Of a stretch of 64,000 nt of DNA, positions 1-64,000 are shown one piece after another (the first letter of the stretch is position 1; every line of letters starts with the position of its first letter). Source of the stretch: Saccharothrix algeriensis (GTDB lineage Bacteria > Actinomycetota > Actinomycetes > Mycobacteriales > Pseudonocardiaceae); the NCBI RefSeq assembly GCF_016907655.1, contig NZ_JAFBCL010000001.1, positions 2,452,001-2,516,000 of the forward strand, given 5' to 3'. Under the pieces are notes generated by a model. It saw nothing but the letters and a program-made list of their open reading frames with translations. It had not been told where the DNA came from and did not search any database. Both the position numbers and the translations under genes were made by a program.

Positions 1-384
1 CACCGGCTCGGTGGTGAGGACGGCGGCCCTGCGCTCGCCGCTCGGGTCCAGGCGGTCCAGCAGCGGCGAGCCGCCCAGGCGGCGCAGGCGGGCGCGGACG
101 CGGTCGGCCAGCTGCCGGGCGGCCTTGCGGGTGAACGTCAGGCCGAGGACGCGGTCGGGGGTGACGAAGCCGTTGGCGACCAGGTAGACGACCCGCGCGG
201 CCATCGTCTCGGTCTTGCCCGCGCCCGCGCCGGCGACGACCAGGGCGGGCGCGGTGGGCGCGGCGACGACCGCCGCCTGCTCGGGGGTCGGTCTGGGCAG
301 GCCGAGGGCTTCGGCGACCTCGAACGGGCTGGCCGGCTGCTCCAGCTCCCCCACCCGCCCTCGCTCGTCACCCGGCACCGCCAC
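1..384 (-). CDS. adnB: AdnB-type UvrD-like helicase-nuclease subunit, N-terminal part (cut by window edge)
   Basis: Only the first 128 codons are present; the gene runs off the left edge. The frame starts at a GTG at 384 and gives a UvrD-family N terminus: TPEQ Q-motif (residues 33-36), Walker A AGAGAGKT (51-58) and the motif Ia stretch TFTRKAA. It lies directly downstream of the AdnA homologue on the same strand, the order adnA-adnB known from mycobacteria (Rv3202c-Rv3201c). There the heterodimer resects double-strand breaks, each subunit carrying a motor and a RecB-like nuclease. The 182-bp gap after adnA contains no other gene. The start is not supported by a clear ribosome binding site, and the nuclease domain cannot be checked here. 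Confidence 0.82.
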   Translation of the reverse strand, partial: MAVPGDERGRVGELEQPASPFEVAEALGLPRPTPEQAAVVAAPTAPALVVAGAGAGKTETMAARVVYLVANGFVTPDRVLGLTFTRKAARQLADRVRARLRRLGGSPLLDRLDPSGERRAAVLTTEPV

Positions 385-566
385 GACCCCGCCCGCGCGG
401 CGCTGCGGCGACCCGCAGCGCGCTGATCGAGACCTCGGGGGCGGCCAACGACTGTGTCAGAGACGGCCGGCGGACGCCACCCGCGGTGGTTGACGCCACT
501 CGATCACGCGAGCACCCGTCACGCGGCGCAGCGAGCCGTGCGCGGACCGGCGGTCCGGGCCCCGGT

Positions 567-3500
567 CTACTGGCTGACCTGCCGGCCGGAGGCGTGCACG
601 GGGCAGGAGGTGCGGGCCGGGCAGCGGTCGCAGTCCGCGGTCTCCGTGGCCGGGTAGGTGGGGCCCACGCTGGAGCCCGCGGCGGCCTGGACCGCCTCCA
701 GCCAGGCCCGCACGCCCTGCTCGTCCAGCGGGGCCTGCTCCAGCTCCGTCGCGCCGGTCTTCCGGTTCTCCTTCGCCACGTAGAGCAGGCGGGCGCCGCC
801 CGGGTCGGTGCCCAGGCCGAGGTGGGTGAAGCCGCCCAGGGCGGAGGCCAGCTGGTAGACCGCCAGCTGCGGGTGCCGGCGGGCTTCCTCCCGGGTCACC
901 GGGGACTTGCCGGTCTTCAGGTCGACCACCACCGGGCGGCCGTCGCGGTCGGTCTCCAGGCGGTCGACGCGGCCCTTGACGCGCAGCCACGGGCCGCCCG
1001 CCTTCTTCGGCACCTCCACCGCGATCTCCTGCTCCACCGCGACCTGGGTGAGCTGGGAGCGGCTGGCGGCCAGCCAGGTCAGGAAGGTGTCCAGCATCCG
1101 CTCCACGCGCAGGCGCTCGCGGCGGGAGAACCACGGCGCGCCGGCGTCCACCGCCGCCCACGCCTCGGCCAGCTTGGCGCGCAGCTCCTCCTCCTGCGCG
1201 CCGGTGGCGGCGGCCTGGGCCAGGGCGTGGACGAGCGTCCCGGTGATCGACGCCAGCTCGGCCGGGTCCTGGCCGCCGTGGCGCTCCACCACCCAGCGCA
1301 GCGGGCACTTGGCCAGCACCTCCACCGTGGACGGCGAGACGCTCACCGTGTGCTCCTCGGTCCACAGCGGGGCCTCCGAGGTCACCGGGGCCAGGCCGTA
1401 CCAGGAGTCGGGGTGCGCGCCCGGCACGCCCTCGGCCGCCAGCCTGGCCAGCTGCACCGCCGCGCGACCGCGGCGCTCCTCCGGCTCGTCCGCGGAGCAG
1501 ACCACGCGGCGCAGCTCGCCGACCAGCTCGGCCAGCACCAGGCCGCGCTCGGGGGTGCTGGTGGGCCGCTCGGGCTCGTCGGTGGACAGCTCCTCCAGCT
1601 CGTCGAGGAAGCGGGAGGGCTGCTCGTCCTCGCCGCGGACGGCGCTGACCAGCAGCGTCCGCCGCGCCCGGCTGGCGGCCACCAGCAGCAGCCGGCGCTC
1701 CTCGGCCAGCAGCGGCGCGAGGGCGGAGACCTGCTCGCCCACGCCGGCCACCACGTCGACCATGCGCTCCACGCCCAGCAGGGACCCGCGCAGCCGCAGG
1801 TCGGGCCACACGCCCTCCTGCACGCCCGGCACGGCCACCACCGTCCACTCCCGACCGGCGGCGGCGTGCGCGGTCAGCACCGCCACCGCCTCGCCCACCG
1901 GGGCCGACTCGGCCAGCGTGTCACCGACGATCTGCTGCGCGGCCAGGTAGTCCGCGAAGCCGTCCGCCCCCGCGCCGGGCAGCCGGTCGACGTACTTCGC
2001 CGCGGCCTCGAACAGGCCGACGATCGCGTCCAGGTCCCGGTCGGCCTGCAGCCCGGCGGTGCCGTGCCGGGCGGACTGGGCGACCCAGCGGTTCTCCAGC
2101 CCGGTCGCCCGCCACAGCTCCCACAGGACCTGCTCGACGCTCAGGCCGGCGGCGATGTCCTCGCGCGCCTTGCGCAGCAGGCCGGCGACGCGCCGCGCGG
2201 GCTGGGCCTCGGCGTCCTCCAGGGCGGCCAGGCGGTCGTCGGACTCGATCACCTCGACCAGCAGCTCGCCGCTGGGGCGGTCGCCGCCGGCGGCCATCTC
2301 CAGGCGGCGCAGGCCGCGGCGCAACCGCCGCAGCGCCAACGGGTCCGCCCCGCCCAGCGGGGACGACAGGAGCATCGCCGCGGTGTCCTCGTCGAGGGCG
2401 CCGGGCGAGGCGGCGCACCGCACCAGCGCCAGGAACGGGGCCACGGCGGGCTGTTGGGCCGGCGGGACCCCGTCGGTCGGGACCGCGACGGGCACGCCCG
2501 CCGCCAGCAGCGCCCGCTGGAGCGCGGGCAGGACCAGGGTCGCCGAGCGCGCCACCACCGCCATCTCCGACCACGGCACGCCGTCGATCAGGTGCGCGCG
2601 CCGCAACTGGTCGGCCACCCAGCCCGCCTCCTGCGCGCCGGAGGCGAACAGGCGCACCCGAACGCTGCCCGCGGCGCCCGTCGCGCTCACCTCGCGGGCG
2701 GGGGACGCGCCCGGCAGCCGGCCGGCGAGGCGGCGCACGGCCGCGCGGATCTCCGGGGCCATCCGGTGGCCCTCGCGCAGCACGACGGTCGGGGCGTCCG
2801 CGTCGGACAGCAGCGCCGGCTCCGCGCCCCGGAACGAGAACACGGCCTGGTCCGGGTCGCCGGCGAGGACGAACTCGTGCGCGGACCCGCCCAGCCGCGA
2901 CACCAGCGCGTGCTGCAGCGGGTCCAGGTGCTGCGCGTCGTCCACCAGCAGGTGCCGCACGCGGGCGCGCTCGGCGTGCAGGACGTCCGGCTCGGTGTCG
3001 AACGCCAGCAGGGCGCTGCCCACCAGCTCGGCGGCGTCGTAGGACGGCGCGATGCCCTGGCCCTCCCCGGCCAGCAGGTTGACCTGCTCGTACTGCACGC
3101 CGAACAGGCCGGCCGCGACCCACTCGTCCCGCCCGTGCGCCCGGCCCAGCTCGACCAGGTCCTCCGGGCCCAGGCCGCGCTCGGTGGCGCGCAGCAGCAG
3201 GTCGCGCAGCTCCTGGGCGAACCCGGGCAGCGACAGGGCGGGGCGCAGGCGCTCCGGCCACTTCCGCGCGCCCATGCTCACGTCACCCGCCAGCAGCTCG
3301 CGCACCACCGCGTCCTGCTCGGGGCCGGACAGCAGGCGGGGCGCCGGCCCGCCCGCCCGGACGGCCTGCGCGCGCAGCACCGCGAACGCGTACGAGTGCA
3401 CCGTGCGGACCAGGGGCTCCCGCGTCGTCGGCAGCGCCGCGCCCTCGGCGGGGCCGGTGAGCAGCCGGGTGATGTGCGCGCGCATCGCCGCCGCCGCCCG

Positions 3501-3752
3501 CCGGTTCGGCGTCAGCACCAGCACGCTCTCCGGGTGCGCGCCGCCGCGCAGCACCCGGTCCGCCACGACCTCGGCCAGCAGCGTCGTCTTGCCCGTGCCC
3601 GGTCCGCCCAGCACGCGCAGCGGCCCGCCCGCGTGGTCGAGGACCGCTCGCGCGGGCTCGCTCCAGTCGCGCCGGGGGCGCTCCTGCCGCGCCCGGCGCA
3701 CCAGCAACGGCGCTCGGTTGCCTGCCACGCGGGTGATCGAACCACGCGCCAC
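567..3752 (-). CDS. adnA: AdnA-type helicase-nuclease subunit
   Basis: A protein of about 1061 residues, the size expected for AdnA (Rv3202c homologue). Visible UvrD-type motifs in order: Walker A GGPGTGKTT (about residues 49-57), LTPNRRAA, the Walker B-like LLVDDAQ, GDPDQAVFSFRGA (motif III), and VAASRARRTLLVSA (motif VI). The C-terminal third is a RecB/AddB-like nuclease: GRVDRLE, then VVVDLKTGKS, with CPLRW upstream and a terminal CDRCPARTSC cluster typical of a 4Fe-4S nuclease fold. Walker B reads DDAQ rather than DEAQ, compatible with a weakened motor in this subunit. The reading frame is open further upstream, into a divergent gene; GTG at 3752 is chosen because the family starts near the RGSITR region. 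GTG at 3728 is also possible. Confidence 0.85.
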   Translation of the reverse strand: MARGSITRVAGNRAPLLVRRARQERPRRDWSEPARAVLDHAGGPLRVLGGPGTGKTTLLAEVVADRVLRGGAHPESVLVLTPNRRAAAAMRAHITRLLTGPAEGAALPTTREPLVRTVHSYAFAVLRAQAVRAGGPAPRLLSGPEQDAVVRELLAGDVSMGARKWPERLRPALSLPGFAQELRDLLLRATERGLGPEDLVELGRAHGRDEWVAAGLFGVQYEQVNLLAGEGQGIAPSYDAAELVGSALLAFDTEPDVLHAERARVRHLLVDDAQHLDPLQHALVSRLGGSAHEFVLAGDPDQAVFSFRGAEPALLSDADAPTVVLREGHRMAPEIRAAVRRLAGRLPGASPAREVSATGAAGSVRVRLFASGAQEAGWVADQLRRAHLIDGVPWSEMAVVARSATLVLPALQRALLAAGVPVAVPTDGVPPAQQPAVAPFLALVRCAASPGALDEDTAAMLLSSPLGGADPLALRRLRRGLRRLEMAAGGDRPSGELLVEVIESDDRLAALEDAEAQPARRVAGLLRKAREDIAAGLSVEQVLWELWRATGLENRWVAQSARHGTAGLQADRDLDAIVGLFEAAAKYVDRLPGAGADGFADYLAAQQIVGDTLAESAPVGEAVAVLTAHAAAGREWTVVAVPGVQEGVWPDLRLRGSLLGVERMVDVVAGVGEQVSALAPLLAEERRLLLVAASRARRTLLVSAVRGEDEQPSRFLDELEELSTDEPERPTSTPERGLVLAELVGELRRVVCSADEPEERRGRAAVQLARLAAEGVPGAHPDSWYGLAPVTSEAPLWTEEHTVSVSPSTVEVLAKCPLRWVVERHGGQDPAELASITGTLVHALAQAAATGAQEEELRAKLAEAWAAVDAGAPWFSRRERLRVERMLDTFLTWLAASRSQLTQVAVEQEIAVEVPKKAGGPWLRVKGRVDRLETDRDGRPVVVDLKTGKSPVTREEARRHPQLAVYQLASALGGFTHLGLGTDPGGARLLYVAKENRKTGATELEQAPLDEQGVRAWLEAVQAAAGSSVGPTYPATETADCDRCPARTSCPVHASGRQVSQ

Positions 3753-3822
3753 CGACAGCGCCCGGCCGGGGATGCCCGGTGCGTCCCCGGCCGGGCCGGC
3801 GCGACGTGGAAAGCTGTGCCGG

Positions 3823-4149
3823 GTGGATGAGCAGTTGCACGAGATGGTCCGCGAGGTCGTGCGGTCGATCCCCCGCGGCCGGGTCGCCACCTACGGGGAC
3901 GTGGCGGAGCTGTCCCGCGCCCCGTCGCCCCGGCTGGTCGGCCAGGTCCTGAACCAGGACGGGCACGACCTGCCGTGGCACCGGGTGCTGCGGGCCAACG
4001 GCACGTGCGCGCCGCACATCGCCGACACGCAGCTGCAGCTGCTGCGCGAGGAGGGCGTGGCCGTCGTCGACGGCAGGGTCGACCTGCGCGCGCACCGCTG
4101 GGAGCGGGCGGTCAGGGAGAAGGCCGAGGAGCCGCCCGGTCTGTGGTGA
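3823..4149 (+). CDS. alkyltransferase-like (ATL) MGMT-family DNA-binding protein
   Basis: A 108-residue protein consisting only of the MGMT C-terminal DNA-binding domain, with RGRVATYGDVA in the helix-turn-helix and arginine-finger region. Where methyltransferases have PCHRV, this protein has PWHRV, so the alkyl-accepting cysteine is replaced by tryptophan. This is the hallmark of ATL proteins, which bind O6-alkylguanine without repairing it and hand the lesion to nucleotide excision repair. It is divergent from adnA (70-bp gap) and its 3' end overlaps the convergent TPR gene by 38 bp. The start is GTG at 3823. The same neighbour (Rv3204) sits beside adnAB in mycobacteria. Confidence 0.85.
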   Translation: MDEQLHEMVREVVRSIPRGRVATYGDVAELSRAPSPRLVGQVLNQDGHDLPWHRVLRANGTCAPHIADTQLQLLREEGVAVVDGRVDLRAHRWERAVREKAEEPPGLW

Positions 4150-4501
4150 CCCGCTCCCGCACGCGGGCCACCTCGGCCTCGACCGCCGGGTCGCGGGTCA
4201 GCGCGGCGGCCAGGCGCAGCTGCGGCAGCGCCTCCGCGTGCCTGCTCTGCCGGCTGAGCGTGCGCCCGAGCAGCAGCCGGGCGTAGCCGTCGGACGGGTC
4301 GAGGTCGACCAGCTCCCGCAGCACGCCCTCGGCCCTGCCCAGCGCGGCGGACTGGAAGTGCGCCAGCGCCAGCTCGGTCAGCACGGTCCGGTCGGCGGGC
4401 GCGTGCGACGCGGCCTGCGCCAGGAACCGCGCGGCGGTGCTCGGGTCGCCCGCGGCCCGGAACTCCCGACCGTGGTCCAGCAGTTGGCGGATGTCGGTCA
4501 T
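4112..4501 (-). CDS. tetratricopeptide-repeat protein
   Basis: A 129-residue protein made of about three TPR-like helical hairpins, visible as repeated A-x3-G/A-x2-Y/F patterns: FRAAGDPSTAARFLAQAA, then LALAHFQSAALGRAEGVLRE, then LLGRTLSRQSRHAEALPQL. It probably acts as a small protein-protein interaction scaffold; the partner is unknown. It has no signal peptide or membrane segment. Its last codons overlap the end of the convergent ATL gene. The upstream 211 bp (4502-4712) contain no gene but include a small AT-rich island near 4650-4672 with an imperfect dyad (GTTGAAATCTCAAC) that could belong to its promoter. Confidence 0.7.
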   Translation of the reverse strand: MTDIRQLLDHGREFRAAGDPSTAARFLAQAASHAPADRTVLTELALAHFQSAALGRAEGVLRELVDLDPSDGYARLLLGRTLSRQSRHAEALPQLRLAAALTRDPAVEAEVARVRERVTTDRAAPRPSP

Positions 4502-4712
4502 GTCGGCTCCTCCTCCACCGCGTCGGGGATCTCCCGACGCGGGTTCACCGCGAACGGCCCCGTGGCGCCCGTGCGGCGCGTGGGACCGGGACGGCGAGGT
4601 CGGGGCGGGTGCCCCTCCGCCGGGGTCCGGGGTCGTTCACCCCCGTCAACGTTGTTGAAATCTCAACTATTCCGGGACGGGGGTGCGCCGCCCCGCGCGG
4701 GCCGGCGGGGGG

Positions 4713-5510
4713 TCAGAGCAGGTCGAGCACCTTCGTGGCCGTGCGCTCCAGCCCGACCAGGGACCGCGGGCCGGACAGCGGGTGCAGGGCGTGCACGGCC
4801 AGGCGGAACAGCGCGGCGCGCAGCACCACCTGCGGCCACTCGGCCAGGTGCGACCACCGCCGCAGCAGGCCGTCGTCCGCGCCGCCCCAGGACAGGGCGT
4901 CCACGACGACGATCGCGGCGCCGTACTCGGCGGGCCGCCAGAACGCGGCGAAGTCGATGACCGCCGGGGCCGCGTCACCGGCGAACAGCACGTTGCCGAA
5001 CAGGTCGCCGTGCACGACCTGGGGCCGCAGCGACACCGGACCGCGGTGCGCGGCGAGCACGTCGAACAGCCGGCCGCCCAGGTCCGGGTCCAGCTCGGCC
5101 GACTCCTCGCCCCAGGCGCACCGGTCGGCCACCGCGAACACGTCCGCGCGGGAGTCCAGGAACCGGGGCCGGGGCAGGTCGCGGGTCGCCCGGTGCAGGC
5201 GGACGGCGACCTCCACGATCTCGTCGTGCCGGGGCTCCGCCCGACCGGACAGGTACCTCGTGGCCGCCCACCCGCCCACGACGTACCGGCCGTCGGTCGA
5301 GCGCAGGGGTCTGCCCACCCGCAGGTTCTCCACGTCCAGCACGTCGAGCGTGCGGGCCACCCACGTCGCCTCGGCGGGGTTGCCGGCCGGCCGGATCGCC
5401 GCGTCGCCGCAGCGCCACACCGGGCCGGCGTCGATCAGCTCCGGTTCGGCGTCGCGCGCGCCGAACGCGGCGCGCACGTGCGACGGCGGCGGCTCCGGGG
5501 ATGGGGTCAC
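4713..5510 (-). CDS. TIGR02569-family aminoglycoside-kinase-like protein
   Basis: A 265-residue protein of the actinobacterial TIGR02569 family (Rv3205c homologue), distantly related to aminoglycoside and choline phosphotransferases. The Brenner-type catalytic loop is visible as HGDLFGNVLF, followed by the metal-binding VIDFAAFWRP. The substrate is unknown; linkage to moeZ is conserved in actinobacteria. The GTG start at 5510 is preceded by a TAGCGT -10-like box ending 6 nt upstream, so the mRNA is probably leaderless. The gap to moeZ contains the moeZ terminator. Confidence 0.75.
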   Translation of the reverse strand: MTPSPEPPPSHVRAAFGARDAEPELIDAGPVWRCGDAAIRPAGNPAEATWVARTLDVLDVENLRVGRPLRSTDGRYVVGGWAATRYLSGRAEPRHDEIVEVAVRLHRATRDLPRPRFLDSRADVFAVADRCAWGEESAELDPDLGGRLFDVLAAHRGPVSLRPQVVHGDLFGNVLFAGDAAPAVIDFAAFWRPAEYGAAIVVVDALSWGGADDGLLRRWSHLAEWPQVVLRAALFRLAVHALHPLSGPRSLVGLERTATKVLDLL

Positions 5511-5646
5511 GCCGGCACGCTACCTGCCCGAAGGCCGGGTGTGGTGGAGGCTGTGGCGGATTGCGCCACCCGCCGACCGCGCCGCCCGACCGCCGGGGAG
5601 CCGGCGGGCGGGCCCCGCCTCCCCGCGGTCGAACGGCGTGGTCTGC

Positions 5647-5672
5647 GGGGCCGCCCCGGCGGGGGCGGCCCC
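5647..5672 (-). terminator. stem-loop downstream of moeZ
   Basis: Perfect 11-bp arms (GGGGCCGCCCC and its complement) around a 4-nt loop, a few bases beyond the moeZ stop codon. It lacks a long T tract on the minus strand, as is common for actinobacterial terminators. Confidence 0.6.
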
Positions 5673-5678
5673 GGTGGG

Positions 5679-6851
5679 TCAGTAGGTGGGCAGGCTCTGG
5701 TCCACCTCGCGGGCCCAGGCCAGCACGCCGCCGCCCACGTGCACGGCGTCCTTGAAGCCGGCCCGGTGCAGGGCGGCCAGGGCCTCGGCCGAGCGCGCGC
5801 CCGACTTGCAGTGCAGCACGACCTGCTTGTCCTGCGGCAGGTCGGCGAACGCCTCGCCGGACAGGATGCGGTCCTTGGGGATCAGCACCGAGCCCGGGAT
5901 GCGCACGATCTCGAACTCGTGCGGCTCGCGGACGTCCACCAGCAGGAAGTCCTCGCCGGCGTCCTGCTTCTGCTTGAGCTCCAGCGGCGTGATGGTGTTG
6001 CCGGCCGCCGCCTGCTGGGCGTCGTCGGACACCACGCCGCAGAACGCCTCGTAGTCGATCAACTCGGTGATCTTGGGGCTGTTCGGGTCCTTGCGGATCC
6101 GGATCGTGCGGTAGGTCATCTCCAGGGCGTCGTAGACCATGAGCCGGCCGAGCAGCGTCTCGCCGATGCCGGTCAGCAGCTTGATCGCCTCGGTGACCAT
6201 GATCGAGCCGATCGACGCGCACAGCACGCCCAGGACGCCGCCCTCGGCGCACGAGGGGACCATGCCGGGCGGCGGCGGCTCCGGGTACAGGTCGCGGTAG
6301 TTCAGGCCCGCGCCGTCCGGCGCGTCCTCCCAGAACACGCTGACCTGGCCCTCGAACCGGAAGATCGAACCCCAGACGTACGGCTTGCCCAGCAGCACCG
6401 CCGCGTCGTTGACCAGGTACCGGGTGGCGAAGTTGTCCGTGCCGTCCAGGATCAGGTCGTAGTCGCGGAAGATGTCGAGCACGTTCTCCGAGTTCAGGTG
6501 GACCTGGTGCAGGACCACCTTCACGAACGGGTTGATCTCGGCCACCGAGTCGCGCGCGGACTCCGCCTTCGGCTTGCCGATGTCGGACTGCCCGTGGATC
6601 ACCTGACGCTGGAGGTTCGACTCGTCCACCACGTCGAAGTCGACGATCCCGAGCGTGCCCACCCCGGCGGCGGCGAGGTAGAGCAGCGCCGGCGAGCCCA
6701 ACCCGCCCGCGCCCACCACCAGGACCTTCGCGTTCTTCAGCCGCTTCTGCCCGTCAACCCCGACGTCCGGGATGATCAGGTGCCGGCTGTACCGCGCGAC
6801 TTCTTCCTTGGTCAGCTCCGCTGCGGGCTCAACGAGCGGCGGAAGCGCCAT
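5679..6851 (-). CDS. moeZ: MoeZ, adenylyltransferase/sulfurtransferase for sulfur-carrier proteins
   Basis: A 390-residue protein with an N-terminal ThiF/MoeB-like E1 domain (nucleotide loop GAGGLGS at 47-53, DGTDNF) and a C-terminal rhodanese domain with active-site HCKSGARS (Cys about 348). MoeZ activates small ubiquitin-like sulfur carriers (MoaD, CysO, ThiS types) and transfers sulfur to them, serving molybdopterin, cysteine and often thio-natural-product synthesis. The ATG at 6851 is preceded by a strong GAGGAGG. The open frame upstream of it is not needed. The paired CxxC zinc motifs of E. coli MoeB are not seen; only a single conserved cysteine (VPSCAEGG) remains at that place. Confidence 0.92.
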   Translation of the reverse strand: MALPPLVEPAAELTKEEVARYSRHLIIPDVGVDGQKRLKNAKVLVVGAGGLGSPALLYLAAAGVGTLGIVDFDVVDESNLQRQVIHGQSDIGKPKAESARDSVAEINPFVKVVLHQVHLNSENVLDIFRDYDLILDGTDNFATRYLVNDAAVLLGKPYVWGSIFRFEGQVSVFWEDAPDGAGLNYRDLYPEPPPPGMVPSCAEGGVLGVLCASIGSIMVTEAIKLLTGIGETLLGRLMVYDALEMTYRTIRIRKDPNSPKITELIDYEAFCGVVSDDAQQAAAGNTITPLELKQKQDAGEDFLLVDVREPHEFEIVRIPGSVLIPKDRILSGEAFADLPQDKQVVLHCKSGARSAEALAALHRAGFKDAVHVGGGVLAWAREVDQSLPTY

Positions 6852-7040
6852 CTGATCCTCCTCGACGAAACATGTCCTGTACCGACGGACAACACCAGAC
6901 TGCTCCACCGTCTTCCCCGATGGGAAGCCGTCCCAGTGCGTGGACACGAAGCAACCGGGCCGCCGCGGCGGCGCCCAGGGCGGCCGGGCGCCCCCGACCC
7001 GCAGCCGCCGGCAGGGCGCCCGCTCAGGGCAGCGGGACGC

Positions 7041-8063
7041 CTAGCGGGGCGCGACCGGGAACGCGTTGGCGGTGCAGACCTTGCCGTCGGCGGGCACGAC
7101 ACCGCGGTTCGAGGCGTCCACCTCGTTGAGCAGCGCCACGTAGTCGTTGGCCACGCCGAACGTCTGCTGCATCATCACCGGGGCGGGCTGGCCGTTCTCC
7201 TTGCAGCCCTCGTGCCGGTTCTCCAGGGCGTGACCGACCTCGTGGTTGATGGCGTACGCCCGATAAGTCGACAAATCGTTGCTGAACGCCTTGGCGCCGC
7301 GCACCCACCGGGCCACGTTGATGATGACCCGCTCGGTCGGCGGGTGCCAGCACGACGACTCGTACTGGATCTGGAAACCGCACAGGCTGTGCGTGGTGCT
7401 GGTGGTGGTGAGGCTGACGATGAAGTCGGCCGACGCCTCGTCCGCCACCCGCTGCAGCGCCACCCGGCCCGTGCCGACCCAGCTGCGGGGGTCGGCCAGG
7501 ATGCCGTCGACCGACCGCGCGAACGCGTCGCGGTCGCCGCCGAAGTCGGCCGCGTCGACGCCGTCCTCGACCGAGATCGCGTACCGGTAGAGCCTGCCCT
7601 GCCCGACCTGCGCCGTCGTGCCGGCCACGGCCTGCCACGTGCCGGCGCCCTGCTCGGAGTACTTCGGCCCGTCCGGCAGCTCGGCCGTGGGGATGGTGAC
7701 CAGGTCCACCTTCACCGGCGGCGTCTCGCTGGCGACGGGCGGACCCACCGAGGACGGCGCCGGGGCGGCCTGGGTGTCCCCGCCCGCCGAGCCGGGCGGC
7801 GCGGGCGCGGCGGTGTCCAGCACCACCAGCGCGGTCAGCACCAGCAGCACGGGCACGGCGTAGATCCGCCACCCGTAGTTCGCGGCCAGGCCCTTCAACC
7901 CCCGACGGCGCCGGCGCGGGTGGGGGGCGGCCGGCTCCCAGGACGCGGTCAGCGGTTCGGCGCCGGTCCGGCGCGCGCCGCGGCGGTAGCGGTCGTCGGG
8001 AGGGGTCGGCCGGGCACCCGAGGAAGGCGCCGTGCCACGCCCATCCTGCGATGTCCGGTTCAC
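7041..8063 (-). CDS. DUF3152 membrane-anchored putative zinc metalloprotease
   Basis: A 340-residue protein with a cytoplasmic, arginine-rich N terminus (ends in PRRRRR), one transmembrane segment near residues 68-88 and a large extracytoplasmic DUF3152 domain (Rv3207c homologue). Near the C terminus it carries HEVGHALENRHEGC (274-287), i.e. HExxH followed at the right spacing by a third histidine, resembling the metzincin HExxHxxGxxH signature except that the glycine is Glu. A secreted or anchored metallopeptidase role is inferred, not proven. Several cysteines (FQIQYESSCW, HEGC, KVC) suggest disulfides. The start is GTG at 8063. Confidence 0.75.
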   Translation of the reverse strand: MNRTSQDGRGTAPSSGARPTPPDDRYRRGARRTGAEPLTASWEPAAPHPRRRRRGLKGLAANYGWRIYAVPVLLVLTALVVLDTAAPAPPGSAGGDTQAAPAPSSVGPPVASETPPVKVDLVTIPTAELPDGPKYSEQGAGTWQAVAGTTAQVGQGRLYRYAISVEDGVDAADFGGDRDAFARSVDGILADPRSWVGTGRVALQRVADEASADFIVSLTTTSTTHSLCGFQIQYESSCWHPPTERVIINVARWVRGAKAFSNDLSTYRAYAINHEVGHALENRHEGCKENGQPAPVMMQQTFGVANDYVALLNEVDASNRGVVPADGKVCTANAFPVAPR

Positions 8064-8129
8064 GGCGACCAGGGTGCCACAACGCCCCGGCCCGGTGGAT
8101 CTCGGTCCACCGCCCCGGCGCGGGCCGGT

Positions 8130-9107
8130 CTACCAGGTCTCACCGGTCTCCCACATGCCCAGCACGGCCCGCGCCACCGACTCCGGGCGCTCCATCTGCG
8201 CCACGTGCCCCGTCCGGGGCAGCACCAGCAGCCGGCCGCGGGGCAGCAGCCGCGCCACCCGGGGCGCCTTGCGCACGCTGACCAGCCGGTCCTCCGCGCC
8301 CCAGACCACCAGCGCCGGCGCCGCCACCCGCGGCAGCAGCAGCCACAGCGACCGCGACCGCGGCACCAGCCACGCCCGGATCAGCTCGACCGTGCTGCGG
8401 CCCAGCGCCATCCCGGCCCACGGCTGCCCGGAGCGCTCCGCGTACTCCTCCTCCGACTGCTCGATCCGGCAGTCCGGCACCAGCGACGGGTCGGCGAAGC
8501 ACAGCCGCAGCATCTGCTGGGCGCGCTCGCGCGGGCTGACCGCGGCCAGCCGCTGCCGCACGCGGGCGCCCACCACCGGCAGGAACGCCAGCGGCAGCCG
8601 CGGGTCGGACACCCGGCGCAGGCTGGGCCGCAGGTCCGGCACCGCGGGCGAGACCAGCGTCAGCGTCCGCACCAGCTCCGGGCGGGTCGCGGCGACGATC
8701 AGCGCGATCGCGCCGCCCATCGAGTTGCCGAACAGGTGCACGGGACCGACCCCGAGCGATTCCACGTACCCGGCGACCACCTCGGCGTGGGTGGTCAGGC
8801 TGAACGTGTAGCCGGGGATCGGCTCCGAGCGCCCGAACCCGGGCAGGTCCAGCGCGTGGCCGTCCACGTGCCCGGACAGCTGGGCCGCCAGGTCCGTCCA
8901 GTTCGTCGCCGAACCGCCCAGGCCGTGCACGTAGACGGCCGTCGCCGACCCCGGCCCGGGGGTCCGCCGGACGTGCACCCGGTGCCCGGCCACCTCGACG
9001 TGGTCACCGGGCCACGGCCGGCTCGTCGCGTCCAGCGGTGGCAGCGGCGCGGTGGACAGGGGCACGCGGGTGATGGCGGTCCTGCTCGCCTCCAGGGTGT
9101 CGGTCAC
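8130..9107 (-). CDS. alpha/beta-hydrolase
   Basis: A 325-residue alpha/beta-hydrolase fold protein. The oxyanion motif VYVHGLGGSATNW, nucleophile elbow GNSMGG, acid GAEDRLV and catalytic His in RTGHVAQMERPE follow in the right order. The substrate is unknown; it may be a lipid or small ester. The GTG at 9107 has GGAG 4-8 nt upstream and fits the family start; the frame is open further upstream into the divergent tetR leader. It shares a 139-bp divergent promoter region with the tetR gene, so local regulation by that TetR is plausible. Confidence 0.8.
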   Translation of the reverse strand: MTDTLEASRTAITRVPLSTAPLPPLDATSRPWPGDHVEVAGHRVHVRRTPGPGSATAVYVHGLGGSATNWTDLAAQLSGHVDGHALDLPGFGRSEPIPGYTFSLTTHAEVVAGYVESLGVGPVHLFGNSMGGAIALIVAATRPELVRTLTLVSPAVPDLRPSLRRVSDPRLPLAFLPVVGARVRQRLAAVSPRERAQQMLRLCFADPSLVPDCRIEQSEEEYAERSGQPWAGMALGRSTVELIRAWLVPRSRSLWLLLPRVAAPALVVWGAEDRLVSVRKAPRVARLLPRGRLLVLPRTGHVAQMERPESVARAVLGMWETGETW

Positions 9108-9246
9108 GACTCCAGGATGCCTGCCGGGACGTCCTACGAAACGGGAAGGTTTTCCCGCACCGCTGCTACCAGCGAGTAAGGTTGCCGACGAGCCGGCGGG
9201 GCAACCCCTACCCGGTTCCGCGACGCACAGGTTGGCTGGAGGCACC

Positions 9247-9888
9247 ATGACGGAGACGGCCCAGACCGCGGTCGGGCACAACGGCGGTGCGGGGCGGGGG
9301 GTCCGCCTCCCACGCACCGCCCGGCGTGCCCAGTTGCTGGCCGCGGCGCAGGACGTGTTCGTGACCAACGGCTACCACGCCGCCGCGATGGACGAGATCG
9401 CCGAGCGCGCGGGCGTCAGCAAGCCGGTGCTGTACCAGCACTTCCCCGGCAAGCTGGAGCTGTACATGGCGCTGCTGGAGGCCCACGTCGACGAGCTGGT
9501 CGACCGCGTGCGCGGCGCGCTGGCCTCCACCACGGACAACAAGCAGCGCGTGAAGGCGACGGTCGGGGCGTTCTACGACTTCGTCGACGGCGAGGGCCAG
9601 GCGTTCCGCATGGTCTTCGAGTCCGACCTGCGCAGCGAGCCCGCCGTGGCGCGGGCCGTGGAGCGGGCCACCGCGGAGAGCGTGGACGCCATCACCCGGA
9701 CCATCACCGCGGACACCGGCCTGGACGAGCACCGGGCGCGGCTGCTGGCCGTCGGCCTCGTCGGCCTGAGCCAGGTCACCGCCCGCGCGTGGCTCGCCGA
9801 CAACCGCCAGGTCCCCAAGGAGGACGCCGTGGCCCTCATCTCGAACCTCGCGTGGCGGGGCATCGGGGGAGGGTTCCCGCTGCGCTGA
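9247..9888 (+). CDS. TetR-family transcriptional regulator
   Basis: A 213-residue TetR-type repressor. The N-terminal HTH is clear: AAAQDVFVTNGYHAAAMDEIAERAGVS followed by KPVLYQHFPGKLELY. It corresponds by position and sequence type to Rv3208 of M. tuberculosis. The C-terminal half is the all-helical ligand and dimerisation domain; the effector is unknown. The ATG at 9247 has GGAGG six bases upstream. It is divergent from the alpha/beta-hydrolase gene, an obvious candidate target. Confidence 0.88.
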   Translation: MTETAQTAVGHNGGAGRGVRLPRTARRAQLLAAAQDVFVTNGYHAAAMDEIAERAGVSKPVLYQHFPGKLELYMALLEAHVDELVDRVRGALASTTDNKQRVKATVGAFYDFVDGEGQAFRMVFESDLRSEPAVARAVERATAESVDAITRTITADTGLDEHRARLLAVGLVGLSQVTARAWLADNRQVPKEDAVALISNLAWRGIGGGFPLR

Positions 9889-9946
9889 ATTGCCGCGACT
9901 GTGTTGGATTGCCGCGACTTCGTCGCGGCGGCTCGGCCGCCTGGAA

Positions 9947-10017
9947 GTCGGCAGTTCACGCCCGATTTTCGGCGATCGAAGAGCGTGATCGCCGAAAATC
10001 GGGCGCGACCTACCGAC
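9947..10017. repeat. palindromic element with conserved 9-nt loop (single-hairpin form)
   Basis: Left arm 9947-9977 and right arm 9987-10017 (31 nt each, 3 mismatches; the inner 19 pairs are perfect) surround a 9-nt loop GAAGAGCGT (ACGCTCTTC on the minus strand). Two of the three mismatches become G-U wobbles on the minus strand. The stem is much more AT-rich (ATTTTCGGCGATC) than its surroundings. A smaller hairpin (CCGCGACTTCGTCGCGG) and a direct repeat of ATTGCCGCGACT precede it at 9891-9927. It lies between two tandem TetR genes. The same loop is found in the elements near 45.7-46.1 kb. Confidence 0.85.
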
Positions 10018-10123
10018 GCGGCCTCGCGTGTGGGCACCGAGGGCGAAGTGGGTGGTGAGCGGGGTGTGGCTGCGTGAGGCTTCCTGCGGTTCGCGTTGCC
10101 CGGGCGAGTAGGTGTGACTTTGG

Positions 10124-10146
10124 GTAACTGTTACTTCTGGTAGCGT
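10124..10146 (+). promoter_or_regulatory. putative tetR promoter with overlapping operator
   Basis: A perfect dyad GTAAC-T-GTTAC (10124-10134) lies directly upstream of a TAGCGT -10-like box (10141-10146), whose distance to the ATG at 10154 (7 nt) implies a leaderless transcript. The dyad would sit between the -35 and -10 elements, the usual place for autorepression by a TetR protein. Confidence 0.5.
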
Positions 10147-10153
10147 GTGTTGC

Positions 10154-10876
10154 ATGGCTCCGACTGACAAGGGCGGGACGGACGCGCGCCGCGAGCGCTG
10201 GAAGGGGCACCGGGAGGCGCGCCGGGCGGAGTTCGTCGAGGCGACGATCCGCGCGGTGGCCGAGCACGGCCCCGACGTCGGCATGGACGAGATCGCCGCC
10301 GAGGCGGGCGTCAGCAAGCCCGTGCTCTACCGGCACTTCGCCGACAAGTCCGACCTGTACCTGGCGGTCGGCACGCGCGGCACCGAGCTGCTGATGGAGC
10401 GGGTGGTCCCGGCGATCGGCGCCGGGGGCCCGATCCGGGCGCGCATCCGCGGCGTCGTGGACGCCTACCTGTCGGTCATCGAGGAGAACCCGAACCTGTA
10501 CCGGTTCGTCGTGCGCAAGTCGTTCGCCGACCGCCCCGTCGAGCAGGACGTCGTCGCCGAGGACAAGCAGCTCATCGCCACCGCCCTGGCCCGGCTGCTC
10601 GGCGACCACCTGCGGGCGTTCGGCATGGACCCCGGCGGCGCGGAGCCGTGGGCGCACGCCCTGGTCGGCATGGTGCAGAACGCCGGCGACTGGTGGCTGG
10701 ACCGCCGGTCCCTGTCGCGCTCCGGCCTCGGCGACTACCTGACCACGATCATCTGGCACGCCGTCGACGGGCTGCTCCGCTCCGCGGGCGTCGAGCTCGA
10801 CCCGGACGCGCCGCTGCCCGCCGACCTCTCCCGGGAGCCCGCGCTGGTGCGGCTCGTCGGCGGCGGGGAGGCGTGA
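10154..10876 (+). CDS. TetR-family transcriptional regulator
   Basis: A 240-residue TetR-family regulator, HTH in ATIRAVAEHGPDVGMDEIAA followed by EAGVSKPVLYRHFADKSDLY. The C-terminal ligand domain is rich in Trp/Asp (NAGDWWLDRRSLSR) and unassigned. The ATG at 10154 is chosen over an in-frame GTG nine bases earlier because the -10-like box predicts transcription starting at it. There is no Shine-Dalgarno sequence, in keeping with leaderless translation. It is a different paralogue from the upstream TetR, not a duplication of it. Targets are unknown; autoregulation is suggested by the adjacent dyad. Confidence 0.85.
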   Translation: MAPTDKGGTDARRERWKGHREARRAEFVEATIRAVAEHGPDVGMDEIAAEAGVSKPVLYRHFADKSDLYLAVGTRGTELLMERVVPAIGAGGPIRARIRGVVDAYLSVIEENPNLYRFVVRKSFADRPVEQDVVAEDKQLIATALARLLGDHLRAFGMDPGGAEPWAHALVGMVQNAGDWWLDRRSLSRSGLGDYLTTIIWHAVDGLLRSAGVELDPDAPLPADLSREPALVRLVGGGEA

Positions 10877-10916
10877 CGCCCGAGGACCGCGAGCGCGGCC
10901 GCACCGCCGGTGCACG

Positions 10917-10978
10917 ACCGGAACGCGACGGAGGAGGGGCGCCCCGGCCGGGGCGCCCCTCCTCCGTCGCGTTCCGGT
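10917..10978. terminator. 62-bp perfect palindrome, bidirectional terminator
   Basis: Two 31-nt arms (10917-10947 and 10948-10978) are exactly complementary with no spacer. It separates the convergent TetR and DUF3107 genes, so a bidirectional transcription terminator is the simplest role. The arms are far longer than a terminator needs. Confidence 0.75.
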
Positions 10979-11018
10979 GCGCCCGGACCCCGCGTGCCGC
11001 CTGCGCGGCAGCGGCGGT

Positions 11019-11246
11019 CTACGCGCTGGCGAAGCCCACCCGGCGCGAGTCGCTCGGGCCGATCTCCACGTAGGCGATGCGCGCCGCGGGCACCACGTAG
11101 CGGGCGCCCTTCTGGTCAACCAGCGTGAGGTGCCCGCTGCCCGCCTTCAGCGCGTCCGCGACCTGCGACTCCACCTCGTCCGGGGAGAGCGAGCTCGACA
11201 CCACGAGCTCGCGCGGGCTGTCCGCGACGCCGACCCTGACCTCCAC
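11019..11246 (-). CDS. DUF3107 protein (TB9.4-like)
   Basis: A 75-residue acidic protein of the DUF3107 family (Rv3208A/TB9.4 homologue), found almost only in actinobacteria. It has the typical opening EVRVGVADSPRELV and the conserved core YVVPAARIAYVEIG. No catalytic motif or membrane segment is visible; its function is unknown. It lies between the ferritin-fold gene and the TetR genes in the order known from mycobacteria. Confidence 0.88.
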   Translation of the reverse strand: MEVRVGVADSPRELVVSSSLSPDEVESQVADALKAGSGHLTLVDQKGARYVVPAARIAYVEIGPSDSRRVGFASA

Positions 11247-11308
11247 GCTGACCTCCGTACACGCGTTGACCGCCGGCGGTGGCGGTCAGACAACTGTCGA
11301 AATCAACC

Positions 11309-12016
11309 CTAGCCGAGCCCGAGCGCCGCCATGCGCCGCGTGTGGCTTTGCTGGAGCCGCCGGAACAGCGCCGCGATGCCCGCCAGGTCGCCGGACCCCC
11401 GCACGATCAGCTCGGCCAGCCCGTCCCGCTCGGCCACCACGTACTGGGCCTGCGTCAACGCCTCGCCCAGCAGCCTCCTGCCCCACAGGGTGAGCCGGTC
11501 CTTCAACTTCGGGTCGGCCTCGCACGCCGCCCGGACTTCGCGCTCGGCGAACGCCGAGTGCCCCGTGTCGGCCAGCACGGCGAGCACCAGCTGCTTGGTC
11601 GGCTCGTCCAGCCACTCCGCGACCTCGCGGTGGAAATCCGCCGCCAGCCCGTCGCCGACGTACGCCTTGACCAGGGATTCCAGCCAGGACCGCGGCGCCG
11701 TGGAGGTGTGGAACGCGTCGAAGCCCGCCACGAACGGGTGCATCGCCTGTTCGACCGAGTGACCGTGGTCGTCGAGGTAGCGCTCGATCAGCGCGTAGTG
11801 GCCGATCTCGGCGGCGGCCATCGCGGACAGGTCGGCGCGCCCGGCCAGCGTGGGCGCGGTGCGCGCGTCCTCCGCCAACCGGTCGAACGCCGACAGCTCG
11901 CCGTAGGCCAGCGCGCCGAGCAGGTCGACCACGCCCTCCGGGACCCCTCCCGCGGCCTCCGCCTGCGCGAACACCGCCGTCCCACCCGTCGCCGACTCCA
12001 CCTCTGGCTCACCCAT
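11309..12016 (-). CDS. ferritin-fold protein (Rv3210c-like, MiaE-type)
   Basis: A 235-residue helical protein of the ferritin-like superfamily related to the tRNA hydroxylase MiaE. Candidate metal ligands in helical positions are [21 protein letters not shown], and the later EREVRAA and QSHTRRM segments. In mycobacteria (Rv3210c) the function is not established. The gene is divergent from the DEAD-box helicase, with a 255-bp shared upstream region that holds no other gene but a GC-rich hairpin (GGCGGCACCGTGCCGCC, near 12182-12198) in the helicase leader. Confidence 0.75.
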
Positions 12017-12271
12017 GCCCGCGAGCCTAGCCGGGTGTTCTCCGCTACACCCCGGGCACGAGAGTCCGCAGCGAGCGCCCTCGTTCCACCCCGATCGGCC
12101 TAAGCGGGAGGTAGAGTTGCGTTCCGACGCCCGGCGCGGCGCGGCCCAGCAGGGGCCCGCAGCGGTGCCGACGGCGGACTACGGCGGCACCGTGCCGCCA
12201 GGAGAGGGTGCGCGCACATACCTCGCAGGCCCTCCCGCGCCACGCCCGGCCGCCCCCTCGGCCGAGAGGCG

Positions 12272-14566
12272 GTGGGCGCGGTCGAGCGGCCCGTACAGGC
12301 CGTGCGCGCTGGTACGAGAGAGGCGATCACCCTGACCGCGACGAACGAGAAGACCCATCTGGACCCGGTGACGCTGGAGCACAGCGAGGCGGGACTCCCT
12401 GGGGAGGACACCTCCCACCCGCTGGCCGCCGACGCGCCGGTCCACAACGACGCCCCCACGTTCGCCGAGCTGGGCGTGCGCGCCGAGATCGTGCGCGCGC
12501 TGGGCGAGGCGGGCATCGAGCGGACCTTCGCCATCCAGGAGCTGACGCTGCCGCTGGCGCTGGCCGGTGACGACGTCATCGGGCAGGCCCGCACCGGCAC
12601 CGGCAAGACCCTGGGCTTCGGCATCCCGCTGCTGCAGCGCATCACCGTCCCGGGCGACGGCACGCCGCAGGCGCTGGTCGTCGTCCCGACCCGCGAGCTG
12701 TGCCTCCAGGTCACCCACGACCTGACCGACGCGGCCAAGCACCTGGGCGTGCGCGTGCTGGCCATCTACGGCGGCCGGCCGTACGAGCCGCAGATCGCGG
12801 CCCTGCGCAAGGGCGTGGACGTGGTCGTCGGCACGCCGGGCCGCCTGCTGGACCTCGCCGAGCAGCGCCACCTGGTGCTGGGCAAGGTGCGCGGGCTGGT
12901 GCTGGACGAGGCCGACGAGATGCTCGACCTGGGCTTCCTGCCCGACATCGAGCGCATCCTGCGCATGGTGCCCGACGAGCGGCAGACCATGCTGTTCTCC
13001 GCCACCATGCCGGGGCCGATCATCACGCTGGCCCGGACGTTCCTCAACCAGCCCACGCACGTGCGGGCCGAGGAGAACGACGCGGGCGCGGTGCACGAGC
13101 GCACCGAGCAGTTCGTCTACCGCGCGCACGCGCTGGACAAGACCGAGCTGCTGGCGCGGGCGCTCCAGGCCCGCGAGCGCGGCCTGTCGATGATCTTCAC
13201 CCGCACCAAGCGCACCGCGCAGAAGGTCGCCGACGAGCTGGTGGAGCGCGGTTTCGCGGCGGCGGCCGTGCACGGCGACCTGGGGCAGGGCGCGCGCGAG
13301 CAGGCGCTGCGGGCCTTCCGCAGCGGCAAGATCGACGTGCTGGTGGCGACCGACGTGGCCGCGCGCGGCATCGACGTCGAAGGCGTCACGCACGTCATCA
13401 ACTACCAGTGCCCGGAGGACGAGAAGACCTACGTGCACCGCATCGGCCGCACCGGCCGCGCGGGCCGCACCGGTGTCGCCGTCACGCTGGTGGACTGGGA
13501 CGAGACGCCGCGCTGGAAGATGATCAGCGACACGCTCGACCTGGGCAAGCCGGACCCGGTGGAGACGTACTCGACGTCGGACCACCTGTTCAGCGACCTG
13601 GACATCCCGGCGGGCTCCACCGGGCGGCTGCCGCTGGGCCTGCGCACCCGCGCCGGCCTGGGCGCGGAGCCGGAGGAGGACCTCAAGGGCGAGCGCAAGT
13701 CCCGCGGTCGCCGCCGCGGCAAGGGCGCGTCGCCGCGCGGTGACGCCCCCGCCGAGGGCGCGACCGCGGAGAGCGGCTCGCGGACCCCCCGCCGCCGCCG
13801 GCGCAGCCGGGGTGGCGTGGTGGACGCCGCCGAGGCGACCGAGGTGGCCGGGGCCGCGGCCGACGTCGCGGAGGCCCCGGTCGGGACGACCGAGGCCGCG
13901 GTCGAGGGCGGCGCGCCCAAGCGCACCCGCCGCCGCAAGCCGGCCGGAGCGGGCGCGCAGGCCGCGGCGGAACCGGCGGCCGAGCAGGCCGCCGAGGCGG
14001 TGGCCGGACCGGCGGCCGAGGGGTCGACCGAGCCCGCCGGCCGCACCCGCACGCGCCGCCGCAAGGCCGACGCGACCGCCGACGTGCCGGCCGAGGGCAC
14101 GACCGGGCCCGCGACCGCCGAAGGCACCGCCGAAGCCGCGTCCGGGGCCACGGGCGACGAGGGGTCGACCGGGTCCGCCGGCCGCACCCGCACCCGCCGC
14201 CGCAAGGCCGCGACGACCCCCGAGGCGACCCCTGAGGTGGCTGCCGAGGTGAACGCCGAGGTGACGGCCGGTGCGGCGGAGGTCGCAGCCGAGAGCACCC
14301 CGGAAGGCGCCCAGGAGGGCCCGGCCAAGCGCACGCGCCGCCGCAAGCCCGCCGAGCCGCCGGCCGAGGGGGCCGAGGCCGCCGAGCGACCCCGCCGCCG
14401 CAAGGCCGCGGAGGCGTCCCCGGAAGCCGGCGCCGAGCGCCCGCCGAGCCGCAAGGCCGACGCGCCCGACGCGGAGGACTCCGACGAGCGACCCCGCCGC
14501 CGGCGCCGTCGCCGCACGGGCGCGGAGGCCGAAGGTTCCGCTGACGCCCTCCCGTCGGCAGACTGA
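12272..14566 (+). CDS. DEAD-box RNA helicase with long basic repeat tail
   Basis: About 764 residues. The helicase core shows GxGKT (ARTGTGKT), PTRELC, VLDEADEMLDLGF, SAT, TDVAARGID and HRIGRTGRAGRTG in canonical order, as in Rv3211 (RhlE). After the core, roughly 270 residues form a low-complexity tail of Ala/Glu/Pro-rich spacers alternating with basic blocks of the type RTRRRKP or RTRTRRRKA (at least seven blocks), likely an RNA-binding extension. The start is uncertain: GTG at 12272 is used, but GTG at 12302 is also possible, and no convincing ribosome binding site is seen at either. The long GC-rich leader may be regulatory. Confidence 0.88.
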   Translation: MGAVERPVQAVRAGTREAITLTATNEKTHLDPVTLEHSEAGLPGEDTSHPLAADAPVHNDAPTFAELGVRAEIVRALGEAGIERTFAIQELTLPLALAGDDVIGQARTGTGKTLGFGIPLLQRITVPGDGTPQALVVVPTRELCLQVTHDLTDAAKHLGVRVLAIYGGRPYEPQIAALRKGVDVVVGTPGRLLDLAEQRHLVLGKVRGLVLDEADEMLDLGFLPDIERILRMVPDERQTMLFSATMPGPIITLARTFLNQPTHVRAEENDAGAVHERTEQFVYRAHALDKTELLARALQARERGLSMIFTRTKRTAQKVADELVERGFAAAAVHGDLGQGAREQALRAFRSGKIDVLVATDVAARGIDVEGVTHVINYQCPEDEKTYVHRIGRTGRAGRTGVAVTLVDWDETPRWKMISDTLDLGKPDPVETYSTSDHLFSDLDIPAGSTGRLPLGLRTRAGLGAEPEEDLKGERKSRGRRRGKGASPRGDAPAEGATAESGSRTPRRRRRSRGGVVDAAEATEVAGAAADVAEAPVGTTEAAVEGGAPKRTRRRKPAGAGAQAAAEPAAEQAAEAVAGPAAEGSTEPAGRTRTRRRKADATADVPAEGTTGPATAEGTAEAASGATGDEGSTGSAGRTRTRRRKAATTPEATPEVAAEVNAEVTAGAAEVAAESTPEGAQEGPAKRTRRRKPAEPPAEGAEAAERPRRRKAAEASPEAGAERPPSRKADAPDAEDSDERPRRRRRRRTGAEAEGSADALPSAD

Positions 14567-14641
14567 CTCCTTACACGGATCACCGGCCACGTGCGGCAGC
14601 ATGTGGCCGGACAGATCACCGAACCATCGGGGAGCCGGGCA

Positions 14642-16081
14642 GTGGGCCAGCCGGAACAGGCGGAGTCGAACGGTCGGGTCGTGCTGGGCGCCGACGGGCA
14701 GCCGACCGCCGAGACCGACCACCAGGTCGCCGTGGACACCGAACCCGACCACCAGGCCGCCGGTGCGGAACCCGACGACCGGGCCGCGGGCACGGGTCCC
14801 GACGACCGGGCCGCCGACGCGGAGGACGTCCTGGCGGAGCCGGGCTCCGCGCCCCCGGAGGAGCCGGTCGGCCCGGTCCGCACCTGGCGGACCCGGGGCG
14901 ACTACCTCGCCCTGGCGCTGGTGGTGGTGGCGGTGCTGGTGGGCAGCCTGCTGGTGTGGCTGAACAGCGACATCCGCAACACCGTCTCGCAGACCGGCCC
15001 GAGCCCGGCCACCCCGCTGCCGCCGGTGACCGTGCTGCCGCCGTCGCTGGGCGAGGTGTGGCGCGCGCCCAGCGCCGCCACGCCGGTGCCGGTGGCGGTG
15101 GACTCGGTGGTCGTGACCGGTGACGGCGGCGAGGTCACCGGCCGCGACGCGCTGACCGGCGAGGTCCGCTGGCGCTACAGCCGGGACTGGCCGCTGTGCA
15201 CGGTGGGCACCGCCTGGGGCCGGGTCGCCGCGCTGTACCGCAAGGACGTCAACTGCTCCGAGCTGACCACGCTGGACTCCGCGTCCGGCCGGCGCGGCCC
15301 GCAGCGCAACGGCGACGCCGCCCTGGACACCCGCCTGCTCGACGAGGGCTCGCACCTGGTCACCACGGGTGAGACCTACTTCGAGGTCTACCGGCGCGAC
15401 GACCTGGTGCGGTCGCTGGAGTACGGCACGCTGCGCGCCATCGTCAACGCGAACAAGCAGCCCCGGCCGGGCTGCCAGTACGGCTCCACCGCGGTGACCA
15501 GCGGCAAGGTGGCGGTGGTCGAGCGCTGCTACCACCAGGACCCCTCCGACCGGATCACGGTCCTCAAGCCCAACCCGGAGAAGCACGACGAGCCGCAGGT
15601 GCTCAGCAGCGCGCTCATCGGCGAGAAGGGCAGCCGGGTCGTCGCGGTGACCGCCACGCGGGTCGCGGTGGCCGTGCCGGGCAAGCTGCTCGTGTTCGAC
15701 GCCGAGACCGGCGGCCTGATGCAGGAGCACCCGGTCGAGGTGACCGCCGACGAGCTGCGCGGCGACCCGCCGGGCCGGGTGGCGGCGACCTCGGTCAGCA
15801 CCGCGAACGTCTACTGGTTCACCGGGTCGCGCACGATCGCGCTGTCCCCGGTCGAGCTGAACCCGGTGTGGTCGACCCCGTCGCAGGGCCCGGGGACGAC
15901 CCTCGCGGGCCGCGCGCTCATCCCGGTCGAGAACGCCCTGAAGGTCGTCGACCAGGTCACCGGCCAGGAGATCGGCCGCATCCCGGTCGACCGCGAGGGC
16001 TACGACGGCCCGGTGCGGATGGCCACCGAGGGCCCGATCGTGCTGGAGCAGCGCGGCGACACGCTGGTCGCGCTGCGGTAG
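14642..16081 (+). CDS. membrane-anchored PQQ-like beta-propeller protein (Rv3212-like)
   Basis: A 479-residue protein: an acidic N terminus with degenerate repeats (PDHQAAG, PDDRAAG, PDDRAAD), one transmembrane helix (YLALALVVVAVLVGSLLVWL) near residues 80-105, then an extracytoplasmic domain with PQQ-like propeller repeats (VTGRDALTGEVRWRYS, LLVFDAETGGLMQE, VVDQVTGQEIGRIPV). It corresponds to Rv3212, always next to the DEAD-box gene. Its function is unknown, possibly an envelope scaffold. GTG at 14642 has GGGGAG 7 nt upstream and is preferred over the in-frame GTG at 14591. Paired cysteines may form disulfides. Confidence 0.75.
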   Translation: MGQPEQAESNGRVVLGADGQPTAETDHQVAVDTEPDHQAAGAEPDDRAAGTGPDDRAADAEDVLAEPGSAPPEEPVGPVRTWRTRGDYLALALVVVAVLVGSLLVWLNSDIRNTVSQTGPSPATPLPPVTVLPPSLGEVWRAPSAATPVPVAVDSVVVTGDGGEVTGRDALTGEVRWRYSRDWPLCTVGTAWGRVAALYRKDVNCSELTTLDSASGRRGPQRNGDAALDTRLLDEGSHLVTTGETYFEVYRRDDLVRSLEYGTLRAIVNANKQPRPGCQYGSTAVTSGKVAVVERCYHQDPSDRITVLKPNPEKHDEPQVLSSALIGEKGSRVVAVTATRVAVAVPGKLLVFDAETGGLMQEHPVEVTADELRGDPPGRVAATSVSTANVYWFTGSRTIALSPVELNPVWSTPSQGPGTTLAGRALIPVENALKVVDQVTGQEIGRIPVDREGYDGPVRMATEGPIVLEQRGDTLVALR

Positions 16082-16148
16082 GGCGGCGGTCGCGGGCCCG
16101 GCCCGTCCGGGCACGCGCGACCCCGCCGGGTGCGGCACACTTCGAGAC

Positions 16149-17024
16149 GTGCACTCGCAGCTCAGCCCGCACCGCGCGGAGCGCGTGGACCTGCCCGGCC
16201 GGTTCGGCCACGTCGCCGCGCTGCGCGCCCCCGCCGCGGGTGTCGACCTGGGCGCGACGGCGCTGCTGGTGCCGGGGTACACCGGGTCCAAGGAGGACTT
16301 CGCGCCCCTGCTCGACCCGATCTCGGACGCGGGCCTGGAGGTCGTGGCCGTCGACCTGCCCGGCCAGCACGAGTCGCCCGGCCCGGCCGCCGAGGCCGAC
16401 TACCGGCCGGCCGCGCTCGGCGCGGGGCTCGCGGAGCTGGTGGCGAAGCTGGCGGCGGACGGCCGGCGGGTGCTGCTGCTCGGCCACTCCTACGGCGGGC
16501 TGGTGGTCCGCGGCGCGGTGCTGGCGGGCGCGCCGGTCACCGGCCTGACCCTGCTGTCGTCCGGCCCGGCGGAGCTGCCGCCCGGCGAGCGCCGCACCGC
16601 GCTGGACCACGGCGAGATCACCCTCCGCGCAGAGGGCCCGGAGACCGCCCAGCGGCTCAACGAGGCGCGCGCGGCCCTGCACCCGGCCTGGGCCCTGCTC
16701 CCGCGGGAGCTGAAGGACTTCCACCGCGAGCGCTTCCTGCGCTCGTCGCCGGTGGGGCTGCTCGGCATGGGCGACTCGCTGCGCACCGAACCGGACCTGG
16801 TGGCGAAGCTGGCCCGCGTCCTGCGCTCCGGGGGCGTGCCGTGCCTGGTGGTGTGCGGCGAGCTGGACGACGCGTGGCCGGCCGCCTGCCAGCGCGACAT
16901 GGCCGAGCGCCTCGACGCCGACTTCGCCGTCCTCAAGGGCGTCGCGCACTCACCCAACACCGAGGCGCCCGAGGCGCTGCTGTCGACGCTCCTGCCCACC
17001 TGGCGGGCCTGGCTCGCCCCCTGA
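16149..17024 (+). CDS. alpha/beta-hydrolase
   Basis: A 291-residue alpha/beta-hydrolase with oxyanion segment VPGYTGSKEDF, nucleophile elbow GHSYGG, acid in CGELDDAWP and catalytic histidine in GVAHSPNTEAPE. It is a different paralogue from the hydrolase at 8130-9107. The substrate is unknown. The GTG start at 16149 is preceded by a CACACT box 7 nt upstream and no Shine-Dalgarno, suggesting a leaderless mRNA. Confidence 0.78.
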   Translation: MHSQLSPHRAERVDLPGRFGHVAALRAPAAGVDLGATALLVPGYTGSKEDFAPLLDPISDAGLEVVAVDLPGQHESPGPAAEADYRPAALGAGLAELVAKLAADGRRVLLLGHSYGGLVVRGAVLAGAPVTGLTLLSSGPAELPPGERRTALDHGEITLRAEGPETAQRLNEARAALHPAWALLPRELKDFHRERFLRSSPVGLLGMGDSLRTEPDLVAKLARVLRSGGVPCLVVCGELDDAWPAACQRDMAERLDADFAVLKGVAHSPNTEAPEALLSTLLPTWRAWLAP

Positions 17025-17039
17025 AGCGGGCGGCGCCGC

Positions 17040-17330
17040 TCAGGCCCACCAGTACAGCCACAGGGTCGTCGCGCCGGCGACGATCACGGCCAGGCTGCAC
17101 GCCGCCGCCACCCACCGGGTCCGGCGGTCGGCGACGACCTGGGCCGCCACGGCGATCACCGACGCCACCACGTGACCGACGACCACGTCGATCCCCGGGC
17201 CCGGCAGGCCGTGGCTGCCGGCGTAGACCTGCACGCCGATGAGCGCCAGAGCCAGCAGCGCGAGGCCCACGGCCACGGCGCCGCTCGCGCCGCGCCAGGC
17301 CCGCAGCACCCGCGGCTCGGTCTCCACCAT
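17040..17330 (-). CDS. small three-helix membrane protein
   Basis: A 96-residue protein with three hydrophobic segments (about residues 17-36, 47-66 and 74-95) separated by short loops; the middle contains DVVVGHVVASVIAVAAQVV. It is not recognised beyond being an integral membrane protein of the type common in actinobacteria. ATG at 17330 has GGGGAG 9 nt upstream. It begins only 14 bp after the RecB-like nuclease stop, so the two are probably cotranscribed, with no functional link evident. Confidence 0.65.
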   Translation of the reverse strand: MVETEPRVLRAWRGASGAVAVGLALLALALIGVQVYAGSHGLPGPGIDVVVGHVVASVIAVAAQVVADRRTRWVAAACSLAVIVAGATTLWLYWWA

Positions 17331-17344
17331 CGTCACGGCTCCCC

Positions 17345-18184
17345 CTACGGCGCGAGCAGGGCCCACGGGTCGAGTGTCGGTGCCGCCTGCTGCCCCTCCG
17401 GGCAGCTGCGGCGGAAGTCGCACCACGTGCACTGCCTCCCGGTGCGGGGTGGGAACAGGACCTCCGGGTCGCCGCCCGCCGCGAGGGTGTCGCCGGCCAG
17501 GCCCAGCTCGTCGGCCGCCTCCTCCGCCCGCGACACGTGCCGCGCGAGGCTCTCCTCGGTGTGCTCCCACACCGCGACCGAGCCGGTGGGCAGGTGGTGC
17601 AGCTCGACCCGGTGGCACGGCTTGCGCAGGGTGCGCCGCGCCGCGAGCGCGTACAGGGCCAGCGCCTGGGAACCCCTCGCGTCGTCGACGGTCAGCGCGT
17701 GCCGGCCGGTCTTGTAGTCGACGATCACCAGTTCGCCGTCGCGCAGGTCGATGCGGTCGACCCGGCCCTCGGCGACGATCCTCGACGTGGGCGTGGACAC
17801 CCAGCGCTCGATGCCGACCGGCTCGATCGACGTGTCCAGCTCGCCGACGTAGTCCCGCAGCCAGCCCTCGGCCCGGCCCCGGTACTCGGCGGCCTGCCCG
17901 GCGTCGCGGAAGCCGTCGTCCTTCCACAGCCGGTGCAGCAGGAGCACGGCCTGCTCCGGCGTGCGCCGGGCGGCGGGCAGGTCGAACAGCGCCTTGAGCG
18001 CGTTGTGCACCACCGCGCCGAGCGTGTTGTGCGCCCAGGCCCCGCCGCGCGGCGGCGTCGGCCGGTCGAGGTAGGACATGCGGAAGCGGCGCGGGCAGTC
18101 CGCCCACGTGGCGAGCTTCGCCGGGGTCACCCGCACGAGCTTCCTCGGCGCGGCCCCGAAGTCGAACCCCAACTGCTCCTGCAC
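17345..18184 (-). CDS. stand-alone RecB-like PD-(D/E)XK exonuclease with Fe-S cluster
   Basis: A 279-residue single-domain nuclease. Core motifs: CPRRFRMSYLDRP (first cysteine of the cluster), GAVVHNALKALF, the catalytic GRVDRIDLRDGELVIVDYKT, and the C-terminal CTWCDFRRSC that completes a four-cysteine 4Fe-4S staple as in AddB and Cas4. It has no helicase domain. The family is widespread in actinobacteria as an orphan gene; a role in DNA repair or processing is inferred. It starts at ATG 18184 and is followed by the small membrane protein. Confidence 0.82.
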   Translation of the reverse strand: MQEQLGFDFGAAPRKLVRVTPAKLATWADCPRRFRMSYLDRPTPPRGGAWAHNTLGAVVHNALKALFDLPAARRTPEQAVLLLHRLWKDDGFRDAGQAAEYRGRAEGWLRDYVGELDTSIEPVGIERWVSTPTSRIVAEGRVDRIDLRDGELVIVDYKTGRHALTVDDARGSQALALYALAARRTLRKPCHRVELHHLPTGSVAVWEHTEESLARHVSRAEEAADELGLAGDTLAAGGDPEVLFPPRTGRQCTWCDFRRSCPEGQQAAPTLDPWALLAP

Positions 18185-18282
18185 GCCACCACGCTACCGA
18201 GGCGCCCCGACAGCGCGGCCACTGCCTGCAACCGGCCGAGCGCCGCCGGCCCGAGTGGCCCAGTCCCCGCGGTCCGCGGGCC

Positions 18283-19140
18283 TCAGCCGACCAGCACCTT
18301 GCAGCCGGTCGCGCGGTCGGCGATCGCGTCCAGCACCTCCGGGGCGGTCGACTCGGCTCCCAGCCGCACGGTCTTGTTGGTGCCGTGGTAGTCCGAGGAG
18401 CCGGTGACCAGCAGCCCCAGGTCGGCCGCGAGCCCGCGCAGCCGGGCGCGGGTCGGCGCGTCGTGGTCGGGGTGGTCGACCTCGACGCCGGCCAGGCCCA
18501 GCCCCGCCAGGTCGGCCAGCACGGCGTCGGACACGATCGGCCCGCGCGAGGCCGCGAACGGGTGCGCCAGCACCGTCACGCCGCCGGCCTCGGCGATCAT
18601 GCCGATCGCCCGCGCCACCGGCGTGTCGGTGCGCGGCACGTAGTACCGCCCGCCGGTCAGGTACCGGGCGAACGCCTCGTCGACGCTGGCCACCACCCCG
18701 GCCCGGATCAGCGCCATGGCGAGGTGGGGCCGCCCGGCCGGCGCGTCGGCGGGCATGGCCGCCATCAGCTCGTCCGGGTCGATGGGGAACCCGTCCTCGA
18801 CCATGCGCACCGCCATCTTGCGCAGCCGCTGGCGCCGTTCCAGGCGCAGCCGCAGCTGCTCCTCGACCAGCGCGGGCGAGGTCGGGTCGTAGAGGTAGGC
18901 CAGCAGGTGGACGGTGATGACCCTGCCCCGGCCGTCGTCGGAGGCGCACGACAGCTCCGCGCCGCGCACCAGCCGCAGGCCGGCGGGCAGCGCTTCGGCC
19001 GCCTCCGCCCAGCCGGCGGCGGTGTCGTGGTCGGTCAGCGCGACGGCAGACAGCCCGGTGGCCGCCGCGGCGGCCACCAGCTCCGCCGGGGTGTCGGTGC
19101 CGTCGGACTCGGTCGAGTGGGTGTGCAGGTCGATGCGCAC
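18283..19140 (-). CDS. PHP-domain phosphoesterase
   Basis: A 285-residue PHP metal-dependent phosphoesterase. Metal-binding motifs are clear: RIDLHTHSTESDG at the N terminus, ALTDHD, RGAELSC, VLAHP and the terminal SSDYHG. Family members include 3',5'-nucleoside bisphosphate phosphatases acting on pAp and short RNA ends; the exact substrate is inferred only. GTG at 19140 places the first HTH at the very N terminus, as is normal for this family; the frame is open further upstream into the PH-domain gene but carries no additional domain. It is 14 bp downstream of that gene. Confidence 0.82.
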   Translation of the reverse strand: MRIDLHTHSTESDGTDTPAELVAAAAATGLSAVALTDHDTAAGWAEAAEALPAGLRLVRGAELSCASDDGRGRVITVHLLAYLYDPTSPALVEEQLRLRLERRQRLRKMAVRMVEDGFPIDPDELMAAMPADAPAGRPHLAMALIRAGVVASVDEAFARYLTGGRYYVPRTDTPVARAIGMIAEAGGVTVLAHPFAASRGPIVSDAVLADLAGLGLAGVEVDHPDHDAPTRARLRGLAADLGLLVTGSSDYHGTNKTVRLGAESTAPEVLDAIADRATGCKVLVG

Positions 19141-19154
19141 CCGCCCAGTCTGAC

Positions 19155-19715
19155 CTACGGGACCATCTTCTTCCCGCGCGCCGCCCGTTGCGCCTTGATC
19201 ATCGAGAAGCGCTCCGCCTGCGCCTTCTTGTCGCCGAAGGTCAGCTCCGAGATGGCGTCGTAGACCTCCTCGGGGTTGGGCAGGTACTCGATCCGGTTGA
19301 GGGCCTGGATCTGACCCGCCGACTCCACGACCAGGGTGCCGAAGCCGAACATGCGCCCGAGCACCGTGCGCTCGTAGGTCAGGTCGGTGACCTTGCTGAT
19401 CGGCATCATCGCGACCTTGGTCTCGAAGACCCCCGAGGAGATCATGAACCGCTTGTCCGTGACGACGATGCGCTCCACCCACCACTCCATGACGAAGTAG
19501 GCGAGCCTGAGCAGCACGAACAGCGCCGCGTACCAGAGGATGTTCTGGACCACGCCCAGGTTCGGGGGCAGCAGGTACGAGATCATCATGGCGCCGGCGA
19601 GCAGCGCCGCCGCCTCCAGGAGATCCCAGAGCAGGCTGCTCCAGTGCCTGCGGACCCGGATGACCCGTCGCTCCGTGGGGAGCAGGTACTCGTCGGGGTC
19701 GCGTGGTGCGAACAT
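19155..19715 (-). CDS. bacterial PH-domain membrane protein (YdbS/YdbT-like)
   Basis: A 186-residue protein: N-terminal YLLPTERRVIRVRRHW, two transmembrane helices near residues 33-52 and 57-76, then a bPH2 (DUF304) domain starting ERIVVTDKRFMISSGVF and containing the typical PISKVTDLTYERTVLGRMFGFG-type core. The function is unknown; such proteins sit in the membrane with the PH domain facing the cytoplasm. ATG at 19715. A 52-residue ORF follows upstream on the same strand. Confidence 0.8.
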   Translation of the reverse strand: MFAPRDPDEYLLPTERRVIRVRRHWSSLLWDLLEAAALLAGAMMISYLLPPNLGVVQNILWYAALFVLLRLAYFVMEWWVERIVVTDKRFMISSGVFETKVAMMPISKVTDLTYERTVLGRMFGFGTLVVESAGQIQALNRIEYLPNPEEVYDAISELTFGDKKAQAERFSMIKAQRAARGKKMVP

Positions 19716-19752
19716 GCCTTCGACCTCTCGCCGTCGGGAGGAGCCGGGCGAC

Positions 19753-19911
19753 TCAGAACAATTGTTTCACGAAGGTGATGAGCGCCTCAGCAGCTTCCCG
19801 CAGCGTGCCCAGGATGTTCTGCACCAGCTGAGCCGCCTGCTGCGGCTCCGCGATGAGGAAGAACAGGAGCAAGCCGACCCCGGCGAAAGTGAGAATCTTC
19901 TTCAGATTCAC
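19753..19911 (-). CDS. 52-residue small membrane protein
   Basis: GTG at 19911 opens a 52-codon frame: basic start (NLKKI), one hydrophobic helix (LTFAGVGLLLFFLIA), then an amphipathic segment ending in FVKQLF. It is in the same orientation as, and 37 bp upstream of, the PH-domain gene, with codon use (GCGGCTCAGCTGGTG) like a coding region. It could be a single-pass membrane peptide or an exported peptide. No family is recognised with certainty. Confidence 0.6.
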   Translation of the reverse strand: MNLKKILTFAGVGLLLFFLIAEPQQAAQLVQNILGTLREAAEALITFVKQLF

Positions 19912-19962
19912 GGTGATCAACCCCGTTCGCTACCCGCACCCGTTTGGCGCCAGTGAGGACCG

Positions 19963-20005
19963 TTGTACCGCACCACGCGGCACCTTGGGAGTTTTGTACC
20001 GCACC
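19963..20005. promoter_or_regulatory. direct repeats of TTGTACCGCACC upstream of Nudix gene
   Basis: The 12-mer TTGTACCGCACC occurs at 19963-19974 and again at 19994-20005, 31 bp apart (about three helical turns), in the divergent region between the 52-residue ORF and the Nudix gene. The arrangement resembles a tandem activator or repressor site. A TACGCT -10-like box follows at 20041-20046. Confidence 0.45.
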
Positions 20006-20054
20006 TGGGGTAGCCGGCTGCACCGCCGTTCCGGTGTGACTACGCTCGGTCAGC

Positions 20055-20468
20055 ATGACGGCCGAACGCGCCCGCTTGATCCGCTGTGTCGGCGGCGTCG
20101 TCCATGACACCACCGGGCGACTACTGCTCGTGCGTAGGGCGAATCCCCCAGGTGAGGGACGGTGGTCGATACCGGGTGGACGAGTGGAGCCCGGCGAGGG
20201 GGACGCGGCGGCGCTGACCCGCGAGATCCTGGAGGAGACGGGACTCTCCGTGACGGTGGGCGCCCTGATCGGCAGCGTCACCCGTCCGGCGGCAGACGGG
20301 CTCTACGACATCCGCGACTACGCCTGCCAGGTGCGATCCGGTGTGCTCCGAGCGGGCGACGACGCTTCGGAGGTCCGGTGGGCGTCCGCTGCGATCTTGG
20401 CCACACTTCCGCTGACGGACGGCCTCCACGAGACCCTCCGGGAGTGGGGCCAACTACCCCGGGTCTGA
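20055..20468 (+). CDS. Nudix hydrolase
   Basis: A 137-residue Nudix protein. The Nudix box begins at GGRVEPGEGD (residues 41-50) and ends REILEETGL, matching GX5EX7REUXEEXGU. The flanking core CVGGVVHDTTGRLLLVRRANPPGEGRW is typical of the MutT/ADP-ribose branch; substrate specificity cannot be read from sequence. ATG at 20055, with a TACGCT box 8 nt upstream and no Shine-Dalgarno, suggests a leaderless transcript. Confidence 0.88.
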   Translation: MTAERARLIRCVGGVVHDTTGRLLLVRRANPPGEGRWSIPGGRVEPGEGDAAALTREILEETGLSVTVGALIGSVTRPAADGLYDIRDYACQVRSGVLRAGDDASEVRWASAAILATLPLTDGLHETLREWGQLPRV

Positions 20469-20545
20469 TCGATTTCGCCCGAACGGGGCAGGTGACACCC
20501 CTTCGGAACGGGCGGGTGCCGGAACCGGGAGCCGCCGGAGCGCCG

Positions 20546-21616
20546 TCACGGCAGCCAAACCAGCCGCTGGCCGTGCGGTGCGGTCCGCGCCAGCGCCTTG
20601 GCCGACCGCACCTGGCCGCCCTCGAACCGCACCAGCCCGAGCACCCCGCCGTCGGCGAGGTCGTCCCGGCCGGGCAGCACGTGCGCCAGGCCCTCGGCGT
20701 ACGCGTCCTGGGTGACCCACCACGCCGGGCGGTCCAGCCCGGCCAGCGCCCGCGTGAACTCCGCGCCGGGCGCGGACGACAGCACGCCGCTCGTGATCAC
20801 CACCAGCGGCAGGTCGGCGGGCACCCGCGCGGCGGCCTCGCCCAGGTCGGCCACGGCGTCGCCGGTGACGAACGCGGGCGGCGACTTGCGCTGCGCCGCC
20901 GCCGCCACGCCGAACAGCCGCAGCCGCTCGGGCTGGTCGGCCCAGACGCAGGCTTCCAGCCACGCGTAGGTGTCCTCGTCGGTCAGGTCGGCGGGCACGC
21001 GGTCCAGCCCGACCCTCGCCGCCACCTTGACCGCCTTGGGGATCCGGGGCAGCACCGCGCCGGGCGCCGGCTCCAGCGCGCAGTGCAGCCCCACCGCCGC
21101 CTTGGCCGGCCCGGCGACCACCTGCCCGGCCTGCTCGGTCTGGTAGCGGTAGCCGTACCGGTCCAGCCCCAGCAGCAGCCCCGCCGAGCAGCCCACCTCC
21201 AGCAGCCCGACCGGCCCCTTCACCATCGCCACCGCCGGGTAGAGCAGGGCGGCCCGGCGCACCTCGTTCACCCGGGCGGAGCGGGTCGAGATCAGCGCCC
21301 GCATCCGCTCCGCGCGCTCCAGGGCGAACGAGCGGAACAGCGGCCACGTGCCGTCGTCCACGCCGTACGTGCCGCCCAGCGACGGGTAGTAGTTCGACAG
21401 CTCGTGGAACGGCTCGGCCTGGACCAGCCGGTGCGCCGCCGCCAGGAGCAGGGTCGCGTGCGCGAACCGCTCCGGGGCCGCGGTCAGCAGCCCGGCGACC
21501 TCCGGGTCGGCCGCGGCGCGCGCCGCCAGGTGCCCGTAGAGCGGGGAGCTCCGGGCCTCCCGCCGCGCGAACCGGGCCAACCGCTCCCGCACCAGATCCA
21601 GAGACGTCAACGCCAC
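20546..21616 (-). CDS. DUF2332 family protein (first copy)
   Basis: A 356-residue DUF2332 protein. It shows FARREARSSPLYGHLA near the start, FRSFALERAERMRALI, and the motif VGLLEVGCSAGLLLGLDRY, which resembles the SAM-binding motif I of Rossmann-type methyltransferases; later segments HELSNYYPS and VVWADQPE are family features. Function is unproven. ATG at 21616. A second member lies at 23716-24801 on the same strand, separated by maoC and corA. Confidence 0.8.
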   Translation of the reverse strand: MALTSLDLVRERLARFARREARSSPLYGHLAARAAADPEVAGLLTAAPERFAHATLLLAAAHRLVQAEPFHELSNYYPSLGGTYGVDDGTWPLFRSFALERAERMRALISTRSARVNEVRRAALLYPAVAMVKGPVGLLEVGCSAGLLLGLDRYGYRYQTEQAGQVVAGPAKAAVGLHCALEPAPGAVLPRIPKAVKVAARVGLDRVPADLTDEDTYAWLEACVWADQPERLRLFGVAAAAQRKSPPAFVTGDAVADLGEAAARVPADLPLVVITSGVLSSAPGAEFTRALAGLDRPAWWVTQDAYAEGLAHVLPGRDDLADGGVLGLVRFEGGQVRSAKALARTAPHGQRLVWLP

Positions 21617-21634
21617 TCCTCCGCCCGATCCACC

Positions 21635-21695
21635 GCTCAGCCGACCCCGCCCGATTCGCCGCTCAGCCGACCCCGCCCGATTCGCCGCTCAGCCG
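21635..21695. repeat. 26-bp tandem repeat, 2.3 copies
   Basis: The unit GCTCAGCCGACCCCGCCCGA+TTCGCC occurs at 21635-21660 and 21661-21686, with nine bases of a third copy running into the maoC stop codon. It fills the spacer upstream of the DUF2332 start and looks like a recent slippage or duplication. Confidence 0.85.
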
Positions 21696-22195
21696 GCGGA
21701 AGGCACCGGCCTGCCCGGCTGCTCACCACCGCGGCTGTCGCCGTAGGACCGCTTGGGCACCATGACCTTCCGGCGGAACACGCAGACCACGGTGCCGTCC
21801 TGCTTGTAGCCGCGCGTCTCGACGTGGACGACGCCGCGGTCGTCCTTCGACTTCGACGGGGTCTTGCCGAGCACCTCGGTCTCACCGTAGATGGTGTCGC
21901 CGTGGAAGGTGGGCTTGGTGTGCCGCAGCGACTCCACCTCCAGGTTGGCGATCGCCTTGCCCGACACGTCCGGCACGGACATGCCCAGCAGCAGCGAGTA
22001 GACGTAGTTGCCGACCACCACGTTCCTGCCGAAGTCGGTGGTCTCCGCCGCGTAGTGCGCGTCCAGGTGCAGCGGGTGGTGGTTCATGGTCAGCAGGCAG
22101 AACAGGTGGTCGTCGTACTCGGTCACCGTCTTGCCGGGCCAGTGCTTGTAGATCGCGCCGACCTCGAACTCCTCGTAGTAACGCCCGAACTGCAC
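21689..22195 (-). CDS. MaoC-family (R)-hydratase
   Basis: A 168-residue single hot-dog-fold MaoC dehydratase. Typical residues are visible: GAIYKHWPGKTVTEYDDHLF, the region HPLHLDAHYAAET (catalytic Asp/His neighbourhood) and NVVVGNYVYSLLLGMSV. Members hydrate enoyl-CoA or mesaconyl-like CoA substrates. In mycobacteria such a gene lies beside acyl-CoA dehydrogenase and citE-like genes (Rv2498c-Rv2500c); here those two lie 11 kb away. GTG at 22195 is chosen because it begins at the family-typical QFGRYYEEF. Confidence 0.82.
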   Translation of the reverse strand: MQFGRYYEEFEVGAIYKHWPGKTVTEYDDHLFCLLTMNHHPLHLDAHYAAETTDFGRNVVVGNYVYSLLLGMSVPDVSGKAIANLEVESLRHTKPTFHGDTIYGETEVLGKTPSKSKDDRGVVHVETRGYKQDGTVVCVFRRKVMVPKRSYGDSRGGEQPGRPVPSAG

Positions 22196-22339
22196 CGCAC
22201 GCCTCCGTTGGCTCAGTGACCGGTGGCCGGCCCTCGGGACCGGGACGACAGTGTGAGCGCGGGAGGAGTACCCTCGGCAACCGGTCTGTGAGCGACTCCA
22301 CCGCCGCGGACGACCGACCCGAGGAGGTGAGGACCGCCG

Positions 22340-22408
22340 ATGAGCAACGATCCCCATCCTGCGAGTACCTCGCGCGTCCTCCCCGGAGGGTCGGCCCACC
22401 ACAGCTAG
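22340..22408 (+). CDS. putative 22-residue leader peptide ahead of corA
   Basis: ATG at 22340 is preceded by GAGGAGGTGAGG (22321-22332), one of the best Shine-Dalgarno sequences in the window, and opens MSNDPHPASTSRVLPGGSAH plus two residues before TAG at 22408. The peptide holds three prolines and ends 75 bp before corA on the same strand. A regulatory leader ORF (as known for corA and mgtA in enterobacteria) is inferred from position only. Confidence 0.4.
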   Translation: MSNDPHPASTSRVLPGGSAHHS

Positions 22409-22483
22409 GCCCAGTGCTCTCCGGTCGGGGACGTGCCGTCGTCATCAAGTCCGCAAGTCGACGCCACCCCGTCTGGAGGACTC

Positions 22484-23560
22484 GTGCCCAGCTTGCCCTC
22501 GCTCGGCGGCCGCAGAGGCCGCGGGCCCGCCCGACCCGGCATCCCGGTCCCCGTCCCGCTGTCGGCGTACGTGGTCGACTGCGGCGTGTACGTCGACGGC
22601 GCGCGCCTGACCGGCCGCTGGTCGCACACCGACGCGGTGGAGGAGGTCCGCCGGCGCGGCGACGGGTTCGTCTGGATCGGCCTGCACGAGCCGGACGAGG
22701 AGCAGATCCAGGGCGTCGCGGACACGTTCGGGCTGCACGAGCTGGCCGTCGAGGACGCCGTGCACGCCCACCAGCGGCCCAAGCTGGAGCGCTACGACAA
22801 CACGCTGTTCATGGTGCTCAAGACCGTCCGGTACGTGCAGAACGCCTCGCCGGACACGGCCAACGAGATCGTCGAGAGCGGCGAGATCATGGTCTTCCTG
22901 GGCCGGGACTTCGTGGTCACGGTCCGGCACGGCAACCACTCCGGCCTCGCCGCCGTCCGGCGCGAGCTGGAGGAGGACCCGGAGAAGCTGCGCGTCGGCC
23001 CGGCCGCGGTGCTGTACTCGATCGCCGACCACGTGGTGGACAACTACCTCGACGTGACCGACCACATCGAGGACGACATCGACCAGATGGAAGCGCTGGT
23101 GTTCGCGCCGCGCAGCGGGGTCAGCGCCGACCAGATCTACCTGATGAAGCGCGAGGTGCTGGAGCTGCGCCGCGCGGTGATGCCGCTGGCCGTGCCGCTG
23201 CGCCGGCTGGCCGAGGGCTACACGCCGCTGATCCCCGAGCAGGTGCGCTCCTACTTCCGCGACGTCGACGACCACCTCACCGAGGTGTCCGAGCGGGTGA
23301 TGAACTTCGACGAGCTGCTGACCACGCTGGTCAACGCGACGCTGGCGAAGATCACGCTCCAGCAGAACTCGGACATGCGCAAGATCTCGTCCTGGGTGGC
23401 GATCATCTCCGTGCCCACCATGGTGGTCGGCGTGTACGGCATGAACTTCGACCACATGCCCGAGACGCACTGGAAGTACGGCTACCCCATGGTGCTCGCC
23501 GTCATCCTGGTCGCCTGCCTGACGCTGTACCGAATATTCCGTCGGAACCGCTGGCTGTAG
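22484..23560 (+). CDS. corA: CorA-family Mg2+/Co2+ transporter
   Basis: A 358-residue CorA channel. It has the acidic N-terminal cytoplasmic domain (GFVWIGLHEPDEEQI, LAVEDAVHAHQRPKLERYDN), the long stalk helix, and the C-terminal pair of transmembrane helices with the selectivity signature YGMNF (in VVGVYGMNFDHMPE) and a basic C-terminal tail (FRRNRWL). GTG at 22484 has GGAGGA 4 nt upstream and is preferred to an open-frame GTG at 22433. The gene is monocistronic or followed by a tiny membrane ORF. Confidence 0.92.
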   Translation: MPSLPSLGGRRGRGPARPGIPVPVPLSAYVVDCGVYVDGARLTGRWSHTDAVEEVRRRGDGFVWIGLHEPDEEQIQGVADTFGLHELAVEDAVHAHQRPKLERYDNTLFMVLKTVRYVQNASPDTANEIVESGEIMVFLGRDFVVTVRHGNHSGLAAVRRELEEDPEKLRVGPAAVLYSIADHVVDNYLDVTDHIEDDIDQMEALVFAPRSGVSADQIYLMKREVLELRRAVMPLAVPLRRLAEGYTPLIPEQVRSYFRDVDDHLTEVSERVMNFDELLTTLVNATLAKITLQQNSDMRKISSWVAIISVPTMVVGVYGMNFDHMPETHWKYGYPMVLAVILVACLTLYRIFRRNRWL

Positions 23561-23586
23561 CCCCCCAGTCCACCCGACCCGACGGG

Positions 23587-23691
23587 ATGCCCGACATGAC
23601 CAGAATGCTGACCAACCTGCGCTTTTGGATCCTGGCCTTCCTCATCGGCTGGCTCACCGCGGTGACGCTGCTGATCGCCACCGGCCACTAG
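23587..23691 (+). CDS. possible 34-residue membrane peptide after corA
   Basis: ATG at 23587, 26 bp after the corA stop, opens a 34-codon frame with one continuous hydrophobic helix (FWILAFLIGWLTAVTLLIA) after a short N terminus with one Arg pair region (TRMLTNLRF). The hydrophobic pattern and T-rich codons differ from random GC-rich frames. No clear ribosome binding site is seen, so it may be read by reinitiation from corA. It could be a CorA accessory peptide or chance. Confidence 0.4.
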   Translation: MPDMTRMLTNLRFWILAFLIGWLTAVTLLIATGH

Positions 23692-23715
23692 TGCGTCCAC
23701 TGTGGACCGACCCGG

Positions 23716-24801
23716 CTAGTCCCAGGGCCGGGTCGCCCAGGTGAACGGGATGCCGTGGCCGGCGCCCACGCCCAGCCGCAGCGAGGCGCCGCGGGGCCAG
23801 AGCCTGAGCAGCAGCTGGAACTCGTGGGAGGTCGCCCCCGGCACCCGGCGCGGTTCGAAGACCAGCAGGGCCAGCGGCGCCGCGGGCGTGGCGCGGGCCG
23901 CCGCGTCGGCCAGGACCGCGCGGCCCCGGGCGCGGTCGGCGGGCGAGGCGTACTGCCACACCACCGAGTGCCACACGACGGTGAGCACGTCGCGCTCCGG
24001 CCGCGCCAGCTGGTCGGCCAGCCACTCCGGCCCGGTGGCCCGCCGGACCGGCACCGGGTCCAGCCGGGCGAGGGCCAGGGCGGCCTGCAGGCGCTCCCAC
24101 CGCCACGTCTGGTCCGCCCACACGAACGACGACAGGTGCAGCCGGCCCTCTTCGGTGGACACGTCCACCGGGTCGAGGTCGCAGCCCGCCCGCCGCACCA
24201 GCCGCAGGTTGTGCGACAGGTCCGCGGGCGGGCGGCCGGTCCACCGCACGTCGAGCGCGAACGGGCTGCCGGGGTCGCCGAACACCTCGTCCCCGGCCCG
24301 GTAGGCGATCCGGTGCGGGCGCAGGTTGAGGCCGCCGGAGGCCCCGACCTCCAGCAGCCGCACCGGGAACGGGGTGCGCCTGCCCGCCGCGCCCGCCGCG
24401 AGCCGGGTGGCGGTCTGCAGCCCGCCGAACAGCGGCGCGCTGCGGCCCGGCTCGTTGGTCTGCACGACGGTCGCGTCGACCACCGCCCGCAGCTCGTCGG
24501 CGTGCTCGTGCAGGACGGGCAGCGCGTCCTCCCACAGCGAGGCCAAGTGCGGCCGGCCGCCGGCGGTCGGGTAGTGCCGGGCCAGCCGCGGCGCGCGGCC
24601 CTCCAGCACCAGGCGGTGCAGCGCGCCGGCGAACCGCAGGCCGGGCACGGTGCCCTTGCGGTCGCACCGCGCGCCGGCCATCACCCGCGCGGTGACGCCG
24701 CCGCGCGCCAGGTCCTCCGCCGCCGCGACCAGCAGGGCGTGCGTGAGCGGGCTGGAGTCCCGGCAGCCGCGGGCCGCGTCGAGGAACAGCTCGGCGAGCA
24801 C
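23716..24801 (-). CDS. DUF2332 family protein (second copy)
   Basis: A 361-residue paralogue of the protein at 20546-21616: ARGCRDSSPLTHALLVAAAEDL near the start, HLASLWEDALPVLHEHADEL, the Rossmann-like RLLEVGASGGLNLRPH, FVWADQTWRWERL, VWHSVVWQYASP, and a C-terminal FEPRR. The N terminus differs from the first copy, so this is an old duplication or separate acquisition. GTG at 24801 fits the family start; GTG at 24858 is an alternative. It is divergent from the phosphoesterase gene. Confidence 0.8.
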   Translation of the reverse strand: MLAELFLDAARGCRDSSPLTHALLVAAAEDLARGGVTARVMAGARCDRKGTVPGLRFAGALHRLVLEGRAPRLARHYPTAGGRPHLASLWEDALPVLHEHADELRAVVDATVVQTNEPGRSAPLFGGLQTATRLAAGAAGRRTPFPVRLLEVGASGGLNLRPHRIAYRAGDEVFGDPGSPFALDVRWTGRPPADLSHNLRLVRRAGCDLDPVDVSTEEGRLHLSSFVWADQTWRWERLQAALALARLDPVPVRRATGPEWLADQLARPERDVLTVVWHSVVWQYASPADRARGRAVLADAAARATPAAPLALLVFEPRRVPGATSHEFQLLLRLWPRGASLRLGVGAGHGIPFTWATRPWD

Positions 24802-24908
24802 ACCACCGGACGCTAGTACGGAACCGCGCCCGCGCGGCGGGCCGGCCGGGCGATTCACCCTTTCACCGACGAGGTGTCGCGAGGGCCCGCCGGCCGTAGG
24901 CTCGGTGG

Positions 24909-25607
24909 GTGCCGAGGGTGCTGGCGGTGGCGGACGAGGTGGTCGAGGGGTTGTGGACCGACCGGGTGCGGCGGCACGGCGTCGACCTGGTCCTCGCCGC
25001 GGGCGACCTGCCGTTCGACTACCTGGAGTTCCTGTCCTCGGCGCTGGACCGGCCGTGCGTGTTCGTGCCCGGCAACCACGACCCCGACCTGTCCGGCTAC
25101 GCCAACGTGCGCGGCCTGTGGACGAAGGCGGGCATCCCGTCCCGGTGGCCGGGCCCGGCGGGCGGGGTGAACGCCGACGGGCGGGTGGTGGACGTGGCCG
25201 GCCTGCGCATCGCCGGGCTGGGCGGCTCGATCCGCTACCGCGCCGGGCCCAACCAGTGGACCGAGCGGCAGCAGGCGCGGCGGCTGCGCCGGGTGCTGCG
25301 GCTGGCGGCGTGGCGGCGACTGCGCGACGGTCGCGGCGTCGACGTCCTGCTGACCCACTCGCCGCCGCTGGGCTGCGGCGACGAGCCGGACCCGCCGCAC
25401 CGCGGCTTCGCCTGCCTGCACGACGCCGTGCGCCGGCTGCGCCCGCCGCTGCTGCTGCACGGGCACGTCCACCCGCACGGCGTGCCCCGGCCGGACCGGC
25501 GGCTCGACCGGACGCGACTGGTCAACGTGGTGGGGTACCAGGTGCTCGACGTGCCCGAGCGAGCCCCGGACCGACCGGGGCGGGAGGAGGACCGCGATGC
25601 CCCGTGA
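24909..25607 (+). CDS. calcineurin-like metallophosphoesterase
   Basis: A 232-residue metallophosphoesterase: AAGDLPFDYLEFL (motif II), VPGNHDPDLSG (motif III), LLTHSPPLG and HGHVHPHG (motifs IV-V). The usual N-terminal DxH is not evident; the corresponding place reads LAVADEVVEG, so one metal ligand set is incomplete, as in some class III enzymes. GTG at 24909 follows a TAGGCT box by 6 nt (leaderless). It overlaps the downstream ParB-like gene by 11 bp, so the two are translationally coupled. Confidence 0.8.
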   Translation: MPRVLAVADEVVEGLWTDRVRRHGVDLVLAAGDLPFDYLEFLSSALDRPCVFVPGNHDPDLSGYANVRGLWTKAGIPSRWPGPAGGVNADGRVVDVAGLRIAGLGGSIRYRAGPNQWTERQQARRLRRVLRLAAWRRLRDGRGVDVLLTHSPPLGCGDEPDPPHRGFACLHDAVRRLRPPLLLHGHVHPHGVPRPDRRLDRTRLVNVVGYQVLDVPERAPDRPGREEDRDAP

Positions 25608-26442
25608 CACCGGCTTCCCCGCCGCCGACGCGGAGAACGACTTCCTGCGCGCCCGCCGCCGCCAGGTGCTCTCCCGCCTGGCGGCGTGGCTGCGCCGGGA
25701 ACCCGACGACGTCAACATCATGCTGCCGTTCCACGAGGTCGTGGAGGCGCTGGGGTACCGCGGCGAGCGGCGGCTGGGCCTGCGCTCGGTCCGGTTGGAC
25801 TCGATCGTGGGCAGCGTCGACCGCACCCGCGACTTCGACCGGCGCTTCCGGCCCACCTCGGCGCGGGTGCGCGCGCGGTGGCAGCGGTTGGCGCTGGCCG
25901 CGCGCCGGGGCGAGGCCGTGCCGCCGATCGAGGTGTACCGGGTCGGCGAGCTGCACTTCGTGCAGGACGGCCACCACCGCGTGTCCGTCGCGCACGCCCT
26001 GGGGCTCGCGGTCATCGACGCGTACGTGACCGAGGTCGTCACCCGCATCGACGCGCGGGGCATCCGCCACCGGGGCGACCTGATCGTCAAGGACTACCGG
26101 CGGCTGTTCCTGGAGCGCGTCCCGCTGCCCGGCGAGGCCCGCGCGGCGGTGCTGCTGTCGGACCCGTGGGACTACGCCCGGCTCGGCGAGCACGTCGAGG
26201 CTTGGGGCTTTCGCCTGATGCAGGACGAGGGCGCGTTCCTGGACCGCGCGGCGGTCGCCCTGCGCTGGTACCGGGAGGAGTACGTCCCGGTCGTCGACCT
26301 GCTGCGCCAGGCCGACCTGATCGGCGACCGCACCGACACCGAGACCTACATGTGGGTGGCCGCGGAGCGCTACCGCCTGATCCGCACGCACCGCTGGGAC
26401 GCCGACGTGATCGACGCCATCCGCAGCTCCCGCCGCGCCTGA
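25597..26442 (+). CDS. ParB/sulfiredoxin-fold protein
   Basis: A 281-residue protein with a ParB/Srx-like core: LRSVRLDSIVGSVDRTRDFD, then GEAVPPIEVYRVGELHFVQDGHHRVSVAHALG. The box QDGHHR corresponds to the G-x-x-R phosphate-binding box of ParB and the related kinases. The C-terminal half (residues 150-281) is helical and charged, without a recognisable HTH, so it is not a classical chromosome-partition ParB and no parS site is nearby. It starts inside the phosphoesterase gene (ATG within its last codons), indicating a two-gene unit. The biological role is unknown. Confidence 0.72.
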   Translation: MPRDTGFPAADAENDFLRARRRQVLSRLAAWLRREPDDVNIMLPFHEVVEALGYRGERRLGLRSVRLDSIVGSVDRTRDFDRRFRPTSARVRARWQRLALAARRGEAVPPIEVYRVGELHFVQDGHHRVSVAHALGLAVIDAYVTEVVTRIDARGIRHRGDLIVKDYRRLFLERVPLPGEARAAVLLSDPWDYARLGEHVEAWGFRLMQDEGAFLDRAAVALRWYREEYVPVVDLLRQADLIGDRTDTETYMWVAAERYRLIRTHRWDADVIDAIRSSRRA

Positions 26443-26699
26443 CGGCTCCGCCGGGGCCACCGGCCGGACGACCCCGACCGAGGACCACCGACCGAGGACC
26501 ACCGACCGGGCGCCACCCGACCGGGGACCGTCGGCCGACGCCCGCCGACCGCTCGCCCCCGCGGGCGCCGGCGGCCGGGCGGGGCGCGTCCCCGGTGATC
26601 ACCCGTCGGGGTGATCGGGTGCGGGATCGGCCGGCCGGTGCGCGCGGTTCACCGGCCCGGCCGCGCCGTTCACCGACGGCCGCGGGGCCCGCCCGGAAC

Positions 26700-26726
26700 C
26701 CCGACCGCTCCCCTCAGGCGGTCGGG
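26700..26726. terminator. stem-loop between convergent genes
   Basis: Nine-base arms CCCGACCGC / GCGGTCGGG around a nine-base loop, downstream of both the ParB-like gene and the convergent SDR gene. Confidence 0.5.
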
Positions 26727-26736
26727 ATCACCCCTC

Positions 26737-26760
26737 GGGAGCGCCGCGCGCGGCGCTCCC
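26737..26760 (-). terminator. 24-bp palindrome downstream of SDR gene
   Basis: Perfect palindrome (GGGAGCGCCGCG and its complement) immediately beyond the SDR stop codon; probable terminator, second of two in this gap. Confidence 0.55.
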
Positions 26761-26762
26761 CC

Positions 26763-27650
26763 TCAGGCCGTCCGCCCCGGCTCCACCAGCTCGCGCAGCC
26801 GGGGCGGCATCCGCTTCTCCAGCCCGAACGGCTCCAGGTGGGCCTGCAGGACGCCGTCGAAGGCGCGCTTGACCGACGAGGTGTCCCAGGTGTCGCTCTC
26901 CAGGACCGGCTGCTTGAAGTGCGGGTGGCCGACCAGGTGCAGCTGCCGGCCGTTGCACCGGACGACCTGCCCGGTGATGCCGGCGGAGGCGTCGCTGAGC
27001 AGGAACAGCACCAGCGGCGCGACCTTGCCGGGCGTGCGGTCGGCGGGGATCGCCCGCAGCGAGCGCTCGGACTTCCACACCATGCGGGTGTGGGCGACCG
27101 GGCAGACGGCGTTGACGCGGACGCCCTCGCCCTCCAGGTCCAGCGCCCACGACGCGCTCAACGACACCACCGCGCCCTTGGTGGCCGCGTAGGTCGCCAG
27201 TTTGCGCTGCCCGAAGAACGCGCCGGACGAAATGTTCACGATGGACCCGCGACCCTGTTCGCGCATCACGCGCATGGCCGCGATTCCGGTGTATATGACA
27301 CCCAGCAGGTTGACGTCGACCGTCCGGCGCACCGATTCCGGGTCGTCCTCCCACGGCAGCGTCTCGTAGTTCAGCCCCGCGTTGTTCACCAAGCCGTCCA
27401 GGCGGCCGAACTCGGTGAGGCACATTCCGACGATCTTCTCCGCTTCGGAGGGATCGGTGACCGTGTGCGTGCTGGCCACCGCCCGCCCGCCGTACCCCCG
27501 GATGTGCCCGGCGACCTGTTCCGCCAGGTCGGCGTCCACGTCGTTGACCACCACCGCGGCCCCGGACTGCGCCGCGTGCATCGCGTAGGCTTCGCCCAAC
27601 CCCCGCCCCGCACCGGTGATCACGACCGCTTTTCCGTCAAGAATCCCCAT
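26763..27650 (-). CDS. short-chain dehydrogenase/reductase
   Basis: A 295-residue SDR oxidoreductase. Cofactor motif TGAGRGLGEA at the N terminus, NNAG (LVNNAGLNYE), catalytic Ser in ISSGAFFG and YxxxK (YAATKGA). The Asp at the end of the second strand (VVNDVDAD) favours NAD(H). The C-terminal extension (about residues 235-295, WDTSSVKRAFDGVLQAHLEP) is longer than in minimal SDRs and resembles multifunctional steroid or acyl-CoA type dehydrogenases. The substrate is unknown. ATG at 27650 with a GAAGAGAG-like ribosome site. The 243 bp upstream hold no gene except the sugC terminator. Confidence 0.85.
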   Translation of the reverse strand: MGILDGKAVVITGAGRGLGEAYAMHAAQSGAAVVVNDVDADLAEQVAGHIRGYGGRAVASTHTVTDPSEAEKIVGMCLTEFGRLDGLVNNAGLNYETLPWEDDPESVRRTVDVNLLGVIYTGIAAMRVMREQGRGSIVNISSGAFFGQRKLATYAATKGAVVSLSASWALDLEGEGVRVNAVCPVAHTRMVWKSERSLRAIPADRTPGKVAPLVLFLLSDASAGITGQVVRCNGRQLHLVGHPHFKQPVLESDTWDTSSVKRAFDGVLQAHLEPFGLEKRMPPRLRELVEPGRTA

Positions 27651-27856
27651 CGCGCGCTCTCTTCTCTGATCGGCGGTCTCCCCTGCCCCGACGCCGCTGG
27701 TCGGGGTTGTCCCCGCCTTCGACCAGAGTGGGGAGCGACCGGAGTGAAAGCTGCGCGAAAGCGGCGAACTGCGCCTTTGCTGCGCTGAATGGCCCACGGA
27801 GTTCGTCCGGGCCGATGGCCCCGACCGATCGGTGACGCACGGTGACGCCCGACAAA

Positions 27857-27884
27857 GGGCCACCCGCGCCGGCGCGGGTGGCCC
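27857..27884 (-). terminator. terminator of the lpqY-sugABC operon
   Basis: A perfect 28-bp palindrome (arms GGGCCACCCGCGCC and complement) just past the sugC stop, followed on the minus strand by TTTGTC. Confidence 0.7.
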
Positions 27885-27893
27885 CGGAACCGC

Positions 27894-29078
27894 TCAATCC
27901 CCGGAATAGGTGAGGTTGCGCCCGCTGCCCGGGTCGAACAGCTGCACCTTGTCGGCGTCGAACCAGATCTCGGCCGGCTCACCCTCGGCCGCCGAGGACG
28001 CCGCGGACAGCCGCGTCACCAGCGACACGCCCTCGCCGGGCACGTCGGCCGACCCCGCGTCGGCGGCCAGCTCGGCCAGCTCCGCCGACGTGGCCTGCGC
28101 GCCGGAGAGGCTGAAGTAGGCGAACTTGTCCGAGCCCATCGACTCCAGCACGTCCACGTGGCTGGTGAAGGTGACCCCGTGCCGGCCCGCCGCCTCGTCC
28201 ACCAGCCGGGCGTCCTCGAAGTGCTCGGGCCGCAGGCCCATGATCACCTCGCGCGGCGCGTCGGCGCCCTCCAGCAGCCCGCGCACCCGGTCGGTGAGCG
28301 GGACGTCGCCCAGCGGCGAGCGCAGCACCCCGTCCTCCAGCGCGGCGGGCACGAAGTTCATCGACGGCGAGCCGATGAACCCCGCCACGAACAGGTTCGC
28401 CGGGTGGTCGTAGAGGTACTGCGGCGCGCCGACCTGCTGCACCGCGCCGCCGCGCATCACCACGACCCGGTCGCCGAGGGTCATCGCCTCGGTCTGGTCG
28501 TGCGTCACGTACACCGTGGTGGTGCCCAGCTGCTTCTGCAGCCGCGACACCGAGGTGCGCATCTGCACGCGCAGCTTGGCGTCCAGGTTGGACAGCGGCT
28601 CGTCCATCAGGAACGCCTTGGGGCTGCGCACGATCGCCCGCCCCATCGCCACCCGCTGCCGCTGCCCGCCGGACAGGTTGGACGGCTTGCGGTCCAGGTG
28701 CTGCGTCAGGTCGAGGATCTCGGCGGCGTGCCGGACCTTCTTCTCCACCGTCGCGTTGTCGACCTTCGCCAGCCGCAGCGGGAAGGCCATGTTCTCCTTC
28801 ACCGTCATGTGCGGGTACAGCGCGTAGGACTGGAACACCATCGCGATGTCCCGGTCCTTGGGCGCGCGCTCGTTGACGCGCTCGCCGCCGATGCGCAGCT
28901 CGCCGGAGGTGATGTCCTCCAGCCCCGCGATCATGTTCAGCGTCGTGGACTTCCCGCAGCCCGACGGGCCCACCAGGATGATGAACTCGCCGTCGGCGAT
29001 CTGCAGGTCCACGTCCCGCACGGCCACTGCGCCATCGGGGTACTGCTTGCTCACCTTGTCGAGCACGATCTCGGCCAT
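27894..29078 (-). CDS. sugC: sugar ABC transporter ATP-binding protein (SugC/UgpC type)
   Basis: A 394-residue ATPase of the carbohydrate-importer (MalK/UgpC/MsmX) type: Walker A GPSGCGKST, Q-loop VFQSYALYPHMTV, signature LSGGQRQRVAMGRA, Walker B FLMDEPLSNLDA, H-loop VTHDQTEAM. The regulatory OB-like C-terminal domain is present (VIMGLRPEHFEDARL). It is the last gene of a four-gene operon and would energise the SugA/SugB channel. In mycobacteria LpqY-SugABC recycles trehalose; that specificity is inferred here from gene order and from the binding protein. Confidence 0.88.
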   Translation of the reverse strand: MAEIVLDKVSKQYPDGAVAVRDVDLQIADGEFIILVGPSGCGKSTTLNMIAGLEDITSGELRIGGERVNERAPKDRDIAMVFQSYALYPHMTVKENMAFPLRLAKVDNATVEKKVRHAAEILDLTQHLDRKPSNLSGGQRQRVAMGRAIVRSPKAFLMDEPLSNLDAKLRVQMRTSVSRLQKQLGTTTVYVTHDQTEAMTLGDRVVVMRGGAVQQVGAPQYLYDHPANLFVAGFIGSPSMNFVPAALEDGVLRSPLGDVPLTDRVRGLLEGADAPREVIMGLRPEHFEDARLVDEAAGRHGVTFTSHVDVLESMGSDKFAYFSLSGAQATSAELAELAADAGSADVPGEGVSLVTRLSAASSAAEGEPAEIWFDADKVQLFDPGSGRNLTYSGD

Positions 29079-29082
29079 TGCT

Positions 29083-29928
29083 TCACCCCTTGACGGCGCC
29101 GGAGGTCAACCCGGCGACGATACGACGCTGGAAGAACAACACGAACAGGATGATCGGGATGGTGATCACCACCGCGGCGGCGGCGATCGACCCGGTCGGG
29201 TCCTCGAACTGGGAGCTGCCGGTGAAGAACGACAGCGCCACCGGGACGGTGCGCGACCGCTCGGTGGAGGTCAGCGAGATCGCGAACAGGAAGTCGTTCC
29301 AGCAGAAGATGAACACCAGGATCGCCGTGGTGAACACCCCCGGCGCGGCCAGCGGCGCGATGACCCGGCGGAACGCCTGGCCGGGCGTCGCGCCGTCCAT
29401 CTTCGCCGCCTTCTCCAGCTCCCACGGGATCTCCCGGAAGAACGCCGACAGCGTGTAGATCGCCAGCGGCAGCCCGAAGGTGATGTAGGGCAGGATCAGG
29501 CCCGGCCAGGTGTCGAACAGCCCGAGCGTCCGCTCGATCTCGAACAGCGGCGAGATCAGCGAGATCTGCGGGAACATCGACACCAGCAGGGAGATCCCGA
29601 CCAGCACCCGCTTGCCGGGGAAGTCCAGCCGGGCGATCGCGTACGCGGCCATCGTCCCGAGCACCACGGCGACGGCGGTGGCGATGAGCGCGATGCCGAT
29701 CGAGTTCACCAGCGCCCGCACGAACTCCGTGGTGGCGAAGATCGCCTTGTAGTTGTCCAGCGTCCACTCGCGCGGGATGAAGTTGCCGTCCGCCAGGGTC
29801 GCCTTGGACTTGAACGACAGCGACACGATCCACAGCACCGGGAACAGCGCGTAGGCCACGACCAGGACGTTGAGCACCGCCCACCGGGCTTTGCGGCCCG
29901 TGGTCTCGGCGCCGCCGATACCCGCCAT
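29083..29928 (-). CDS. sugB: sugar ABC transporter permease SugB
   Basis: A 281-residue MalG-like permease with six predicted helices and the cytoplasmic EAA loop [20 protein letters not shown]. The N terminus ([14 protein letters not shown]) is typical for the second permease of sugar importers. The start ATG at 29928 overlaps the sugA stop by one base (TGATG), so translation is coupled; sugC begins 4 bp after its stop. Confidence 0.87.
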
Positions 29929-30875
29929 CAGCGCTTCCCCCCGTCGTCGCTGCCGGGGGCAGCGGTGCCGAACAGCTTGATGAACACGAACGCGATCAGG
30001 GCCACCATCAGGAAGATCAGCACCGACATGGTGGAGCCGATGCCCAGGTTCAGGCCCTTGATCAGGTTGTTGTAGGTCACCATCGACACCGACGTCGTGC
30101 CCTGCGAGCCGCCGGTCAGCACGAACAGGTTGTCGAAGATGCGGAACGCGTCCAGCGTGCGGAACAGCAGCGCCACCAGGATCGCCGGCTTCATCACCGG
30201 CAGCATCACCCTGGTGAACCGCTGCCACGCGTTCGCGCCGTCCATCGCCGCGGCCCGGAGCAGGTCGTCGGGCACCAGCGCGAGGCCCGCCATCAGCAGC
30301 AGCGCCATGAACGGCGTCGTCTTCCAGATCTCCGCCAGGACGACCACCAGCAGCGCCGGGATCTTCTGCGTCAGCACCGGTTCGCCGCCGGCGACCGTCT
30401 CGGCCAGGTAGCCGGTCCCCGGTGTCCACGCGTACCGCCAGGAGAACGCGGCGACGACGGTGACGATGCCGTACGGGATGAGCGTCGAGGTGCGCACGAT
30501 CCCGCGGCCCACCAGCGTGCGGTGCATGACCAGGGCCAGCGCCATGCCGAGCACCAGCTCGATCACGACCGACACCACGGTGATCACGACGGTGATCCAC
30601 ACCGCGTTCCACCAGTACGCGTTGCCCAGCACGGTGACGTAGTTGTCCAGGCCGACGAACTCCCGGCGGTCCGGGAACTTCAGGTCGTAGCGCTGCAGCG
30701 ACAACCAGATCGAGTAGATGATCGGCCAGCCCGCGACCGCCGCCATCACGACGACCGCCGGCGCGCACAGCAGCAGCCCCAGCCGCCGCTCGGCCCTCTT
30801 GCCCTCGCTGATCGCCGCCTTGGCCTTCGGCGACGGCCGGACCTGCCCGGAGTCCGCGGTCGGCGCGTGGCTCAC
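29928..30875 (-). CDS. sugA: sugar ABC transporter permease SugA
   Basis: A 315-residue MalF-like permease: a charged cytoplasmic N terminus ([11 protein letters not shown]), six helices, and the EAA loop [23 protein letters not shown] at 30875 overlaps the lpqY stop by 4 bp (GTGA), which fixes the start and shows coupling within the operon. It forms the membrane pore together with SugB. Confidence 0.87.
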
Positions 30876-32122
30876 GGCAGCACCCCCTTCGAGTCGAGCG
30901 CGTCCTGCAGCTCCCGGCGCAGCCGGTCGGCGGTGGCCGCCGGGTCGATGGCCGAGGGCGGCGACAGGACCGTGGAGATCACGGTCGAGACGTTCTGGTA
31001 CGCCGGGGTGCGCGGGCGGACGCTCGCGTTCTTCAGCGTCTCCAGGATCGCCTCCCGCATCGGGTACGGCTCGGCCATCTCCGGGTCCCGGTAGACCGAC
31101 TCGATGCTGGGCGGCACGCCGTCGTTGATGGCCGCGAACTTCTGGCTCTCCGCGTCGCGCAGGCAGGTGACCGCGTCGAACGACTGCTCGGGGTGCGGCG
31201 AGAACGCGCTCACCGCGAAGTTGACCCCGCCGACGGTGACCCGGGCGTCCCCGCCGTCGATGGACGGGAAGGGCGCCCACTTGAAGTTCGCCGCGAACTC
31301 CGGGCCCTTGTCCTGCGCCGCCGCGTAGACGAACGGCCAGTTGAGCTGGAACGCGGCCTTGCCGTTCTCCATGGCCAGCCGGGCGTCGTCCTCGGCGAAG
31401 TTCGCGAACGAGGGGTCCACGACCTCGGACGTGGCGAACCCCTTCAGCACCTCCAGGGCCTTGACGGCGCCGTCGTCGACGACGGCCCTGGTGCCGTCCT
31501 CGTCGAGGATCCGCCCGCCGGCGGAGTTGACCAGGGTGTTGAACAGCACGACCAGGCCCTCGTACTGCTTGCCCTGCGCCTCGACCAGGCCGGGTTTGCC
31601 CTCGCGCTGGAGCTGCGCCCCCATCTCGATCATCTCGTCCCACGTCTTCGGCGGCGTGGGCACGAGGTCGCTCCGGTACCACAGGAGCTGGACGTTGGTG
31701 TTGTCCGGCGCCGCGTAGAGCCTGCCCTCGTAGCGGGCGGTGTCCAGCGGCGTCTTCAGCGTCCCGGCCTCGACCGCGGCCTTGGCCGGGCCGGTGAACT
31801 CCCGGATCCACCCGGCCTCGGCCAGCTCGGCGGTCCAGGTGATGTCGAGCCCGAGGACGTCCATGCCCGGGTCCTCGGCCGCCAGCCTGCGGACCAGCTG
31901 CTCGCGCTGCCCGTCGGCCTCGCGCGGCAGCTTGTGGTAGACGATCCGGTACCCGTCGGCCCGGTCGTTGCACCGGTCGACGATCTTCTGGAAGTTCTCC
32001 TGCGGGTACTTGTAGACGTTGATGGTGACCCCGCCGTCACCCGAGCCGCACCCCGCCAGCACGGACGCCGCGACCAGCGCGGCGCTCCCGACAGCGGCCA
32101 ACCGATGACCTGCGCGCTCCAC
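30872..32122 (-). CDS. lpqY: LpqY-type trehalose-binding lipoprotein
   Basis: A 416-residue family 1 solute-binding protein with a lipoprotein signal: hydrophobic [11 protein letters not shown], lipobox LAGC, then the mature domain. Stretches such as [39 protein letters not shown] and [17 protein letters not shown] follow the pattern of mycobacterial LpqY, which binds trehalose. GTG at 32122 has an AGGGAGG 8 nt upstream and is preferred over an upstream TTG. It is the first gene of the operon; the 174-bp upstream region holds two copies of CCCGGTGATC (32226, 32271), a possible operator pair. Confidence 0.85.
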
Positions 32123-32296
32123 CGGCCCTGCCTCCCTTCCCGACAACGGAGGGCCAGACCGCAGCGCCCGGCACCTCGTCGTGCCCCGCCGGTCGGCCGA
32201 GGCCGGCCGGTGGAACGAACCTAGGCCCGGTGATCAGGTGCCGCAACCACCCGTGCCCGCAACGGCTCTACCCGGTGATCGGGAAGGCGAAACCCG

Positions 32297-32824
32297 CTAC
32301 TCCTTGGGCGCGTCACCCGGTCGCATGGCGAGCTTGGCCAGCAGGTCGCGCCCGCGCTCGGCGTTGCGCGGCTGGCACAGCACGTCGTAGCGCCCGGCCA
32401 CCAGCTGGCTGGCCGACTGGAAGTCGCGCTTGCCGCGCGCCGAGCCGTAGCCGACCGCCGCGAAGATCAGCCCGAACGCGATGCCGACGACCAGGCCGAC
32501 CAGGATGGGCCCGAAGCCCGCCTCGGCGGTGGTGCTGAACAGCGACAGCAGCACGCCGACGAACAGGCCGAACCAGGCGCCGGAGGCGGCTCCGGTGCCC
32601 AGCACGCGGCCCCAGGTGAGCCGGCCGGTGACCCGCTCCACCAGCATGAGGTCCACCCCGACGATGGTCACCTCCTGCACGGGGAAGTCGCTGTCGGCGA
32701 GGAAGTCGACGGCGCGCTGCGCCTCCTCGTAGGTGCTGTACGACCCGATCGGCCACCCGGTGGGCGGCGTGGGCAGGCGCGGCGGCGCACCGGGTCGGTT
32801 CTGGCCGGAGAAGGAACTCGTCAC
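32297..32824 (-). CDS. GSP17M-domain membrane protein (Rv1234-like)
   Basis: A 175-residue protein: a proline-rich N terminus, a general-stress-protein-17M domain (PIGSYSTYEEAQRAVDFLAD, VTIVGVDLMLVERVTGRLTW), two glycine-rich transmembrane helices (GAWFGLFVGVLLSLF, PILVGLVVGIAFGLIFAAVG) and a C-terminal ferredoxin-like half repeat (YDVLCQPRNAERGRDLLAKL). The gene adjoins lpqY in mycobacteria as well (Rv1234-Rv1235), though its role in transport is not established. GTG at 32824 is used (GAGG upstream). Confidence 0.8.
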   Translation of the reverse strand: MTSSFSGQNRPGAPPRLPTPPTGWPIGSYSTYEEAQRAVDFLADSDFPVQEVTIVGVDLMLVERVTGRLTWGRVLGTGAASGAWFGLFVGVLLSLFSTTAEAGFGPILVGLVVGIAFGLIFAAVGYGSARGKRDFQSASQLVAGRYDVLCQPRNAERGRDLLAKLAMRPGDAPKE

Positions 32825-32949
32825 GGGAACCACCTCTTCTGCTGATCACCCCCATCCTGCCAACTAGGGGCGAACAGCGCGAAACGGATGGCCGGGAACG
32901 CCACGCTTCCGTGACCTGGGCGGCGGCGCCCGCGCCCCGCGGGGCGGTG

Positions 32950-34146
32950 TCAGCCGCGCGACCGGTAGTCCCGCAGCAGCCCGCGGCTGATGATCGTCTT
33001 CTGGATCTCGCTGGTGCCCTCGCCGATGAGCAGGAACGGCGCCTCGCGCATCAGCCGCTCGATCTCGTACTCCTTGGAGTACCCGTAGCCGCCGTGGATG
33101 CGGAACGCCTCCTGGGTGACCTCGGCGCAGTACTCCGAGGCGATCAGCTTGGCCATGCCCGCCTCGACGTCGTTGCGGGCGCCGGAGTCCTTGAGCCGGG
33201 CGGCGTTGACCATCATCAGGTGGGCGGCCTCGACCTTGGTGGCCATCTCCGCCAGCTTGAACGCGACGGCCTGGTGGTCGGCGATGGCCTTGCCGAACGC
33301 CCGGCGCTGCTGGGCGTACCCGACGGCCAGCTCGAACGCGCGCAGCGCGATGCCGCACGCGCGGGCGGCCACGTTGACCCGGCCGACCTCGACGCCGTCC
33401 ATCATCTGCCGGAAGCCCTGCCCGGGGACGCCGCCGAGCACGCGGTCGGCGGGCAGCCGGAAGCCGTCGAACACCATCTCGGTGGTGTCGACGCCCTTGT
33501 AGCCCATCTTGTCGATCCTGCCGGGGATGGTCAGGCCGGGCAGCACCTCGCCGTAGCCCTCGGGCTTGTCCACCAGGAGCGCGGTGAGGTTGCGGTGCGG
33601 CTTCTCCGCGCCCTCGTCGGTGCGGACCAGCACGGCGGTGAGGTTGGACGTGCCGCCGTTGGTCAGCCACATCTTCTGGCCGTCCACCACGTACTCGTCG
33701 CCCTCGCGCGCGGCCCGCGTGCGGATCGCCGCCACGTCGGAGCCCAGCTCGGGCTCGGACATGGAGAACGAGCCGCGCACCTCGCCGGTGGCCATCCGGG
33801 GCAGGTAGTGCCGCTGCTGCTCGGGCGTGCCGTGCTGCCTGAGCATGTGCGCGACGATGAAGTGGGTGTTGATCACCCCGGAGACCGACATCCAGCCGCG
33901 GGCGACCTGCTCGACCACCAGCGCGTAGGTCAGCAGCGACTCGCCGAGCCCGCCGAACTCCTCCGGGATGGTGAGCCCGAACAGGCCCATCTCCTTCATG
34001 CCCTCGACGATGTCGGCCGGGTAGGCGTCGGCGTGCTCCAGCGCCTGGGCGTGCGGGATGATCTCCTTGTCCACGAAGGAGCGGACGGTGGCGAGGATCT
34101 CCTCCTGGACTTCGGTGAGGCCGGCGGTCCGGGCCAGGCGCGCCAT
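32950..34146 (-). CDS. acyl-CoA dehydrogenase
   Basis: A 398-residue FAD-dependent acyl-CoA dehydrogenase. It shows the FAD/substrate signatures GSFSMSEPELGSDVA and YVVDGQKMWLTNG, the motif FQ-like QRRAFGKAIADHQ, and the C-terminal catalytic-base region IERLMREAPFLLIGEGTSEI. The genomic partner is a CitE-like lyase 139 bp upstream, as in Rv2500c-Rv2498c, suggesting degradation of a branched or C5 dicarboxylic acyl-CoA (inferred). ATG at 34146 with AAGGGA upstream. Confidence 0.88.
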   Translation of the reverse strand: MARLARTAGLTEVQEEILATVRSFVDKEIIPHAQALEHADAYPADIVEGMKEMGLFGLTIPEEFGGLGESLLTYALVVEQVARGWMSVSGVINTHFIVAHMLRQHGTPEQQRHYLPRMATGEVRGSFSMSEPELGSDVAAIRTRAAREGDEYVVDGQKMWLTNGGTSNLTAVLVRTDEGAEKPHRNLTALLVDKPEGYGEVLPGLTIPGRIDKMGYKGVDTTEMVFDGFRLPADRVLGGVPGQGFRQMMDGVEVGRVNVAARACGIALRAFELAVGYAQQRRAFGKAIADHQAVAFKLAEMATKVEAAHLMMVNAARLKDSGARNDVEAGMAKLIASEYCAEVTQEAFRIHGGYGYSKEYEIERLMREAPFLLIGEGTSEIQKTIISRGLLRDYRSRG

Positions 34147-34285
34147 CGCGGGTTCCCTTCGTCGTCCGGGGTTACCGGCGAGTATGGACCGGTGGGCGGC
34201 CGTTCGCGGCCGGAAGGTGCTCCGCGCCACGCCCTGAACCGAGACAGCGCCGGCCCGCCCCGCGGCGGGGCCGCCGACCCGCCCG

Positions 34286-35245
34286 TCACGCCTCCGGCGG
34301 CGTCCACGCGCGGGTGCGGGACATGCCCGCCGCGCGGCCCTTGGCGGCGATCACCAGCGCCATCTTCCGCGACGCCTCGTCGATCATCTCGTCGCCGAGC
34401 ATCACCGCGCCGCGCTTCCCGCCCGCCTCCGAGGTGTAGTGGTCGTAGGCGTCGAGGATGTCCTCGGCGTGGTCGTAGTCCTCCTGCTTCGGGCTGAACA
34501 CCTCGTTCGCCGCGTCGATCTGGCCGGGGTGCAGCACCCACTTGCCGTCGAAGCCCAGCGCGGCCGACCGGCCGGCCACCCGCTTGAACCCCTCCACGTC
34601 GCGGATCTGGAGGTACGGGCCGTCGACGGCCTGCTTGCCGTGCGCCCGCGCCGCCATCAGGATCTGCATCAGGATGTAGTGGTAGGCGTCGCCGACGTCG
34701 TAGCCGGGCGGCTGCTCGCCGACCACCAGCGACTTCATGTTGATCGACGCCATGAAGTCGGCCGGGCCGAAGATGATGGTCTCCACCCGCGGCGACGCGG
34801 CGGCGATCGCGTTGACGTTGGTCAGGCCGAGGGCGTTCTCGATCTGGGCCTCGATGCCGATCCGGCCGACCTGGAGGCCCGTGGCCTTCTCGACCTGGGT
34901 CAGCAGCAGGTCCAGCGCGTGCACCTGCTCCGCGGTCTGCACCTTGGGCAGCATGAGGCAGTCCAGGTTCGCGCCCGCGCCCTCCACGACCTCGGTGACG
35001 TCGCGGTAGGTCCACTCGGTGGTCCAGTCGTTGACGCGGACCACGCGGGTGCGCGAGCCCCAGCCGCCCTCGTTGAGCGCCGCGACGACGGCCTCGCGCG
35101 CGGCCGGCTTGGCCAGCGGCGCGCAGGCGTCCTCCAGGTCGAGGAAGACCTGGTCGGCGGGCAGGGTGCGGGCCTTGTCCAGCATCTTCTGGCTGGAACC
35201 GGGAACAGCCAGGCACGAGCGACGGGGACGCTGCTGGTCGACCAC
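34286..35245 (-). CDS. HpcH/HpaI-type CoA-ester lyase (CitE-like)
   Basis: A 319-residue TIM-barrel enzyme of the citrate-lyase-beta/malyl-CoA-lyase family: RSCLAVPGSSQKMLDKA, QVFLDLEDACAPLAKP (Asp-Glu metal site), CLMLPKVQT, IEAQIENALGL (catalytic Glu), IIFGPADFMAS, GFDGKWVLHPGQI. Mycobacterial CitE-like enzymes act on citramalyl- or beta-hydroxyacyl-CoA. GTG at 35245 has GGAGG 6 nt upstream. It is probably cotranscribed with the acyl-CoA dehydrogenase. A GC-rich hairpin (CCCCGCGGCGGGG) sits just past its stop near 34258-34270. Confidence 0.87.
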   Translation of the reverse strand: MVDQQRPRRSCLAVPGSSQKMLDKARTLPADQVFLDLEDACAPLAKPAAREAVVAALNEGGWGSRTRVVRVNDWTTEWTYRDVTEVVEGAGANLDCLMLPKVQTAEQVHALDLLLTQVEKATGLQVGRIGIEAQIENALGLTNVNAIAAASPRVETIIFGPADFMASINMKSLVVGEQPPGYDVGDAYHYILMQILMAARAHGKQAVDGPYLQIRDVEGFKRVAGRSAALGFDGKWVLHPGQIDAANEVFSPKQEDYDHAEDILDAYDHYTSEAGGKRGAVMLGDEMIDEASRKMALVIAAKGRAAGMSRTRAWTPPEA

Positions 35246-35358
35246 GGGGTACCTCCTCGTACCGGCCGGTAGCTCTGGTGCTGCGAAGAGTGGCACGCGG
35301 GGTGGTCGGCCGCTATTTCGTGAGTCCCGATTCACACCGGGCGTGGCAGGCTGGGCCC

Positions 35359-35694
35359 GTGGAGATCACCCGCGTGCTGGACAACGCGCTGCGCAAGGCC
35401 GCCGCCGTGTGGGTCGCGCCGGAGGGGCACGGGCCCCGCCTGGTGTGGGCGCTGTGGCGGGACGACGCGGTGCTGGTGGCCGTCGGCGGCACGGAGCAGG
35501 AGGTGCCCGGACTGGCCGACGGCGTGCCGTGCCTGCTGACCGTGCGCTCGCCGTCGACCCACTCGCACCTGGTCGACGTCGCCGCGACCGCCCGGCTGGT
35601 GGAGGTCGACGAGGGCGCCGCGGCGGCGCTGCGGTCCGCGCGGCTGAACGCGACGCCGCGCTGGGACCGCGTCTACCGCCTGGAGGTCGCGTGA
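35359..35694 (+). CDS. conserved hypothetical protein
   Basis: A 111-residue protein, EITRVLDNALRKAAAVWVAP to RLNATPRWDRVYRLEV. The pattern of alternating strands (LVWALWRDDAVLVAVGGTEQ, CLLTVRSPSTHSHLVDVAA) suggests a small beta-barrel, perhaps of the pyridoxamine-oxidase or flavin-reductase split-barrel type, but no signature residues confirm this. GTG at 35359, after a CAGGCT box 6 nt upstream (leaderless). Its stop overlaps the next GTG by 4 bp, so it is coupled to the kinase-like gene, which may indicate a shared process. Confidence 0.7.
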   Translation: MEITRVLDNALRKAAAVWVAPEGHGPRLVWALWRDDAVLVAVGGTEQEVPGLADGVPCLLTVRSPSTHSHLVDVAATARLVEVDEGAAAALRSARLNATPRWDRVYRLEVA

Positions 35695-36557
35695 TCACCG
35701 TGCCGCCCGACTTCGCCGTCGAGCTCGGCGAGGAGGCCCTCGCCTGGCGCGCCGCGCTACCCGCCCTGGCGGCGGAGTTCTGCGCCCGCTGGGGCCTCGC
35801 GCCCGACGGCGACCTGCTCCACGGCTTCGTGGCCGTCGTGCTGCCGGTGCGCCGGGCCGACGGCCACCCGGCCGCGCTCAAGCTGACCTGGCTGGACACC
35901 GAGACCCGGCAGGAACCGCTGGCCCTGCGGGCCTGGGACGGCGACGGCGTGGTGCGGCTGCTGGCCGACGACGCCGAGCGCGGCGCCCTGCTGCTGGAGC
36001 GGCTGGACCACACCCGCTCGCTGCTCGACGCACCCGCCGGGGAGGCGCTGGAGGTCGCCGGCGGCCTCCTGCGGCGGCTGCGCCTGCCCGCCGACCCGGC
36101 GTTCCGCCGCGTCGAGCCCGAGGACCTCGTCGGGCTCAACGAGGAGCTGGGCCGGCCGGTGCCGGACCGCTTCGTCGCGCCGGCCGCCGAGCTGGGCGCC
36201 GAGCTGGCGGCCACCGCCGGGGACACCCTGGTCAACGAGGACCTGCACTACGCCAACGTGCTGCGGGGCACGCGCGAGCCGTGGTTGATGATCGACCCGA
36301 AGCCGGTCGCCGGCGACCGCGAGTACGGCGTCGTCCCGCTGCTGTGGAACCGGTACGGCGAGGTGGCCGGCGAGAGGGGGCTGCGCGACCGGTTCGCGGC
36401 GCTGTGCGACATCGGGGAGCTGGACGCGGACCGGGCGCGCGGGTGGGCGGTGTACCGGGCGGTGGCCAACTGGCTGTGGTCCACCGACGCGGAGCTGCCC
36501 GAGCTGGCCGGGAAGTGCGAGGGCATCGCCCGCGCGCTGACCGCTGGGGGACTCTGA
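35691..36557 (+). CDS. streptomycin-6-kinase/hydroxyurea-phosphotransferase-like protein
   Basis: A 288-residue protein of the APH(6)/hydroxyurea phosphotransferase family: PVRRADGHPAALKLTW, ALLLERLDHTRSL, the catalytic loop VNEDLHYANVLRG and the metal-binding MIDPKPVAGDREYG. In typical kinases the loop begins HGDLH; here it is NEDLH, so the structural His is replaced while catalytic Asp and Asn remain. Many such genes lie outside antibiotic clusters and do not confer resistance, so a resistance role is only a possibility. GTG at 35691 overlaps the previous stop (GTGA). Confidence 0.8.
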   Translation: MITVPPDFAVELGEEALAWRAALPALAAEFCARWGLAPDGDLLHGFVAVVLPVRRADGHPAALKLTWLDTETRQEPLALRAWDGDGVVRLLADDAERGALLLERLDHTRSLLDAPAGEALEVAGGLLRRLRLPADPAFRRVEPEDLVGLNEELGRPVPDRFVAPAAELGAELAATAGDTLVNEDLHYANVLRGTREPWLMIDPKPVAGDREYGVVPLLWNRYGEVAGERGLRDRFAALCDIGELDADRARGWAVYRAVANWLWSTDAELPELAGKCEGIARALTAGGL

Positions 36558-36559
36558 TC

Positions 36560-37411
36560 CGGCCTCCGGCCACCGGCTCCACCCGATCGCCGACGGTCAC
36601 GTGCGTAGCCACCCCGCCCGCCACGGTGGCCGAGCAGTCCGGGGTGGACGGTCGGCCCGGTTCCGCGCCCTGGCGCACGGTGAAGGCGTGCTCGCCCTCG
36701 GGCGAGCACGCCCCGGTCCGCCGGCCACGCGCCCGGGGCCGGCGCGGCGGACCCGGTGGCCGGGTCCTCGCCGCCGGTCGCGCGGAACACCCGGACGCGC
36801 GCGACGCCCGCCGCGAACGCCACGGCCACCAGGCCCCGGCCGGTGACGACCTGCGCCAGGTCCGCGACCGGCCGCGCCCGCGCGAGGGCGTCCGCGCGCA
36901 CCGGCAGGAAGGTGAAGCCCAGGCCCGCGCCGGCGACACCGGCCTCCGCGTGCCCGTCCACATCGGACAGGAACAGGCCGGGCGCGGACGCCGGCGGCGC
37001 CGGGTCGAGGTAGTCGCCGACCGAGGGGGTGTCGCCCGCGAGGGTGGCGCGCTCGGCGTCGACCACGACCCGGTGCAGGCCGCGCGCGGTCTGCCGGGTC
37101 GCCGCGCCGGGCGGCAGCGCGCCGGCGCGGCCGAGCAGCCACGCCGTGCCGACGCCGGGGCGCCCGGCGAACGGCATCTCCCCCAGCGGCGAGAAGATGC
37201 GCAGCCGGTAGTCGGCGGCGGGGTCGGTCGGCGGCAGCGGGAAGGCCGTCCCGGAGTAGCCGAACTCGCGCGCGAGGGCCGGCAGCCGCGCGTCGGGCAG
37301 GTCGTCGCAGCCGTGCACGACGGCCGGCGGGTTGCCCTCGAAGGCCCGCTCGGCGAACACGTCCACCGCGTCGTGGTCCAGCGCGTGGCCGACCCTGGCG
37401 CCGTCCGCCAC
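36560..37411 (-). pseudogene. decayed phzF-family gene
   Basis: From GTG at 37411 a PhzF-type sequence is readable (DHDAVDVFAERAFEGNPPAV, SPLGEMPFAGRPGVGTAWLL, GGEDPATGSAA). The catalytic Glu motif (SExxF) reads GYSGTAF and GHP reads GRP. After DPATGSAA, around 36700-36745, the frame shifts: the family C terminus continues in another frame (FTVRQGAEPGRPS, VAGGVATHVTVGDRVEPV). There is no in-frame stop before the convergent kinase gene. Loss of catalytic residues plus frameshift argues for a pseudogene rather than a sequencing error. Confidence 0.75.
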
Positions 37412-37412
37412 C

Positions 37413-37624
37413 GTGGACCCCGTGGACGAGGTGGAGGTGCGCCCCGCCGGGCCGGGGGACGTGGCGGCGGCCGGCTCGTCGACGCCGCGCCGGCCCTGGC
37501 GCGCGACCCGGGGCCGGAGCGGGTGACCGTGCACTCCGGCGAACGGGCGGTGTCGGCCTGCGAGCGCGGCGGGTTCGCGGTCTCCCCCGTGCTGCGCCAG
37601 GCCGAGGCCGGCCGCGGGGGCTGA
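37413..37624 (+). pseudogene. internally deleted GNAT acetyltransferase remnant
   Basis: A GTG at 37413 opens VDEVEVRPAGPGDVAAA, the typical first strand of a GNAT protein. After a frame change near 37465 the sequence resumes at the far end of the fold: GGGRLVDAAPALARDPGPER, then VTVHSGERAVSACERGGFAV. Strands 2-4 and the acetyl-CoA loop are missing, a deletion of roughly 80 residues. Its start overlaps the start of the divergent phzF remnant, so both genes decayed at one locus. Confidence 0.7.
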
Positions 37625-37662
37625 GCGCGGCGGCGCGCCCGCTCGTTGACTAGCCTTGCGGC

Positions 37663-38916
37663 GTGGTCGCCGTGAACCGGGTCTTCGCCGCTCAACTCGC
37701 CGGACTGCCCGTGTTCGGGCCCGACGGCGAGTCCATCGGCAAGGTCCGCGACCTGGTCATCGGCCTGCGGGTGGACCGCCAGCCGCCGCGCGTGCTCGGC
37801 CTGGTGCTGGAGCTGGCCACCCGGCGGCGGATCTTCGTGCCGATGCTGCGGGTCACCGCCATCGAGCCCAACGCCGTGACGCTCGCCACGGGCTCGGTCA
37901 ACCTGCGGCACTTCCACCAGCGCGCCAACGAGGTGCTGGTCGTCGGCCAACTGCTGGACGCCCGCGTGCGGCTCGACTCCGACCAGGCGGCCGTGCTGGT
38001 CGACGCCGCCATGGAGCCCACCCGCACCCGCGACTGGCGGATGACGCGGGTCGCCGTGCGGGTGCGGACCGGGCGGCTCGGGCGGCGCGGGCCGGTGCAG
38101 GTGCTGCGCTGGGAGGAGCTGGCCGGCCTGTCCGTGGCCGAGCTCGCGGGCCAGCCGCAGGGCGCGCAGCACCTGGTGGCGGTCTTCGAGACGATGCGGG
38201 CGGCGGACGTCGCGCTGGCGCTGCACAGCCTGCCGGTCAAGCGGCGCTACGAGGTGGCCGAGGCCCTCGACGACGAGCGGCTCGCCGACGTGATCGAGGA
38301 GCTGGGCGAGGAGGACCAGAAGGACCTGCTGGCGCACCTGGACGACGAGCGGGCCGCCGACGTGCTGGGCGCCATGGACCCCGACGACGCCGCCGACCTG
38401 CTGGCCGAGCTGCCCGAGGCGGACAAGGACCGGCTGCTGGGGCTGATGGAGCCGGCCGAGTCCGAGCCGGTCAAGCGGCTGCTGGAGTACAGCTTCGACA
38501 CGGCGGGCGGGCTGATGACGCCCGAGCCGGTGGTGCTGGCCCCGGACGCGACGGTGGCCGAGGCGCTGGCGCACGTGCGCAACCCGGACCTCACGCCCGC
38601 GCTGGCCAGCATGGTGTTCGTGTGCCGGCCGCCGACCGCGACGCCCACCGGGCGCTACCTCGGGTGCGTGCACATCCAGCGGCTGCTGCGGGAGCCGCCC
38701 TCCGACCTGGTGGCGGGCGTGCTCGACACCGACCTGGCCAAGCTGGGGCCCGACGCGTCGCTGGGCGACGTGACCCGGTACTTCGCCGCCTACAACCTGG
38801 TCTGCGGCCCGGTCGTGGACGAGGCCGACCACCTGCTCGGCGCGGTGACCGTGGACGACGTGCTGGACCACCTGCTGCCGGCCAACTGGCGGGAGACGGG
38901 GCTGACCCATGCCTGA
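37663..38916 (+). CDS. PRC-barrel/MgtE_N/CBS protein (Rv1232c-like)
   Basis: A 417-residue soluble protein: an N-terminal PRC-barrel-like part (LPVFGPDGESIGKVRDLVIG), an MgtE N-domain of acidic helical repeats (LDDERLADVIEELGEEDQKD, LDDERAADVLGAMDPDDAAD), then two CBS domains (GGLMTPEPVVLAPDATVAEA, GCVHIQRLLREPP). It lacks the membrane channel of MgtE, so it is not itself a transporter but possibly a Mg2+-sensing regulator. GTG at 37663 lies 6 nt after a TAGCCT box (leaderless). Its end overlaps the DUF1003 gene by 8 bp. Confidence 0.85.
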   Translation: MVAVNRVFAAQLAGLPVFGPDGESIGKVRDLVIGLRVDRQPPRVLGLVLELATRRRIFVPMLRVTAIEPNAVTLATGSVNLRHFHQRANEVLVVGQLLDARVRLDSDQAAVLVDAAMEPTRTRDWRMTRVAVRVRTGRLGRRGPVQVLRWEELAGLSVAELAGQPQGAQHLVAVFETMRAADVALALHSLPVKRRYEVAEALDDERLADVIEELGEEDQKDLLAHLDDERAADVLGAMDPDDAADLLAELPEADKDRLLGLMEPAESEPVKRLLEYSFDTAGGLMTPEPVVLAPDATVAEALAHVRNPDLTPALASMVFVCRPPTATPTGRYLGCVHIQRLLREPPSDLVAGVLDTDLAKLGPDASLGDVTRYFAAYNLVCGPVVDEADHLLGAVTVDDVLDHLLPANWRETGLTHA

Positions 38917-39415
38917 GCTGCCGCGCCGCCGGCTCGACCAGCCGCGCCCACCCGGCCGGTTCCGGCTGCAGCTCGACCCGGAGGCGTTCGGGCGGTTCTC
39001 CGAGCGGCTGGCCCGGTTCCTCGGCACCGGCAAGTTCCTGTTCTGGCAGACGCTGGTCGTGATCGTGTGGATCACGCTGAACCTGGCCGCCGTCTCGCTG
39101 CGGTGGGACCCGTACCCGTTCATCCTGCTCAACCTGGCGTTCTCCACCCAGGCCGCGTACGCCGCGCCGCTGATCCTGCTGGCCCAGAACCGGCAGGACG
39201 ACCGGGACCGGGTGTCGCTGGAGGAGGACCGCGCGCGGGCCGCGCAGACCAAGGCCGACACCGAGTACCTCGCCCGGGAGCTGGCCGCGCTGCGGATCGC
39301 CGTCGGCGAGGTCGCCACGCGCGACTTCCTGCGCGGCGAGCTCGACCGGGTGTTCCGGGAGCAGCGCCGCAAGGCCCTGCGGGACGACCCGCGGTGGGAC
39401 GACGTGCCGTCCTAG
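38909..39415 (+). CDS. DUF1003 membrane protein (Rv1231c-like)
   Basis: A 168-residue DUF1003 protein with two transmembrane helices (FLFWQTLVVIVWITLNLA and PFILLNLAFSTQAAYAAPLIL), followed by QNRQDDRDR and a C-terminal charged coiled coil. The segment LARFLGTGKFLFWQT is the family signature. The 8-bp overlap with the MgtE_N gene, also seen as neighbours in mycobacteria, suggests a Mg2+-related membrane complex (inferred). ATG at 38909. Confidence 0.87.
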   Translation: MPELPRRRLDQPRPPGRFRLQLDPEAFGRFSERLARFLGTGKFLFWQTLVVIVWITLNLAAVSLRWDPYPFILLNLAFSTQAAYAAPLILLAQNRQDDRDRVSLEEDRARAAQTKADTEYLARELAALRIAVGEVATRDFLRGELDRVFREQRRKALRDDPRWDDVPS

Positions 39416-39426
39416 GGGCGCCCGCT

Positions 39427-39912
39427 TCAGGCGTCGTCGGCCGCCAGCCGCTCGCAGGACCGCCCGAACGCCTCCAGCTCGGCCGACCCGAACACCTCGG
39501 CGAAGTGCCGGGTCACCCCGGTCAGGTGGGTGCTCGACGCGATGCGCAGGCGGTCCAGGCCCAGCGCGGTGAGCACCGCGACCACCCCCCGGCCGTCGCC
39601 GTCGGCGCGCTCGCGCAGCACGAGGCCGGCGCGTTCCAGCCGGTCGACGAGCCTGGTCACGCCGGAGCGCGACAGCAGGACGGCGTCCGCCAGCTCCGTC
39701 ATCCGCAGCCGGTGCTGCGGCGCCTCGGCGAGCTGCACGAGGACGTCGTAGGCCGCGAGCGACAGGCGTTGCTCGGCGATCAGTTCGGCTTCCAGGATCC
39801 GAGTGAGCCGCGCATGGGCCCGGAGGAAGGATCGCCACACGCCGAGCTCGGTTCGGGTGGGCAACCGGGCACTTCCGGTTTCCGGCACGGACGACGATGT
39901 TACGGAAAGCAC
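39427..39912 (-). CDS. MarR-family transcriptional regulator
   Basis: A 161-residue winged-helix regulator of the MarR family: LRAHARLTRILEAELIAEQR, LSLAAYDVLVQLAEAP, recognition helix MTELADAVLLSRSGVTRLVD and wing VLRERADGDGRGVVAVLT. Its 3' end faces the end of the DUF1003 gene (11-bp gap), and it is divergent from mrp with a 117-bp intergenic region, so its own promoter region is a likely binding site. The GTG at 39912 is the most upstream plausible start; no strong ribosome site. Confidence 0.82.
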   Translation of the reverse strand: MLSVTSSSVPETGSARLPTRTELGVWRSFLRAHARLTRILEAELIAEQRLSLAAYDVLVQLAEAPQHRLRMTELADAVLLSRSGVTRLVDRLERAGLVLRERADGDGRGVVAVLTALGLDRLRIASSTHLTGVTRHFAEVFGSAELEAFGRSCERLAADDA

Positions 39913-40029
39913 TCGACCGGCTTCGCGCTGGCCCCGAATTCCCGGTGACCGCCCGGTAGCTTGGAGGTGCGCCGCGCCGCCGTAGCATGGCGTCCACCCC
40001 CTGAAAGCCCGGCGATCGAAGGCGATCCA

Positions 40030-41166
40030 GTGACGCAGACCGCTCCCACCGTTGACGACGTGCGCAAGGCGCTGGCCGGCGTGCAGGACCCGGAGATCCG
40101 GCGGCCCATCACCGACCTCGGCATGGTGAAGTCGGTGTCGGTCGAGGACGGGGTCGTGGCCGTCGGGGTCTACCTGACCGTGGCCGGCTGCCCCATGCGC
40201 GACCGGATCACCGCCGACGTGACGGCGGCCGTCTCCGCGCTCGACGGCGTGTCGTCGGTGCGGGTCGAGCTGGACGTGATGAGCGACGCGCAGCGCACCG
40301 AGCTGCGCAAGTCTCTGCGCGGCGGGGTGGACGAGCCGGTCATCCCGTTCGCCCAGCCCGGCTCGCTGACCCGGGTCTACTGCGTGGCCTCCGGCAAGGG
40401 CGGCGTCGGCAAGTCCAGCGTGACGGCGAACCTGGCCGTGGCGATGGCGGCGCGCGGCCTGTCGGTGGGCGTCGTGGACGCCGACATCTACGGCCACTCG
40501 ATCCCCCGGATGCTGGGCACCGAGGCCCGGCCGACGCAGGTCGAGAAGATGATCATGCCGCCGCAGTCGCACGGCGTGAAGCTGATCTCCATCGGCATGT
40601 TCACCCCCGGCAACACCCCGGTCGTGTGGCGCGGCCCGATGCTGCACCGCGCCCTCCAGCAGTTCCTGGCCGACGTCTTCTGGGGCGACCTGGACGTGCT
40701 GCTGCTCGACCTCCCGCCGGGCACCGGCGACGTGGCCATCTCGGTGGCCCAGCTGGTGCCGAACGCGGAGATCCTGGTCGTGACCACCCCGCAGCAGGCG
40801 GCGGCCGAGGTCGCCGAGCGCGCGGGCGCGATCGCGCTGCAGACCCGTCAGCGGGTGGCCGGCGTCGTCGAGAACATGTCGTGGCTGGAGCTGCCCGGCG
40901 GCGAGCGGATGGAGCTGTTCGGGTCCGGCGGCGGCGAGGCGGTCGCGGCCTCCCTGTCCCAGGCGGTCGGCGCGGAGGTGCCGCTGCTCGGCCAGGTGCC
41001 GCTGGACCAGCGGCTGCGGGAGCAGGGCGACGCGGGCACGCCGATCGTGCTGGCCGAGCCGACCTCGACGGCCGCGCAGGTGCTGACCTCGGTGGCCGCC
41101 AAGCTCTCGGTGCGCTCCCGCGGCCTGGCCGGCCGCCTGCTCGACGTCTCGCCCGCCGGCCGCTGA
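40030..41166 (+). CDS. mrp: Mrp/ApbC iron-sulfur cluster carrier ATPase
   Basis: A 378-residue protein: an N-terminal DUF59/FSCA domain (VDDVRKALAGVQDPEIRRPI, VAGCPMRDRI), then a deviant Walker A GKGGVGKSS, GVVDADIYGHS, LLLDLPPGTGD and ENMSW. It loads or transfers 4Fe-4S clusters to apo-proteins. The bridging CxxC of classical ApbC (after ENMSY) is absent here (ENMSWLELPGGERMELFGSG), so cluster binding must differ. GTG at 40030. It is convergent with tatB, with a palindromic terminator between. Confidence 0.9.
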   Translation: MTQTAPTVDDVRKALAGVQDPEIRRPITDLGMVKSVSVEDGVVAVGVYLTVAGCPMRDRITADVTAAVSALDGVSSVRVELDVMSDAQRTELRKSLRGGVDEPVIPFAQPGSLTRVYCVASGKGGVGKSSVTANLAVAMAARGLSVGVVDADIYGHSIPRMLGTEARPTQVEKMIMPPQSHGVKLISIGMFTPGNTPVVWRGPMLHRALQQFLADVFWGDLDVLLLDLPPGTGDVAISVAQLVPNAEILVVTTPQQAAAEVAERAGAIALQTRQRVAGVVENMSWLELPGGERMELFGSGGGEAVAASLSQAVGAEVPLLGQVPLDQRLREQGDAGTPIVLAEPTSTAAQVLTSVAAKLSVRSRGLAGRLLDVSPAGR

Positions 41167-41210
41167 CCGCGCCCCGCCGGCCCGCGCCGCGGGACTGCGG
41201 GACCGCGCAC

Positions 41211-41226
41211 CGACCCCGCGGGGTCG
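41211..41226. terminator. palindromic terminator between mrp and tatB
   Basis: Perfect palindrome CGACCCCGCGGGGTCG between the convergent mrp and tatB genes. Confidence 0.5.
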
Positions 41227-41240
41227 ACCGGGCGGGTCGG

Positions 41241-41663
41241 TCAGGTGGCGTCCGGGTCGTACGGGGGGCGCTCGCCCTGCTGGAGCGGGCGTTCCCGCTC
41301 CCGCTCCCGGGCCCCGGTCGGCCCCTGGTCCTGCGCCGAGGCCGTCGTGTGCAGCCCCGGGCCGGCGTAGCCGTTCGGCTTGCGCCCGCCGTTGGGCACG
41401 TCGTCCCACAGGTGCTTGGTGATGGCCCGCTTCGGGTCGAAGTTGCGCAGCTCCCGGAGGTCCTCCAGCGGCTTGCGCAGCTGGTCGAACTCGGGGCCCA
41501 TCTCCTGCCGCAGCTGCTCGCGGGCGCCGGTCGCGTAGTCGCGCACCTGGCGGATGGTCCTGCCGAGCCAGGCCGCGGCCGAGGGCAGGCGTTCCGGCCC
41601 CAGGATGAACAAGCCCGCCACGATGATGACCAGTAGCTCTACCCAACCGACGCTGTCAAACAC
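41241..41663 (-). CDS. tatB: Sec-independent protein translocase subunit TatB
   Basis: A 140-residue Tat component: the short N-terminal transmembrane helix ([20 protein letters not shown]) with the hallmark GPERLP at the hinge, an amphipathic helix ([18 protein letters not shown]), then an acidic/basic linker and a C terminus rich in Arg/Glu. Its length and the position after htrA match actinobacterial TatB (Rv1224). GTG at 41663 with GGAGGTGG upstream. TatA and TatC are not in the window. Confidence 0.9.
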
Positions 41664-41708
41664 CCGGTGCCACCTCCGCCGACCGCCCGCCCGCTGCCAG
41701 AGTAGCCG

Positions 41709-43241
41709 TCAGTCGGACCGGAGCGTCACCTGCAGGGTCAGCTCCCGGCCCTGCCTGGCCAGCACCACCGGCACCGTCTCGCCGATCTCGTGGTCGCGGA
41801 CGGCGACGGTCAGCTCCGCCGCGTTGCGGACCACCCGGTCCCCCACGCGCGTGATCACGTCGCCCTCCTGGATGCCGGCCGCCGCGGCGGCGCCGCCCTC
41901 CGGGACGTTCTGCACCTGGGCGCCCTCGGCGGTCTCGGCGGACGCGGAGCGGACGTTGACGTTCATGTCCGCGTGCTTGACCTGGCCGTCGCGGATGAGG
42001 GCCTGGGAGACCTTGCGGGCGTAGTTGCCCGAGATCGCGAACCCGAGGCCGACCGAGCCGCCGGTCTCGGTGCGGATCGACGAGTTGATGCCGACCAGCG
42101 CGCCCGACGAGTCGACCAGCGCGCCGCCGGAGTTGCCCGGGTTGATCGCCGCGTCGGTCTGGATGGCGTCGTAGGTGACCTGCGGGCCGCCGTTCTCGCC
42201 GGCCGCCGTCACGGGGCGGTGCAGGGCGCTGACGATGCCCTCGGTCACCGTGTTGGACAGCGACAGCGGGGAGCCGATCGCCAGCACCGCGTCGCCCACC
42301 TCCAGGTCGTCGGAGTTGCCGAACCGGAGCACGGTGGGGTTCTCCACCTCGACCTTGATCACGGCCAGGTCGGTCTTGGCGTCCCGGCCGACGATCCGGG
42401 CGACCGCGCGCTTGCCGTCGGTGAAGACCACGGTCAGCTTCGCGGAGGTGTCCTGCACGGCCGGCGCGACCACGTGGTCGTTGGTCAGGACGTAGCCGCC
42501 GCCGTCGATGACCACGCCCGAGCCGACGCCCGCCACGTTCGCGCCCTTGAACTCGATGGACACGACGCTGGGCGTCACGCGCTGGGCGATGTCGGCCACC
42601 GAGCCCACCGGGCGCTCCTTGCCGGGCTGCACCTCGGCCAGCGTCACGCCGCCGTCGGTCAGCGGGTTGCCCATCCGGCCGAGCAGCCACCCGACGACAC
42701 CGCCCGCCGCGCCGACGAGCAGCGCCGCGACCATGAGCAGCGCCAGCGCCGAGGGCTTGACGCGGCGGCCGAAGAGCAGCTCGGGGACGCTGAGCTGCGG
42801 GCCGGGGCCGGGCGCGGTGGCCGCGCCGTCCTTCGCCGGCTCCTCGGTCACGGCGGGCGGGCCGATGACCGCGCTCGCGCCCGGGTCGCGCCAGGGGTCG
42901 CCGGCGGCCCGGCCCTCCCAGAGGGGCGGCTCGGCCTCCGGCTCGCCGTGCGGGCCGTCGCCCGGCGGGCGCTGGAGCAGTTCGGAGGTGCCCTGCGGGC
43001 GGCCGAACGCCGTGCTGAGGGCCTCGGGCGGCGGTGGCGAGAGCCGGACGCCGCCGTTGGCGTTGCCGCCGGCCGGCCGGTCGGCCGAGAACGCGCCGGG
43101 GACGCCCCAGGGGCGGCCGAAGACGGCGGCCTGGGCCGGGTCGACGCCGGGGCGGTCGAGGGGGCGGGGCGCGAGCCTGCGGTGTGCCCCGTCGTCCACG
43201 CCGGACTTGGGGGTTCCGTTGCCCTGCTCTGGCTCGCTCAT
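41709..43241 (-). CDS. htrA: membrane-anchored HtrA/DegP-like serine protease
   Basis: A 510-residue S1C protease: a long proline-rich cytoplasmic region (about residues 1-165), a transmembrane helix (ALALLMVAALLVGAAGGVVG), a trypsin-like domain with His in VLTNDHVV, Asp in KTDLAVIKV and Ser in NPGNSGGALVD, and a C-terminal PDZ domain (VPEGGAAAAAGIQEGDVIT). It acts outside the membrane in protein quality control. ATG at 43241 follows GGGGAG. It lies downstream of sigE-rseA as in mycobacteria (Rv1223), implying membership of the envelope-stress regulon. Confidence 0.9.
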   Translation of the reverse strand: MSEPEQGNGTPKSGVDDGAHRRLAPRPLDRPGVDPAQAAVFGRPWGVPGAFSADRPAGGNANGGVRLSPPPPEALSTAFGRPQGTSELLQRPPGDGPHGEPEAEPPLWEGRAAGDPWRDPGASAVIGPPAVTEEPAKDGAATAPGPGPQLSVPELLFGRRVKPSALALLMVAALLVGAAGGVVGWLLGRMGNPLTDGGVTLAEVQPGKERPVGSVADIAQRVTPSVVSIEFKGANVAGVGSGVVIDGGGYVLTNDHVVAPAVQDTSAKLTVVFTDGKRAVARIVGRDAKTDLAVIKVEVENPTVLRFGNSDDLEVGDAVLAIGSPLSLSNTVTEGIVSALHRPVTAAGENGGPQVTYDAIQTDAAINPGNSGGALVDSSGALVGINSSIRTETGGSVGLGFAISGNYARKVSQALIRDGQVKHADMNVNVRSASAETAEGAQVQNVPEGGAAAAAGIQEGDVITRVGDRVVRNAAELTVAVRDHEIGETVPVVLARQGRELTLQVTLRSD

Positions 43242-43569
43242 CGCTCCCCGCACGTCGTCTTCCCGGTGTTGCGGGCCTCATCGTGCCCGGTGAGCGGTGA
43301 AGTTGTCGTCAGCACCCCCCGGGAACGGGGGCGGCGCCCGGTGTCGGCTCCGGCCGCGGTGCGGCGGGGCCGGGCGTGGATCACCGCAGGGGTGCGGGGC
43401 GGGTGCCTGACGGGCGAGCGCCGGGCGTCCGGCGCGGTCCGGCTCCCGGGGTGGCAGGTGTCGGCTCCGGGGTGTCAGTGCCCGGTTCTCGGTGCCCGGT
43501 TCTCGGTGCCCGGTTCTCGGTGCCCGGTTCTCGGCGCCCGGTTCTCGGCACCCGGGTGGCTCCGGGCCT
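43242..43569. other. gap between rseA and htrA containing a tandem repeat
   Basis: 328 bp with no gene. It is the upstream region of htrA (minus strand) and holds the five-copy 14-bp repeat listed separately. No clear sigma-E-type promoter was recognised. Confidence 0.6.
43481..43550. repeat. 14-bp tandem repeat, five copies
   Basis: Unit CCCGGTTCTCGGTG: three identical copies at 43481-43522, then one ending CG (43523-43536) and one ending CA (43537-43550). It lies between the rseA stop and the htrA start, closer to rseA. Confidence 0.92.
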
Positions 43570-44193
43570 TCAGCGGCCCGACGAGAGCTCCGCGCCCACG
43601 GCCGTGGGCGTCGGCGCGGCGTGGCCGACCGGTTTGAGCACGCGCTGGTCGCCCGCCTGCTGCGGAGCGACGACGGGGGACGGGGGCGTGGTCGGGCCCT
43701 GCGCGGGGATCGGGGTCGAGTCCTCGCCGCCGGGCGCCACGAGGGCCAGCGCGCCCAGCATCAGGCCGGAGACGACCACCCCCGCGCCGTGCCGCGCGCG
43801 ACGGCCGCCGAACCGGCTGCCGGTGCCGAACGGGCGGCTCTGCCCCAGGACCGGACCCGAGCCGAAGGTCGCCCGGTCGGGGCGCTGGACGGCGACGAGC
43901 GTGCCGTCCTCGGTGACCGCGAGGCCGTCGGGCGCGCTGGGGAGGTCGACCTCCTGCGGGATCGCGCCCAGCCTGGCCAGCAGGCCGGCGGGCGCGCACG
44001 GCGTCTCGGCCGCCCGGACGGCGGAGCGGGCCTGCTGCTGGGAGTAGGCTTCCGCGGCGCAGAACGGGCAGCGGGCCAGGTGCGCGGACACCCGGCCGTG
44101 GGCCGAGGCCGACAGCTCGCCGTCGACGAAGGCGACGACCGCGTCGGGCAGCAGGTGCTGCTCGGGCAGTCCCCAACCTCGCAGAGCGGTCAT
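43570..44193 (-). CDS. rseA: zinc-binding anti-sigma factor RseA
   Basis: A 207-residue anti-sigma factor: ZAS domain near the N terminus with HLARCPFC (the HxxxCxxC signature), one transmembrane segment ([14 protein letters not shown]) around residue 140-155, and a Pro/Thr-rich outer C terminus. It would hold SigE inactive at the membrane until stress. ATG at 44193 is preceded by AGGAGG and overlaps the sigE stop by 4 bp (ATGA), the coupling expected for a sigma/anti-sigma pair. Confidence 0.88.
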
Positions 44194-44765
44194 GCAGAGT
44201 CCTCCTGAACCAGACCCCGACGGCGTTCCAGTGCGGCGCGCAGGGCCTGGCGGCCCCGGTGGATCCTGCTCCTCACCGTACCCAGCTTCACGCCGAGGGT
44301 CGCACCGATCTCCTCGTAGGACAGGCCCTCCACGTCGCACAACACTACTGCGGCGCGGAAGTCCGGCGGCAACTCGTCCAGCGCGGCCTGCAGGTCCGGG
44401 TCGAGGTGGGTGTCGCTGTAGACCTGCTCGGGGCTCGGGTCGTCGCCCGCCAGGCGCTCGGCGTCCTCGGGCAGCCCCTCCATGCGGAACTTGGAGCGGC
44501 GGCGGACCATGTCCAGGAACAGGTTCGTGGTGATGCGGTGCAGCCAGCCCTCGAACGTGCCAGGCTGGTACGACGCGAGCGACCGGAACACCCGGACGAA
44601 CGTCTCCTGGGTGAGGTCCTCGGCGTCGTGCTGGTTACCGCTCAGGCGGTAGGCCAGGCGGTACACCCGGTCGGCGTGGTCGCGGACGACCTGGTCCCAC
44701 GTCGGCACGACCCACTCGGTGTCGTCGACGATGGGCGCGGTGGCGGTGTGCGGCTGCGTTGGCAT
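44190..44765 (-). CDS. sigE: ECF sigma factor SigE
   Basis: A 191-residue (from ATG at 44765) ECF sigma factor nearly superposable on mycobacterial SigE: region 2 [20 protein letters not shown] then [13 protein letters not shown], the linker [20 protein letters not shown], and region 4 [20 protein letters not shown] followed by IHRGRQALR. It directs transcription of envelope-stress genes and is controlled by the adjacent RseA. The frame is open up to 44894 with an in-frame ATG there, so a longer N terminus, as in mycobacterial SigE with its multiple starts, is possible. It is divergent from an O-methyltransferase gene. Confidence 0.9.
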
Positions 44766-44967
44766 CGGGCGGTGAAGCACCTCCAGTGGGCTGGTTGCCC
44801 TGCTGCACGGGTCAACGCTCGCCGCGGCTCGCGTGTTCCCGTGGGTCTTGCGGTCTTGCGGTGGTACCAGGGTGCGGGGTCCGCTTATAACCATCGTGAG
44901 AGTCGGCTGAGAGCAGGCTGAGAATTCCGCTGCGCGGGAGGTTCACCCGATCCGCCGCGTCCGGCGT

Positions 44968-44973
44968 TAACCT
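44968..44973 (+). promoter_or_regulatory. -10-like box of leaderless O-methyltransferase gene
   Basis: TAACCT lies 6 nt upstream of the GTG at 44980. The same TANNNT-6/7 nt-start spacing recurs before several other genes (see findings). Confidence 0.5.
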
Positions 44974-44979
44974 CTCGCT

Positions 44980-45606
44980 GTGGATGCGCCGCTGCGCGAG
45001 TACGTGGAGCGCTACCAGCCCGAGGACGCCGTCATCGCCGCCGCCCGGGCGCGTGGCGCCGGCCTGGGCTGCGCGCCGATCGGCGCGGGCGGCGGCGCGG
45101 CGCTGCGCTTCCTGGCGACCGCGCTCCAGGCCAGGGCCGTGGTGGAGATCGGGACGGGCGCGGGCGTCGGCGCGCTCTACCTGCTCGGCGGGATGCCGGC
45201 GGCGGGCGTGCTGACGTCGATCGACGTGGAGCCGGAGCACCAGCGCGCGGCGCGGGTGGCCTTCGCCGAGGCGGGCATCGCGGTGTCGCGGACACGGCTG
45301 ATCATGGGCCGAGCGCTGGACGTGCTGCCCCGGCTGACCGACGGCGCGTACGACCTCGTGTTCGTGGACGCGGCCAAGGCCGAGTACCCGAGGTACCTGG
45401 ACGAGGGCGTGCGACTGCTGCGGCCGGGCGGGGTGATCGCGTTCGACAACGTGCTGTGGAACGGCAAGGTGGTCGACCAGGCGCACCGCGACCCGGTCAC
45501 GGTGGCGATGCGGGACGTGGTGCGCGCGGTGCGCGACGACGACCGACTCGTGCCGGTGCTCCTGCCGCTGGGCGACGGCCTGCTGGTGGCGGCCAAGACT
45601 CCTTGA
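44980..45606 (+). CDS. class I SAM-dependent O-methyltransferase (Rv1220c-like)
   Basis: A 208-residue methyltransferase of the caffeoyl-CoA/catechol O-methyltransferase family: VVEIGTGAGVGALYLLGG (motif I), TSIDVEPEHQRAARVAF, LVFVDAAKAEYPRYLDE (metal-binding Asp), GVIAFDNVLWNGKV. It is a soluble, probably divalent-metal-dependent enzyme of unknown substrate, always found opposite sigE in actinobacteria. GTG at 44980; leaderless by promoter position. A GC-rich stem followed by CTTTGGGGTTTT ends the gene near 45610-45650. Confidence 0.87.
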   Translation: MDAPLREYVERYQPEDAVIAAARARGAGLGCAPIGAGGGAALRFLATALQARAVVEIGTGAGVGALYLLGGMPAAGVLTSIDVEPEHQRAARVAFAEAGIAVSRTRLIMGRALDVLPRLTDGAYDLVFVDAAKAEYPRYLDEGVRLLRPGGVIAFDNVLWNGKVVDQAHRDPVTVAMRDVVRAVRDDDRLVPVLLPLGDGLLVAAKTP

Positions 45607-45677
45607 GACGGGCCGCCCGGGAAGGGCGGGCCGCCCGGCTTTGGGGTTTTCGGCACGCCCCGTGCAGACCGGTCTCT

Positions 45678-45805
45678 TCGTGTTCTCCCCGTATGGCCTG
45701 CCCGGAGGGCTACCATGCTTTTCCTGGGGGTGCAAGCACGCTTTTCGCTTGCACCCCCAGGAAAAGCATGGTCGTCTTTAGACAGGCCATGCGGGGAGAA
45801 CACGA
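45678..45805 (+). repeat. nested palindromic element A
   Basis: Outer arms 45678-45700 and 45783-45805 (23 nt, one T-G wobble) enclose inner arms 45712-45737 and 45747-45772 (26 nt, no mismatch) around the 9-nt loop ACGCTTTTC (45738-45746). The loop-closing bases are CAAGC/GCTTG. It is less GC-rich than neighbouring genes, with no open frame of note. Confidence 0.92.
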
Positions 45806-45972
45806 CCGCTCTTGCTCTTCCTCCTCCTTGGCGGCCTGCCCGTCCGGCGAGGACTCTTTTCATCTTTTCAGCTTAGATCCATACGGCCCCGAATCTCACC
45901 CAGATCCGTGCAGGTCAGAGGTATGAAGGGCGGCCGAGAGGCCCCCAAGGAGGAGGAAAAGAAAGAGCGGTC
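45804..45972. repeat. central inverted repeat C joining elements A and B
   Basis: Arms 45804-45831 and 45945-45972 (28 nt, two mismatches) carry CTTCCTCCTCCTTGG and its complement. They are continuous with the right outer arm of A and left outer arm of B, so A, C and B make one larger inverted arrangement around a unique core (about 45837-45936). Confidence 0.88.
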
Positions 45973-46103
45973 GTGTTCCCCTCCCCGCACGGCCTGCCGA
46001 AGGCAATCACGTTTGTCGGGGGGCGTCAAGCGAAGAGCGTGCTTGACACCCCCCGACAAACGTGATCGGGCTGCGCCCAGGCCGTACGGGGAGGGGAACA
46101 CGA
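45971..46103 (-). repeat. nested palindromic element B
   Basis: Outer arms 45971-45996 and 46078-46103 (26 nt, one mismatch) enclose inner arms 46006-46031 and 46041-46066 (26 nt, one mismatch) around the 9-nt loop GAAGAGCGT on the plus strand, i.e. ACGCTCTTC on the minus strand. Both mismatches are C-A on the plus strand and G-U on the minus strand. It is homologous to element A in inverted orientation, with different but self-complementary stem sequence. Confidence 0.92.
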
Positions 46104-46214
46104 AGGCACCGGTATGTGCACGAGGTGCAGCACGGCTGCGTGAAGCGTGCCGGGTGCGGTGCTCCCGCGTGAACCGCGAAAAAGGGCGGTGGTCGTTCGT
46201 GCGCGGGCGAGCGC

Positions 46215-47429
46215 TCAGAACGCTGTGACGCCCTTCCCGAGCACGGTGACACCGCCGGCGGACACGGTGTAGCGCTGTCGGTCCGTGGCCGGGTCGACGC
46301 CGATCAGCGCGCCGTCGGGGACGACCACGTTCTTGTCCAGGATGGCCCGGCGCACCACCGCGCCGCGCCCGATGCGCACACCGGGCAGCAGCACGCTGCC
46401 CTGCACCACGGACCCGGTCTCCACCACCACGTCGGAGGAGACGACCGAGCCGTGGACGGTGCCCGAGATGATCGAGCCGGGGCCCACCATGGAGTCCTCC
46501 GCGCTGCCGCCCGCGATGAACTTCGCGGGCGGCAGCGGCGGGGTCGCGGTGCGGATGGGCCAAGCCTGGTTGTAGAGGTTGAACACCGGGTTCACCGACA
46601 CCAGGTCCATGTGCGCTTCGTAGTACGCGTCGATGGTCCCCACGTCGCGCCAGTAACCGCGGTCCCGGTCGGTCTCGCCGGGGACCGCGTTGTCGGCGAA
46701 GTCGTAGACGTGCGCGCGGCCCTGGTCGACCAGCATGGGGATGATGTCGCCGCCCATGTCGTGGTCGGAGTCGGGGTTGGCGGCGTCCGCCCGCAGCGCC
46801 TCCAGCAGGGCTTCGGTGGTGAACACGTAGTTGCCCATGGAGGCGAACGTGACCTCCGGGTCGTCCGGCACGTGCGGCGGGTCGGCGGGCTTCTCCAGGA
46901 ACCGGGTGATCAGCCCGGACTCGTCGGAGTCGATGCAGCCGAACGCCCTGGCCTCCGCGCGCGGCACCCGGATGCCCGCGACGGTGACGCCCGCGCCGCC
47001 GGCGGCGTGCTGGTCGACCATGCGGCCCGGGTCCATCCGGTACACGTGGTCCGCGCCGAAGACGATCACGTGGTCCGGCTTCTCGTCGTTGACGAGGTTG
47101 AGCGACTGGAAGATCGCGTCGGCGCTGCCGGTGTACCAGCGCGGCCCCAGGCGCTGCTGCGCGGGCACCGGCGTGACGTACTGGCCCAGGACGTTGGACA
47201 GCCGCCACGTGGTGGAGATGTGCCGGTCCAGCGAGTGCGACTTGTACTGCGTCAGCACGCAGAGCCGGACGAAGCCCGCGTTGACGAGGTTGGACAGCAC
47301 GAAGTCGACCAGCCGGTAGTTGCCGCCGAAGGGCACCGCGGGCTTCGCGCGGTCGGCGGTCAACGGCCACAGCCGCTTGCCCTCGCCGCCGGCGAGGACA
47401 ATTCCCAGAATGTGCGGTTGCCCTTTCAC
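46215..47429 (-). CDS. glgC: glucose-1-phosphate adenylyltransferase GlgC
   Basis: A 404-residue ADP-glucose pyrophosphorylase, the usual actinobacterial length. N-terminal [59 protein letters not shown], and a C-terminal left-handed beta-helix ([20 protein letters not shown]). It makes ADP-glucose for glycogen or for maltose-1-phosphate synthesis by the divergent GlgM. GTG at 47429, 7 nt after a TAGGGT box (47437-47442), so leaderless. The two genes share a 105-bp regulatory region. Confidence 0.93.
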
Positions 47430-47534
47430 GACAACGACCCTAACCGTGCGGGCACCGGCCCACCATCGGCGCGGCGGGCTTGATCGGCGAGTGTTCACCG
47501 GACCGTCGACCGCGGCGGGGTTACGGTGGGCGGC

Positions 47535-48695
47535 GTGCGAATCGGACTGCTGACACGGGAGTACCCGCCGGAGGTCTACGGCGGGGCCGGGGTGCACGTC
47601 GGCTTCCTGGCCCCGGAGCTGCGCCGGCTGGTGGAGGTCGAGGTGCACGCCTTCGGCGACCCGCGCCCGGACGCCGCGGCGTACCGGCCGGTCGCGGCGC
47701 TGGCCGAGGTGAACCCGGCGCTCGGCGTGCTGTCGGCGGACCTGGCGATGGCCGCCGCGCTGGGCGGGGTGCAGCTCGCGCACTCGCACACCTGGTACGC
47801 CAACCTGGCCGGGCACCTGGCGAAGCTGCTGCACGGCGTGCCGCACGTGGTCACCGCGCACTCGCTGGAGCCGCGCCGGCCGTGGAAGGCCGAGCAGCTG
47901 GGCGGCGGGTACCGCGTCTCGTCGTGGGTCGAGCGCGCCTCCTACGAGGCGGCGGACGCGATCATCGCGGTGAGCGAGGGGATGCGGGCCGACGTGCTGG
48001 ACTGCTACCCGGCGCTGGACCCGGCCCGCGTGCACGTGGTGCGCAACGGCATCGACACGTCGGTCTACCACCCGGTGGTCGAGGCGGACGCGCTGGCGCG
48101 GCACGGGATCGACCCGGACCGGCCGATCGTGTCGTTCGTGGGGCGGATCACGCGGCAGAAGGGCCTCGCCCACCTCGTCGCGGCGGCGCACCGGATCTCG
48201 CCGGACGCGCAGGTGGTGCTGTGCGCGGGCGCGCCGGACACCCCGGAGATCGCCGAGGAGACCCGGCTGGCGGTCGCGGAGCTGGCCGAGGCGCGGCCCG
48301 GTGTGGTGTGGATCCGGCAGATGCTGCGGACCGACGAGGTGCGGCAGGTCCTGAGCCGGTCGGCGGTGTTCGTGTGCCCCTCGGTGTACGAGCCGCTGGG
48401 GATCGTGAACCTGGAGGCGATGGCCTGCGGGACGGCCGTCGTGGCGTCGGACGTGGGCGGCATCCCGGAGGTGGTGGAGCACGGCCGGACCGGGTTGCTG
48501 GTGCACTACGACGAGGCGGACCCCGAGGCGTTCCGGACCGGGCTGGCCGACGCCGTGAACGAGGTGCTGGCCGATCCCGACCGGGCTCGGGCGTTCGGGC
48601 GGGCGGGGCGGGAGCGAGCCGTGCGGGACTTCTCCTGGGCGAGCGTCGCCACCCGGACGGTGGACGTCTACCGCAGCGTCCTCGACCAGCGCTGA
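47535..48695 (+). CDS. glgM: alpha-maltose-1-phosphate synthase GlgM (GlgA-type GT4)
   Basis: A 386-residue GT-B, family GT4 glycosyltransferase: [60 protein letters not shown] and the C-terminal [20 protein letters not shown] (nucleotide-sugar Glu). It matches mycobacterial Rv1212c in length and gene order; that enzyme makes maltose-1-phosphate from ADP-glucose and glucose-1-phosphate for the GlgE pathway. GTG at 47535 is preferred over 47526 because it begins at the family start [12 protein letters not shown]. Divergent from glgC. Confidence 0.9.
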
Positions 48696-48712
48696 GTAGC
48701 CATTGACCTACT
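48695..48712. promoter_or_regulatory. dyad AGTAG-N8-CTACT, upstream copy
   Basis: AGTAG (48695-48699), 8 nt, CTACT (48708-48712), directly at the glgM stop. An identical dyad lies 79 bp downstream. Confidence 0.5.
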
Positions 48713-48773
48713 CTATGTGACACGCGCCACACCCATTCGAGGGAACCTCGCACGCGGGTGACCGCCTTTAACC

Positions 48774-48791
48774 AGTAGGGGATCAACTACT
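48774..48791. promoter_or_regulatory. dyad AGTAG-N8-CTACT, downstream copy
   Basis: AGTAG (48774-48778), 8 nt, CTACT (48787-48791), just upstream of the lipoprotein start codon; the flanking C/G extends it to CCAGTAG/CTACTGG. Together with the first copy it brackets the presumed promoter. Confidence 0.5.
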
Positions 48792-48800
48792 GGGGGTCAC

Positions 48801-50162
48801 ATGCGGTGGCTTGCGCTGGTCGTGGCCGTGATTCCGCTGGCCGGGTGCGGAGCGGGGACGGAGCTGTCGGCCGCACCGGAACTCACGATCGAGGGTCGCT
48901 CGATCGTGGATCCGCAGGGGCTCCAGATGCGGGCCGAGGCGGAGCTGAGCTACACCCTGAACTTCGGCTACGTGGCGCGCGCCGGCCGCGAGGACGTCAA
49001 CTGCTGGTTCGCCCGCACCGGCGCGAAGTCCGAGGTCGACACCCGGTTGTGGTGCGGCCCGGTGCAGGTGCCGGGCACCGCGGCGGCGACGGACTGGGTG
49101 CCCGTGCCGCTGAAGGAGGTCGAGCGCGGCGACGGCGGCGTGCGGCTGGAGGTGCAGCCGCCGCAGGTGCCGGAGCTGGGCACCCGCAGCACTCCGGTGG
49201 GCAGGCTGGTGCGCACCGACGGGCGGGAGACCGAGGCCGACCAGGGCGTCGGCGAGGCGGGCCCGGACTTCCTGGCCGTGCTGCCCGACGACGGCCGGCC
49301 GCTGGACGGGGCGACCGGGATGATCCGCGACGACCAGCTCTCGGCCCGGATCACCGGCTACGGGACCCCGGAGTCGTGGCGGACCGAGCAGGGCGAGCTG
49401 CGGGCCGAGCACGGCGTGCGGCTGCGGGTGCTGCGGCTGGCGGTGGAGCGGCTGACCGAGACCGACTCGGCGTTCCGGCAGACGCCCTGGGCCGGCTGGC
49501 GGCCCCAGCCGCCGGAGCTGGCGCTGCAGGTGCCCGGCCGGCGGCACCGGCTGCCGATCGAGCGGCTGCCCGAGAACGGGTCGGTGTTCGTCGTCTACAC
49601 GGTGCCGGAGTCGGGTGGCGGCGAGGAGCTGGTGCTCCACACCGTCGGGGCGAAGTCGTTGGAGCAGCGGGTGGAGGTGCCCTCGGGCCGGCCGCTGGCG
49701 GACGCGCCCGCGGTGCTGCGGCGGCCGGGCGGGCCGGCCGAGCCCGCGCCGGTCGAGCACCGGCTCCGGGTGGGCGGGCAGGACGGCGCGCTGGAGGTCC
49801 AGCAGGTGCGGCTGGGCAGGCAGCGGCCGGTGAGCGCCGGGGCGCAGTTCTCGCTGGCGACGGCGTCCGCGCCGGACCGGGCGCTGCTGGAGCTGCGGCT
49901 GCTGGGCAAGGGCCTGCCGCAGACCGCCGCGGGGCCGATCACCCAGCACCTGGTCGCGGTGACGCTGCCGGACGGGTCGCGGGCGCCGCTGGTGGGCGCG
50001 CGCCACGGCGGCGACACGTTCCCGGTGGCGCTGGTGGTCGAGGTGCCGGCCGACGTCCGCTCGGTCGACGTGTCCGTGACGTCGGGATCGGTGGCGCTGC
50101 CCGTGCTGGGCGGGACGGCGGTGGAGGCGGGGCCGCCGGTGACCGTGCCGCTGGACTTCTGA
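48801..50162 (+). CDS. secreted lipoprotein of unknown function
   Basis: A 453-residue protein with a short lipoprotein signal peptide (MRWLALVVAVIPLAGC, lipobox LAGC) and no further membrane segments. The mature part is beta-rich with several Pro/Gly-rich linkers; it contains NCWFARTG and LWCGPVQVPG (a likely disulfide pair), and two related later domains (e.g. LRVLRLAVERLTETD and LEVQQVRLGRQRPVS). No family is recognised; it seems specific to this lineage. ATG at 48801 with GGGGG upstream. The upstream AGTAG dyads suggest dedicated regulation. Confidence 0.75.
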   Translation: MRWLALVVAVIPLAGCGAGTELSAAPELTIEGRSIVDPQGLQMRAEAELSYTLNFGYVARAGREDVNCWFARTGAKSEVDTRLWCGPVQVPGTAAATDWVPVPLKEVERGDGGVRLEVQPPQVPELGTRSTPVGRLVRTDGRETEADQGVGEAGPDFLAVLPDDGRPLDGATGMIRDDQLSARITGYGTPESWRTEQGELRAEHGVRLRVLRLAVERLTETDSAFRQTPWAGWRPQPPELALQVPGRRHRLPIERLPENGSVFVVYTVPESGGGEELVLHTVGAKSLEQRVEVPSGRPLADAPAVLRRPGGPAEPAPVEHRLRVGGQDGALEVQQVRLGRQRPVSAGAQFSLATASAPDRALLELRLLGKGLPQTAAGPITQHLVAVTLPDGSRAPLVGARHGGDTFPVALVVEVPADVRSVDVSVTSGSVALPVLGGTAVEAGPPVTVPLDF

Positions 50163-50223
50163 GCCGCCCGCGCCGCCGACCGGCCGCGCGACCCGGACCC
50201 GACCGGCGCCGGGCCGACCGGGG

Positions 50224-51642
50224 TCACGAGCCGTAGTGCTCCACCAGGCTGACCAGGGTGCGCGCGGCGAACCCGGAGGCGCCCGGGACGACCTCGGCGT
50301 AGTTCTTGTCCGACCGCGCCGGGCCCGCGATGTCCAGGTGCGCCCACGGCAGGCCGCCGGCGAACTCGCGCAGGAACAGCGCCGCCGTGATGCCGCCCGG
50401 ACCGGGCGGGCACTGGCGCAGGTCGGCGACGTCGCTGGCCACCTCCTCGGCCAGGTACTCCGGCAGCGGCATCCGCCACCAGGTCTCGCCGGTCCGCTCC
50501 CCCGCCGCCACGACCGCCGCGGCCAGGGCGTCGTCGGAGGCGAACAGGCCGCCGGTCCGCACGCCCAGGCTGACCTTCATGGCGCCGGTCAGGGTCGCCA
50601 CGTCGACCAGGGCGTCGGCGTCGAGCGCGCGCACCGCGTACGCCATGGCGTCGGCCAGCACCAGCCGGCCCTCCGCGTCGGTGTTGGTCACCTCGGTGGT
50701 CGTGCCGCCGTAGTGGCGCACCACGTCGCCGGGGCGGTAGGCGGTGCCCGACACGTGGTTCTCCGCGCACGGCACCAGGCCGGTCACCCGGACCGGCAGG
50801 CCGCGGCGGGCGACGGCGACCAGCGCCGCGATCACCGCCGCGCCGCCCGCCATGTCGGTGCGCATCAGGTGCATCCCCTCGGCGGGCTTGATCGAGATGC
50901 CGCCGGTGTCGAAGGTGATGCCCTTGCCGACCAGCACCAGGTGGGGGCCGGTGGCCGCGCCGTTCCAGGTCAGCTGCACCAAGCGGGGCGGGCGGGCCGA
51001 GCCGCCGCCGACCGCGAGCACGCCGCCGAAGCCCTCGGCGGCCAACCACCGCTCGTCGCGGACCGCCACCTCCAGGCCCGGCGCGGTCCGGGCGAGCCTG
51101 GCGGCGGTCGACGCGAGCCAGGCCGGGTCCTTCAGGTTGGCCGGGGCGTTGGCCAGGTCGCGGGTCAGGGCGGTCGCCGCGGCCAGGTCGACGGCCTCGC
51201 GGACCTCGTCCGCCGCCGCGTCGCCCACCAGGCGCACCGCCTTCGGGCGGGGCGGGGCGGGCTCGCCGGTCACCCGGAACCGGTAGCCGCCCAGGACCAG
51301 CCCCAGGACGAACGACCGCACGTCGGCGCCGGGGGTCAGCAGCACGTCGAACGCCGTGCCGCCGTCCCGCTCCGCCTCCGCCTGGAGCGCCCGGGCCAGC
51401 GACGCGCCCGCCGTGCGCCAGTCCGCGGGCGCGCCCTCGCCGACGCCGAGCACCCAGTGCCCGTCCTGCCGGTGGGTCGCGCCCGCCTGCCCGCTGACCT
51501 GCCCGGTCAGCACCAGGTCCGCGCCGCCGGGCCCGAGCACGGGCGGCTCGCCGGGCCGGGCCAGCACCACCCGCCCGGCGCCGCGCCGAGGGGTGCCGGC
51601 CGCCTCGACGGCCACGAGCGGGGAGGGGACGGGCAGGCGCAC
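50224..51642 (-). CDS. leucyl aminopeptidase (M17)
   Basis: A 472-residue M17 cytosol aminopeptidase. Signature NTDAEGRLVLADAMAYAV, the metal-binding GKGITFDTGGISIKP and DMAGGAAVIAAL, and ENHVSGTAYRPGD are all present, so it should be an active dizinc peptidase releasing N-terminal residues. The N-terminal domain is shorter and more divergent than in PepA. GTG at 51642 with GAGGAG upstream. It is followed on the opposite strand by the lipoprotein gene end (61-bp gap). The usual symbol would be pepA or pepB. Confidence 0.88.
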   Translation of the reverse strand: MRLPVPSPLVAVEAAGTPRRGAGRVVLARPGEPPVLGPGGADLVLTGQVSGQAGATHRQDGHWVLGVGEGAPADWRTAGASLARALQAEAERDGGTAFDVLLTPGADVRSFVLGLVLGGYRFRVTGEPAPPRPKAVRLVGDAAADEVREAVDLAAATALTRDLANAPANLKDPAWLASTAARLARTAPGLEVAVRDERWLAAEGFGGVLAVGGGSARPPRLVQLTWNGAATGPHLVLVGKGITFDTGGISIKPAEGMHLMRTDMAGGAAVIAALVAVARRGLPVRVTGLVPCAENHVSGTAYRPGDVVRHYGGTTTEVTNTDAEGRLVLADAMAYAVRALDADALVDVATLTGAMKVSLGVRTGGLFASDDALAAAVVAAGERTGETWWRMPLPEYLAEEVASDVADLRQCPPGPGGITAALFLREFAGGLPWAHLDIAGPARSDKNYAEVVPGASGFAARTLVSLVEHYGS

Positions 51643-51738
51643 TGGGACTCCTCGGCTGGACTGGCGGTGGTCAGGACGAAGCGATGCCCCGGTTCCACTG
51701 TGGAAACCGGGGCCCGACGACTTCTCGCTCCGGCTGGG

Positions 51739-51906
51739 TCAGCCAGCGGCTGCCTTGAGGGCGTCGCCCAGGGCGTTGGCCTCTTCCGCCGACATCTCGA
51801 CGACGAGTCGACCACCACCCTCGAGCGGAACGCGCATCACGATGCCACGCCCCTCCTTGGTGACCTCAAGGGGACCGTCGCCGGTCCGGGGCTTCATGGC
51901 CGCCAT
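51739..51906 (-). CDS. DUF3117 protein (Rv1211-like)
   Basis: A 55-residue protein (MAAMKPRTGDGPLEVTKEGR followed by GIVMRVPLEGGGRLVVEMSA) of the DUF3117 family, highly conserved among actinobacteria and of unknown function. ATG at 51906 is preceded by GGAGGGAG. It precedes the aminopeptidase on the same strand and in mycobacteria lies between tag and glgM, as broadly seen here. The 263 bp upstream (51907-52169) hold no other gene. Confidence 0.92.
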   Translation of the reverse strand: MAAMKPRTGDGPLEVTKEGRGIVMRVPLEGGGRLVVEMSAEEANALGDALKAAAG

Positions 51907-52169
51907 CGCGTGCTCCCTCCGTCAACATCTTCCCCGTCCGACCAGGGCCGGATACTCCGACCCATTCTCCCCTATGCGGACTCGCCGGCGAAACCGAACC
52001 GATCTTTCCAACCGATCCGTGCTGTGCCGGCGATCTTCGCCAACGCGCACTTCAGCGCCAGGATCGCCGCGCCCCAACGATTTCCGGCCGGCGATTTCAC
52101 CGTCACCTGGTCGTGACCGATTCCGGCGCTGTGGCGTGTCGCGGGGTCGCCCTGACAGACTCCGATCCC

Positions 52170-52949
52170 GTGCGAGCACGTTCCGCGCTCTTCGACGTCT
52201 ACGGCGGCCACCTCCGCGAGCGGGGTGGCGCGGCGACCATCGCCGCCCTGGTCCGGCTGCTGGAGCCGCTGGGCTTCGCCGCGCCCGCCGTGCGCACCGC
52301 GGTGTCCCGCACGGTGCGCCAGGGCTGGTTGGAGCCGGTGCGGCTGCCCTCCGGGCCGGGCTACGCGATGACACCGCGCGCGGAGCGCCGGCTGGACGAG
52401 GCCGCCGCCCGCATCTACCGGACCCGCCCGTCCACCTGGGACGGTCGCTGGCACGTCGTCGTGCTGGAGGAACTGCCCGCGCGGGAGCCGCGGGACCGGC
52501 TCGCCTCCTCCCTGCAACTGCTCGGCTACGGCGCGCTCGGCCCCGTGACGTGGATCGCACCGCGGCCGTCGCCGGAGCTGGCCGACGTGCTCGCCGGCGA
52601 GGGCGTGGCGGCGAGCACCTTCCACGGCGAGCACGAGGGCGCGGCCGGGGCGCTGGCGGCGCGGGCCTGGGACCTGGCCACCCTGGGCGCGGACTACGCG
52701 CGGTTCGTCGCCGAGTGGGAGCCGGTGGTGTCCGCAGTGGACGGTGCGTCGCCGGCCGGCGCGTTCGCCGCGTCCCAGCGGTTCCTGCACGCGTGGCGGA
52801 AGTTCCTGTTCCGCGACCCCGGGCTGCCCCGCGAGCTGCTGCCGGAGGGCTGGGCGGGCCGGGCGGCGGCGGAGTTCTTCGACCGGCACACCGCCCGCCT
52901 CGCGCCGGCCGCCCGCGAGTTCGTCGACGACTGCCTGGGAACCGACTAG
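52170..52949 (+). CDS. PaaX-family transcriptional regulator
   Basis: A 259-residue regulator: N-terminal winged helix (RARSALFDVYGGHLRERGGA, APAVRTAVSRTVRQGWLEPV) with the long PaaX middle domain (WDGRWHVVVLEELPAREPRD) and helical C-terminal domain (RFLHAWRKFLFRDPGLPREL). PaaX proteins repress phenylacetate and related catabolic genes in response to a CoA thioester. No other paa gene is in the window, but an enoyl-CoA hydratase follows by 16 bp and is the likely target. The GTG at 52170 fits the family start; GTG at 52113 is an alternative. Confidence 0.85.
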   Translation: MRARSALFDVYGGHLRERGGAATIAALVRLLEPLGFAAPAVRTAVSRTVRQGWLEPVRLPSGPGYAMTPRAERRLDEAAARIYRTRPSTWDGRWHVVVLEELPAREPRDRLASSLQLLGYGALGPVTWIAPRPSPELADVLAGEGVAASTFHGEHEGAAGALAARAWDLATLGADYARFVAEWEPVVSAVDGASPAGAFAASQRFLHAWRKFLFRDPGLPRELLPEGWAGRAAAEFFDRHTARLAPAAREFVDDCLGTD

Positions 52950-52965
52950 ACCGGAGGTCCTGCCC

Positions 52966-53745
52966 GTGTCCGACCTGCTCATCGAGGACGCCGACCGCGT
53001 CCGCACGATCACGCTCAACCGGCCGGAGTCGTTCAACTCGTTCACCGTCGCGCTGAAGGAGCGGCTGCTGGAGGTGGTGCGCGAGACGTCGGCAGACGAC
53101 GCGGTGCGCGCGGTGGTGATCACCGGGGCGGGGCGCGCGTTCTGCGCGGGCCAGGACCTCAAGGAGCACGTCGCGCTGCTCCAGGCGGGCGACCCGGCCC
53201 CGCTGCGCACCGTCGAGGAGCACTACAACCCGCTGGTCGAGGCGGTGGTGGCGATGCCGAAGCCGGTCATCGCGGCGGTCAACGGCACGGCGGCCGGCGC
53301 GGGCGCGTCCCTCGCCTACGCCTGCGACCTGCGGGTGGCGGCGGCGTCGGCGAAGTTCCTGATGGCCTTCGCGAACGTGGGCCTGACGGCCGACTCGGGC
53401 GCGTCCTGGACACTGCCGCGGCTGATCGGGCACGGCCGCGCGATGGAGATGCTGCTGCTGGCGGAGCCGGTCGGCGCGGAGGAGGCGCTGCGCACCGGCA
53501 TGGTCAACCGGGTGGTGGCCGACGGCCGGGCGCTGCCCGCCGCGCGGGAGCTGGCCGCCCGGCTCGCCGCCGGGCCGACCACCGCCTACGCCAAGATCAA
53601 GGAGGCGATGGCGTTCTCCGGCGCGCTGTCCGCCGCGCTGGAGGTCGAGGCGCGCACCCAGGCCGAGGCGGGCGCCACCGCGGACCACCGGGAGGCGGTC
53701 GCGGCGTTCGTGGCCAAGCGGCCGGCGCGGTTCACCGGGCGGTAG
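52966..53745 (+). CDS. enoyl-CoA hydratase/isomerase family protein
   Basis: A 259-residue crotonase-fold protein: TITLNRPESFNSF, oxyanion loops GAGRAFCAGQDLKEH and NGTAAGAGASLAYACDLRVA, and a C-terminal helix exchange segment. In place of the catalytic Glu pair of hydratases the second position reads GLTADSGASWTLPRL, resembling PaaG/PaaB-type isomerases, so isomerase activity on a phenylacetyl-CoA-like intermediate is plausible. GTG at 52966 with GGAGG 8 nt upstream. It is probably cotranscribed with the PaaX gene; its end overlaps tag by 14 bp. Confidence 0.87.
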   Translation: MSDLLIEDADRVRTITLNRPESFNSFTVALKERLLEVVRETSADDAVRAVVITGAGRAFCAGQDLKEHVALLQAGDPAPLRTVEEHYNPLVEAVVAMPKPVIAAVNGTAAGAGASLAYACDLRVAAASAKFLMAFANVGLTADSGASWTLPRLIGHGRAMEMLLLAEPVGAEEALRTGMVNRVVADGRALPAARELAARLAAGPTTAYAKIKEAMAFSGALSAALEVEARTQAEAGATADHREAVAAFVAKRPARFTGR

Positions 53746-54286
53746 CGGCCCCGGTGGCGCGGAAGCAGGTCTCGATGTGGTCGTCGACCATGCCGGTGGC
53801 CTGCATCAGCGCGTAGCAGGTGGTGGGGCCGAGGAAGGTGAAGCCCCGCCGCTTCAGCTCCTTGGCCATCGCCGTGGACTCGGGTGTGACGGCCGGCACG
53901 TCCTGGGCGGTCCGGGGCCGCCGGTGGCGGCGCGGCGCGAACGACCACAGCAGCTCGTCCAGCCCGACGTCGAGGCGGGCGACGGCGCGGGCGTTGCCGA
54001 TCGTCGCGTTGATCTTGGCGCGGTTGCGGACGATGCCCGCGTCGGCCATCAGGCGGTCGAAGTCCTCCGGCCCGTACCCGGCGACGACCTCCGGCCGGAA
54101 GCCGGCGAAGGCGCGGCGGAAGTTCTCCCGCTTGCGCAGGATGGTGATCCAGGACAGCCCGGACTGGAAGGACTCCAGGCTCATCCGCTCGAACATGGCC
54201 ACGTCGCCGTGCAGCTCGACGCCCCACTCGGTGTCGTGGTACTCGGCGTAGTCCGGCGTGCTGTCGCCCCACGGGCAGCGGATCAC
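53732..54286 (-). CDS. tag: DNA-3-methyladenine glycosylase I
   Basis: A 184-residue Tag family glycosylase that removes 3-methyladenine. Signatures: RCPWGDSTPDYAEYHDTEWG, MSLESFQSGLSWITILRKRE and FGPTTCYALMQATGMVDDH-like YALMQATGMVDDH with the conserved Tyr and Cys/His zinc ligands (IRCPWG at the N terminus, HIETC at the C terminus). GTG at 54286 overlaps the SRPBCC stop by 4 bp. Together with the DivIVA-domain gene it matches the Rv1209-Rv1210 neighbourhood. Confidence 0.9.
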   Translation of the reverse strand: MIRCPWGDSTPDYAEYHDTEWGVELHGDVAMFERMSLESFQSGLSWITILRKRENFRRAFAGFRPEVVAGYGPEDFDRLMADAGIVRNRAKINATIGNARAVARLDVGLDELLWSFAPRRHRRPRTAQDVPAVTPESTAMAKELKRRGFTFLGPTTCYALMQATGMVDDHIETCFRATGAATAR

Positions 54287-54693
54287 CGGTGGTACCCCCG
54301 GGCGAACTCGGCGAACCTGCGCAGCGACCACCGCACCCCCGGCGCGAGCACCAGGCCCAGCGGCTTCGGGATGTCCTCGGCCCAGGTGAACCGGCTGCCC
54401 GCGCCGCGCGGCTCGACCAGGAACTCGGCGGTCCCGCGCACCAGCCGGCCGGTGTGCCGGACGGCGCAGCGGCGCGGCGGCTCCCAGGCCGTGACGCGCA
54501 TGGTGTCGGTGAACCCGATCGGGCCGACGCCGGTGAACGCGGTCAGCCCGGTGCCGACGCCCCGGCCGTCGCCCGCGGTCACCCGGACCTCGGTGGCGAG
54601 CATCCACTCGCCCTGCCGGGCCCAGTCGGTGACCGCCGCCCAGGTCACCTCGACCGGCGCGGCGACGTCGACCCCCAGCTCAAGCCTGGTCAC
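54283..54693 (-). CDS. SRPBCC (START-like) family protein
   Basis: A 136-residue single-domain protein of the Bet v 1/polyketide-cyclase-like fold: LELGVDVAAPVEVTWAAVTD, WMLATEVRVTAGDGRGVGTG, RFTWAEDIPKPLGLVL and a C-terminal long helix (WSLRRFAEFARGYHR). It probably binds a hydrophobic ligand in a cavity; no catalytic residues are evident. GTG at 54693 overlaps the upstream DivIVA-domain gene by 14 bp and its stop overlaps tag by 4 bp, so the three genes form one operon. Confidence 0.78.
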   Translation of the reverse strand: MTRLELGVDVAAPVEVTWAAVTDWARQGEWMLATEVRVTAGDGRGVGTGLTAFTGVGPIGFTDTMRVTAWEPPRRCAVRHTGRLVRGTAEFLVEPRGAGSRFTWAEDIPKPLGLVLAPGVRWSLRRFAEFARGYHR

Positions 54694-54979
54694 GCGCGGT
54701 CTCCAGCTCGGCGACCCGCGCCCGCAGCCGCTCGACCTCGCCGGCGAGCCGGTCCAGCGCCCAGTCGACCTCGGTCATCTTGTAGCCGCGGAAGACCTGC
54801 TGGAACCGCAGGTCGCGCACGTCGTCCTCGGTCAGCTCGTCGGCGGGCAGCCGGGTCGGCGACGCGCCGGGCGGCAGCGGCGCCAGTTCCTCCCCGCGTC
54901 CGAAGACGAGGGCGGCCAGCAGGAACACCACGGCCGCCACGAGGACCATGACGACGAGGTAGATGAGCGCGGTGGTCAC
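54680..54979 (-). CDS. DivIVA-domain membrane protein (Rv1209-like)
   Basis: A 99-residue protein: one N-terminal transmembrane helix (LIYLVVMVLVAAVVFLLAAL) and a short DivIVA-like segment (LTEDDVRDLRFQQVFRGYKM) followed by a coiled coil (DRLAGEVERLRARVAELETA). DivIVA-type proteins mark curved membranes and poles; the role of this small member is unknown. GTG at 54979. First gene of the DivIVA-SRPBCC-tag unit. Confidence 0.82.
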   Translation of the reverse strand: MTTALIYLVVMVLVAAVVFLLAALVFGRGEELAPLPPGASPTRLPADELTEDDVRDLRFQQVFRGYKMTEVDWALDRLAGEVERLRARVAELETARDQA

Positions 54980-55075
54980 GGGACGATCGTGGCACACGCC
55001 GCGCTTGCGGGCCGTGAGGAAGCGGCGGAAGACCGGTCCGCGGGCCCGAACCGACCGCGGGCGGCTGATCCCGGC

Positions 55076-55175
55076 GACAGCCGCGGGCGGCGGGTCCGAC
55101 GACAGCCGCGGGCGGCTGGTCAGACGACAGCCGCGGGCGGCGGGTCAGACGACAGCCACGGGCGGCGGGTCAGAC
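55076..55175. repeat. 25-bp tandem repeat, four copies
   Basis: Units at 55076-55100, 55101-55125, 55126-55150 and 55151-55175, consensus GACAGCCGCGGGCGGCGGGT+CAGAC, one to two substitutions each; a degenerate fifth copy precedes at about 55053. The last copy contains the stop codon of the membrane gene 55170-55838 (minus strand). Confidence 0.92.
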
Positions 55176-55838
55176 CGCGGAGAAGACCAGGCAGCGGCGG
55201 GCGAGGACGAGCAGCCGCAGCAGGACCGCCAGCAGCACCGCGCTGGCGGCGGTGACCGGCAGGGGCATCAGCAGGCGGGTGGCGTCCAGGTGGGCCGTGG
55301 CGACCACGATCGCCAGGGTGCCGAGCAGGCTGACGCCGACCGCGCCGACCGCCACCGCGCCGGCCAGGCGCGCCAGGGTGTGCGCGCCGGCGCCCCGCCG
55401 GGCCAGCCGGCGGCCCGCGAGCACGGCGCACAGCGCCGCGCCGGCGAGGACCCAGCCGGTCGAGTCGTTGGCCCGCGCCACCGCGAGGTACCAGTCCGGC
55501 GGCGGGCCGGCGTCGTCGAACGCGGACCACGGGCCCACCCAGTACTGCCGGTTCAGCTCCCACAGCACGTGGCCGAGCGGGAGGACCAGGACGAGCGTCC
55601 ACAGCGTGCGCACGCCGTGCGCGAGGGCCAGCAGGCCCTGGTAGTCGCGGGCGATCCGGTGGACCGGGCCGAACTCGGCGACCGCCCGGCGCCGGGCGTC
55701 CGCCGCCGGCAGGCCGCCCGCGCGGTGGGCGGCCACCGCGTCGTCGAGGCTGTCGCGGGCCTCCGCGAGCAGGTCGCCCTTCACCTGCGCCGGTCCCCGC
55801 AGCCTGCGCTCCAGGTCGGTCAGGTACTCGTCGATCAC
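55170..55838 (-). CDS. PadR-linked membrane protein with permease-prefix domain
   Basis: A 222-residue protein: an N-terminal helical HAAS-like (permease-prefix) domain (IDEYLTDLERRLRGPAQVKG, LLAEARDSLDDAVAAHRAGG, AEFGPVHRIARDYQGLLA) followed by about four transmembrane helices. Such proteins are regularly paired with PadR regulators and probably serve as membrane-bound partners or sensors. GTG at 55838 overlaps the padR stop by 4 bp (GTGA). Its stop lies inside the 25-bp tandem repeats, so its end may vary between strains. Confidence 0.78.
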   Translation of the reverse strand: MIDEYLTDLERRLRGPAQVKGDLLAEARDSLDDAVAAHRAGGLPAADARRRAVAEFGPVHRIARDYQGLLALAHGVRTLWTLVLVLPLGHVLWELNRQYWVGPWSAFDDAGPPPDWYLAVARANDSTGWVLAGAALCAVLAGRRLARRGAGAHTLARLAGAVAVGAVGVSLLGTLAIVVATAHLDATRLLMPLPVTAASAVLLAVLLRLLVLARRCLVFSAV

Positions 55839-56173
55839 GTCTGCGCCGGCCACGGCCCGCCCCCCAGCACGCCCTCGATCACGGCGGTGAACTCGCGCCA
55901 CGCCGTCCGCTCGGCGGCCAGCGCCCGCCGCCCCGCCTTGGTGAGCCGGTAGGTGCGCCGCTGCCGGCCGCCGACGGTGCTCCACTCGCTGGCGACCAGG
56001 CCCGCGGTCTCCAGCCGGCGCAGCGCCGGGTAGACGGTGCCGGTCGGCAGGTCCAGCGCGCCGCCGCTGCGCAGCTGCAGCGCCTCGATGATCGCGTAGC
56101 CGTGCAGTTGGCCGCCGTCGAGCGTGGCCAGCAGCAGGGCGTCGAGGTGCCCGCGCAGCGCATCCGACTTCAC
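55835..56173 (-). CDS. PadR-family transcriptional regulator
   Basis: A 112-residue PadR winged-helix repressor: ALRGHLDALLLATLDGGQLH, the recognition region LDLPTGTVYPALRRLETAGL, VASEWSTVGGRQRRTYRLTK with the wing, and a short dimerisation helix. GTG at 56173 fits the family start (KSDALRGHLD). It is divergent from cydA; a dyad resembling PadR operators lies between them, so control of cydA and autoregulation are likely (inferred). Confidence 0.87.
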   Translation of the reverse strand: MKSDALRGHLDALLLATLDGGQLHGYAIIEALQLRSGGALDLPTGTVYPALRRLETAGLVASEWSTVGGRQRRTYRLTKAGRRALAAERTAWREFTAVIEGVLGGGPWPAQT

Positions 56174-56231
56174 GGGCGCCGACTCTACGGGGTCGCGGGT
56201 TCCGGGGGGCATCCGGGAAAACCCCGATCAC

Positions 56232-56248
56232 ATGTAGGTTGCCTACAT
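56232..56248. promoter_or_regulatory. putative PadR operator ATGTAGG-N3-CCTACAT
   Basis: A perfect 7-bp dyad with a 3-nt spacer in the padR-cydA divergent region, starting with ATGTA and ending with TACAT, the ends seen in known PadR sites. A TATATGTAGG box on the minus strand and TACATATAAGG on the plus strand overlap it. Confidence 0.6.
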
Positions 56249-56263
56249 ATAAGGTGGCTACTC

Positions 56264-57427
56264 ATGGACGCACTCGGACTCGCCCGGCTCCAGTTCGCCG
56301 TGACCACGTCGTTCCACTTCCTGTTCGTGCTGCTGACGCTCGGCCTGGTCACCGTGGTGGCGGTCGCGCAGACCCGCGCGGCGTTCTCCGCCAACCCCGT
56401 GCACGCGCGGATGACGCGGTTCTGGGGCCGGCTCTACGTGGTGAACTACGCGCTGGGCATCGCCACCGGCATCGTCATGGAGTTCCAGTTCGGGCTGAAC
56501 TGGTCGGGGCTGTCGCACTACGCGGGCGACGTGTTCGGCGCGCCGCTGGCGATGGAGACGCTGGTGGCGTTCTTCCTGGAGTCCACCTTCCTCGGGTTGT
56601 GGATCTTCGGGTGGGACCGGCTGAACAGGTGGGCGCACCTGGCGCTGATCTGGCTGGTGGCGCTGACCGCCTACGCGTCCGCGTTCTGGATCATGGTGGC
56701 CAACGCGTTCCTGCAGCACCCGGTGGGCCACGAGGAGCGCGCCGGCGTGCTGCGCCTGGTGGACTTCCCGGCGCTGCTGGCCAACCCGCTGTTCGGCACG
56801 GCCTTCGGGCACGTCGTGCTGGCCGCGCTGACCGTCGGCGGGGTGTTCGTGACCGGCGTGAGCGCCTACCACTTCATCAAGCGCACCACCGAGGTCGAGT
56901 TCTTCCGGCGGTCGCTGCGGCTGGGCGTCGGGCTGACCGCCGTCGTCACGCCGCCGCTGGTCGCCCTCGGCCTCGGGCAGTTCCCGATCATCGACCGGTT
57001 CCAGCCCGGCAAGGTGGAGCACGTGGCGCCGGCCGGCGCGGCCGGGCTCGGGCTGATGGTGCAGATCGGGCTGGTGCTGGTGCTGGTCAGCTGGCTGACG
57101 GTGCCGCTGCTGTTCCGCGACCTGGTGGTGCGGCTGAGGTTCCCGCTGTACCTGATGGTGCTCGGGATCCCGCTGCCGTTCGCGGCGGCCGTCGGCGGGT
57201 GGCTGTTCCGCGAGCTGGGCCGGCAGCCGTGGCTGGTCCACGGGCTGCTGCGCACCGAGGACGCGCTGTCGGACGTCGGCCGGGACTCGGTGCTGCTGTC
57301 GTTCATCGCGTTCACGGCCGTGTTCACCGCGCTGGCGGTCGCCGACTGGCTGCTCATCGCGCGACTGGTCCGGCGGGGCCCGGTCGACGCGCCCGCTCCC
57401 GTGTCCCCGCTCGTGCCGGCCCTCTGA
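56264..57427 (+). CDS. cydA: cytochrome bd-type oxidase subunit I, lacking the quinol loop
   Basis: A 387-residue CydA, over 100 residues shorter than the E. coli protein. Haem ligands are kept: FHFLFV (His18), GHVVLAALTVGG (the E. coli His186 position) and the Met in GLMVQIG; also MEFQFGLNWS, the proton-path AMETLVAFFLESTF and GRQPW. Between VALGLGQFPIID and the Met-bearing helix only about 25 residues remain, so nearly all of the Q-loop is missing. ATG at 56264 with AAGGTGG upstream. First gene of cydA-cydB-cydD-cydC. Confidence 0.87.
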   Translation: MDALGLARLQFAVTTSFHFLFVLLTLGLVTVVAVAQTRAAFSANPVHARMTRFWGRLYVVNYALGIATGIVMEFQFGLNWSGLSHYAGDVFGAPLAMETLVAFFLESTFLGLWIFGWDRLNRWAHLALIWLVALTAYASAFWIMVANAFLQHPVGHEERAGVLRLVDFPALLANPLFGTAFGHVVLAALTVGGVFVTGVSAYHFIKRTTEVEFFRRSLRLGVGLTAVVTPPLVALGLGQFPIIDRFQPGKVEHVAPAGAAGLGLMVQIGLVLVLVSWLTVPLLFRDLVVRLRFPLYLMVLGIPLPFAAAVGGWLFRELGRQPWLVHGLLRTEDALSDVGRDSVLLSFIAFTAVFTALAVADWLLIARLVRRGPVDAPAPVSPLVPAL

Positions 57428-57463
57428 GCCGGCCCCTCGATCGACCGGTGAAGGGGTGTGACC

Positions 57464-58315
57464 GTGGAAGTCCTGTGGGTCGTCCTGCTCGGGCTGCTGA
57501 CGGCGGGGTACTTCGCGCTGGCGGGCTTCGACTACGGCGTCGGGCTGCTGTTCCGGTTCGTCGGCCGGGACGAGGCCGAGCGGGCGCGCGTGCTGCGCGC
57601 GGTGACGCCGTTCGTCCTGGGCAACGAGGTGTGGCTGGTCGCGGCGGTCGGCGTGCTGTTCGGCGCCTTCCCCCGGCTGGAGGGGGAGCTGCTGTCCGCG
57701 CACCACGGCGGGTTCGTCGCGGTGCTGGTGGGCCTGGTGGCCTTCACCGCGGCCGTCCAGCTGCGCTCGCACCCGTGGTGGGACGTGGTCCTGGTGGGCG
57801 GCGCCGCGGTGGTGGCGGTGGGCTGGGGCCTGGTGCTGGGCGGCGTGCTCGGCGGGCCGGCGGCGCTGTGGGCGGTCGGGGTGGCGACGCTGTTCCTGTT
57901 GCACGGGGCCGTTTTCCTGGCCTGGCGGCTGTCCGGGCCGCCGCGCGCGCGGGCGGTGGCGGCGGCCCGCGCGCTGGTCGCGCCGGCCGGCGCGTTCGCG
58001 GTGGCGGCGGTGCTGTCGAGCGGCCCGGTGCGGGCGCCCGCGGTCGGGTGGGCGGGCGCCGCCACCGCGGCGGCGCTGCTGGCCGGCGCCTGGTCGGCGT
58101 TGCGGCTCAAGGCTTATCGGCCGGCCCTGCTCTGCACCGCGGCGCTGTGCGCCGTGCCGGTGCTCGCGGTGTTCGGGGCGCAGTCGGTGGTGGAGGTCGC
58201 GGCGATGGCGCACGCCCCGACGCTGCGGGTGTTGAGCTGGGCCGCCGCGGCGGTGCTGCCGCTGGTGCTGGTCTTCCAGTGGGCCACCTGGTGGATGTCC
58301 CGTGCGGCACGCTGA
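57464..58315 (+). CDS. cydB: cytochrome bd-type oxidase subunit II (short)
   Basis: A 283-residue CydB (E. coli 379), mostly transmembrane helices: LLTAGYFALAGFDYGVGLLF and LGNEVWLVAAVGVLFGAFPR are the diagnostic segments; the family's DGFDLG is here AGFDYG. It lacks haem ligands, as expected, and stabilises CydA. GTG at 57464 (AAGGGG 7 nt upstream) is preferred over 57458. Its end overlaps cydD by 14 bp. The shortening matches that of CydA, suggesting a compact oxidase subfamily. Confidence 0.84.
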   Translation: MEVLWVVLLGLLTAGYFALAGFDYGVGLLFRFVGRDEAERARVLRAVTPFVLGNEVWLVAAVGVLFGAFPRLEGELLSAHHGGFVAVLVGLVAFTAAVQLRSHPWWDVVLVGGAAVVAVGWGLVLGGVLGGPAALWAVGVATLFLLHGAVFLAWRLSGPPRARAVAAARALVAPAGAFAVAAVLSSGPVRAPAVGWAGAATAAALLAGAWSALRLKAYRPALLCTAALCAVPVLAVFGAQSVVEVAAMAHAPTLRVLSWAAAAVLPLVLVFQWATWWMSRAAR

Positions 58316-59825
58316 CCGCGGGTACGTGGTCGCGCTCGCCGCCCTGGGCGTGGCGACCGCGGCCCTCGTGCTGGCGCAGGCGGAACTGCTGGCGTCGGTG
58401 CTCGCCGGTGGCGGCGGCCTGGGCCTGCTCGCCGGGGTGGTGGCCGCCCGCGCCGGGCTCGGCTGGGCCGGGCGCGCGGTGACGCAGCGGGAAGCGGCCT
58501 CGGTCAAGGCCGCGCTGCGCGCGCGGGTGCTGCGCGAGCAGGTGGTGCGCGGGAGGTCCGGCCCCGCAGGCGGGGTCGTCACGCTGGTGGTGAAGGGGCT
58601 GGACGCCGTCGAGCCCTACTTCGCGGGCTACCTGCCCCAGTTGGCGGTGGCCGCGGTGGTCCCGGTGGCGGTGCTGGCCCGGCTGGCGTTCGCGGACCCG
58701 GGCTCGGCGGTGACGATCGCGCTGACCCTGCCGCTGGTGCCGGTGTTCGCGGCGCTGGTCGGGATGCACACCCGCGACCGGACGCGGCGGCAGTGGGCCG
58801 CGACGGCGGACGTCGGCGGGCACTTCCTGGACGTGGTGCGCGGGCTGGGCACGTTGCGGCTGTTCGGGCGCGCGCAGGCGCAGGCGCGGGCGGTGCGCGC
58901 GGTGGCCGCGGCGCACGCGGAGGAGACGATGCGGACGCTGCGGGTGGCGTTCCTGTCGGCGCTGGTGCTGGAGCTGGTGGCGACGCTGTCGGTGGCGCTG
59001 GTGGCGGTGCCGGTGGGGCTGCGGCTGCTGCACGGCGGGGTGACGCCGCAGGTGGCGCTGCTGGTGCTGCTGCTCGCGCCGGAGGCGTACCTGCCGCTGC
59101 GGGCGGCCGGCGCGCAGTTCCACGCCGGCGCCGAGGGGCTCGCGGTCCTGGAGCAGGTGTCGGCGGCCCGGCCCGAGCCCGCCGCGGTGCGCCGCCGCCC
59201 GCCCGACCTGCGGGTGGCGTCCCTGGTGTGCGAGGGGGTCGAGGTGCGCTACCCCGGCCGCGCCGAGCCCGCGCTGAGCGCGTTCGACCTGCGGGTCGCG
59301 CCGGGCGAGCGGATCGCGCTGGTGGGGCCGAGCGGCGCGGGGAAGAGCACGCTGCTGGCCGTGCTGCTGGGCGAGGTCGTGCCGTCGGCCGGGCGGGTCC
59401 TGGTGGGCGGGGTGGACCTGCGCGAGCTGGACCGGGAGCGGTGGCTGCGGCAGCTGGCGTGGGTGCCGCAGCGGCCGACGCTGTTCCCGGGGACGGTCGG
59501 GGAGAACATCGCGCTGGGCGCGCCCGGCCCGGCCGCGCGGGCGGACGTGCGGGCGGCGGCGCGGGCCGTGGGGCTGGCCGGGCTGGTGGACGTCGAGCGC
59601 CCGCTGTCCTCGGGCGAGCGCCAGCGGGTCGCGGTGGCGCGGGCGCTGGTGCGCGCCGAGGCGCGGCTCCTGCTGCTGGACGAGCCCACGTCGCGGCTGG
59701 ACGGCCGGACCGAGGACGTCGTGCTGCGGGCGGCGCGGGAGTGGGCGCGGGGGCGGACGGCGCTGGTGGTCGCGCACCGGCCGGCGCTGCTGGGCGAGGT
59801 CGACCGGGTGGTGGAGGTGCGGTGA
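58302..59825 (+). CDS. cydD: CydD-type ABC exporter subunit
   Basis: A 507-residue half-transporter: a six-helix exporter membrane domain (YLPQLAVAAVVPVAVLARLA, LLLLAPEAYLPLRAAGAQFH) and an ATPase with Walker A GPSGAGKST, Q-loop WVPQRPTLFPGTVGENI, signature LSSGERQR and Walker B LLLLDEPTSRLDG. CydDC exports reduced thiols (or handles haem) needed to assemble bd oxidase. GTG at 58302 lies inside the end of cydB. The Q-loop and signature are intact, so it is probably the catalytically competent half. Confidence 0.87.
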   Translation: MRHADRGYVVALAALGVATAALVLAQAELLASVLAGGGGLGLLAGVVAARAGLGWAGRAVTQREAASVKAALRARVLREQVVRGRSGPAGGVVTLVVKGLDAVEPYFAGYLPQLAVAAVVPVAVLARLAFADPGSAVTIALTLPLVPVFAALVGMHTRDRTRRQWAATADVGGHFLDVVRGLGTLRLFGRAQAQARAVRAVAAAHAEETMRTLRVAFLSALVLELVATLSVALVAVPVGLRLLHGGVTPQVALLVLLLAPEAYLPLRAAGAQFHAGAEGLAVLEQVSAARPEPAAVRRRPPDLRVASLVCEGVEVRYPGRAEPALSAFDLRVAPGERIALVGPSGAGKSTLLAVLLGEVVPSAGRVLVGGVDLRELDRERWLRQLAWVPQRPTLFPGTVGENIALGAPGPAARADVRAAARAVGLAGLVDVERPLSSGERQRVAVARALVRAEARLLLLDEPTSRLDGRTEDVVLRAAREWARGRTALVVAHRPALLGEVDRVVEVR

Positions 59826-61300
59826 GGCGGCTGGTGGCGGCGGTCGTCGCGGGCGCGGCGGCCGAGCTGGCGGGTGTCGGGCTGATGGCCACGGCGGTGT
59901 GGTTGGTCGTGCGGGCGGCCGGGCAGCCGCCGCTGTCGGCGCTGGCCGTGGCGATCGTGGCCGTGCGCGCGCTGGCGATCGCCCGCGGCGGGCTGCGCTA
60001 CGTCGAGCGGCTGGCCGGGCACGGCGCGGTGCTGCGCGGGATGGCCGAGGTCCGGGGCCGGGTCTACGACTCGCTGCTGCGGCGGCCCCTGCCCGGCGGC
60101 GACGCGTTGACCCGGCTGGTGTCGGACGTGGACGCCGTGCAGGACGCGGTGCTGCGGTGCCTGCTGCCGGCGTGCGTGGCGGGCGTGGTGGGCGTCGTCG
60201 CGGTGGTGGCCGCGGGGTTCGCCTGGCCGCTGGTCGTCGGGCTGCTGCTGGGCGGGCTGGTGCTCCCGTCGGCCGCGTGCGCGTCGGCCCACCGGCACCT
60301 CCGGTCGCTCGCGCCGCTGCGCGCGGAGCTGGCCGAGCGGGTGGTGACCCTGCGGGACGGCGCGGCCGAGCTGACCGCCTTCGGGGCCGCGGAGCGGGAG
60401 CTGGACCGGGCGGGCGCGGTCGTCGACGAGCTGGCGGCGCGGGAGCGGCGGGGGTCGGCGGCCGCCGCGGCGTCGGTCGGGCTCGCGGTGGCGGTGCAGT
60501 TCGGGACGGCCCTCGCGCTGCTGGTGACCGGCCACCCGGCGCACGTCGTGCTGGGCGCGGTGGCGGTGCTGGAGGTGACGGCGCCGCTGGCCGACGCCGG
60601 CCGGCGGTGGGCCGAGGTGCGCGGTTCGGTGGCGCGGGTCCGGGAGGTGCTCGCCGCGCCGGAAGGGCCGGCAGCGGGAGGACCGGCGGCGGGAGGACCG
60701 GGGGCCGGGTGGCCGCCGGTGGACGTGGCGGGCGGGCGGCGGATCGGCGTCGTCGGGCCGAGCGGGGCCGGGAAGAGCACGCTGCTGCGCGACCTCGCGG
60801 CGGCGCACCCCGGTGCGGCCAAGGGCGCGCTGGCCGACGCGCACGTGTTCCACCGGACCGTCCGCGCCAACGTGCTGCTGGCCCGGCCCGGCGCGACGCA
60901 GCGGGAGCTGGACCGGGTCGCGCGGATCGCGGACCTCGACGTCGGCTGGGACACCGTCGTCGGCGAGCGCGGCGAGGAGCTGTCCGGCGGCCAGCGGCAG
61001 CGGCTGCTGCTGGCCCGCGCCCTGCTCGCCGACCCGGAGGTCCTGCTGCTGGACGAACCGGTCGAGGGTCTCGCGACCCGGCACGGCGACGAGGTGCTCG
61101 GCCGCGTCCTGCGCGCCGCGCGCGGCGCGGTCGTGCTGGTCACGCACCGCCTGGCGCCGCTGGTGGACTTCGACGAGGTCCTGGTCGTCGAGGACGGGCG
61201 GATCACCCGGCGCGGGACGCACGCCGAACTGGTCGGCGCCCCGGGCTACTACCGGGACCGGTGGCGCGCCGAGCACCCCGGCGACCGGACCCGCGCCTGA
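59822..61300 (+). CDS. cydC: CydC-type ABC exporter subunit
   Basis: A 492-residue partner of CydD. Membrane domain (ALAIARGGLRYVERLAGHGA is the family signature), a Gly/Pro-rich linker (AAGGPAAGGPGAGWPP) and a shortened ATPase: Walker A GPSGAGKST, signature LSGGQRQR, Walker B LLLDEPVEGL. The first strand of the ATPase domain and the Q-loop segment are compressed (the Q-loop is near AHVFHRTVRANVLL rather than xxQ). GTG at 59822 overlaps the cydD stop by 4 bp (GTGA). Last gene of the operon. Confidence 0.87.
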   Translation: MRRLVAAVVAGAAAELAGVGLMATAVWLVVRAAGQPPLSALAVAIVAVRALAIARGGLRYVERLAGHGAVLRGMAEVRGRVYDSLLRRPLPGGDALTRLVSDVDAVQDAVLRCLLPACVAGVVGVVAVVAAGFAWPLVVGLLLGGLVLPSAACASAHRHLRSLAPLRAELAERVVTLRDGAAELTAFGAAERELDRAGAVVDELAARERRGSAAAAASVGLAVAVQFGTALALLVTGHPAHVVLGAVAVLEVTAPLADAGRRWAEVRGSVARVREVLAAPEGPAAGGPAAGGPGAGWPPVDVAGGRRIGVVGPSGAGKSTLLRDLAAAHPGAAKGALADAHVFHRTVRANVLLARPGATQRELDRVARIADLDVGWDTVVGERGEELSGGQRQRLLLARALLADPEVLLLDEPVEGLATRHGDEVLGRVLRAARGAVVLVTHRLAPLVDFDEVLVVEDGRITRRGTHAELVGAPGYYRDRWRAEHPGDRTRA

Positions 61301-61315
61301 CCGTCCACACCGGAC

Positions 61316-62185
61316 TCAGGCGAGCGCCCGCAGCACCCGCGCGGGCGGACGGGTGCCGGCGATGCCGGCGACCATCTCCAGCACCTTGCGCGTCTGCCGC
61401 ACCTGGTGCGCCCGGAACACCTTCGCGCCCTGCCACGCCGCCACGGAGGTCGCCGCGAGCGTCCCGTCCACCCGGTCGTCCAGCCGCGCGCCCAGCGTCT
61501 CGCCGATGAAGTCCTTGTTGGACAGCGCCATCAGCACCGGCCACCCGGTGCCGACCAGCTCGCCCAGGCGCCGCAGCAGCTCCAGCCCGTGCCAGGTGTT
61601 CTTGCCGAAGTCGTGCGTGGGGTCGATGAGCACGCCGGCCCGCGGCACGCCGAGCGCGACCATCCGCTCCGCGCGCTCCACCAGCTCCGCCACCACGGCG
61701 GCCACGACGTCGTCGTAGCGCACCCGGTGGGGGTCGGTGCGCGGCGGCAGGCCGCCGGTGTGCGAGCACACGATGCCGACGCCGAACTCGGCCGCGACCT
61801 CGGCCAGCGCCGGGTCCGCGCCCGCCCAGGTGTCGTTGATCAGGTCCGCGCCGGCCTCGCACACCGCGCGCCCCACCTCGTGCCGCCAGGTGTCGACGCT
61901 GATCACCAGCGACGGGTGGCGCTCCCGCACGGCCGCGACGAACGGCACGACCCGGCGCGCCTCCTCGGCCGCGTCGACCCGCTCGCCCTTGGAGCCGGCC
62001 TTCACCCCGCCGATGTCGACGATGTCCGCGCCGTCCGCCACCGCCCGGTCGACGGCGGCCATCGCCGCGTCGTCGGAGAAGGTCGCGCCCCGGTCGTAGA
62101 ACGAGTCGCGCGTCCGGTTGACGATCGCCATCACCAGGGCGCGGTCCTGGGCCACGTCGCGCTCACCGAACCGCATGACGGCCAT
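61316..62185 (-). CDS. folP2: dihydropteroate-synthase-like protein FolP2
   Basis: A 289-residue TIM barrel of the DHPS family: VMAIVNRTRDSFYDRGATFS, ADIVDIGGVKAGSKGERVDA, VISVDTWRHEV, LINDTWAG, FGKNTWHGLELLRRL and VFRAHQVRQTRKVLEM. In mycobacteria the FolP2 paralogue (Rv1207) lacks DHPS activity; the same is expected here. ATG at 62185 is used (ATG at 62176 also possible). Its 3' end is 15 bp from the cydC stop (convergent). Confidence 0.85.
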   Translation of the reverse strand: MAVMRFGERDVAQDRALVMAIVNRTRDSFYDRGATFSDDAAMAAVDRAVADGADIVDIGGVKAGSKGERVDAAEEARRVVPFVAAVRERHPSLVISVDTWRHEVGRAVCEAGADLINDTWAGADPALAEVAAEFGVGIVCSHTGGLPPRTDPHRVRYDDVVAAVVAELVERAERMVALGVPRAGVLIDPTHDFGKNTWHGLELLRRLGELVGTGWPVLMALSNKDFIGETLGARLDDRVDGTLAATSVAAWQGAKVFRAHQVRQTRKVLEMVAGIAGTRPPARVLRALA

Positions 62186-62228
62186 CGTGCCACGCCCGAG
62201 TCGGGCGACCCGCGTCACGCAGCGTTGC

Positions 62229-62240
62229 TACTCATGAGTA
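62229..62240. promoter_or_regulatory. palindrome TACTCATGAGTA in divergent region
   Basis: A perfect 12-bp palindrome in the 230-bp region between folP2 and the DUF3224 gene, 44 bp from the folP2 start; possible operator of an unidentified regulator. The rest of the region (62241-62415) shows nothing notable. Confidence 0.4.
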
Positions 62241-62415
62241 ACCCTCTGCTCCCGGGTGACAACCGGGTGATCCGGGTCGCCCGCGGAGGAGGGCCGCGCA
62301 CGCCGGGCGCTTGCCCGGCGGCACGAGCGCTCCCGGCTCGTCGGCCGCGTTCGGCGCGGACTCCCACCCGGAGTTCCCGCAAAGCTGACACCGGCTGTCA
62401 GGGGGGTTTGTCAGG

Positions 62416-62796
62416 ATGGCCCGCATGGAATTGCAATCGCCCTTCACCATCACCCGCTGGGACGAGAAGTCCACCGACGGGACGGAGCCGCAGTTCGGCC
62501 GCGTCCAGGTCGACAAGACCTACACCGGGGTGATGGACGGCACGAGCACCGCCGAGCTGACCACCTGCCAGCCGGTGGAGGGCTCGGCCGGGTACGTGGC
62601 CATCGAGAAGTTCCGGGGCACGCTGGAGGGCCGCTCGGGCGCCTTCGCGTTCCAGCACGGCGCGACCATCTCGCCCGCCGGGCCCGACTTCTACGGCCGG
62701 ATCATCCCCGGCTCGGGCACCGGCGAGCTGGTCGGCATCACCGGCACGGTCAAGCTGGAGCACGAGCTGATCACGCTGGACTACAGCCTCGGCTGA
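62416..62796 (+). CDS. DUF3224 family protein
   Basis: A 126-residue small beta-barrel protein of the DUF3224 family: LQSPFTITRWDEKSTDGTEP, GRVQVDKTYTGVMDGTSTAE, GYVAIEKFRGTLEGRSGAFA, GSGTGELVGITGTVKLE, all typical. The allene-oxide-cyclase-like fold is inferred; the function is unknown. ATG at 62416 is used; ATG at 62425 would remove three residues. It is lineage-specific in this position, where mycobacteria have no equivalent. Confidence 0.85.
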   Translation: MARMELQSPFTITRWDEKSTDGTEPQFGRVQVDKTYTGVMDGTSTAELTTCQPVEGSAGYVAIEKFRGTLEGRSGAFAFQHGATISPAGPDFYGRIIPGSGTGELVGITGTVKLEHELITLDYSLG

Positions 62797-62812
62797 CGGC
62801 CCACCGGGTGGC

Positions 62813-62846
62813 GGCGGGCCCGTGGCCGCTCGGCGACGGGCCCGCC
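62813..62846. terminator. bidirectional stem-loop
   Basis: Perfect 11-bp arms GGCGGGCCCGT / ACGGGCCCGCC with a 12-nt loop between the convergent DUF3224 and LOG-family genes. Confidence 0.65.
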
Positions 62847-62879
62847 GGGACCACCGGACCGGGGTGGCGGGGCCGGGCC

Positions 62880-63650
62880 TCAGTGCGCGTCCGCCCAGGC
62901 CCGGTGCGCCTCGTTGACCACGCGCACCGCGTCGTCGATGTCGTCGGTCAGGTGCAGCAGCGCCAGGTCCTGGTCGCCCACCTTGCCGCTGGCCAGCACC
63001 GAGCCGCGCACCCAGTCGTACAGGCCCTGCCAGTAGTCCTTGCCGAACAGCACCACCGGGAACTTGGTGACCTTCTTCGTCTGCACCAGGGTCAGCGCCT
63101 CGAACAGCTCGTCCAGCGTGCCGAACCCGCCCGGCAGGCAGATGAACGCCTGGGAGTACTTGATGAACATGGTCTTGCGCACGAAGAAGTAGCGGAAGTT
63201 CACGCCCAGGTCGACCCACGGGTTCAGGCCCTGCTCGAAGGGCAGCTCGATGCCCAGCCCCACGGAGAACCCGCCCGCCTCCGAGCAGCCCCGGTTGACC
63301 GCCTCCATCGCGCCCGGACCGCCGCCGGTGATGACGGCGAACCCGGCCTCGGCCAGCGCGCCGCCCAGCTTGCGGCCCACCTCGTACTCGGGGTGGTCGC
63401 GGCCGGTGCGCGCGGAGCCGAACACCGTCACCGCGCCGGGCAGCTCGGCCAGCGCGCCGAAGCCCTCCACGAACTCGGCCTGGATGCGCAGCACCCGCCA
63501 CGGGTCGGTGTGCACCCAGTCGCTCGGACCGCGCGAGTCCAGCAGCCGCTGGTCGGTGGTGGTCCGCTCGTCGCGGTGGCCGCGCCGCAGCACGACCGGG
63601 CCGCGCTGCTTCTCCCTGGGGTGCTCGTCGACGCCGTTCTGGTCGCTCAT
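62880..63650 (-). CDS. LOG-family protein (cytokinin riboside 5'-monophosphate phosphoribohydrolase-like)
   Basis: A 256-residue TIGR00730/LOG protein (Rv1205-like): AVTVFGSARTGRDHPEYEVG, ITGGGPGAMEAVNRG and the catalytic PGGFGTLDELFEAL motif with the Arg-Glu region. LOG enzymes release adenine or cytokinin from nucleotide monophosphates. The N terminus adds about 60 charged residues (REKQRGPVVLRRGHRDERTT). ATG at 63650. It precedes folP2 in the same orientation as in mycobacteria, though the DUF3224 gene is inserted between them. Confidence 0.86.
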   Translation of the reverse strand: MSDQNGVDEHPREKQRGPVVLRRGHRDERTTTDQRLLDSRGPSDWVHTDPWRVLRIQAEFVEGFGALAELPGAVTVFGSARTGRDHPEYEVGRKLGGALAEAGFAVITGGGPGAMEAVNRGCSEAGGFSVGLGIELPFEQGLNPWVDLGVNFRYFFVRKTMFIKYSQAFICLPGGFGTLDELFEALTLVQTKKVTKFPVVLFGKDYWQGLYDWVRGSVLASGKVGDQDLALLHLTDDIDDAVRVVNEAHRAWADAH

Positions 63651-63671
63651 TGGCGCGAGTCTATCCCGCCC

Positions 63672-64000
63672 TCAGCCCTGGTTGAGGAAGCGGTGCAGCA
63701 CTTCACGGCAGCGTCGGACCTGGTTCACCGGGACGTGTTCCCCGCGGGTGTGCGCGAGCGTCGGGTCGCCCGGCCCGAAGTTCACCGCCGGCATGCCCAG
63801 CGCCGCGAACCGCGCCACGTCGGTCCAGCCCAGCTTGGCCACGGGCGTGCCGCCCGCGGCGGCGACCAGCTCCTGCGCGGCCGGGGCGCCCAGGCCGGGC
63901 AGCGCGCCCGCCGAGACGTCGGTCACGGTGACGTCGAAGCCCTCGAACAGCTCGCGCAGGTGCTGCTCGGCCTGCTCCGGCGTCCGGTCCGGCGCGAACC
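63672..64000 (-). CDS. dapE: succinyl-diaminopimelate desuccinylase DapE, C-terminal part
   Basis: The window's right edge cuts the gene; about 109 C-terminal residues are visible. [49 protein letters not shown] and [10 protein letters not shown] are typical of the M20 desuccinylase that makes diaminopimelate and lysine precursors; the C-terminal metal-binding His (AHTRGEH) is present. Order dapE-LOG-folP2 matches Rv1202-Rv1207 broadly. Confidence 0.9.

Follow-up and report, generated by a model that had tools for sequence, protein, structure and literature searches.

Behind glgC, and facing the end of a convergent methyltransferase gene, the window (the whole stretch of 64,000 nucleotides analysed here) carries an inverted repeat of about 430 bases, of which the same genome holds more than one hundred copies. 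We favour, with about even confidence, the explanation that this is a new type of mobile repeat, non-autonomous and similar to the REPINs, which an as yet hypothetical enzyme would move in trans, the substrate probably being a folded single strand. If true, about a third of the genomes in a large family carry a class of palindromic repeats without the transposase of the REPINs. Moreover, the copies within one genome represent a rich natural set of compensated stem changes that can tell selection for pairing from arm-to-arm copying, and a 19-nt core offers a handle for finding the enzyme.

The initial annotation had described two nested hairpin elements, A and B, at positions 45678-46103, and an inverted-repeat check recovers all four of the claimed inverted repeats at the coordinates given for them. 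Rather than two elements, A and B make up one repeat, each being an inverted half of it: an inverted-repeat search identifies them as inverted relatives of each other (arms of 94 nt, 70%), and over 450 nt the repeat agrees with its own reverse complement at about 70%. Besides this relationship, the annotation had missed the third stem formed by the interval between A and B (45795-45837/45939-45981) and the two mini-hairpins that flank each inner stem, in A as well as in B. The repeat is built from the following parts:

45665-45688, plus strand: left terminal arm of the repeat, pairing with 46093-46116 (24 nt, 83%); closing stem in the RNA and DNA folds, similar in other copies
45678-45805, plus strand: unit A, four-way-junction hairpin, from inverted repeats, fold and covariation; covariance model 144.8 bits on the plus and 110.6 on the minus strand
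45678-45700, plus strand: 5' arm of the A outer stem; 3' arm at 45783-45805 (23 nt, 96%)
45700-45710, plus strand: left mini-hairpin of A, GCCC-GGA-GGGC; pairing in 100% of aligned cells, two-sided changes in 2 of 4 pairs
45712-45772, plus strand: A inner stem of 26 bp, arms 45712-45737/45747-45772 (26 nt, 100%), 9-nt loop ACGCTTTTC at 45738-45746; 100 copies compared
45774-45783, plus strand: right mini-hairpin of A, GTC-TTTA-GAC; 1 of 3 pairs with two-sided changes
45795-45981, plus strand: middle stem joining A and B, arms 45795-45837/45939-45981 (91%), in the RNA and DNA folds
45826-45856, plus strand: core box of unit A, with the 19-mer CTGCCCGTCCGGCGAGGAC at 45836-45854; can form GTCC-GGCGA-GGAC
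45922-45952, minus strand: putative core box of unit B, inverted and degenerate, proposed from its likeness to the second inverted core of the S. tamanrassetensis locus L108
45971-46103, minus strand: unit B, four-way-junction hairpin, inverted, from inverted repeats, fold and covariation; outer arms 45971-45996/46078-46103 (26 nt, 96%); covariance model 147.8 bits on the minus and 101.6 on the plus strand
45996-46004, minus strand: mini-hairpin of B, GCC-GAA-GGC as read on the plus strand; letters checked, helix of the unit alignment
46006-46066, minus strand: B inner stem of 26 bp, arms 46006-46031/46041-46066 (26 nt, 96%), 9-nt loop at 46032-46040; 82 copies compared
46068-46078, minus strand: mini-hairpin of B, GGGC-TGC-GCCC as read on the plus strand; letters checked, helix of the unit alignment
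46093-46116, plus strand: right terminal arm of the repeat, partner of the left arm 45665-45688

Folded as RNA, the 461-nt stretch containing the repeat reaches -318.8 kcal/mol, compared with -184.8 (sd 6.0) in 100 shuffles (z -22.3), and folding as DNA gives a z of -22.0. Each unit consists of a hairpin followed by the core box CCTTGGCGGCCTGCC[CT]GTCCGGCGAGGACTC. In an alignment of 62 distinct units, 44 from the own genome and 18 from genus mates, unit length ranges from 128 to 134 nt, and the four helices can be drawn as a four-way junction: the outer stem (22 aligned pairs), a mini-hairpin with the loop GCA or GGA, the 26-bp inner stem with its 9-nt loop (ACGCTTTTC and variants), and a second mini-hairpin, mostly GYC-TYY-GRC. 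A covariance model built from these units detects A and B on both strands of the window, with higher scores on the strand read from hairpin to core, plus one marginal match; from Rfam 15, no family reaches its gathering score in the window, and below the cut-off only microRNA hairpin models appear. Repeat and core are bordered by T-rich heptads such as CTTTTGG or CTTTTGATCTTTT (window positions 45640-45665, the flanks of other copies, and the core tails in L126, L128, and L129), and the hairpin loop ACGCTTTTC resembles them.

The repeat is abundant in its own genome. With up to 3 mismatches, the 31-nt core box has 104 matches in 6.88 Mb, 47 and 57 by strand, as opposed to 0 for the reversed control, and the best 40 of 152 candidates in a DNA search comprise the window place and, at 87 to 92% identity, 39 others. 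Among the 101 core matches fetched for comparison, 82 copies have the common B hairpin, 8 another one, and 8 no B hairpin in the stretch read, while 2 are interrupted and 1 is left unassigned; this tally includes a reading over 420 nt of the 18 copies below the stem B score (8 with another hairpin, 8 with none, 2 interrupted), and the best stem obtained for L100 was an unrelated one. The layout of pairs in this genome is core-inside, that is, A, core, degenerate core, B. Units also occur singly, both here and in relatives, five genus mates have core-outside pairs with inverted ends (19 loci aligned), and in other genera the core adjoins other hairpins. The core itself varies, reading GCGC-GGCGA-GCGC in L111. 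For the 89 copies that have a near-full match, identity to the nearest relative does not exceed 97.8% (median 95.3%), a difference of at least 2.2% (median 4.7%), which gives no sign of a burst in progress. At the right end of several copies (e.g. L012, L015, L022, and L036), tandem duplications of about 30 nt follow, and a second right-end type carries a GC-rich tract.

Beyond this genome, the core is widespread within the Pseudonocardiaceae, a large family known for antibiotics. Of 390 family genomes, 124 carry the exact 19-mer CTGCCCGTCCGGCGAGGAC, in up to 68 exact copies, and they represent 25 of 46 genera; among 24 genus mates, 10 lack it. In a sample of the phylum, its only hit among 396 genomes is the own genome, and the exact core was not found in viral contigs. 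Among named genomes, a 27-nt core pattern is found in Saccharothrix tamanrassetensis only, a member of the same genus, in five stretches, in a comparison from which the window's own records may be left out.

According to the initial annotation, many further copies with covarying pairs would support a structured family. Such copies exist: the covariance model matches at least 150 hairpins in the own genome, and paired positions change together. Across 55 pairs and 62 units, 99.5% of 3397 cells are paired, compared with 38 to 44% in slid controls. Two-sided changes occur in 31 of 55 pairs, against a mean of 22.3 in shuffles (0 of 500 as high) and 5 to 11 in slid controls, and in 554 cells, where shuffles average 166; some of the excess is due to the structure having been drawn from the same 62 related sequences. 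Inner stem A, compared in 100 of the 101 copies (L104 is cut off), has 2582 Watson-Crick, 10 G.U, and 8 mismatched cells. Inner stem B, compared in 82 copies and located by complementarity, so that badly broken stems could be missed, has 2129 Watson-Crick, 3 G.U, and 0 mismatched of 2132 cells, with 26 further pair types. Single-letter changes private to one copy are few in all parts (0.5 to 5.5 per 1000 cells), and the mismatch-free stem B is consequently weaker evidence than it appears.

Sequence is conserved in the loop, the bases near it, the mini-hairpins, and the outer stem, while the middle of the inner stem varies yet pairs. In the mobile-repeat model, the enzyme would bind a single strand at its conserved parts, namely loop, mini-hairpins, outer stem, and core, so that the middle of the inner stem would need pairing only. 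Units would be swapped between copies by recombination, and mismatched stems would be lost by selection, by arm-to-arm template copying, or by both.

The mismatches that do occur distinguish the two strands. On the hairpin-to-core strand, G.U accounts for 93 cells in 13 columns and A.C for 2 cells, each in a different column (by column, binomial p 0.004, with the kinship of units ignored); other mismatches amount to 15 cells in 6 columns. Since change that is neutral in the duplex should give equal G.U and A.C, the G.U excess points to selection on a folded single strand, and such a strand, either RNA or DNA, is likely under selection as judged from the sequence comparison. Of the two origins offered in the initial annotation, selection for structure or a copying process that conserves palindromes, the excess of G.U over A.C on one strand favours selection on the single strand, and stems that reassort and yet stay paired favour copying.

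The pairing could also be a purely mutational product, which we regard as the least probable of the alternatives considered here. According to this explanation, structure is not selected at all, template switching between the arms in replication keeps the palindromes perfect, and compensated changes are a by-product. Template switching can make and mend hairpins, as described in the available part of one source (PMC8794818), and stem B shows the corresponding pattern: a minimum spanning tree of its 25 fully paired alleles contains 49 two-sided changes, a number that recombination of alleles could lower, of which 19 are transversions unable to pass through G.U, and no mismatched intermediate is present among the 82 copies. 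However, neither the conserved loop, mini-hairpins, outer stems, and core nor the G.U excess are explained in this way, and stem A retains one-sided private changes and chimeric arms. Stem A alleles seen once comprise seven non-paired and two two-sided ones, so that recent changes are mostly one-sided, which argues against rapid arm-to-arm copying, and the stems A of L033 and L067 are the arms of two alleles joined.

Stem A also appears to move independently of the remainder of its copy. In 81 copies, its allele shows no association with stem B (234 of 2000 shuffles equal or exceed the observed value), with the right-end type (292 of 2000), or with the 14 nt following the core (283 of 2000), in a test whose power is modest given the many alleles. 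Stem B goes together with its own right end (0 of 2000 shuffles as high), with right ends sorted by a simple string rule, but not with the 14 nt after the core (1277 of 2000). Of the position pairs, 15 out of 91 in stem B and 5 out of 28 in stem A show all four combinations. The independence of stem A alleles from the rest of the same copy indicates that hairpins likely reassort, and from these allele patterns, together with the joined arms in L033 and L067, an exchange of hairpin cassettes between copies is likely. A farther-reaching version of the mobile-repeat model, which we put forward tentatively and hold to be clearly less probable than the model itself, states that the folded hairpin, and not its sequence, is inherited: cassettes would be exchanged among more than 100 copies, the inner stem would be rewritten on both arms by arm-to-arm copying of a folded single strand, and a single-strand-specific enzyme of the Pseudonocardiaceae would insert the repeat behind gene ends.

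Placement of the copies relative to genes, which were called by a codon-usage script, is strongly biased. Nearly all copies lie between predicted genes, and behind the left gene the median spacing to its stop codon is 71 nt (n=67). After removal of 10 insertion-sequence loci and 2 edge loci from the 101 copies, the context of the remaining 89 is convergent in 42, co-directional in 41, and divergent in 6, compared with expectations of 14, 49, and 26 derived from the window's intergenic bases; with all 101 kept, 45 are convergent, 27 and 18 co-directional, 8 divergent, and 3 at an edge.

This bias lends weight to the explanation that ranks next after the mobile repeat, namely a structured RNA of 3' untranslated regions that ends transcription or protects mRNA, with one unit per convergent gene and pairing kept by selection on the RNA. 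We consider it possible, though on balance unlikely. At least one neighbouring gene points at the copy in 83 of the 89 cases, and the short distance behind the left stop codon, the excess of G.U over A.C on one strand, and the very stable fold are all in line with an RNA function. Single units, however, are little oriented with respect to transcription. In 28 of them (8 from the own genome and 20 from relatives; five S. tamanrassetensis loci, at least four with two hairpins, were left out), the hairpin-side gene points towards the unit in 12 and away in 9 cases, the core-side gene towards it in 15 and away in 9, the remainder having no called gene. A strand-specific terminator is thus rejected, which leaves single-strand DNA or an independent transcript. 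Further, some copies (L110, L059, and L120) already lie beyond a terminator-like hairpin, as judged by eye.

Comparison among species speaks partly for and partly against such an RNA. Behind glgC, none of the 24 genus mates has a core (up to 3 mismatches) within 1.5 kb, so that among these the window copy is specific to its own genome, which fits a mobile repeat; the convergent methyltransferase end is kept 11 to 356 bp from glgC in 10 of them, has a far match only in 2, and none in 12. The lack of the repeat behind the same gene, together with the lack of the exact core in 10 of the 24 genomes, argues against a structured 3' RNA. In its favour, 1 of 8 S. tamanrassetensis loci matches one of the 101 own loci on both flanks (L120 and L059, about 1.5 kb of flank), and this copy has nearly identical outer stems and internal loops and inner stems that differ and are each still paired, within a spacer that is not alignable. 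A copy kept in place in two species also fits a host function. Core boxes on either side of the same hisS neighbourhood were seen in two genus mates (L139 and L140, on contig C191 of G223 and contig C1 of G172), and from these hisS-flanking cores some copies may keep their place between species.

A site for chromosome topology or protein binding, analogous to the BIMEs, is a further and rather improbable alternative; it could for example be a putative gyrase site relieving supercoils between convergent genes, with hairpins that would extrude as cruciforms. It would account for the preference for convergent gene pairs and for palindromes whose length is fixed at 26 bp across copies, and BIMEs and REPs are described as protein-binding sites in the portions of literature consulted. 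Duplex DNA, on the other hand, provides no reason for G.U over A.C on one strand, and the repeat is patchy among species of one genus.

For a mobile repeat, we searched for candidate movers. The Y1 (RAYT) transposase family PF01797 has 0 matches in the own genome, a single contig with completeness given as 90%, and is absent from 15 of 16 further genomes including 9 of 10 core-rich ones, with 5 of 14 controls positive; it is present in 1 of 10 other core-rich genomes and, having no match in the own genome, was rejected as the mover. A Y2 transposase was likewise rejected, with no match in the own genome and a marginal one in 1 of 9 other core-rich genomes (control genomes are also silent), as was a reverse transcriptase, with none in the own genome and presence in 4 of 9 others. 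An autonomous version is not apparent either: two genus mates have pairs of cores separated by 4.4 and 5.1 kb, and the interval holds hisS with adjacent genes, which are housekeeping genes, and no mobile gene. Moreover, the flanks common to the copies fade into T-rich and tandem tracts, no exact empty site could be aligned, and a target duplication is not definable, which speaks against the mobile reading.

Within 1.5 kb of the 101 copies, no gene recurs except that of an insertion sequence; other neighbouring genes recur only in pairs of loci, as would fit a mobile repeat. The insertion sequence, which encodes a DDE_3 transposase and which we take to be of IS630 type, lies beside or inside 9 of 101 copies (L033, L036, L047, L049, L055, L067, L077, L085, and L098). 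In 7 of the 100 stem A copies (L033, L036, L047, L067, L077, L085, and L098), the same end of the element lies directly against one particular TA in the outer stem (CCCCGTA|TGG), identifying the repeat as a preferred target. The element was therefore rejected as partner of the repeat: it encodes a DDE_3 protein, inserts into the repeat, and uses it as a target. Targeting of REPs by other insertion sequences is described in the accessible part of an earlier report (PMC1525189).

Compared with known systems, the repeat is closest in kind to the REPINs, i.e. REP doublets with a RAYT, and nevertheless distinct from them. As far as the available part of the REPIN study goes (PMC3116915), both are interspersed and extragenic, occur as inverted pairs and single units, and have conserved ends, a middle with compensatory changes, and a predicted hairpin or clover fold. 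That the annotator knew of no described family with such a nested design, with 26-nt arms and a 9-nt loop, stands insofar as we found no description of the repeat in the open-access literature; the pattern of compensated stems, in contrast, has a precedent in the REPIN spacers of the same study, again within the part available. The REP palindrome is short, 20 to 40 bp in the excerpts of a second study (PMC3733652), whereas the unit here has 128 to 134 nt and a four-way junction. The repeat further differs in its separate 31-nt core box and in the lack of a Y1 transposase found in its genome, and the alignment of 62 units, which reaches few bases beyond the outer stem, shows no GTAG or CGTC tag at the foot of that stem. 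Membership among the REPINs thus fails on transposase, tag, size, and fold. CGTC-tagged REPs are similarly palindromic, present in many copies, mostly dimers, and without a known mover; according to the same excerpts (PMC3733652), they are short single palindromes from five phyla that do not include Actinobacteria. Their tag is described there as unpaired, whereas here CGTC lies inside the core, in a predicted short stem.

Enterobacterial BIMEs, as far as the sources consulted describe them, share the mosaic of palindromic repeats, the alternating orientation, and the high copy number, and differ from the window repeat in sequence and size. BIMEs lie behind genes. MITEs are short, non-coding elements with inverted ends that derive from DNA transposons. 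The terminal inverted repeats (24 nt, 83%) are similar to theirs, and the core-outside form of the genus mates has long inverted ends; no target duplication is defined here, and within 1.5 kb of the 101 copies no parent transposon was found, though one may lie elsewhere.

Among published repeats of actinobacteria, the RepRanger report (PMC12306157) has, in its available part, one passage on Actinomycetota with three species, none from the genera of interest here. In the accessible sections of the Kutzneria albida genome paper (PMC4210621), inverted repeats of 432 and 323 bp with 69 to 70% identity are described around two genomic islands. Given that the window repeat matches its own reverse complement to a comparable degree over a comparable length, these could be copies of such a repeat, which we note as a lead only.
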